From Acidobacteriota bacterium (GTDB taxonomy: Bacteria; Acidobacteriota; Terriglobia; Terriglobales; Acidobacteriaceae): 35,023 nucleotides of DNA. Under the pieces are notes generated by a model that worked only from the letters and a program-made list of their open reading frames with translations, was not told where the DNA came from and did no database searches. Made by a program: the position numbers and the translations under genes. This document shows, piece by piece, positions 1-35,023 of the stretch; position 1 is the first letter of the stretch, and every line of letters begins with the position of its first letter. The stretch spans positions 1-35,023 of the forward strand of contig JAKAAZ010000003.1 in assembly GCA_021802085.1 (NCBI GenBank), read 5' to 3'.

Positions 1-75
1 CATGTGTCCCCGAGCGGCTGATTCATTGGGGAACCGCTTGAAAAAGGCGTAAGCACTGATCGTCGATCTGCTCAT
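1..75 (-). mobile_element. IS1595/ISXO2-like transposase, N-terminal fragment cut by the window edge
   Basis: Reverse complement of 1-75 starts with ATG and reads MSRSTISAYAFFKRFPNESAARGHM without a stop. This resembles the N-terminus of ISXO2-like transposases (xSxSTISxFxxFxxFPxExxAR). Too short for the ORF track. Confidence 0.65.
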
Positions 76-134
76 GTGCTCATTCTAGATAGGTTAGCTC
101 AGGGAGTAAAGTATATAATTCCCAAAACTTAGGG

Positions 135-491
135 TTGGGTGTTGCTTATGACGTGCGGTTGACATGGAACGCTCACCCTTGCAATGAGGAAGGTGAAGAG
201 GTTTCCGCACTAGATCTCATTTCTGTACTTACACCTCAAGACAGCGTTTCCGTGATGGTAGGAAGGCCGCATCAACTTTTTCAGAAATATCCAACGATGC
301 GCTTTGAAGGAATGGTCGAGTTCAGAGATGCGACTAAGAAAAGCATGCGCTATGCCTTCATCTGCAGTGCCGATGAGCATCGTAAACGCCTTGTGCATGA
401 TGATGAACTGCCTAGAACTCTCTATGAACTTCAACAGATTCCCAATAAACTGAGCGAAATTGGCAGCGCAATACGAGACATACAGAAATAA
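135..491 (+). CDS. Hypothetical protein, possibly 5'-truncated
   Basis: 118-codon ORF with a TTG start. The frame stays open upstream to about position 93 with no ATG. Confidence 0.45.
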   Translation: MGVAYDVRLTWNAHPCNEEGEEVSALDLISVLTPQDSVSVMVGRPHQLFQKYPTMRFEGMVEFRDATKKSMRYAFICSADEHRKRLVHDDELPRTLYELQQIPNKLSEIGSAIRDIQK

Positions 492-537
492 GAACAAGTT
501 CTTCCGCAGGTAGAGCGGGGGGGAAATATATTGAACG

Positions 538-1545
538 CTAAGAAAAGCCCGCGGGGGTAGAGGAGACTGCGCGGGCTTCTGTCTTGTCGTTCGCAGTTCG
601 CCAGAGCTCAATGAAGCCGATGATGCGCGCGACCTGAAAGAAATCGGACGCCGCAAGATAGGCCACCGTCACCATCGCCCACCAAACATAGAGCGAAGTC
701 CCATTGATCTCCTCTTTGAATGGGACCGGAGTGGCGCAGGAGACCATGGCCAGCACCACCAGGGCAGCCTTGACGATGCCAAGCACCAGATTGATCTCCA
801 CCAGCTTGGAACGTAGGCCGCGCAACGATCCGTGGCCGAAGCGGAGCGAGTTGCGCAGGCTCGCGACGATGCCGGTGTGCTCCAGCAAAGCGAGCAGCGG
901 CGCGATGCTGAATATCCAACTGACGACCGCCCAGAAAAAAAAGATGGCGAAGGAGAGGACGATGGCTTTGATGAAATACACCACCAGGTCCGGCGAGGGA
1001 CCGCTGAGCGAAGACCATGCCGCCCAATGCAGGCAAACGAACCAGAGGGCCACGCTGGCGCCAAGCACCACGATGCGGAGCAGTTGCAGAACCACCATCA
1101 TCCAGGGAGCGGAGCGCAAAGTCGGGTCGTATTTTCGCAGCACCAGGGAACGCCCAAATCCAGAGGCCAGCGCCCAGGCCAAAGCCAGCAGAGGGAGCAG
1201 CCAGCGGGCAACTTCGCGCACCGGGGGAAGGAGAACATCGAGGGCAGCGGAAATGATCTGGGCCGCAGTCACCGAATCTATCAGGGAAAAATGACCGATG
1301 CCGGTTCCCGCCAGGGAGACGGAGGAGAGAATTCTGTACGCTTCCCAACTGAGAAGCGCCAGGACTGGAATGCCAAATCCCCAGCGCCACAACAACTCCA
1401 GACCCAGCAGAGAAGGCCTTTTCCAACACTCCGCAAGGGTGTCTAAGAAGGATTGCGTGCCGCGAATCGACGCGGGGTGCTCCGCGAGCTGTGGTGTGGA
1501 CTGCAACCCGATTTGTCCAGTCTCGGTTGGCTGAATCATGCCCAT
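538..1545 (-). CDS. Multi-pass integral membrane protein of unknown function
   Basis: ORF 538..1587 with several hydrophobic segments. The start is probably the internal Met at 1545 or 1539, because upstream codons overlap repeat-like sequence. Confidence 0.75.
   Translation of the reverse strand: MGMIQPTETGQIGLQSTPQLAEHPASIRGTQSFLDTLAECWKRPSLLGLELLWRWGFGIPVLALLSWEAYRILSSVSLAGTGIGHFSLIDSVTAAQIISAALDVLLPPVREVARWLLPLLALAWALASGFGRSLVLRKYDPTLRSAPWMMVVLQLLRIVVLGASVALWFVCLHWAAWSSLSGPSPDLVVYFIKAIVLSFAIFFFWAVVSWIFSIAPLLALLEHTGIVASLRNSLRFGHGSLRGLRSKLVEINLVLGIVKAALVVLAMVSCATPVPFKEEINGTSLYVWWAMVTVAYLAASDFFQVARIIGFIELWRTANDKTEARAVSSTPAGFS
545..578 (-). terminator. Hairpin AAGCCCGCG-N16-CGCGGGCTT, likely intrinsic terminator
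   Basis: Perfect 9-bp inverted repeat. On the minus strand it is followed by TTCTTAG (TTTTCTT including the stem end). It lies inside the last codons of the 538..1545 gene. Confidence 0.6.
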
Positions 1546-1564
1546 CTGAAAAATGCCTGCCTTC

Positions 1565-1583
1565 ACTGAGCGAAGCGAAGAAC
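1565..1583. repeat. Partial, opposite-orientation copy of the hairpin repeat core
   Basis: ACTGAGCGAAGCGAAGAAC; its reverse complement resembles TTCTTCGCTGCGCTCAG of the 20883 copy. Confidence 0.4.
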
Positions 1584-1605
1584 ACATCCTTCGGTTCGAA
1601 CGCTG

Positions 1606-1653
1606 CCATCACCCTCTGGATTCTTCGGTCGCCGCTACGACCTCAGAATGACT
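1606..1653. repeat. Dispersed hairpin repeat, copy 1
   Basis: CCATCACCCTCTGGATTCTTCG...CTCAGAATGACT shared with 20883..20921; inner stem GGTCG/CGACC. Confidence 0.7.
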
Positions 1654-1694
1654 TCTTTTGTTTTTTCCATCCACTCCATCGTTCGAAGTACCTA

Positions 1695-4322
1695 CTAGCG
1701 GACGACAAAATTCACCAGCTTGCCTGGCAACAGAACAACCTTCACGATTTCTTTGCCGGCTAGCGCAGCCTGAATTTTCGGGTCCTCCAATGCAGTCGCG
1801 CGCAGATGTTCGTCGTCGCTTTCAGCCTGTACAGAGACCACTGACCGCAACTTGCCGTTGATCTGCACTGGCACTTGCAAAATATTTTCCGCCGCAAGCG
1901 TTTCGTCATACGCGGGCCAGGGTGCGCGCAGCAGCGGAGTGTCCTCCGCCATCTGCGACCATAGCTCAGCCGCCAGATAGGGAGCGAAGGCTTGCAGCAT
2001 CAAGACAAGATTGCGCGTAATGGTATAGAGCACCGAGTCTGCGACAGCGCCCGACAGCAACGCGCTTTCTTGCGCCGTCAGATCGTTCACCAGTTCCATA
2101 ATGGCGGAAATGCAAGTGTTGAAATGCCAGCGGCCATCAAACTCCTGCGTGAGGCGGCGAAGGGTCTGGTGCAGCTTACGCATCAATTGCCGCTCCAGTG
2201 GGTCATATGTGGATGGCAGCGGCTGCGAGCGGCCAGCAATCACGCGCGGCATGGCCTGCGCGGCAAAGCGGTAGACGCGCGACAGGAACCGGCTGATGCC
2301 CGCGACACCATCTTCCTGCCAATCGAGATCGCGGTCCGGCGGCGCGGCAAACAATGCGTACATGCGCGTGGCATCGGCGCCATAACGCGCGATCATGTCA
2401 TCGGGAGAGACCACGTTTCCCTTGGACTTCGACATCTTCGCGCCGTTCCTGATGACCATTCCCTGGGTAAACAGTCGCTCGACGGGCTCATCGTTTTTCA
2501 CCAGACCCAGGTCCCGCATCGTCTTGGTCCAGAAGCGCGAATAGATCAGGTGGAGAATGGCGTGCTCGACGCCGCCGATGTATTGGTCGATGGGAAACCA
2601 ATAGGCAACAGTATCTGTGTCAAATGGCGCCTTCGCATTTTTCGGATCGGTGTAGCGATAGAAATACCACGACGAATCGACGAAGGTGTCCATGGTGTCG
2701 AATTCGCGGCGCGCCACTCCGCCGCACTTCGGACAAACTACGCGAGCGAACTCCGGCACGCGGGACAGCGGCGATCCGCCCTCCTGCGTTATTTCAATTT
2801 TGTCCGGCAACAAGACGGGGAGTTGATCCTCCGGCACCGGTACCAGGCCATCCTTGTCACAATAGATCATCGGAATCGGCGTGCCCCAGTAACGCTGGCG
2901 GCTGATGCCCCAGTCCTTCAGGCGAAACGTCGTCGACGGCCCGCCAAACGCATGTTTCTGCGCGTAGGCCGCCATGACCCGCTGCGCTTCCTGACAGCCC
3001 AGGCCAGTGAATTCTCCGGAGTTTATCAACAGGCTGTCTTCGCCGGTGAAGGGCAACAACGGCTCAGATTTCCCGCCATCATGCTCCTGACGCGGCAATA
3101 CGACAATCTTCAATTCCAAGCTGTATTTTTTCGCGAACTCGTAGTCGCGCTCATCGTGCGCTGGCACGGACATGACCGCGCCTGTCCCATAGTCCATCAA
3201 CACGTAATTGGCGACCCAGATGGGAATGGTTTCCTGCGTAAACGGATTGGTGGCGGAGCGACCGGTGGCGATACCCTGCTTTTCCAGCGCTTCCATGTCG
3301 CCTTTCTCTCGCGCCGTTTTCTGATCTTGCAATAACTCGCGCACTTTCTTTGCGAGCTCCGGACTTTGAGCGGCAAATTCCGCCACCAACGGATGTTCCG
3401 GCGCCAGCACCAGCGAGGTCGCGCCATAAATCGTGTCGATACGGGTGGTGAAGACGGTGATGATGACCCCATGCGGTGCAGCCTCCGACATGGTTTCAGC
3501 CAAGTTAAGCTGGATCGGGTCCAAGCGTGCCTCTCTGCGATCTTCTTCCTTGGGCACAACCGTAAAGTCGACGCGTGCGCCCTCGCTGCGACCGATCCAG
3601 TTGCGCTGCATGGTGCGAACTTTCTCCGGCCAGCCCTCCAGCTTGTCCAAATCGCGCAACAGTTCATCCGCATAGTTGGTAATTCTCAAAAACCATTGTT
3701 CCAACTCGATCTGCTCGACGATGGTTTCTTCGTGCCGCCAGCAACAGCCGTTCACCACCTGCTCATTTGCCAGCACGGTGGCGCATTCCGGGCACCAGTT
3801 CACTTTGCTTTTTTTGCGGTACGCCAGGCCGCGCTCATACAGCTTGAGGAAGAACCACTGATTCCAGCGGTAGTAGTCGGGGAGGCACGTGGTCACTTCG
3901 CGCTGCCAGTCATAGCTGAGCCCCAGCCGGTTCATCTGGCCGCGCATGGCGGCGATGTTGGCCACTGTCCAGTCGCGCGGCGGCGTGTTGTTTTTCAGCG
4001 CCGCGTTTTCGGCGGGCAGTCCGAACGCGTCCCATCCCATCGGATGCAGCACGTTGTAGCCGCGCATCCACATGTGCCTGGCCAGCGCATCGCCAATGGC
4101 ATAGTTGCGCACGTGGCCCATGTGCAGTTGGCCGGAAGGATATGGCAACATCTCGAGCACGTAATATTTTGGCTTGCCGCTGGTGGGCGGCTCGGCTGCG
4201 TACAGGTTCGGCTGCGCATCCCACTGCGCCTGCCAGCGCGGCTCAATCTCAGCGGGGCTATAACGAGGTGTTCGATCCGTCGCTGCGGGGACAGTCGGCT
4301 GACTCGGTTCTTTTTTTGACAT
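1695..4322 (-). CDS. leuS: Leucyl-tRNA synthetase
   Basis: 875 aa; HIGH-type motif (PYPSGQLHMGHVRNY), KMSKS motif (GAKMSKSKGNVVSPDD), and editing-domain sequence TTRIDTIYGAT. Confidence 0.98.
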   Translation of the reverse strand: MSKKEPSQPTVPAATDRTPRYSPAEIEPRWQAQWDAQPNLYAAEPPTSGKPKYYVLEMLPYPSGQLHMGHVRNYAIGDALARHMWMRGYNVLHPMGWDAFGLPAENAALKNNTPPRDWTVANIAAMRGQMNRLGLSYDWQREVTTCLPDYYRWNQWFFLKLYERGLAYRKKSKVNWCPECATVLANEQVVNGCCWRHEETIVEQIELEQWFLRITNYADELLRDLDKLEGWPEKVRTMQRNWIGRSEGARVDFTVVPKEEDRREARLDPIQLNLAETMSEAAPHGVIITVFTTRIDTIYGATSLVLAPEHPLVAEFAAQSPELAKKVRELLQDQKTAREKGDMEALEKQGIATGRSATNPFTQETIPIWVANYVLMDYGTGAVMSVPAHDERDYEFAKKYSLELKIVVLPRQEHDGGKSEPLLPFTGEDSLLINSGEFTGLGCQEAQRVMAAYAQKHAFGGPSTTFRLKDWGISRQRYWGTPIPMIYCDKDGLVPVPEDQLPVLLPDKIEITQEGGSPLSRVPEFARVVCPKCGGVARREFDTMDTFVDSSWYFYRYTDPKNAKAPFDTDTVAYWFPIDQYIGGVEHAILHLIYSRFWTKTMRDLGLVKNDEPVERLFTQGMVIRNGAKMSKSKGNVVSPDDMIARYGADATRMYALFAAPPDRDLDWQEDGVAGISRFLSRVYRFAAQAMPRVIAGRSQPLPSTYDPLERQLMRKLHQTLRRLTQEFDGRWHFNTCISAIMELVNDLTAQESALLSGAVADSVLYTITRNLVLMLQAFAPYLAAELWSQMAEDTPLLRAPWPAYDETLAAENILQVPVQINGKLRSVVSVQAESDDEHLRATALEDPKIQAALAGKEIVKVVLLPGKLVNFVVR

Positions 4323-4561
4323 GCTGATTTGATTCTAGGCGAAAAGGACACCCTGTTAGGTCGCGGCGGCGAGAACCCGGGGCACTTAAGCGTATTCCTA
4401 TTCCGACAACCTGAGCCGAACGAAGATAAAGGCAAGAAAACTAAAGTTTTGCCGGCGCTGCCGATATCAGTGACAGCCGGCCAACCTTCTGGCAAGATGA
4501 AGCATCGGGCAACGCTCGCCATTCACGCGGGAGATCTCGGCGGTTTGCGCAAGGAGATGAA

Positions 4562-6688
4562 ATGCTCACCGGACATTACAATAGCGTCCTTGTTCTATTT
4601 TCTGTTTTGGTAGCAATTCTCGCATCCTACACCGCGCTGGCCATGGCGGCGCGCATTACCGCAACTCAAGGCCGATCGGCGCGCTGGTGGCTGGCCGGAG
4701 GCGCATTTGCCATGGGGACTGGCATCTGGTCCATGCATTTCATTGGAATGCTGGCCCTCAGCTTACCCATGCCCATGGGCTATGACCCTTGGATCACTTT
4801 GCTCTCTCTTGTGATTGCCCTGGCCTCCTCGGCCTTTGCTTTGTGGCTGGTGTGCCGGGAAGAACTGCCATGGCCGCGACTGAGCGGCGGCGCGCTGCTG
4901 ATGGGCGCGGGCGTGGCCGGCATGCATTACACGGGCATGGCCGCGATGCGCATGACGCCGGGAATCCAGTACACGCCACCTTTAGTAATTCTGTCGCTGC
5001 TGATCGCTGTGGGCGCCTCGGGTGCGGCGCTATGGATGGCTTTCCGGCTGCGCAAGGATTCGACCCGGATCAAGCTTTTTCGGGCCGGCGCGGCGGTGGT
5101 AATGGGCTTCGCGATTGCCGGAATGCATTACACCGAGATGGCGGCAGAGTATTACCAGCCTGGGAGCCATTGCGGTGTAATCGATACGGGTATCGATAAT
5201 GACTGGCTGGCCCTACTGATCATCATCACTACCCTGGCGGGGCTGTCGATCGCGTTGATCGTTTCCGTGCTGGATGCGAGGCTGGCGTCGCGCACTGCCG
5301 CCCTGGCGGCGTCACTCGCTGAGGCCAACCACGAGTTAACCCACCTGGCTATGCATGACAGTCTTACAAAATTGCCCAACCGCATTTTGCTGGAAGATCG
5401 ACTCCACCAGGCAACCGAAAACGCCAAACGCTACCATGGCCTATTTTCCCTGCTGTTCCTTGACCTGGACGGCTTTAAGGCTGTCAACGACTCTTTTGGC
5501 CACTCTGTCGGGGACCGGTTGCTGGTTGAAGTCGCACAGCGCATCCGCGCCTGCATCCGGGCCCGTGACACGATTGCGCGCATCGGGGGCGATGAATTTG
5601 TGATCCTGCTGGACGCCGAGGAACCTGCGAGTGCAGCCGTCGTCGCGGACAAGCTGGTAACGACGATTCGGCAACCCTTCATGATTGGAGAACTTGAGTT
5701 GCGGGTGTCGGCCAGCATCGGCATTGCCATTTACCCTGGCGCCGATGGACGCCGCGACCTTCTGAAGGATGCTGACGCCGCGATGTATCACGCCAAGGAG
5801 ATGGGACGCAATTGCTACTGTTTCTTTGAAACCAGCATGAACGCCGATGCCCAGGAGCAACTGCAGTTGCTGCACGACCTGCATCTGGCGCTGGAGCGGC
5901 ATGAACTGGTCCTCCATTACCAGCCGAAGTTCGATGCGGCCAGTAGAAAGCTGATGGGCGCGGAGGCCCTGGTGCGCTGGCAGCATTCCACGCGCGGACT
6001 GATTCCTCCGAATGACTTTATCCCTATGGCGGAAAAAAGTGGCCTGATCGTGCCTATCGGAGAATGGGTGCTGGATGAAGCCTGTCGCCAGATGAGTGAG
6101 TGGCGAAGGTTCGGCAGTAACAATTGGACCATCGCGGTCAACTTGTCACCGCTGCAGTTCGGTCATCCAGGATTGATTCCAATGGTGCTCGACACGCTGC
6201 AACGCCATGCAATGGAGCCGCGCTGCCTGACGCTGGAAGTGACGGAATCGACCGCCATGCGAGACGTCGACGCGAGCATGGCGGTCCTGCAGCAAATCTA
6301 CAGCATGGGGGTCAATATCTCCATCGACGATTTCGGGACAGGCTATTCCAGCCTGCTCCATTTGAAACGTCTGCCGGCCAGCGAACTGAAAATCGATCGT
6401 GCGTTCGTCCACGGCGTGGCGAAGGATGGCGAGGATGCGGCCATCGTCTCCGCAATTGTTGCGCTCGGCAAAACGTTGAACTTGAAGGTGGTCGCTGAGG
6501 GCGTCGAGACAACCTGGCAGCAGGAGTTTCTCACCCGCCTGGGATGCGATTCTCTGCAAGGGTTTCTGCTGGGTCGCCCCATGCCGGCAGAGCAGTTCAT
6601 TGAAGCATTGTCGCAGCAAGACATTCCCACCATCGACGACGGTCAGGGCCTTGCCCCTTCATGGAAGCTCGTCGCGCAAACGAGCTGA
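4562..6688 (+). CDS. MHYT-GGDEF-EAL c-di-GMP signalling protein
   Basis: Three MHYT-type motifs (MHFIGML, MHYTGMA, MHYTEMA), RIGGDEFVILL, and EAL (GAEALVRW). Confidence 0.95.
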   Translation: MLTGHYNSVLVLFSVLVAILASYTALAMAARITATQGRSARWWLAGGAFAMGTGIWSMHFIGMLALSLPMPMGYDPWITLLSLVIALASSAFALWLVCREELPWPRLSGGALLMGAGVAGMHYTGMAAMRMTPGIQYTPPLVILSLLIAVGASGAALWMAFRLRKDSTRIKLFRAGAAVVMGFAIAGMHYTEMAAEYYQPGSHCGVIDTGIDNDWLALLIIITTLAGLSIALIVSVLDARLASRTAALAASLAEANHELTHLAMHDSLTKLPNRILLEDRLHQATENAKRYHGLFSLLFLDLDGFKAVNDSFGHSVGDRLLVEVAQRIRACIRARDTIARIGGDEFVILLDAEEPASAAVVADKLVTTIRQPFMIGELELRVSASIGIAIYPGADGRRDLLKDADAAMYHAKEMGRNCYCFFETSMNADAQEQLQLLHDLHLALERHELVLHYQPKFDAASRKLMGAEALVRWQHSTRGLIPPNDFIPMAEKSGLIVPIGEWVLDEACRQMSEWRRFGSNNWTIAVNLSPLQFGHPGLIPMVLDTLQRHAMEPRCLTLEVTESTAMRDVDASMAVLQQIYSMGVNISIDDFGTGYSSLLHLKRLPASELKIDRAFVHGVAKDGEDAAIVSAIVALGKTLNLKVVAEGVETTWQQEFLTRLGCDSLQGFLLGRPMPAEQFIEALSQQDIPTIDDGQGLAPSWKLVAQTS

Positions 6689-6725
6689 TTTGCTTCCACG
6701 CCCTTGCAAGGGAGAAACAAGATTT

Positions 6726-7655
6726 CTATCCCAGCAAATTTTTCAGCGCGAGAACATTGCGTTCTTCATCGCCGGGGGCGTCGACAGGGGTTTCCGCGAT
6801 GAAGGCCGCGTGGGCAAATGCCGACTCGTGGAGAAGACGTCGGAATGGCTCCAGGCCGATCTTCCCTTCTCCGATGTGCTCATGGCGGTCGAGTTTCGAT
6901 CCGCGCGCGGCTTTGGCGTCGTTGCAGTGCCAGACGCGGACATTCTCGCAGCCGATGGTGCGCTCGACCTGCGCCAATGTTTCGGCCCATCCAGCGTCGC
7001 TGACGATGTCATAACCGGAGACGTGGGTGTGACAGGTATCGAGGCACGCCGCCACGGGAGCGTGCGGACGAAGGTGCTCGATCAGCTCCGCGACCTGCTC
7101 AAATGAGCCGCCGAGGGAATGCTCCGAGCCCGCGGTATTTTCAATGAGAATGTGAAAAGGCGTTTGCTGCCAGGGCAGCCCGGCAATCGCCCTCTCGATG
7201 GACTGGGCTGCCAGCCGCAGACCCTGGGGGCGCGTCATGCCGCGATACGAGCCGGGATGGACGACGAGGTATTCCGCGCCCAAGGCAAGGGCGCGTTCAA
7301 TTTCACCGCGAAATGCCTGAACGGATTTCTCGCAGATTTCCTGGGATTGGCTGCACAGATTCACCAGATAGCTGGTGTGGATCACCAGCGGTCCAACGCT
7401 CAACTCGGCGCGGGCTGCCCGCGTCGATTCCGCCTGCTCGGCGGTGATTTTCGACGCGCGCCACATGCGCGGGCTGGAGGAGAATATCTGGAGCGTATTT
7501 GCGCCCAGCGTCGGCGCGCGCCGGACAGCATTCGCAACGCCGCCGGTGGTGGAAAGATGAACGCCAATCAATTTGCTGGGCTGGTTGGCTGGCTTCGCGT
7601 CGCTCGGTTGTGGATTCGGTTTGCTCGGATTCCCTGCAGTCCTTGACATAGCCAT
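6726..7655 (-). CDS. nfo: Deoxyribonuclease IV (endonuclease IV family)
   Basis: GVHLSTTGG, LVIHTSYLVNLCS, LVVHPGSYRG, IENTAGS, CLDTCHTHVSGYD, WHCNDAK motifs. Confidence 0.95.
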   Translation of the reverse strand: MAMSRTAGNPSKPNPQPSDAKPANQPSKLIGVHLSTTGGVANAVRRAPTLGANTLQIFSSSPRMWRASKITAEQAESTRAARAELSVGPLVIHTSYLVNLCSQSQEICEKSVQAFRGEIERALALGAEYLVVHPGSYRGMTRPQGLRLAAQSIERAIAGLPWQQTPFHILIENTAGSEHSLGGSFEQVAELIEHLRPHAPVAACLDTCHTHVSGYDIVSDAGWAETLAQVERTIGCENVRVWHCNDAKAARGSKLDRHEHIGEGKIGLEPFRRLLHESAFAHAAFIAETPVDAPGDEERNVLALKNLLG

Positions 7656-7676
7656 GAGGATAAATGAGCGCGCTAT

Positions 7677-8693
7677 TTAATTCTTCGGCTTGGCGGGTAC
7701 AGGATTTGCGGTCAGAAACTCCTCGATGCGCGCGATTTCTTCGGGCTGCAAGCGGAAGGTGGCCGCACCGATAATGCCATCCACCTGACTTGGATTGCGC
7801 GCTCCCACGATGGCTGCGGTCACCGCGGGTTGACGGAGTGTCCACGCAATGGCGACTTCGCCGGGAGAGCGGCCATGGGCGCTGCCGATCTCGCGCAGCA
7901 ACTCGACCAGCTTGAGGTTGCGGCTGAGTTGCGGCTCCTGGAAACGGTGGTTGTTGCGACGCCAATCGTCCCTGGGCATCTGGGCGATGCGCTCCTTCGT
8001 CATGGCACCGGTCAGCAGGCCCGACACCATGGGGGAGTAGTTGATGACTCCAATTTCGTGCTTCTGGCAATAGGGAAGGATCTCTTTTTCGATGCCCCGG
8101 TTCAGCATGGAATATGGCGGCTGCAAGGAAGTGATGGGAGCGATTTTGGCGATCCGCTCGAGCTGCGGAATGGAGAAATTGGAAACCCCGATGTAGCGGA
8201 CCTTGCCTTCTTCCTTCAGTTTCACCAGTGTTTGCCAGCCTTCTTCCACATCGTTCTCCGGATCGGGCCAGTGGATCTGGTACAGATCGATGGCGTCCAT
8301 TTGCAGGCGGCGCAGGCTCGCCTCCAGTTCCTTGCGGATGGAATCCCGCTTCAAACTGCGGCTGATCTTCTGACCGGGGCGAAGGAACTTCCCGCTCCAC
8401 ACCATCGAACATTTCGTAAACACGAATGGTTTGTTTCGCCGGCCCTGGAGCGCGCGGCCCACAACTTCTTCCGAATGGCCGAGACCGTAGATGGCGGCTG
8501 TGTCGATCCAGTTGATGCCGAGGTCGAGCGCGCGCTGGATCGCAGCGACGGAGTCGTTGTCGTCCTGCGGCCCCCAAGCATACTCCCAGTCGCCGCCGCC
8601 AATGGCCCATGCGCCAAAGCCGATGGCAGTGAGCCGCATGTTGGAGTTGCCAAGCTGTCGTGTTGGCATCGAGAGTGCGTCGGTGCTTTGCAT
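7677..8693 (-). CDS. Aldo/keto reductase
   Basis: LGINWIDTAAIYGLGHSEEVVGRAL, IDLYQIHWPD, KVRYIGVSNF motifs. Confidence 0.95.
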   Translation of the reverse strand: MQSTDALSMPTRQLGNSNMRLTAIGFGAWAIGGGDWEYAWGPQDDNDSVAAIQRALDLGINWIDTAAIYGLGHSEEVVGRALQGRRNKPFVFTKCSMVWSGKFLRPGQKISRSLKRDSIRKELEASLRRLQMDAIDLYQIHWPDPENDVEEGWQTLVKLKEEGKVRYIGVSNFSIPQLERIAKIAPITSLQPPYSMLNRGIEKEILPYCQKHEIGVINYSPMVSGLLTGAMTKERIAQMPRDDWRRNNHRFQEPQLSRNLKLVELLREIGSAHGRSPGEVAIAWTLRQPAVTAAIVGARNPSQVDGIIGAATFRLQPEEIARIEEFLTANPVPAKPKN

Positions 8694-8739
8694 ACTTTTC
8701 CGGATGCTCCAAGAAACGGTGCGGCGATTGTGGCGCCCT

Positions 8740-8774
8740 AAAAAAACACCGGGCCCACAGATGAAGCAGGCCCG
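8740..8774 (-). terminator. Intrinsic terminator downstream of clpX
   Basis: CGGGCC/GGCCCG inverted repeat (8750-8755 and 8769-8774), with a minus-strand T-run (8740-8746) just 3' of the stem. Confidence 0.7.
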
Positions 8775-8808
8775 ATGCGATTTCGATGGATCGTTGCGGC
8801 CTGAGAAA

Positions 8809-10086
8809 CTATCCAGCCTTCTCCAGCAAGGTGACCGACAGGTCGCGTTTCTGGACCATGTCCGCGGTGATCTCGATTTCCCGCACCTTCTTGTTGTTGG
8901 GCAGGTGATACATCAGATCGAGCATCAATTCCTCCAGGATCATGCGCAAGCCGCGCGCTCCCACCTTGCGATGCAATGCCTCGCGGGCAATGGCTCCGAC
9001 AGCTTCTGAGGTGAAAGTGAGACGCACATTCTCATACTCAAACATGCGCTGATACTGTTTCATGATGGCATTCCGCGGCTTCACCAGAATTTCCACCAGC
9101 GCGGCTTCATCCAGTTCATCGAGAATTCCAATGACGGGCAGGCGGCCGACAAACTCTGGAATCAGGCCGAACTTAATCAGGTCCTGCGGCTCGGTCTGGC
9201 GCAACAATTCCGTGTCGCGCAAGGAAGGGACCATGTTGGCAGGCTGGCCGTCGCGGTCGGAAATAGCCTTGAAGCCGAGCGCCTTCTTGCCGGCGCGACG
9301 ACCAATCACGCGTTCCAGGCCGACAAAGGCCCCGCCACAGATAAATAAAATGTTCGTCGTATCTACGGGAGTAAATTCCTGATGTGGATGCTTGCGTCCG
9401 CCCTGCGGAGGAACGTTGGCAACCGTGCCTTCGAGGATCTTGAGCAACGCCTGCTGCACGCCTTCACCGGAGACATCGCGGGTGATGGAAGGATTTTCGT
9501 CCTTGCGCCCGATCTTGTCGATTTCGTCGATGTAGATGATGCCGGTCTGAGCGCGGGCAACATCCCCGTCCGCCGCCTGCAATAACTTGAGGATAATATT
9601 TTCGACATCCTCACCGACATACCCGGCTTCCGTGAGCGTGGTCGCGTCGACAATGGCAAACGGAACGTCCAAGGTGCGGGCGAGGGTCTGCGCCATCAGC
9701 GTCTTGCCGCTCCCCGTGGGGCCGATCAACAGGATGTTGGACTTGGTCAGCTCCACATCGTTGGTGCGGGTCCGGTTCATCTGGATGCGCTTGTAATGGT
9801 TGTAGACGGCGACGGCCAGCTTCTTCTTGGTGGTCTCCTGCCCGATGACATACTCATCCATGAAAGCTTTCACCTCCTGCGGCTTGGGCAAGTGGGCGGG
9901 AGCGGTGGTGGGGCGCGCTTCGTTCTTGTCGTCTTCCAGAATGGAGTTGCATACGGCAACGCATTCATCGCAGATATAAGCCCGCGGATAATCGCTGGGG
10001 GAGGAAATCAGCTTGGCTACGGCGTCCTGCGATTTATGGCAGAACGAACAACGGAGTACATCGTCGGAACTCGAGCGTGTTTTCAT
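8809..10086 (-). CDS. clpX: ATP-dependent Clp protease ATP-binding subunit ClpX
   Basis: N-terminal C4 zinc finger (CSFCHKS...CDECVAVC), Walker [27 protein letters not shown]. Confidence 0.98.
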
Positions 10087-10142
10087 TGTTTGCGTCTCCT
10101 ACTGCCACCCGTTCCGCGCCCAGCGTCGGGCTCGATGCGAGC

Positions 10143-10733
10143 TTACGTCCTTGGCCTGTCAATAATCTCGTCGATGATGCCGTATTCTTTCGATTGTGGG
10201 GCGTTCATAATAAAATCCCTCTCCACATCGCGTTCTATCCGCTCGATGGGCTGACCGGTGTGCTTCGACATCAAACGATTGGTAATTTCACGGATGCGAA
10301 GGATCTCGCGGGCGTGAATGTCAATGTCCGTGGCCTGGCCCGACAGACCGCCCATGGACGGCTGGTGGATCAGGATGCGGGAGTTGGGCAGCGCAAAGCG
10401 CTTTCCCTTGGTGCCGGACATCAGTAGAAACGCTCCCATGCTGGCCGCCTGCCCAATGCAATAGGTCACCACATCATTCTTGATGAACTGCATCGTATCG
10501 TAAATCGCGAGACCGGCAGAGATGGAACCGCCGGGAGAATTGATGTAGAGCTGCAAGTCCTTGTCCGGGTCCTCGCCGGAAAGAAACAGCATTTGCGCGA
10601 TGATCAGGTTCGCGACCTGGTCGTCGATCGGCGTACCCAGAAAAATAATGTTATCGCGTAGCAGGCGAGAATAAATATCGTAGGCGCGTTCGCCTCGGCT
10701 CGTCTGCTCAACCACCATTGGAACTAAACCCAT
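10143..10733 (-). CDS. clpP: ATP-dependent Clp protease proteolytic subunit
   Basis: [30 protein letters not shown] (Ser), RILIHQP (His). Confidence 0.98.
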
Positions 10734-10810
10734 ACCGGTTTCCTATTGCCTCTCTCGTGGTTGTAGGCCTTCCGTATAGAATAGAACATCGGCCAGAAAC
10801 GAAAATTACG

Positions 10811-12307
10811 TTAGGCGGCCAACCTGTCGAAGAGCTGGTCCACTGTTTTCTCTCTGCGTAGTTGTTCTCGGATTCTAGTCAGCCCGCCGTCCTCCGTCAA
10901 ACGCTTCCGCAGTATCTCCAGCGGTTCCCGTGCCTGATACGCTAATAGCAGCAAATGCGCGTCGAACTCCTCGTCGGTAACCTCAATGTTTTCCGTCTGC
11001 GCAATGCGGTCGAGAACCAGGGAAGCCCGCACCTCCTGCAATGCGGAGTCACGTTGAGCGGTACGCAGCCGGGTGAAGTCGAGGTTGCGCATCTGTTCCG
11101 TGGACATACCTTGCGCCGCAAGCGCGCGAAGGCCACGCTCCAGACGCGCATCGATCTGCTGCTGCAATAAAGATTCCGGCACCGGAAACTGGAAGCGCTC
11201 GATGAAGGCGCCCACCAGCTTGTCTTTCGCGTCCGATTCCAGACGCCTGCGCTTGTCGTTGGCCATGTGCTCGCGCAATTTTTCCTTGAACAGGTCGATG
11301 GTCTCGTAATCGCCCATCTGCTTGGCAAAGGCATCGTCGAGTTCAGGCAGAATCTTCTTGCGGATTCCCTTCACTTCCACGTCATACGCGACGGTCTTGC
11401 CTGCCAGGCGTTTCTCGGTGAAGTCGGCTGGATACAAAACCTCAAACTGCATTTGCTGGCCGACTTTGGCCCCGCGCAGGGCGCTGGTAAAGGCCTCGAC
11501 TGTGTTGGCGCCGCCAATTTCCACGTTGGCATCGTCGCCCTCAATGGGTCTGGATGCCTCCGGCTCGCCTTCCGCATCGGTTTCCGCGCCATGGACCAAT
11601 CCAGTGAAACGAATCTGCGCGAAGTCTCCATCGGTCAGTGGACGATCTTCTTCCACCGGTTCCATGATGGCGTGGGATTCGCGCACCTGGTTGAGCTCGG
11701 CTTCGAACTCCGCGTCATCGAGGGAAATCTGCGGCCGATCGACCTTGATCTGGTCGTATCCCGTGATGTCAATCGTGGGAAGAACCTCAAAGGCCGCCTG
11801 AAAGCGCATGGGCTCGCCATCCGCGAGGTGAAGGCTGGTCACCTGCGGCTGCGAAACCGGCTGCACGCCCTGCTTTTCAATGGCTGCGCGAAACTGTGCT
11901 GGAAGAATTTCCTCCAACACGTCCTGGCGGATCGCGTCCGCAAATTTTCTGCGAATGACAGATTCCGGAACCTTGCCCGCGCGAAAACCGGGAATCCTGG
12001 CCGCTCGGCGATACCGCTTGACCACTGCGGCAAACGCGCGGCTTACCTCATCCGCAGGCACGTCGACATCGACCTGACGGGTACATTCGGGATTGAGGGT
12101 TGGAGCAGGTTCGTGGTCGTGATGGTCATGGTCGTGACTGTGCTCATGGCTCGCAGCATTCTCGGGTCCGGCGTTCGGGTCCTGTTCCACCCCATGGTTA
12201 TGTTCCTGTGGGGCAAGTTCCTGGGCATGTTCGTGCGCAACCGACTCGTCGGATTGCTGAGCATCTGCGCCAAGCTGCGGGGTGGTGGTGGATTCAATGG
12301 GACTCAA
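10811..12307 (-). CDS. tig: Trigger factor with a His-rich N-terminal extension
   Basis: Ribosome-binding signature GFRAGKVP, FKBP-like PPIase region, C-terminal chaperone domain; upstream of clpP-clpX on the same strand. Confidence 0.95.
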   Translation of the reverse strand: MSPIESTTTPQLGADAQQSDESVAHEHAQELAPQEHNHGVEQDPNAGPENAASHEHSHDHDHHDHEPAPTLNPECTRQVDVDVPADEVSRAFAAVVKRYRRAARIPGFRAGKVPESVIRRKFADAIRQDVLEEILPAQFRAAIEKQGVQPVSQPQVTSLHLADGEPMRFQAAFEVLPTIDITGYDQIKVDRPQISLDDAEFEAELNQVRESHAIMEPVEEDRPLTDGDFAQIRFTGLVHGAETDAEGEPEASRPIEGDDANVEIGGANTVEAFTSALRGAKVGQQMQFEVLYPADFTEKRLAGKTVAYDVEVKGIRKKILPELDDAFAKQMGDYETIDLFKEKLREHMANDKRRRLESDAKDKLVGAFIERFQFPVPESLLQQQIDARLERGLRALAAQGMSTEQMRNLDFTRLRTAQRDSALQEVRASLVLDRIAQTENIEVTDEEFDAHLLLLAYQAREPLEILRKRLTEDGGLTRIREQLRREKTVDQLFDRLAA

Positions 12308-12469
12308 GGGGTTTGCCTTCCAAAGGTAAGCTTTGTCATACGTGGATAACGATGTTTCTACCTTCCATGGTAGGGCGTAACGAAGGGCGGGTCAAACGAA
12401 CAACAGGCGATTTCGTCCACATTTCCACCACTTCAACGTGCGACCGGAACGTCGAGAGATGGGCGCGTC

Positions 12470-13753
12470 TCACCGCGCCGCGGATCTACTGGAAGCTGGG
12501 ATGGGGGCATGGCCAACCATATCATTGGCGGGCTGGAACAATTGCAATTGGACCTTCCAAGTGACGGATTCTCCAGGCGCCAGCGTCACCATGCCGGTAT
12601 CGGCGCCGTGCCACTCACCGCCAAACGGATCGTTGTAGTTGAACTGGGGCTCGAGAGCGATAAAGGACTTGTCTACCGGAGAATAGACCTGAATCGCGCG
12701 GATGTGGGGCGACATCGCGGTGATGCGCATGCCGTAGTTCGCTCCCAGGTCGCGGATCTCCGACACGACTTGGCCTTGGGCATCGCGCTTCAAATCTACA
12801 AACGAATCGTCCACGAGTTTGTCCGGCAGCGGCGCGCCTTCCAGCCCAGTGTAGTCGTATTGCGTTCCCAGTACCGGCAGCAGCGTGCCTGTGGGGAATA
12901 CGTCGTCATAATTATTGACGTCGGCGCGCATATCCGCGGGAACATGCAATCGCGCATTGGCGCGGCTTCCGCTGGGCAGTTGAAAATACGGATGCCAACC
13001 GACGCCGACGGGTTCGGGCTGATTCCCGGTATTCGTGGCGGTCAGGGTTGCCGTCACTGTGCCCTGGTCGAGTGCAATCGTCACCTTGACTTCATTGTCG
13101 GAAAACCAGTGGCCATTCGCCGGGAGACGATAGACGGCTGTAGCCTCCGCAGTGTCAGGATCGGACTGAATGGAAACATTGTCCGCCTTGGCTGCCACCA
13201 TCTGGCCATGCATGGCGCACCATTGGGCGCCAGGGTTTTTGCCGCGCCAATTGGCGATCAGCGGCACTTTGCGTCCATGCCAGACGGCGGTCACGATATG
13301 CTCCCCGTTTTTTTTGTCGAGCGTCACCGGGCCGAGGATACGGTTGGCAAATGGGAACAGGAGAGCCCCTCCCATGGAAAAACTTTTGTTCCCGTCCGGA
13401 TCGTCCGTGCCGTCGTTCAGGATTTTCGTCGCGGCATCGAGCGACGGCGATGTCAGCAACGAGACTTCGCCTCTTCCCGGAAGATACGCCGTAATCTGAA
13501 AGACATTCATGCCCCGTCCGGGCAACAGAGTGACGCTTAAGAACTCTGGCGCCGCTCCGACGCCGCTCTGCAGGCGACGCAATTCGATTGCTTTCTGTCC
13601 GCCGACCTCGGGCAGGTTCGCCGAGGCGGTCGCCGTCGGAGACGGCGGAGGCGCGGGAGGGCGAGATTCGCAGCCAAGGTTCCATCCAGCCACAGCCATG
13701 GACAGCAGGCTGATCCATGCTATCCGTTGCAGCACATTCGTTCGAGCATCCAT
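12470..13753 (-). CDS. Aldose 1-epimerase family protein, predicted lipoprotein
   Basis: GVGWHPYFQLPSG, FIALEPQFNYNDPFG; N-terminus from Met at 13753 has a hydrophobic segment ending in a possible lipobox (WNLGC). The upstream part of ORF 12470..14062 is likely spurious. Confidence 0.85.
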   Translation of the reverse strand: MDARTNVLQRIAWISLLSMAVAGWNLGCESRPPAPPPSPTATASANLPEVGGQKAIELRRLQSGVGAAPEFLSVTLLPGRGMNVFQITAYLPGRGEVSLLTSPSLDAATKILNDGTDDPDGNKSFSMGGALLFPFANRILGPVTLDKKNGEHIVTAVWHGRKVPLIANWRGKNPGAQWCAMHGQMVAAKADNVSIQSDPDTAEATAVYRLPANGHWFSDNEVKVTIALDQGTVTATLTATNTGNQPEPVGVGWHPYFQLPSGSRANARLHVPADMRADVNNYDDVFPTGTLLPVLGTQYDYTGLEGAPLPDKLVDDSFVDLKRDAQGQVVSEIRDLGANYGMRITAMSPHIRAIQVYSPVDKSFIALEPQFNYNDPFGGEWHGADTGMVTLAPGESVTWKVQLQLFQPANDMVGHAPIPASSRSAAR

Positions 13754-13847
13754 CTTTTGCAAATCTTCGAACCTCTTTCGCGCGCGATTGCAATCGGCGA
13801 TCTCGCCGATAACAGGGTATCGTATTCCCGCCGGGATGGAAGTCTTG

Positions 13848-14711
13848 ATGCGTCCCAGAAGCGATGCCACGGTGTCGCAATCGACGATCGTCCAACCTGA
13901 GACACCGCGCTTCTGTAATTGGGATGCGAACCGTACAATTTCCGATGTGACTCGAATCGGTTCGCCGGCAGGCGGCAGGAAAAATACGGATCGGCTTCCA
14001 GAACGTGGTGCGTCTGGCCCGACGAAGGCCGAGTCCGCCTTTGAAGAGCTTGCCGGCCGCATCGCTGCCTGCGAGCTATGTCCGCGGCTGCGGACCTACT
14101 GCGCCGAGATCGCGCGGGTCCGGCGGCGAGCCTATGCCGACCACACCTATTGGGGAAAACCTGTTCCTTCGTTCGGCGACGCGAACGCGCGCGTATTGGC
14201 GCTGGGCCTGGCTCCAGGCGCGCACGGCTCCAATCGCACGGGTCGTCCCTTCACCGGAGATGGATCGGGAAATTTTCTCTATCCGGTGTTGCATGCTACA
14301 GGCTTCGCGTCGCAACCCCTGGCGCATTCTTTGCAGGATGGAATGCGTCTGGACGGACTCCGCATCACGTCCGTCATTCGCTGCGCTCCACCGGGGAACA
14401 AACCGTTGCCCGGCGAAATAAAAAACTGCGCCGCATTTCTGGATGAAGAAATTTCTCTTTTGACGGATTTGCGCGTGGTGGTGTGCCTGGGAAAGATTGC
14501 GTTCGATGGATACCTTGCTCATTTGCTGCGGTTGGGAAAAATCTCCAGCCGCAAGGGACTCGTCTTCCGTCACGGAGCGGAGTATGCATCTCCGGACGGG
14601 CAACATATTCTCGCCACATATCATCCGTCGCTGCAGAACACGAACACCGGCCTGCTGACGAGTGCAATGCTGCAACGAGTGTTTGAACGGGCGCGAATTC
14701 TTGCCATTTGA
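13848..14711 (+). CDS. Uracil-DNA glycosylase family 5 (UDGb type, Fe-S)
   Basis: GLAPGAHGSNRTGRPFTGDGSG, YHPSLQNTNTGLLT and Cys pattern CELCPRLRTYC. Start uncertain; ATG at 13836/13848 or a downstream GTG are possible. Confidence 0.9.
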   Translation: MRPRSDATVSQSTIVQPETPRFCNWDANRTISDVTRIGSPAGGRKNTDRLPERGASGPTKAESAFEELAGRIAACELCPRLRTYCAEIARVRRRAYADHTYWGKPVPSFGDANARVLALGLAPGAHGSNRTGRPFTGDGSGNFLYPVLHATGFASQPLAHSLQDGMRLDGLRITSVIRCAPPGNKPLPGEIKNCAAFLDEEISLLTDLRVVVCLGKIAFDGYLAHLLRLGKISSRKGLVFRHGAEYASPDGQHILATYHPSLQNTNTGLLTSAMLQRVFERARILAI

Positions 14712-14723
14712 CCCTGCAAATAA

Positions 14724-15752
14724 TCAGCGCGAGCCATGCGTGTCCCCATAGAAACTGACCGTAAATATGGGGGTAAGCTGACGAGGATAATTGGACCGCG
14801 CCGCAGTGAAAGTAGTCCCAGCGGCCCAGGTGATGGGATATTTTCCATGATTTGGCCATGTGACTTCCAGCTCCGGGCTCAAATCGAAATAAGCAAATGC
14901 CGGCGCATTTGCTTGTCCAAAGAACAGGCTTCGCCCGAATTGGCGTTCTTGGTTGTACTCGACGAGATACCCAAACCCCTCTTTCGGCAGCAGAACATGT
15001 TCGAGGGCACCAGCGGTCTCGAACACGTCACCATCCACCATGCGCAAACGCTGCCCTGCAGGGAGAGAATCGATACCGTTGTTGAACTGGTACGGGCCGG
15101 TGACATTGGAGGGATTTTGTATCAGTTCGGTTTGCTGCAAGTACAATTCGAAGGGCTTGAATTGCTTGCGCAACAGAAGATTCACTTGTTCATTCCAAGT
15201 CCCATTGCTGGTCTGAGAAGCTCCTGAAAGGTTCGGGTTCAGGCGCTTGTACTTTCCCGTTGGAACGTTCAGATCGACGGCCAGATCCATTGAAGGCAAC
15301 GTCCAGAAGTTATAGCGGTCTTTCTCCTTCGCAAATTGCCATTTCACCTGAAACAAGGTGTCGCCATAGCCTATCGAGGAGCTACTCTGGCCTTGCGGAG
15401 CCTGGGGATAGCTGATGCGGTTGTAATCGAACGGAGCGTATACATCCATTTCGAACCCTCGGCCCAAGCCATAGGCGAATTTGGTAGGGACATAGATATT
15501 GTTCTGCCCATTCGATCGATAGTTGAAGAGATAGGGTTCAATGTAGTATGAACCGCCAGGGTCGACATCCGCAGTGCCGGTATAAAAGGGGCCGCTGGTA
15601 TTGTCCACCCAACGCACTTCATTTGGCGAAGATGCTGTAGTTGGCCCAACCTCGGGAGCTGTCTGCGCATGGCCGAGTGTAGCGTAAATCGACAAGGCTA
15701 TAAAAACAATGCCGCAATAAAGATATCTTGAAAATCGAAGCAAAGTATTCAT
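14724..15752 (-). CDS. Predicted secreted/outer-membrane beta-barrel-like protein
   Basis: Signal peptide (ending ...LGHAQ), aromatic/glycine-rich alternating pattern, sequence similar in style to transporter-like OMPs. Confidence 0.65.
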   Translation of the reverse strand: MNTLLRFSRYLYCGIVFIALSIYATLGHAQTAPEVGPTTASSPNEVRWVDNTSGPFYTGTADVDPGGSYYIEPYLFNYRSNGQNNIYVPTKFAYGLGRGFEMDVYAPFDYNRISYPQAPQGQSSSSIGYGDTLFQVKWQFAKEKDRYNFWTLPSMDLAVDLNVPTGKYKRLNPNLSGASQTSNGTWNEQVNLLLRKQFKPFELYLQQTELIQNPSNVTGPYQFNNGIDSLPAGQRLRMVDGDVFETAGALEHVLLPKEGFGYLVEYNQERQFGRSLFFGQANAPAFAYFDLSPELEVTWPNHGKYPITWAAGTTFTAARSNYPRQLTPIFTVSFYGDTHGSR

Positions 15753-15884
15753 TCAATTCTTCTCCAGATAAGCCTGCAAGCTTCCGTCAAAACGGTTTGA
15801 GCCCGTCGACATGTGATGTGCCGATGAAGCTAAGCTCAATCCACACCATCAACGATGCGAATCGAAAGAAACGGTCTGACAATG

Positions 15885-16295
15885 CTATTTTTCTGGAGGG
15901 GCGCGGTCCGAATGAAGAGCAATGGGCAGTATTGCCACGTCGGGCAGAAGGTGGAAGGGGCTGACAACCCCAATGCAGACGCGGGGATCCTCAAGATAGA
16001 CAAGGCCCGCGGAAAACGCTGGGTGAATTTGCGTGTGGTCTTGCAGGTGTTGGTTTTGGATCGCGCTACATCTGCGATCTGTACGCTCACTGTCCGCCAT
16101 GGCCGTCATGGCGTGCAGGTCGTCTGTCATTGAGATGACAGGTAGAAGCAAAAACGACAGGACAATCACCGTGAGATACCGGCGGCGTCTGTCAGCCGCC
16201 CCCGAAAAACCCAGGGAACGGCTTTGCTTCGTCCGCAGACTCGCCAGAAGTGTCAGGGACAACAACAACCATGCGAGATTGAGAAGAAGCTCCAC
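15885..16295 (-). CDS. Small hypothetical membrane-anchored protein
   Basis: 136 aa with two N-terminal hydrophobic segments (MELLLNLAWLLLSLTLLASL; YLTVIVLSFLLLPVISMTDDL). Confidence 0.6.
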   Translation of the reverse strand: MELLLNLAWLLLSLTLLASLRTKQSRSLGFSGAADRRRRYLTVIVLSFLLLPVISMTDDLHAMTAMADSERTDRRCSAIQNQHLQDHTQIHPAFSAGLVYLEDPRVCIGVVSPFHLLPDVAILPIALHSDRAPPEK

Positions 16296-16319
16296 TCCAA
16301 TAATTTACCTCAATTGTAG

Positions 16320-16526
16320 AAAATCTCTAACCGCAAAGGACTCATCTTCAGTCATGGAGCGGAATACACCCTACCCGGGGCACCTTATATCCTGGCCGCG
16401 TATCGCCCCTCGTTGCAAAACACGAATACAGGGCTGCTAACGAAGGACATGCTGCAGCGCGTATTTGAACGTGCGCGGACACTCGCCGGACTGCCGGCGC
16501 GGAGCGGCGGAACGAAGCAAGCATAA
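16320..16526 (+). pseudogene. 3' remnant of a second family 5 uracil-DNA glycosylase
   Basis: KISNRKGLIFSHGAEYTLPGAPYILAAYRPSLQNTNTGLLTKDMLQRVFERARTLAG aligns with KISSRKGLVFRHGAEYASPDGQHILATYHPSLQNTNTGLLTSAMLQRVFERARILAI of the 14.7 kb gene: 42 of 57 residues identical by hand count. A stop codon lies immediately upstream. Confidence 0.85.
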
Positions 16527-16607
16527 GCTTGAGCGAACTGTTGGCGAGGAATTTTTCCGCGTACTAAAGGTACCGCGTGATCCGCTCCCGCGCCCAGCCA
16601 GGGTAAA

Positions 16608-16629
16608 GTATCCTCCGGCCGGAGGATAC
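16608..16629. repeat. Perfect 22-bp palindrome GTATCCTCCGGCCGGAGGATAC
   Basis: 11-bp arms, no spacer, direct from sequence. Confidence 0.9.
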
Positions 16630-16688
16630 ATGGTTGCTGGCCCATCAAAGGGGCCACGACACTGGCCGTTGTCAGCTTACGCACCGCA

Positions 16689-18134
16689 TCACTGCTTCCC
16701 CGGTGTCGACACCCCAGGGTGCTCGGGCGCCGGAGCAGTCGGCAACGCAGGAAGTTGGGCGGAAGGCGGCGGATAGCGGCGCAGATAGGTCCCGATATCC
16801 GGCACCGACTCCAGAATATCCACCTTCGGCTGATAGACGCAGTCTCCTGGCCATGCCGACATAGACGGTGGATTCTCCGGCACGGGATTGATGATCAGCG
16901 GCGTGTTCGGCGGCCCGTCGAAGTCGAAGGCATCGAACATGGGGTCGGCCTTGCCGTCCCGCGCTGTCAGGTGGCTCAGGCCGAAGCGCTCCTCGATGAA
17001 CTTGAGCATCGACGTGAAATCGTAGGTCTTGTGCGAAATGTAGTCGTGTTTCGCGAAGGGCGAAATCACCATCGTGGGCACGCGCGGTCCGTAACCGTAG
17101 GCGTCTACCAGCGGCGGCGGCACGTGGTCGTAGAAGCCGCCGTAATCGTCCCAGGTCAGGAATACGACGCTGTCTTTCCAGTACGGACTTTGCATCAATG
17201 CGTTGAGCAGGCGCGTCACATACCACATCCCCGTCACCGGATATGCCGGCGGGTGCTCGCTGTCGATCCCCATCGGAACAATCCAGGAAACTGCGGGCAG
17301 CGTTCGGTTCTTCAGGTCGTCGAAGTATTCGTTGAGCGAAACCAGGTGCGACATGTCCGCCGGATTATCGCGGACGGCTTTGAAGCCCGGCAGCGGGTTC
17401 CACAGCGAGTAGTGCTTGGGGTCGGGATCGGCAAGATAGTTGCGCTTGCCGGGCGGAGGGGAATTGATGCGCTGGGTTTCCACGTAGTACTTCCACGGAA
17501 TATTCGCCTTGTTGAACAGCTTCACCATGGTGGCGAAGCTGTAACCGCCAGGCGAATCCAGATCGTTCTCAATCTGCTTCAATGAGAACTCGTTGTTGAT
17601 CACCCCGCCCGACTGTGCCGCCACCGTAAAAAGATGGTTCGGCAGACTGGCGCCCATCAGCGACGAAAAGAACCTGTCCGCCAGAACGTAATGCCGCGCG
17701 TAAGCCCAGTAATTCGGGATGTCGCGCTGGTCGTAATAACCCATCGTGTAGGCGCTGCCCTCGGCCCACACGAACCCGTCCATCAAACCGTGATCGTAAT
17801 CGGCATGTGCAATCACCCAGCGATGAGCCAGGTCGCATGGAGGCATCTTCGGCTGCATGTGGAACGGAGCCACGCACTTCGACGACCCCGGCAACTCCGG
17901 AGCACAGGCATCGGGCGGAGGGCCGTCGGCGCCGGGATAGGTGCCAAAGTAGTTATCGAACGAGCGGTTCTCTTGAATAATCCAGATGATGTGCTGGACT
18001 TTCTGGATTCCGGCGGGTGCCCCCTGCTGCGGAGCGGGCAGCGTCGCCCCTGCCGCCCCAGACGCCGCGCAGAACAAGAACGCCGCGCAAGTCACTGCTG
18101 CTGCATAACTGGATCGAGGGATGAATCGCATCAC
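16689..18134 (-). CDS. Phosphoesterase family protein (phospholipase C/acid phosphatase type), secreted
   Basis: [55 protein letters not shown]-terminal signal peptide. Confidence 0.93.
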
Positions 18135-18459
18135 AAACTCCTTCTTTGGGAGCTACTGCGAGCTACAGCGCACTCATTCTCGCCGTCGCCTACTTTGCAT
18201 ACATCTTGACGCGGGGAGAAGCAAGCCGGAATTTCCGTTTTGCCTTTCGGCTAACCAATATACCCCCTTATCTCGCTCTCGCGATTTTTTTTATAGGTAC
18301 CAAGGCCAAAGACCCAGGTCATGCCCATCTGGGCCGCTTCCGGGGCCAAAGAACCATCCTTTGCCCCATTTCGAAGCGATTTCTCGGACACTTCTTCGTC
18401 AACCCCAACCACTCGCCGGCCTTCCGCCGTTACCACGGACATGGTAGAAACCCGCGGAC

Positions 18460-20172
18460 TTAGCCGAGCGCCTTCTCTACCGCGTCGGCGAGGTACTTGA
18501 GACCTGCTTTCACATCCTTGCCGAGATGGGCGCGCAGGGCGCGACGTCCCCGCTGCTGCAACACGCTCAAATCCCCTGCGGCCTGCGCGTCGATGACTAC
18601 ACCGAAGGTATATTTCTGTTCTGGGATGGCCAGGTCCCGCGCATGGTCGGCTGTCACCTGAAGAAATACTCCGGTGTTGGGGCCGCCTTTGTAATCCTGT
18701 CCGGTGGAGTGCAGGAAGCGCGGACCGAAGCCGAGACAGGTCGCCACCCGCTTCTTGTCCCGAACCGCATGGCGCAACTGTTGCAGAGTTTTTTCGTGCT
18801 CGCGGTCGCGCTGTATGAATCCCAGTACGGCGAAATAATCTCCTGCCTTGATTTGCGCCAGATGCGCGCGCAAATATCCGATCAGGTCCGGCTGCCCGAC
18901 GTCTTGCGCGCCATGGAGAACCGCCGCATAGCTGGAATCGGCAAATAATTTGACGCGGCCATCGTCGAAGATCGGCGTCTCGATCGGCACCTTGCCGGTC
19001 TTTTCGTATTCGTCGGTCAGGCGCCTCGTTTCAATCTTCGCGGCCTCGACGTCGGGCTGATTGAACGCGTCGATGCCGATGACTGACCCGGCGACGGCAG
19101 TCGCGATCTCCCAGGTAAAAAATTGCCCGGCGGCATCGTAGACATCGCGCATCGCCAGGCGAACGACCGGCTGCCCGGCCTTCTCCAGCTTCTCCACGCC
19201 CGCATCGAGGCGGGCATTGTCCGCGCCCTCCAGCCGGACGTAGGCAAAAATTCGATCCTCGCCATAGCGATCGGGGGCGGCGATTTCTTCCAGATCCACC
19301 GGCGTAATGCCCTTGCCCTGTTTGCCGGTCGACTCGGCAATCAGTTGCTCAAACCACGCTCCCATGTCGTAGATGGCGGGCGACGTGAAGAACGTAATCT
19401 TGTCGCGCCCGGCGTTGGCGGCGACGCCCAAAATCAACCCAAGCTGTGCTCCTGGATTTTTCTTTACATCTGTCGCATGGCAGGCATCGACGGCGGACTT
19501 CGCTTTGGGCAGGAACTTCTCCACATCCAGGCCCATCACAGCGGCGGGAACGATACCGAAATTGGAGAGCGCGGAATAGCGCCCGCCTATCTGAGGATCG
19601 CCAAAAAAAATGTGGCGGAATCCATCCGCCTTCGCGACCTGCTCCATGTGCGAGCCGGGATCGGTGACGGCGATGAAGTGCTTGCCCGCCTCCACGCCGA
19701 CAGCTTCCTTCATGCGCGCCATGAAGTATTGCTTGAGGACATTCGGCTCCAGAGTTGAGCCGGATTTGCTGGACACAATGACGACGGTCTTTTTCAGGTC
19801 GACACTTTGCTCGGCGGCACGCACCTGGGCCGGATCGGTGGAATCGACAATGGACAGACGCGGAAATCCATCCTGCCGGCCGAACGTCTCCGCCAGCACC
19901 TCGGGACAGAGACTGGAACCGCCCATGCCGAGGAGCAGGGCATACTGGAAGCCGGCTGTCTGAATGTCACGAGCCAGAGCGCGAAATTCGACCAGGCATT
20001 TTTGCTGACGCTCCACAATATCCAGCCAGCCCAGCCACTTCGATTCATCCTGGTTCGTCCACAGGGCCGCATCGCGCGCCCACAGGCGACTGATTTTTCC
20101 ATTCTGCCAATCAGCGACGGCGGCGGAAAAATCCTGCTCAAGTTTTGCCGGAAGCGTATAGCGAAATTCCAT
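18460..20172 (-). CDS. pgi: Glucose-6-phosphate isomerase, resembling the C-terminal half of fused transaldolase/Pgi proteins
   Basis: LLLGMGGSSLCPEVL, VIVSSKSGSTLEPN, FFGDPQIGGRYSALSNFG. Confidence 0.9.
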   Translation of the reverse strand: MEFRYTLPAKLEQDFSAAVADWQNGKISRLWARDAALWTNQDESKWLGWLDIVERQQKCLVEFRALARDIQTAGFQYALLLGMGGSSLCPEVLAETFGRQDGFPRLSIVDSTDPAQVRAAEQSVDLKKTVVIVSSKSGSTLEPNVLKQYFMARMKEAVGVEAGKHFIAVTDPGSHMEQVAKADGFRHIFFGDPQIGGRYSALSNFGIVPAAVMGLDVEKFLPKAKSAVDACHATDVKKNPGAQLGLILGVAANAGRDKITFFTSPAIYDMGAWFEQLIAESTGKQGKGITPVDLEEIAAPDRYGEDRIFAYVRLEGADNARLDAGVEKLEKAGQPVVRLAMRDVYDAAGQFFTWEIATAVAGSVIGIDAFNQPDVEAAKIETRRLTDEYEKTGKVPIETPIFDDGRVKLFADSSYAAVLHGAQDVGQPDLIGYLRAHLAQIKAGDYFAVLGFIQRDREHEKTLQQLRHAVRDKKRVATCLGFGPRFLHSTGQDYKGGPNTGVFLQVTADHARDLAIPEQKYTFGVVIDAQAAGDLSVLQQRGRRALRAHLGKDVKAGLKYLADAVEKALG

Positions 20173-20429
20173 AGTGTCGCGCTCTCTTCGGTTCTTTAGG
20201 ATTCTGTTGCGTACATCTCGATCGTTTCGTCTTTAATGATAGATGCGCTGGGCGGAGGATAGGAAGCGGCGCACCTAAGATCGGCGGCGAAGCAGTCCGG
20301 ATTTAGAATGAGAAAAGAAGCAGTTGACTCGAGGATTGTTGTCGGGCACGATGCCGTGCGCCCAGAGCACGGGCGTTTGTCACTCACCGCGATCGCTGCC
20401 ACCCAAGCGTACGAAGGAGCAATTTTACA

Positions 20430-20855
20430 ATGGACATCGAAACAATCGACCAGCAATATAGCCAGCTGCAGAACTCGTCGCAGCAGGTGTTTCAGGAGAT
20501 GAAGGACCTGGCGACGAAGCTGCAGGCTGAGTCGGGGAACGGAAATCAGCAAGCTCGCGAATGGGTCCTGGACTTGAAGGAAATCGCGCTGGCGATTCAG
20601 TCGCAACAGCAGCAGACGATGAACCTGCTGCAGGCCATCCACGGCTTCGTCGCCAACCAGAACCAGGACTACAACGCCGGCGACCCGCAGCCGATGCAAA
20701 GCGGCTATGCGCAGCAAGGATTTGTTCCAGGCGCGCCCATGCAGGGGCAACAGCGCGGCGGACTCGGAGGATTTTTGCAGTCCGGATTTGGACGCGCCAT
20801 GGAGATGGGCCTTGGGTTCGGCTTGGGCGACGACTTGATCAACAAATTATTTTAG
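20430..20855 (+). CDS. Hypothetical Gln-rich protein with Gly-rich C-terminus
   Basis: 141 aa; GAAGGAG-like RBS upstream (ACGAAGGAGCAATTTTACAATG); coiled-coil-like Gln-rich N-terminal region. Confidence 0.7.
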   Translation: MDIETIDQQYSQLQNSSQQVFQEMKDLATKLQAESGNGNQQAREWVLDLKEIALAIQSQQQQTMNLLQAIHGFVANQNQDYNAGDPQPMQSGYAQQGFVPGAPMQGQQRGGLGGFLQSGFGRAMEMGLGFGLGDDLINKLF

Positions 20856-20882
20856 AGCTGGCGTCGAACACCATAAATTCTT

Positions 20883-20921
20883 CCATCACCCTCTGGATTC
20901 TTCGCTGCGCTCAGAATGACT
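20883..20921. repeat. Dispersed hairpin repeat, copy 2
   Basis: CCATCACCCTCTGGATTCTTCGCTGCGCTCAGAATGACT; flanks match 1606..1653. Confidence 0.7.
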
Positions 20922-21114
20922 CATCTCATTTTTGAGCGCAGTTTTCGTAAATCCCCATGGAGATCGGTCGCATTCAAACCATGGCGATCGATGCAGGGCA
21001 TTTGACAGGACGGCGCTTTGGTTCCGGAGGCGCACCACCGCAGGCCGCAGGCAGAGTAGCCTGCGGGGATCGCCCACAAGTTTCTGGGGGGAACACCACG
21101 GGGAATGGATTTTG

Positions 21115-21393
21115 TTATGCTCGCCGAACCAGTTGCCGCACGCGGCCGCCTTGTTCGGTGATGCCGTCCAGGACACCTTCCAGGCGGCCCAGCAGTTCAT
21201 GGCCGTCCTGCAGAAAGCCGGGAACATGCTTCCAAAGTTCCTTCATCGCTTCAGGATCCTCGGATAGAATGACCGCTGCTCCCAAACCTGAAGCTGTCAA
21301 TGCAGCCTTCTTGCGTCCGGTAAGCAACAATGCAGCTCCGGCAACCAGAGAGCCTGCCGCCAGTGCCCGCAACCAAGTCATTTCCTGTTCCAT
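21115..21393 (-). CDS. Small hypothetical protein with hydrophobic segment
   Basis: MEQEMTWLRALAAGSLVAGAALLLTGRKKAAL...; RBS AAAGGAG 8 nt upstream of ATG at 21393. Confidence 0.7.
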   Translation of the reverse strand: MEQEMTWLRALAAGSLVAGAALLLTGRKKAALTASGLGAAVILSEDPEAMKELWKHVPGFLQDGHELLGRLEGVLDGITEQGGRVRQLVRRA

Positions 21394-21569
21394 AGTCGGA
21401 TTACTCCTTTCGCAAAACTCTATCAGATAAGAGATGCGTTCGGCTGTCATTTCAGTTGCGGAAAACTGGTACGAAATCTGCATTCCGGTACGAAACCCAA
21501 TTCAGGAATTTACTTTTGCGCGGATTGGCTTGTGCGCAGAAAACTGCATACCGTTGCAAGTTCCATGAT

Positions 21570-21980
21570 TCAGGGCATTTGGATGCGCAGGAAACGATCG
21601 CGGCGTCTTTTCCGAACCGCATGCCAGGCACGCCACGCATAGATTGTAAGGTTGGCGACGCACACGGCCACGCCACAGATTGTCAGGAGCAGCACGGAGA
21701 CGTTGGGATAGACGATCAAGCCGACGTAGTGCAACAGAAAACTGCCGCGATACGGCGCCAGGCCGGCACGGCGCTGGAAAAAATCCTCCGCCATCGTCAA
21801 TGGACAAGGCCAGGGACCAATCTCCACGGCGATTCCCCATACGAGCGAGGCGAGATGGAACGCGGTCAGCCAGCAGCGGCCAGATGTCCAGAATGCGCCA
21901 AAGATCACCCACAAGATCCAGCTGAGATGCAGGCACAGCACCAGAACCACGAGGGTGTCGTCGAATTGCGCCGACCTCAT
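21570..21980 (-). CDS. DUF2784-like membrane protein
   Basis: LCLHLSWILWVIFGAF, HLASLVWGIAVEIGPWPCPLTMAEDFFQRRAG pattern. Confidence 0.8.
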   Translation of the reverse strand: MRSAQFDDTLVVLVLCLHLSWILWVIFGAFWTSGRCWLTAFHLASLVWGIAVEIGPWPCPLTMAEDFFQRRAGLAPYRGSFLLHYVGLIVYPNVSVLLLTICGVAVCVANLTIYAWRAWHAVRKRRRDRFLRIQMP

Positions 21981-22124
21981 AGCATCATTTTTTCATGCTT
22001 CGAGACTGCGCTCAATCAATGCCCAATGCCATCGGCGAAAAACGCGCCGGGGAGTTTTTTGCCGCGCAGCCGCGGCTCCTGCTACGCTCAGACGTTGGAA
22101 AGTTTCGCACAAGGAGAGTCTCGT

Positions 22125-22709
22125 ATGAAAATGAAGAATCTTGCCGTACTCTCAGTTCTCCTCGTTGGCATCGCGCTGTTGGGGACGCCCCGCTTGCATG
22201 CGCAAGCGACCATGGCCGGGGACCAAGCAGCTCCCACAGATACACCAGCCGGCGCAATCGACCAATTGTTAGGCAAAGTCGAGGGGGAGATGGTTCCGCT
22301 GGTCGAAGCCATGCCCGCGGATAAATTCAACTTTGCTCCCACCAATGGAAATTTTACGGGCGTGCGTACATTCGAGGAGCAAGTCAAGCATGTCACAGGC
22401 GCCAATTACATGATGTTCGGCGCTGCCGCTTCGATCAAGCCGACCGATATGCCGGATATGAAAACTTTGAAGACGAAAGAGCAGATGGTGCAGGCGCTGA
22501 AAGATTCGTTCGCGTTTGCGCACAAGGCCATCGCGACGCTGGACGCGGACAATGCCATGGAAGTCGTGAAGCCGGTCGATGGGGTCGACACCCGGGCGGG
22601 AATCATGTTGTTCGCCATCATTCACATGAACGACCACTTTGGCCAGATGGTGGAATATCTACGCATGAACGGCATTGTCCCGCCATCGAGCCTTCCCAAG
22701 AGCAAGTAA
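22125..22709 (+). CDS. Secreted DinB-like protein
   Basis: AAGGAGAG RBS and ATG at 22125; signal peptide MKMKNLAVLSVLLVGIALLGTPRLHAQ; His pattern (KHVTGA...IIHMNDHFGQMVEYLRMNGIVPPSS). Confidence 0.88.
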   Translation: MKMKNLAVLSVLLVGIALLGTPRLHAQATMAGDQAAPTDTPAGAIDQLLGKVEGEMVPLVEAMPADKFNFAPTNGNFTGVRTFEEQVKHVTGANYMMFGAAASIKPTDMPDMKTLKTKEQMVQALKDSFAFAHKAIATLDADNAMEVVKPVDGVDTRAGIMLFAIIHMNDHFGQMVEYLRMNGIVPPSSLPKSK

Positions 22710-22753
22710 GCCCGCAGAGAAGGCCGCGTGGCCGCATCCATCCCTTCAACTCC

Positions 22754-22789
22754 AGGCGAGGACACGCATCGTCCAGCAAGTCCTCGCCT
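22754..22789 (+). terminator. Hairpin AGGCGAGGAC-N16-GTCCTCGCCT downstream of the DinB gene, candidate terminator
   Basis: Perfect 10-bp inverted repeat; a short TTTT follows at about 9 nt. Confidence 0.45.
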
Positions 22790-23057
22790 GCGTCCCTGTT
22801 TTGGCGACGCGAACATCCGCGACGCACGAGCAGGAGAGAACGCGAATTCCTGTCTACCTTCCTGTTCCTTTTTCATGGCGCACGCGAACCGCGCGCCGGA
22901 ATCGGCCCCATTCCACGGCCACGCCGATCAGTCAACCTAAACCCAGGCCCCAACGTCTAAACCTGTAGGAAAGATTTTCAGGCAACTATCCGCACGCTGC
23001 TTGTTCTTGCCACGGCGAATTCCCACGGACGTTCCCACTCGAAGGAGTTGTTGAATC

Positions 23058-23318
23058 ATGGTCAGTCACTGTGCAAACCCCCAATGCCTGAAGCCGCTCC
23101 ATTATCTGCGCGAAGGAAAAGTTTTTTTATTCACCGGAAGAAATACCTCAAAAGGGAAATCGACGCTTCCTCGTCTCGAACATTACTGGCTTTGCGGGGC
23201 CTGTGCGAAGGAATGGACGTTGATGATCGACGAAGAGAACGGCGTGCAGTTGCTGGAAAGGAAGCGTCGGCGCGCTCGAACTGCCCTCGTCGCGCCATCG
23301 GCGGTACCCGCGCTGTAG
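23058..23318 (+). CDS. Small hypothetical protein with Cys pairs, possible zinc binding
   Basis: CANPQC...CGAC; RBS AAGGAG upstream of ATG at 23058. Confidence 0.7.
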   Translation: MVSHCANPQCLKPLHYLREGKVFLFTGRNTSKGKSTLPRLEHYWLCGACAKEWTLMIDEENGVQLLERKRRRARTALVAPSAVPAL

Positions 23319-23423
23319 CTCCGTTTCGCTGAACCTTGAGACGTTTGGATGGACCGTGGTTCTTCAGCGAAGGGGCCAGCGCGAAATGCTCGTTCAGGGA
23401 ACGCAACTGCTATCGGAAACTGT

Positions 23424-24230
23424 CTATGCCTTGGCCACCGGTGCGGCGCTCTTTTTGTGACAGGCCCCGCACTGACTCAGGCCGGCATCCTGATATGGGT
23501 CGGCCCGATAGCATCCGGCCAGTGAGTAGACGCGGACTTTCAATAAATCTTCCAGCATCTTCAATCCATCTTTCAGATAGCTGATCCGGGATCGCTCGTC
23601 ATGTCCCCAGGTGACGGGCACTTCGTCGATGCGCATTCCCAACCGCAAGGCGATATAGAGGATCTCAGGATCGAATCCCCAGCGTTCGATTCGTTGGCGG
23701 GCGAAAATCGTTCGCGCCGCCTCCCTGCGAAATGCCTTGAATCCGCATTGGGTGTCGGCCAGCGGCAGATGCATGATCAGTCGCGTGAGCCAGTTGAAAC
23801 AGCGCCCGAAGAACCGGCGATAGATGGGCTGGCGCAATGTCTGGCGCGAGCGATCGAGCCAGCGGGAACCGATGGCGACATCGGCGCCGTCCGCGATGGC
23901 GGCAAACAGCAGTTCCGCCTCTTCAATGGGCGCCGATAGATCGGCATCGGTAAACATTACAACAGCGCCTCGCGCCTGCAGCATTCCGCTGCGCACGGAA
24001 TAGCCTTTGCCGCGATTGCCAGGGTTTTCGATGAGGCGGAGATTGGGATATTGGCGAGCGGCCGCGGACACGATGGCCGCGGTCCGATCTCGGGAACCAT
24101 CGTTGACCACCAGTACTTCGGCTACCCAATGGCGCGCCTTGACACAGTCCATCACCCGATCCAGCGTCGCGCCGATGCGCGCCTGCTCGTCAAAAGCAGG
24201 AATTACGATGCTGTATTGCGGCTCATCCAT
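23424..24230 (-). CDS. Family 2 glycosyltransferase (dolichyl-phosphate glucosyltransferase-like)
   Basis: YSIVIPAFDEQARI, VLVVNDGSRDRT, NRGKGYSVRSGML, FTDADLSAPIEE, DTQCGFKAFRREAA. Confidence 0.95.
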   Translation of the reverse strand: MDEPQYSIVIPAFDEQARIGATLDRVMDCVKARHWVAEVLVVNDGSRDRTAAIVSAAARQYPNLRLIENPGNRGKGYSVRSGMLQARGAVVMFTDADLSAPIEEAELLFAAIADGADVAIGSRWLDRSRQTLRQPIYRRFFGRCFNWLTRLIMHLPLADTQCGFKAFRREAARTIFARQRIERWGFDPEILYIALRLGMRIDEVPVTWGHDERSRISYLKDGLKMLEDLLKVRVYSLAGCYRADPYQDAGLSQCGACHKKSAAPVAKA

Positions 24231-24435
24231 GAGTCCTTCAGTCAGCTAAGGGTTCGGCAAATCCTACAATCGGGGACGGATGGCGGACATCTCCCCAATT
24301 ATGGTGGAACATTCCCCTTTCTGCAATCTTCTTGCGTCGCCAGGCCGCCTGCCGCTGGCTCCGCCGGGCATGCCGACCTGGGCTTGCGGATGGGCGAATT
24401 CAACGCAACGGCCTTTGGATGCTACACTCGCCGAT

Positions 24436-25380
24436 ATGGACGAACGAAACGGGGCGACACGCGGGCATTCCTTCTGGTTTTGGCTGAGCCTGGTGGGTGG
24501 ACTGTTCCTGCTGTTTGTTGCGCTGTTGTGGACAGCGGCGTGGTTTACGCTGCGCTCGTCCGGCACATCCACGGCGGGCTTCAGCGGTTTCGGTTCCGGT
24601 CAAATCGCAGTGGTGGATCTGAAGGGCGTGATTCTTTCAGCGGACGACACGGACGAACAGTTGGAGAAATTCAACCACGACGATTCCGTGAAGGCCATCA
24701 TTCTGCATATTGACTCTCCCGGCGGCGGCGCGGCCGCCTCGCAGGAGATTTATCACGAAGTCTTGCGGATCCGCAGCCAACACAAGAAGCGGATTGTGGC
24801 ATCCATTGAGAGCGTCGGCGCAAGCGGCGCGTACTACATCGCAACCGCGACAGACCGCATCTATGCCAACCAGGCGAGCATTGTCGGCAGTGTCGGCGTC
24901 ATCATGCAGTGGATCAATTACGGCGGCCTGCTGAAGTGGGCCAAGCTGAAAGATGTGACCCTGAAGGCGGGCGCGCTCAAAGATGCAGGCTCTCCCACGC
25001 GCGACCTGACGCCGGCGGAGCAGGCCTATTTTCAAGGCCTAATCGACAACATGCACATGCAGTTCATTCAGGATGTGGCGGCTGGACGGCGGTTGCCGGT
25101 GAAAGACATCCAAGGCTTGGCAACCGGCCAGGTGTGGACCGGGGAGCAGGCGCTGGGATTGCACTTGATCGACCAGACCGGCGGATTTCGCGTGGCCTTG
25201 CTCGGCACCGCCCGCGCTGTGGGCATCAAGGGCGAGCCTCAAATTGTCCGTCCTCGCGAGCCTCATCCCGGGTTGATCGACCTGGTGTTGGGAACGAACT
25301 CGAACCTCCAGTTTCCCAATCCGGGAGAATTGCAATCGCTGCTGGAAAAGAGCCCCGGATTCTATTTTTTGTGGCAATAG
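24436..25380 (+). CDS. sppA: Signal peptide peptidase SppA (S49 family)
   Basis: N-terminal TM segment, HIDSPGGGAAASQEIY, SVGASGAYYIATATD, ANQASIVGSVGVI. Confidence 0.95.
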   Translation: MDERNGATRGHSFWFWLSLVGGLFLLFVALLWTAAWFTLRSSGTSTAGFSGFGSGQIAVVDLKGVILSADDTDEQLEKFNHDDSVKAIILHIDSPGGGAAASQEIYHEVLRIRSQHKKRIVASIESVGASGAYYIATATDRIYANQASIVGSVGVIMQWINYGGLLKWAKLKDVTLKAGALKDAGSPTRDLTPAEQAYFQGLIDNMHMQFIQDVAAGRRLPVKDIQGLATGQVWTGEQALGLHLIDQTGGFRVALLGTARAVGIKGEPQIVRPREPHPGLIDLVLGTNSNLQFPNPGELQSLLEKSPGFYFLWQ

Positions 25381-25447
25381 GTTATTGCGATACCGATGCG
25401 CAATCCCCAGGTTGCATCCTATACTTTGAAAATGAAAGGGTCTGTTT

Positions 25448-25789
25448 ATGACAAAAGCCGATCTTGTAGTGGACGTGATGCGACTGGGGGACCTGACGCG
25501 TACCGATGCGGAAACGATCATCGAAACCATCTTTGATTCCGTCGTGGCGGCGCTGCGCTCCGGCGATAAGATCGAGATTCGCGGCTTCGGCAGCTTCCGG
25601 ACGCGGCAGCGCAATCCTCGCATCGGCCGCAATCCCAAGACGGGGGCGCGCGTCGAGGTACCCTCCAAACGCGTCCCGTATTTCAAGCCCAGCAAGGATT
25701 TGCGCGATCTGGTGAACCACCAGGCGGCGGGCGAAGGCGACAGCGTTCCTGCGCCTGACGAGCCGGCCGCCGATAATCCCACTGCGTGA
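25448..25789 (+). CDS. HU/IHF family DNA-binding protein
   Basis: MTKADLVVDV..., GDKIEIRGFGSFRTRQRNPRIGRNPKTG, PYFKPSKDLRDLVN. Confidence 0.96.
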   Translation: MTKADLVVDVMRLGDLTRTDAETIIETIFDSVVAALRSGDKIEIRGFGSFRTRQRNPRIGRNPKTGARVEVPSKRVPYFKPSKDLRDLVNHQAAGEGDSVPAPDEPAADNPTA

Positions 25790-26055
25790 GCGGCCTCACG
25801 GAAGAAGAAAAAGAATCTTTGAAATTCCGCCTGCTTCCGCCAACGCCTGGGCCAGCTCGTACAGCCGTTTCGGGTTCGGCTGCGACCAGACCTGCTGAAC
25901 GCGAAGGCCTTTTCCCTCCTCCCGGCGGGAACATCACTGAATCCATCCGATAGAAAGCGCGCAGCGAAGAGAGCGAAGAGATTGTTGCTTGCCGTAGGAG
26001 CATTCGCCTGGATGGGCAAATCGATGGCAAGAGGCGGAAGATCGTCGCCAATGCG

Positions 26056-26376
26056 ATGAACGCCGTATCATTTTTCATGCACCTCGCAGTCCTGACGATT
26101 GAGTTGAAACTGGAATATGCGCGCTCGCTGAAGGACCGACGCCAATGCGTTCGAAGCCTGAAGGATTCCCTGCGCCACGGCTTCAACGTGTCGGTGGCGG
26201 AACTGGACGAAGTTGTAGTGTGGCAGCGGGCTACGGTGGGCATTGCCTGCATTTCGCATTCCCGCGATTACCTGCGGGGACAAATGCGGGAGGTCGAGGA
26301 CGCTTGCATTCGAATTGCCGAAAATCACGGTGCCCATGTCAGCGACAGCTTCGTGGAATTCTTCCCGGAAGAATGA
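26056..26376 (+). CDS. DUF503/YlxP-like protein
   Basis: MHLAVLTIELKLEYARSLKDRRQCVRSLKDSLRHGFNVSVAE; lies before rbfA. Internal Met (MHLAV) may be the true start. Confidence 0.88.
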   Translation: MNAVSFFMHLAVLTIELKLEYARSLKDRRQCVRSLKDSLRHGFNVSVAELDEVVVWQRATVGIACISHSRDYLRGQMREVEDACIRIAENHGAHVSDSFVEFFPEE

Positions 26377-26598
26377 AGGATGGGCGCGATGGTTGGTGAG
26401 AGCGGAACGAAGGTCCGGGCCGGTTTCCGCATCGATGGAGGCATGGATTCCTTGAGGAAATATATTGTTGACGACATTTACTTCGACCCACGGCAACAGG
26501 ATTTCCGCTTGGGTCGTGCAAATATTTGATATTCTCATTCGTTTGCAGGATTCTTGCCGGAACAGTCTTGATCCGGCGGAATCGAGAGAGGTGACACG

Positions 26599-27042
26599 AT
26601 GCCAGAACAACGCGGACGCACCTATCACCAGAATCGCGTGGCCGAGACGTTGCGCGAGGAAATCAGCGCCATGCTGGAAGGCCAGTTGAGCGACCCACGC
26701 ATCAACTTCGGCTACGTCAGTGAAGTTGTGATGGCGCCCGGCGGAAAGTCGGCACGCATCTACGTGGCCGTGGATGGCGATGCCAAGGACGAAGAAGAGA
26801 TGCTCGAGGGCCTGGAAGCAGCTCGCGGCTACATTCGCCACCAACTGCTGCAACGCATGGGCGTACGCCATATTCCCGAGCTGTTTTTTCAAGTGGACCA
26901 TTCGGAACCGGTCCGGGCCAGAATTGACGAACTGCTGGGCAGAGTCGAACGGCGCAACCGGCAAAAGGAAAAACTGCAACGAGAGAACGCACAGGTGACC
27001 GGGGCATTGGAACCGGAACCGAGCAAACGCGAGAGCGAATGA
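26599..27042 (+). CDS. rbfA: Ribosome-binding factor A
   Basis: NRVAETLREEISAMLEGQLSDPRINFGYVSEV, QLLQRMGVRHIPELFFQVD. Confidence 0.95.
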   Translation: MPEQRGRTYHQNRVAETLREEISAMLEGQLSDPRINFGYVSEVVMAPGGKSARIYVAVDGDAKDEEEMLEGLEAARGYIRHQLLQRMGVRHIPELFFQVDHSEPVRARIDELLGRVERRNRQKEKLQRENAQVTGALEPEPSKRESE

Positions 27043-28091
27043 CGGATCGCACATCACAGCGAAGTTCCCCTGGAGAGAGGGGAGCCATCGACACGCAAGG
27101 CCGGAAAATGCCGATCGATGGGTTGGCGGCCGTGTTGGACGCGATCCAGCAGCGGGAACGTTTTCTGTTGACGTCGCACTGCCGCCCGGATGGGGATGCG
27201 GTCGGTTCCCTGCTGGCCTTGTGGATGATATTGAAAGAGATGGGCAAGCGCGCGGACATGCAGCTCTGCGATCGCGTGCCGCTGATCTATTGCACTCTGC
27301 CCTGCGCCGAGCAGATCCGCCACGCAACCACCTTGGCGGAAGGATTGCAGCCCGATGCAGTAATCCTGCTCGAATGCGATAGCGTCGAGCGATCCCGCCT
27401 GCAGGGCGTGGAGGACGAATTTCTTATCAACATCGATCACCATACCAGCGGCAACCCATTCGCCCGCGTGAACTGGATCGATACGGACGCCAGCGCTGTC
27501 GCGGAGATGGTCTACCGACTGGCCTTGGCCGCCGAGGTACGCGTCACTCCGCCGATGGCAACCTGCCTCTACACTGCCCTGCTGAGCGATACCGGGTCAT
27601 TTTGTTATGAAGGCACATGCGCCGGCACGTTCGCGCTCGCCAAGGAACTGGTCGAGCTTGGCGCCAACCCGTCCCGCATTGCCGAGGATCTGTATTTCAG
27701 CAATCCCCTCTCCAAGATGCAATTGCTGGGCGCTGCGCTGACCACGCTGCGATGCGAAGGACGTGTCGCGTCCCTCTGGGTGGCACAGGATGACATGGCC
27801 CGTCTGGGCGCCAGCGAAGAAGATTGCCTGGGCATCGTCAACTACGCCATCGGAATTTCCGGCGTCGAGGTGGCTGTGTTTCTGCGCGAAATGCCGGACG
27901 GCCGCGTGCGCGTCAGTTTGCGCAGCAAGAGCAACGTCCGAGTGGCCCAGGTGGCCGAGCAGTTTGGCGGCGGCGGCCACGAGAACGCCAGCGGCTGCAC
28001 GCTTGATGGACCGCTGGATTCCGCGATGGAACGCGTGCTAGCCGAACTGCGACGTCATCTCGATCCGCACGCCGTTCCCGGCGTAGCGTGA
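27039..28091 (+). CDS. DHH/DHHA1 phosphoesterase (NrnA-like)
   Basis: LTSHCRPDGDAVGS, NIDHHTSGNPFARVNWIDTDASAVAEMVY, GGGHENASG; ATGA overlap with rbfA stop. Confidence 0.94.
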   Translation: MTDRTSQRSSPGERGAIDTQGRKMPIDGLAAVLDAIQQRERFLLTSHCRPDGDAVGSLLALWMILKEMGKRADMQLCDRVPLIYCTLPCAEQIRHATTLAEGLQPDAVILLECDSVERSRLQGVEDEFLINIDHHTSGNPFARVNWIDTDASAVAEMVYRLALAAEVRVTPPMATCLYTALLSDTGSFCYEGTCAGTFALAKELVELGANPSRIAEDLYFSNPLSKMQLLGAALTTLRCEGRVASLWVAQDDMARLGASEEDCLGIVNYAIGISGVEVAVFLREMPDGRVRVSLRSKSNVRVAQVAEQFGGGGHENASGCTLDGPLDSAMERVLAELRRHLDPHAVPGVA

Positions 28092-28159
28092 ACAGACCCG
28101 CCTGATTTGCGCAAGGTAAAATGTTTTCCTCTTCACTGGCCTGCATTGCCAAGGAGTCT

Positions 28160-30286
28160 ATGGACACGAAGAAGTTGGTTGCCGGCGCCGTGCTGCTACT
28201 GTGCGGAGTCGCCCTTGGAAATCCCCGCGCTCTTAAGACGGTGCAATCCGCGCCGGGCACAGCCGCCAGTCAAGGCGCAGACCGGAACTGGTCTGTGTAC
28301 GGAGGATCAGCCGCGGCGGATCATTTTTCCCGTCTAACGCAAATCAACCGAGGAAACGTATCGAAGCTGCACGAAGTGTGGCGCTATGACACCGGCGAAA
28401 AGGGCGGATTGGAAACATCTCCCATCATTGTCGACGGGGTCTTGTATGGATACACGCCAAACCAGGAAGTGATTGCGCTGGATGCAGCGAATGGGAAGCT
28501 GCTGTGGAAGTTTAATTCGGGCATGGTGGGCACGCAGCCGGATCGCGGGCTGGCGTACTGGGAAAGCGGCCGGGACAAACGGATCCTTGCCGGAGTCTTG
28601 AATTTTGTCTATGCGCTGGACGCGACCACCGGCCACGTGATTCCAAGCTTCGGCGACAACGGGCGAATCGATCTGCGGAAAGATCTGGGCCGCGAAGCAA
28701 AGCTGCAATCGATCGCGGTGACAAGTCCGGGAGTGATTTACAAAGATTTGATCGTCGTAGGCGACCGTGAACCGGAGACATTGCCCGCTCCGCCGGGCGA
28801 CATCCGGGCCTATGATGTGCGCACAGGAAAGCTACGCTGGAGCTTTCATACGATTCCGCATCCCGGAGAATTCGGCTATGACACATGGCCGAAGGATGCG
28901 TGGAAATCGAGCGGCGGCGCGAACAACTGGGCAGGAATGGCGGTCGATACGGCGCGCGGCATCGTGTATGTTCCCACGGGCTCGGCAGCGTCCGATTTTT
29001 ATGGCGCAGACCGGGTGGGCGACGATTTGTTCGCGAATTCTCTGATGGCGCTGGACGCGGAAACCGGCAAGCGAATCTGGAGTTTCCAGGGCGTCCGGCA
29101 CGATATCTGGGACAGAGATTTTCCGGCGGCGCCTGCGCTGCTGACGGTGAAACGCGATGGCCAGGAGATTCCAGCCGTTGCTCAAACGACCAAGCAGGGA
29201 TATGTGTATCTCTTCAATCGGGTCGACGGCAAGCCGCTGTTTCCGATTGCGTACCGCAAGTATCCGCCGAGCACGGTGCCGGGCGAAGTGGCGGCGAGCG
29301 AGCAGCCTCTACCGACCAAGCCGGCCCCGTATGCGCGGCAGATACTGACGGAAGACATGCTGACCCAGCGAACGCCGGCCGCGCATGCATGGGCGGTGGA
29401 ACGTTTTCGAACGTTCCGCAGCGATGGTCAATTTGTTCCCTTGAGCGTCGGGAAAAATACGGTCGTCTTTCCCGGTTTCGATGGAGGAGCCGAGTGGGGC
29501 GGCCCGGCGGTCGATCCACAAACCGGCATCATTTACGTCAATTCGAATGACATTGCGTGGACCGGGTCGCTCGCCAAGCATACGAAAGGTCGAGGCGGAC
29601 GCACAGTCTACCAGAGCCAATGCAGCGTCTGTCACGGAGAGAATCTGGCCGGTTCGCCGCCGCAATTTCCATCGCTGATCGGCATTGGCGGGCGGCTCAC
29701 GCGGGCACAGATCGCGGCGAAGATTTATCAGGGCGGGGGCAGAATGCCGGGCTTCCCAAATATCGAAGGCGATTCCCTGGAGAACCTGCTGGCGTACCTT
29801 GCAGGCGGGCGAGGCCATGCGATCGCGAATTCCGAAACTGAAACTCCCACGACGCCCTATGGATTCACCGGCTACAACAAGTTTCTGGACCCGCAGGGAT
29901 ATCCAGCGGTGGCGCCCCCCTGGGGCACGCTGAATGCAATCGACCTGAATACCGGAGAGTATGTGTGGAAGATTCCGTTCGGATATTATCCTGTGCTGGC
30001 AGCCGAAGGCCTGAAGAACACGGGCACAGAAAACTATGGCGGTCCGGTGGTCACCGCGGGAGGATTGCTCTTCATCGGAGCAACCAATTTCGATAAGCAG
30101 TTTCATGCTTATGACAAGGCAACCGGCAAGCTGCTGTGGCAGGCAACTTTGCCGTTTGCCGGCAATGCGACCCCGGCCACGTACGAAGCGCATGGGCGGC
30201 AATATGTGGTGATCGCCGCAGGCGGAGGAAGGGACCGCACCAGTCCGTCGGGCGGAGTCTACGTGGCGTTCAGTCTGCCGCAGTAG
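28160..30286 (+). CDS. PQQ-dependent dehydrogenase (glucose dehydrogenase-like) with internal c-type heme segment
   Basis: Start at RBS-preceded ATG (AAGGAGTCTATG); propeller motifs (ALDAETGKRIWSFQGVRHDIWDRDFPAAP), CSVCH heme motif at 29621-29635, and C-terminal GGPVVTAGGLLFIGATNFDKQFHAYDKATGKLLWQ. Confidence 0.93.
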   Translation: MDTKKLVAGAVLLLCGVALGNPRALKTVQSAPGTAASQGADRNWSVYGGSAAADHFSRLTQINRGNVSKLHEVWRYDTGEKGGLETSPIIVDGVLYGYTPNQEVIALDAANGKLLWKFNSGMVGTQPDRGLAYWESGRDKRILAGVLNFVYALDATTGHVIPSFGDNGRIDLRKDLGREAKLQSIAVTSPGVIYKDLIVVGDREPETLPAPPGDIRAYDVRTGKLRWSFHTIPHPGEFGYDTWPKDAWKSSGGANNWAGMAVDTARGIVYVPTGSAASDFYGADRVGDDLFANSLMALDAETGKRIWSFQGVRHDIWDRDFPAAPALLTVKRDGQEIPAVAQTTKQGYVYLFNRVDGKPLFPIAYRKYPPSTVPGEVAASEQPLPTKPAPYARQILTEDMLTQRTPAAHAWAVERFRTFRSDGQFVPLSVGKNTVVFPGFDGGAEWGGPAVDPQTGIIYVNSNDIAWTGSLAKHTKGRGGRTVYQSQCSVCHGENLAGSPPQFPSLIGIGGRLTRAQIAAKIYQGGGRMPGFPNIEGDSLENLLAYLAGGRGHAIANSETETPTTPYGFTGYNKFLDPQGYPAVAPPWGTLNAIDLNTGEYVWKIPFGYYPVLAAEGLKNTGTENYGGPVVTAGGLLFIGATNFDKQFHAYDKATGKLLWQATLPFAGNATPATYEAHGRQYVVIAAGGGRDRTSPSGGVYVAFSLPQ

Positions 30287-30310
30287 TTGCCAATGCGGGA
30301 AACATGCCAG

Positions 30311-31177
30311 CTACACGTCACACAGGTTGACCGCCTGCAATAGCCCGGCATAGGGATCCCCGGCGGGAACAAACTCGTGCGCCACGTAGCCTTGAAAATT
30401 GGCCGCGAGGATTCCGCGCATCACTCCATCCCACTGCACCTCCTGCTGGTCATTGAGTTCGTGGCGTCCGGGAACGCCGCCGGTATGGAAGTGGCCGAGC
30501 CACTGAATGTTCGCCTGGATGGTCCGGATCAGATCGCCTTCCATGATCTGCATATGGTAGATGTCGTAGAGCAGCCTGACGCGGGGTGAATTGACGGCCT
30601 GCATCACTTCCACTCCCCAGGCGGTATGGTCGCACATGTAGTCTTTGTGATTGACCTTGCTGTTCAGCAGCTCCATGCAGATGGTGACGCCATGATCCTC
30701 GGCAATTTTTTTAACGCGGTTTAAGCCCAGGATGGTATTGCGCGCCCCCTCTTCATCGGAAAGTCCGGCGCGATTGCCGGAGAACGTGATGACATTCGGC
30801 ACGCCCGCCTTGGCTGCTAAAGGTATATTGCGGCGAAAACCCGCTTCAATCTCGGCATGATTTTCGACCCGGTTCAGTCCATGGGCAATCACGCCGCCGC
30901 CGGCCTGACCCATGGTACAGATGAGTCCATAGCGATGCGGCACTTCATACTGCTCAGGCGGCAGCAGATCGACACCTTTGAGGCCAATGTGCGCCGAATA
31001 TGCGCAGAGGTCGTCCAGGCTGATCTTGCTATAACACCACCGGCAAACCGATTGGTGAATACGGTCGTTCCGTTGCATGGGAGCGGCGCTGTCCGGCCAT
31101 GCGAACTGCGTGCTGGAGACCAGCGCGGCGCCCGCCAATGCGCCGTGCAACATCCTGCGTCTTGAAATGGGTGTCAT
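30311..31177 (-). CDS. Hydroxypyruvate isomerase-like TIM-barrel protein with Tat signal
   Basis: SRRRMLHGALAGAAL twin-Arg signal; VTICMELLNSKVNHKDYMCDH, LLYDIYHMQIMEGDLIRTIQ, HFHTGGVPGRHELND. Only the 3' part of ORF 30311..32521 is real. Confidence 0.92.
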   Translation of the reverse strand: MTPISRRRMLHGALAGAALVSSTQFAWPDSAAPMQRNDRIHQSVCRWCYSKISLDDLCAYSAHIGLKGVDLLPPEQYEVPHRYGLICTMGQAGGGVIAHGLNRVENHAEIEAGFRRNIPLAAKAGVPNVITFSGNRAGLSDEEGARNTILGLNRVKKIAEDHGVTICMELLNSKVNHKDYMCDHTAWGVEVMQAVNSPRVRLLYDIYHMQIMEGDLIRTIQANIQWLGHFHTGGVPGRHELNDQQEVQWDGVMRGILAANFQGYVAHEFVPAGDPYAGLLQAVNLCDV

Positions 31178-31351
31178 CGGCAATGGCCTCCAGTCTAGAA
31201 AGAAATTTGAAATCGGTCTATATGCGAAATTCTTCTCCTGCGACAACGATCGATCGGACTGGTCTGATTCCCTTCGTTTTTGTTGACCGGTTTGATAGGC
31301 TAAGTAGGGCCTTTGCATGGATTCCGATGCGAAGCCGAGCGCCTGGAAAAA

Positions 31352-33085
31352 GTGACCGCAAACAGAAGCGACAATTGGAAGCAATATCTGCCGGGTGGAA
31401 GCTTCTGGCAGAAGCTCACCGCCGCCGGGGTGGTTGAGTTTGCCGTGTTGATTGGCTTCACGACGTTCTTTCTCGGTTACGGCCTGGTCCCCTACATGGG
31501 AGGCTCCGTCCTCGGCCTGGTCGGAACAGACGAACCGCGCTATGCCCAAATCGCCCGGGAAATGCTGGCGCGCCACGACTTTATTACTCCAGTGCTGTAC
31601 GGCAAACCCTGGCTGGAAAAGCCCGCCCTCTACTATTGGCGAGCGATGTTTTCTTTTAAAGACTTTGGCGTACACGGCTGGTCGGCCCGCCTGCCTTCCG
31701 CCGAGTTTGCATTTATTCTGATCATCCTTATCTACCTGCACATGCGCCGTTTTCGGCCGGGCGGTCAGCTCGATGCCGCGCTGATTACAGCATCGTGCGC
31801 GGCCATTATTGGATTCGCGCGCGGCGCTTCGACCGACATGCAACTGGCCGCGCCATTCTGCATCGGCATGCTGGGCTGGTACGCCTGGTATGAAACGGAC
31901 AAGAAGTTCTGGCTCTTCGATCTGTATTTTTTCGGGGGCGCAGCCACGCTCGCCAAGGGCCCTGTCGCGCCCTTCATGACCTTCTGCATCATTTTTTTGT
32001 TCGCGGCGTTGCGCAAGGAATGGTCCCTGCTGCGCCGCACCATCTGGTGGCCGGGAATTGTCCTCTATCTCGCCATGGTGCTGCCATGGTTCATTGCGGT
32101 CCAGCATCGAAACCCGGAATTTCTGCGGGTATTTTTTCTGCAACATAATCTGGAACGCTTCGCCACCGACCGCTTCCGGCATGAGCAAGCCATCTGGTAC
32201 TACGTTGTTGTGATGGCGCTGGCGCTGATGCCGTGGCTCGTCCTGGCGGCGAGGGCGCTGTGGGACGCGGTGCAGAATTCCATCGATGAATGGAAGGTCC
32301 GCCGCAATCCGGACCGATATGTCGGCAATCCACGGGCGGGCGATGCATTTCCTGAATTTCTTGTCCTGTGGGCCTTGTTTCCTGTCGTCTTTTTCAGTTT
32401 TTCGCAGTCGAAGTTGCCTGGATACATTCTTCCCGCGGTTCCTCCCATTACCATTCTGTGCGGCGATTATCTGAATCGAATTCGAAAACGGGAACTGGAC
32501 GTGCCCATGCTGACGCTGCATGCCATTGTCGTCGGCATTCTAGTGGCTACAGCGTTGATGCTTCCGCTGATTCTGGTCCATCCGCATCAAATGCTCCCGT
32601 TGCAGGTGATTGCGGCGGCCATCATGGAGGGCGCGGCCGTTGCCGTTGCCGTGTTGGTGGTGGTGATGCGGTTTGGCATGGCGCGCCTGCGGATTGCGAC
32701 GCTGGTCCCGGTGGCGCTGATTCTTATCTTTATGCTGGGCACGCGTAACGGCATCCTGCTGGACCAGAGATACTCGGCCCGCACGCTGGCGCACGAACTG
32801 GTCGCCATCCCGGACGCGCCTCGCGCGGTTGCCGTGTTCCAGGCCCGCCGCGATGTCCAATATGGCCTGGCATTCTATCTGGACGAGCGTGTTTCCAACT
32901 ACCAGGAATCCGGGGTGCCGGCGCAGGCGCACTTGCTGGTGGTACAACATTACTCCAATCGGCAGGAAGAGCGGCAATCGCAGGCCGACCTGAAAAAGGT
33001 GCTGGCGGGACGGGAGTATGAACCCCTGTTTTTTTACCGGCCTCAGAGTCTGACTATCTATCGCGTTGGTCCTGAGGCGCAGTAA
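31352..33085 (+). CDS. GT39/ArnT-like membrane glycosyltransferase
   Basis: GTDEPRYAQIAREMLARHDFITPVLYGKPWLEKPALYYW, many TM segments. Start uncertain (TTG 31313 or GTG 31352). Confidence 0.9.
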   Translation: MTANRSDNWKQYLPGGSFWQKLTAAGVVEFAVLIGFTTFFLGYGLVPYMGGSVLGLVGTDEPRYAQIAREMLARHDFITPVLYGKPWLEKPALYYWRAMFSFKDFGVHGWSARLPSAEFAFILIILIYLHMRRFRPGGQLDAALITASCAAIIGFARGASTDMQLAAPFCIGMLGWYAWYETDKKFWLFDLYFFGGAATLAKGPVAPFMTFCIIFLFAALRKEWSLLRRTIWWPGIVLYLAMVLPWFIAVQHRNPEFLRVFFLQHNLERFATDRFRHEQAIWYYVVVMALALMPWLVLAARALWDAVQNSIDEWKVRRNPDRYVGNPRAGDAFPEFLVLWALFPVVFFSFSQSKLPGYILPAVPPITILCGDYLNRIRKRELDVPMLTLHAIVVGILVATALMLPLILVHPHQMLPLQVIAAAIMEGAAVAVAVLVVVMRFGMARLRIATLVPVALILIFMLGTRNGILLDQRYSARTLAHELVAIPDAPRAVAVFQARRDVQYGLAFYLDERVSNYQESGVPAQAHLLVVQHYSNRQEERQSQADLKKVLAGREYEPLFFYRPQSLTIYRVGPEAQ

Positions 33086-33283
33086 TTTCGCAGGATTTCC
33101 GTGCCGCCTGAATTTTCCCAGATTGATGCCAATTGATGTACGCTCAGCAGAACACGTTCTATTTCTGAATTTCCAGCTTTTCGATCTTGCCAGCGATGCC
33201 GTACACTCGCGCAATACGGTTGCTGCATGCGACCGTTCGCTCGAGGGGGGACCTGCCCCACCAGACTCGCAGTAATCTCGACC

Positions 33284-34285
33284 ATGACTTCGGCGCTTCA
33301 ACTCGAATTTCTCGATCTGCGTCATTTTTCCGCCCAGCATCTGCATCCGCTGCTGGAGGAGGAAAGTGCGCTGTGGAGCCAGCGTCTGCACTGGGACTAT
33401 CGCAACTCCGCCAGCCTGGTGCTGCAATACGTTGAATCCCATTTATTAAGCGGTTACGCCGCGCTGGACCAGGGCCGGGTCTGCGGCTACATCTTCTGCA
33501 TTTACGAAAACAACAAGGCCGTGATTGGAGACGTATTCGCTTCGCGCCGGGGAGTGGACGAATCCGCCGCGGTAGCGATTGAGCTGCAACTGATCGATCG
33601 GCTGTTGGAGACCCTGCAGCACACGCCCAATCTAAGCCGCGTCGAATCGCAACTGCTGCTGCATTCGCACGACCTGCATCGCGGGCCCTTCGAACAGGCC
33701 GGCTTTCACCTGTATCCGCGGCTTTTTATGGAACTGGATCTGCGCCCGCCAGAACTTCCTCAGACTTCTTCGGCTGCGCGCCCCCTGGCGACGGAAGGGC
33801 CGGGCGGCGGGCACTATCGCCCGTGGAGTTCTTCCGACTTCGACCTGTCGCCCCAGGTAATTACCTCCGCATACGCTGGACACATCGACAGCGAAATCAA
33901 CGATCAATATTTGTCCCAGGGCGGAGCACAGCGTTTTCTGCATAACATTGTGCGTTTCCCAGGGTGCGGAATTTTCGAGGAACAGGCCTCCTGGGTGCTG
34001 GCCGCGCCGAACAACGAAACATTGTTTGGCCTGTTGCTCTGCTCCCGAGTCAGCGCGGGTGTCGGTCATGTCACGCAGGTATGCGTTCCACCGGAATTTC
34101 AGCGGCGGGGAGTTGGAGAAAACCTGCTGCAGCATTGCGCGGCCTCTCTTCGGGCAGGCGAATGCCACGCGGTCACGCTGACCGTAACGGAGCAAAACGC
34201 AAGCGCAGTCAGGCTCTATCGACGGCTTGGGTACCGTGTACAGCACAGCTTCGACGCCATGCTGTGGGAGAAGCGCCCAGGCTGA
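33284..34285 (+). CDS. GNAT family N-acetyltransferase, probably two GNAT-like domains
   Basis: C-terminal VTQVCVPPEFQRRGVGENLLQHCAASL...VTLTVTEQNASAVRLYRRLGYRV; the N-terminal half has a weaker GNAT-like pattern. Confidence 0.88.
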   Translation: MTSALQLEFLDLRHFSAQHLHPLLEEESALWSQRLHWDYRNSASLVLQYVESHLLSGYAALDQGRVCGYIFCIYENNKAVIGDVFASRRGVDESAAVAIELQLIDRLLETLQHTPNLSRVESQLLLHSHDLHRGPFEQAGFHLYPRLFMELDLRPPELPQTSSAARPLATEGPGGGHYRPWSSSDFDLSPQVITSAYAGHIDSEINDQYLSQGGAQRFLHNIVRFPGCGIFEEQASWVLAAPNNETLFGLLLCSRVSAGVGHVTQVCVPPEFQRRGVGENLLQHCAASLRAGECHAVTLTVTEQNASAVRLYRRLGYRVQHSFDAMLWEKRPG

Positions 34286-34350
34286 TGGGGCGCGGCGGCG
34301 CAGGATTTTCCGATGACGGCGTTGCCATCAGGGATGGCGTTCGCGATGCT

Positions 34351-34530
34351 TCAGTGTTTGATGAGCCACATGACCCAACTGGCTGCAATCGTTCCCAGCA
34401 CAAACAGGGAAAAGCAGTACACGCCGTAGCGGACCATGGCGCGCGTCTCCGAGCGTTGCGTAATGCCGAAAACAACGGAGGCGAACAGAGCGAACAGCAG
34501 CACCGCGGTGAAGTGCGAGGGAGTGTACAT
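34351..34530 (-). CDS. 59-aa two-TM hypothetical membrane protein
   Basis: MYTPSHFTAVLLFALFASVVFGITQRSETRAMVRYGVYCFSLFVLGTIAASWVMWLIKH; start codon overlaps the stop of the upstream gene (TAATG). Confidence 0.7.
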   Translation of the reverse strand: MYTPSHFTAVLLFALFASVVFGITQRSETRAMVRYGVYCFSLFVLGTIAASWVMWLIKH

Positions 34531-34955
34531 TAGCGTTTCCTCCCCAGGCGAAGGCTGTGCGCATCCACGGCGGAAATGAAGTTGAGCAGTCCGGCCACCA
34601 CGATGAACTTGGTGCCGTAGTCGGCGGTGACGACCTGCACAACAGTGTGTCCCCAGCCAAATACGGCGGACAGGATATACAGTCCCCCATTGCCTAGGTC
34701 GCCGACAAATCCCAGCATATCCAGCACGTCGCCGGTGTTGGGAGCGTAGACCATGCCTTGCATGGCGAGGCCCAAAGCAAACATGCAGGTGATCGAGATA
34801 AAGAGCAGAACCGCGCGAATCCAGCGGCCCTGCATCCAGTGGCCGAATCCGGGCACCAGCCACCCGGCCAGCAGGATGACTCCGGCTGAGAACTGTTTCG
34901 GGCCGGTCTTGGACTGCGCGGCGCTTTCCTTCATGTTGGCTTTGGTCGTAGACAT
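34530..34955 (-). CDS. DUF6677-like membrane protein
   Basis: GWLVPGFGHWMQGRWIRAVLLFISI, GLAMQGMVYAPNTGDVL; likely start MSTTKANMKES at 34955. Confidence 0.75.
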   Translation of the reverse strand: MSTTKANMKESAAQSKTGPKQFSAGVILLAGWLVPGFGHWMQGRWIRAVLLFISITCMFALGLAMQGMVYAPNTGDVLDMLGFVGDLGNGGLYILSAVFGWGHTVVQVVTADYGTKFIVVAGLLNFISAVDAHSLRLGRKR

Positions 34956-35023
34956 CTCCAACGAATATACCAGTTTACTGCTGTGCATTTGTCCGTCCGC
35001 CGATCGCAATTGGAACAGGCTAG

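Follow-up and report, generated by a model that had tools for sequence, protein, structure and literature searches.

A start-less uracil-DNA glycosylase tail beside a non-native phosphoesterase gene, a probable xenologous passenger in an Acidobacteriaceae genome

Truncated pseudogenes at the edges of horizontally acquired or recombined blocks are a general phenomenon in bacterial genomes. The locus described here presents a comparable case, since a partial uracil-DNA glycosylase (UDG) gene, which diverged under constraint before its truncation, stands at the junction of an insert that is absent from close relatives; however, the insert carries no recognized mobile-element genes and no donor was found among the loci compared. 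The nearest structural reference is PDB chain 2d3y from Thermus thermophilus, a family 5 UDG (UDGb). An intact UDG gene at the locus is alike over 215 aligned residues (E = 1.1e-65), whereas the partial gene, referred to below as the tail, aligns only with the C-terminal 50 residues of 2d3y (E = 8.5e-10). Roughly three quarters of the protein, counted from its N-terminus and with the GLAPG motif among them, are missing from the tail, which has an arginine at the histidine position of motif 2. In a family 4 enzyme, the motif 2 histidine is critical for catalysis (PMC5387724). With respect to the PF04185 family of phospholipase C and acid phosphatase enzymes, the only intact gene of the insert matches the whole profile.

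The window, meaning the entire stretch of 35,023 nucleotides that was analysed, is contig C78 of a draft genome (G000; 314 contigs, 85.6% complete). The genus sample used for the comparison comprised only ten genomes, this one included, and several of them are incomplete draft assemblies. The features of the locus are as follows.

13974 to 14711, plus strand: intact family 5-type UDG gene (PF03167, PDB 2d3y, congener orthologs)
14724 to 15752, minus strand: OMP-like gene, a native neighbor of the UDG gene (same place in the congener contigs that reach it, 44–95% identity)
15885 to 16295, minus strand: small membrane-type ORF, native (same place in congener contigs of sufficient reach; collinearity with G004 extends to 16294)
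16295 to 18458, no strand: insert relative to G004 (blastn collinearity and junction alignments; left end uncertain by about 25 bp)
16320 to 16526, plus strand: start-less C-terminal tail of a second UDG (translation, six-frame match, alignment and structure-chain match)
16604 to 16663, plus strand: decayed copy of an intergenic two-hairpin element that occurs at dispersed sites (16608–16629 form a perfect palindrome)
16689 to 18134, minus strand: xenologous phosphoesterase gene (PF04185, E = 6.9e-79 over the whole profile), convergent with the UDG tail
18460 to 20172, minus strand: glucose-6-phosphate isomerase-like gene, the native right flank (PF00342; 91% DNA identity to G004)

The intact gene matches Pfam PF03167 with an E-value of 6.3e-32, which places it in the UDG superfamily, and its orthologs are present in nine of nine congeners. 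After 2d3y, the next-best chain was 4zbx (E = 3.5e-9), and the NCBIfam model for family 4 scored 68 bits, below its cut-off of 125. By sequence, the intact gene is thus closest to family 5 and not to family 4. Position 13974 is provisional as a start; homology begins near residue 20 of the 13974–14711 stretch.

The tail lies on the same strand as the intact gene and begins 1.6 kb beyond its end (14711 to 16320), the distance that an earlier note on this DNA had given. It translates to KISNRKGLIFSHGAEYTLPGAPYILAAYRPSLQNTNTGLLTKDMLQRVFERARTLAGLPARSGGTKQA*, an open stretch of 68 codons with no frameshift, directly preceded by an in-frame TAG at 16317–16319; both of the latter had been pointed out in the same note. 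An alignment with the C-terminus of the intact UDG reproduced exactly the 42 identical residues of 57 that had been counted by hand. Within its own genome, the tail was recovered as a six-frame match to the intact UDG with an E-value of 3.3e-21. Taken with the 2d3y match, this resemblance is far beyond chance. Homology to UDG starts abruptly at 16320, and the reading of the tail as the remnant of a longer gene is supported. Motif 1 is absent along with the rest of the head. Motif 2 reads RPS in place of HPS, a change that was confirmed and that is unique to the tail: the histidine is present at this site in all 57 of the other distinct UDG sequences compared. No in-frame start codon was found in the tail sequence before TTG at 16414 or ATG at 16448. 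Lacking a start codon, motif 1 and the motif 2 histidine, the tail as read from its sequence cannot be functional as a glycosylase, in agreement with the suggestion that it is probably dead. A conserved, independent small gene was also considered and rejected for the genus, as the congeners have no such gene and the tail has no start codon.

The divergence of the tail resembles that of a working gene. The dN/dS of the tail was 0.10–0.11 against the UDGs of its own genome, G004, G008 and G006 (57 aligned codons). Across all orthologs, values were mostly about 0.10–0.13, and lower or undefined where synonymous sites approach saturation, a range equal to that found among functional orthologs. The many synonymous differences noticed previously are thus borne out. 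At codon positions where the resident UDG and its G004 ortholog agree, the tail differs at 7 of 55 first, 5 of 52 second and 18 of 39 third positions (13%, 10% and 46%, respectively). The low dN/dS together with the third-position excess indicates that most of the divergence arose within a working gene. Judging from this pattern, the tail was still part of a working gene while it diverged in another lineage, and its truncation came afterwards. Some decay following truncation would fit the seven replacements, the motif 2 histidine to arginine change among them, at codons that the resident and G004 genes share.

The proportion of synonymous differences (pS) is 0.66 between the tail and the resident UDG and 0.63 between the tail and G004; between the resident UDG and G004 it is only 0.40. 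Divergence in another lineage before arrival is indicated by these values, along with the dN/dS of about 0.1. A recent tandem duplication is disfavored since the synonymous distance is too large and the second copy is absent from the congeners. On the same two grounds, the earlier preference for an old paralog or xenolog over a fresh duplication stands.

In a tree that included the intact gene, as had been proposed, the tail joined the resident and G004 sequences on a long branch with support of 97/89. A smaller tree limited to the genus did not resolve the branching and had no starred branch, and neighboring arrangements were not rejected in tests. With just 57 aligned codons, the placement is weak. 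The tail also ends in LAGLP, which resembles the ends of the G006, G007 and G008 UDGs and is missing from the shortened ends of the resident and G004 proteins. Because the tail groups within the genus, the simplest reading is a donor that would lie within the genus or beside it.

The surroundings of the tail were examined by comparison to G004, the nearest congener. In blastn alignments, collinearity between G004 and the window covers 12487–16294 at 88.9% DNA identity, breaks off, and resumes over 18459–20193 at 90.8%. Between these stretches G004 has 60 bp and the window has 2164 bp, consisting of the tail, a spacer and the phosphoesterase gene that converges on the tail. The tail therefore lies within a block that is absent from the nearest relatives, and in none of the nine congeners was a tail found adjoining a phosphoesterase. 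In contrast, the OMP-like gene and the small ORF adjoin the UDG gene in all eight congener contigs that extend far enough (those of G001, G002, G003, G004, G005, G006 and G008, and a second G009 contig); in G007 and on the main contig of G009, the assembled sequence stops too near the UDG gene to show them. As they are found beside the UDG gene in congeners, the two genes are ancestral and not inserted. It had been suggested that these two genes formed a block inserted between the UDG copies, and this proposal was rejected. In the synteny comparison that had been called for, the tail block is extra relative to G004, no congener shows a second UDG tail of its own, and the OMP side is native. 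No match to the OMP-like gene was found among the Pfam and NCBIfam profiles searched.

The sole other second tail match in the genus comes from a 3.6-kb contig of G009 (G009:C153, L039) that hardly differs from G008. Its identity to G008 across the UDG tail is about 98%, and the other UDG of G009 is on C294. The contig may be a contamination of the G009 assembly.

These comparisons bear upon an old tandem duplication. Under that scenario, an ancestor would have carried two adjacent UDG genes, one of which then lost its head; the phosphoesterase would have come in beside it afterwards, and other lineages would have lost the copy entirely. Two related sequences of one family, on one strand and 1.6 kb apart, are what such a duplication would leave, as is the grouping of the tail with the resident and G004 genes. 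Yet it would require a duplication, a head deletion, a phosphoesterase insertion and independent full losses, and the remnant occurs in none of the sampled congeners. The phosphoesterase is on the tail side, so its insertion could not have removed the head. Moreover, the synonymous distance of the tail from the resident gene exceeds that between the resident and G004, although G004 does not have the block. Duplication followed by decay, as first suggested for this locus, is therefore rather unlikely, and similar genes that lie close together need not represent a tandem duplication.

The junctions provide further information. In consecutive 20-base blocks, identity to the G004 UDG gene is 7, 6 and 9 before 16320, which is at the chance level of 6–9 in 20, and 17 immediately after. 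Native homology upstream of the small ORF fades across 16294–16319. The sharp start of UDG similarity beside fading native homology places the left edge of the block inside the UDG gene of the donor. The TAG at 16317–16319 may well be native intergenic sequence as opposed to a mutation in the UDG gene. At the right edge, the sequence becomes similar to G006 again from about 18451, immediately outside the stop codon of the isomerase gene. Analysis of ORFs and a profile search identified no transposase or integrase in the insert, the phosphoesterase being the only gene recognized there. A search for a target duplication or end repeats identified only a 7-bp GTAGAAA near both edges, which is expected by chance in about 9% of random stretch pairs from the window. 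Transposition with target duplication was rejected on this basis. Plasmid carriage was rejected as well, with just weak phosphoesterase-domain matches of no more than 16% coverage. Thus, the insert does not have the hallmarks of mobile-element cargo.

The phosphoesterase falls below the NCBIfam cut-offs for both the phosphocholine-specific phospholipase C and the Burkholderia-type acid phosphatase. Its nearest homologs, at 76–78% identity, are from other Acidobacteria MAGs. A genus-type phosphoesterase exists elsewhere in the same genome (G000:C295), with 86% identity to the G004 copy and only 60–61% to the inserted one. The inserted phosphoesterase is therefore not the genus's own and, given a genus-like UDG tail, the block is composite. 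Among the genomes with the nearest phosphoesterases, those that yielded a family 5-type UDG have one only 47–55% identical to the resident UDG. With UDGs no closer than 55% and none nearby, these genomes were rejected as donors. No UDG convergent on such a phosphoesterase was seen among the 79 phosphoesterase loci and the UDG loci compared, and outside the window no UDG of the tail's type lay near a phosphoesterase at the compared loci.

From these observations, the tail is probably a dead xenologous passenger that was brought in with the phosphoesterase on a piece of about 2.15 kb from an unsampled close relative. The piece, comprising the phosphoesterase and the convergent last quarter of a UDG gene, would have been inserted between the small ORF and the isomerase gene after the lineage split from that of G004. 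Its left end would have fallen within the donor UDG gene, so that the head never came. The probable donor is a congener or near relative outside the sample, which would itself have acquired the phosphoesterase from outside the genus at an earlier time. After arrival, the tail would have had neither a start codon nor glycosylase function, and the motif 2 histidine would have given way to arginine. The likely route is that a fragment of donor DNA was taken up and then joined illegitimately or with the help of microhomology. Joint arrival of the tail and the phosphoesterase is inferred, because the donor locus was not found among the compared loci; the donor and the joining mechanism are inferences as well. 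The literature on failed transfers offered nothing directly usable.

Two separate events are another reading of the block, with the UDG tail brought in by a recombination of its own and the phosphoesterase inserted alongside afterwards. A genus-like tail next to a phosphoesterase that is not genus-like would be accommodated, as would the failure to find a donor with both among the loci compared. However, a single insertion suffices, since native homology ends next to the tail and picks up again past the phosphoesterase; two events are considered unlikely. A foreign block mis-joined into the contig during assembly or binning is very improbable. While the assembly is fragmented and incomplete, and the comparison is one of assembled sequences, both flanks are collinear with G004 on one contig and two matching false joins would be needed. 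The GC content of the insert (0.588) also equals that of the window (0.580).

As a passenger of this kind, the tail is ordinary genomic debris with a slightly instructive history. It matters little by itself, yet it marks where the import begins and suggests the make-up of the donor. One conceivable role is that the tail and spacer now serve as upstream DNA, either promoter or leader, for the small ORF and OMP-like genes. Ahead of the start codon of the small ORF, only about 25 bp of native sequence remain next to the insert, so that an effect on transcription of these genes may be envisaged. No sigma-70-like promoter was predicted near the upstream region of the small ORF, and such a role is highly doubtful.

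The site between the small ORF and the isomerase gene is variable. In G008 (L032:5135-7234), and also in G009 (L039), the gap holds a different PF04185 phosphoesterase of 699 aa, and the OMP-like gene of G008 at that locus is much diverged (44%). The gap has thus either acquired phosphoesterase genes repeatedly or is strongly variable. In G001, G002, G003 and G005 (L034, L035, L036 and L037), a chalcone/ACP synthase III-like gene follows the small ORF in place of the isomerase gene, and gene order at this site thus changes within the genus. Another large indel is found nearby: in G004 (L031:8520-11806), about 3.3 kb separate the isomerase gene from its neighbor, compared to 0.24 kb in the window (20193–20429).

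The spacer contains one additional feature. At gathering scores, Rfam gave no match anywhere in the window, and no convincing Rfam family was found for the two-hairpin element at 16604–16663. The element is a low-copy, dispersed sequence of two adjacent hairpins, GTAAGTATCCTCCGGC..GCCGGAGGCTTTACGGTTGCTGGCCCCTCAAAGGGGCC; in the window copy, the loop of hairpin 1 is missing. Further copies are located at G000:C8:1754-1808, G000:C300:1865-1919, G004:C72:1726-1780 and G005:C335:12985-13038, as well as at loci L216–L227. Within the family, the element occurs in 9 of 150 genomes and 6 of 79 genera.
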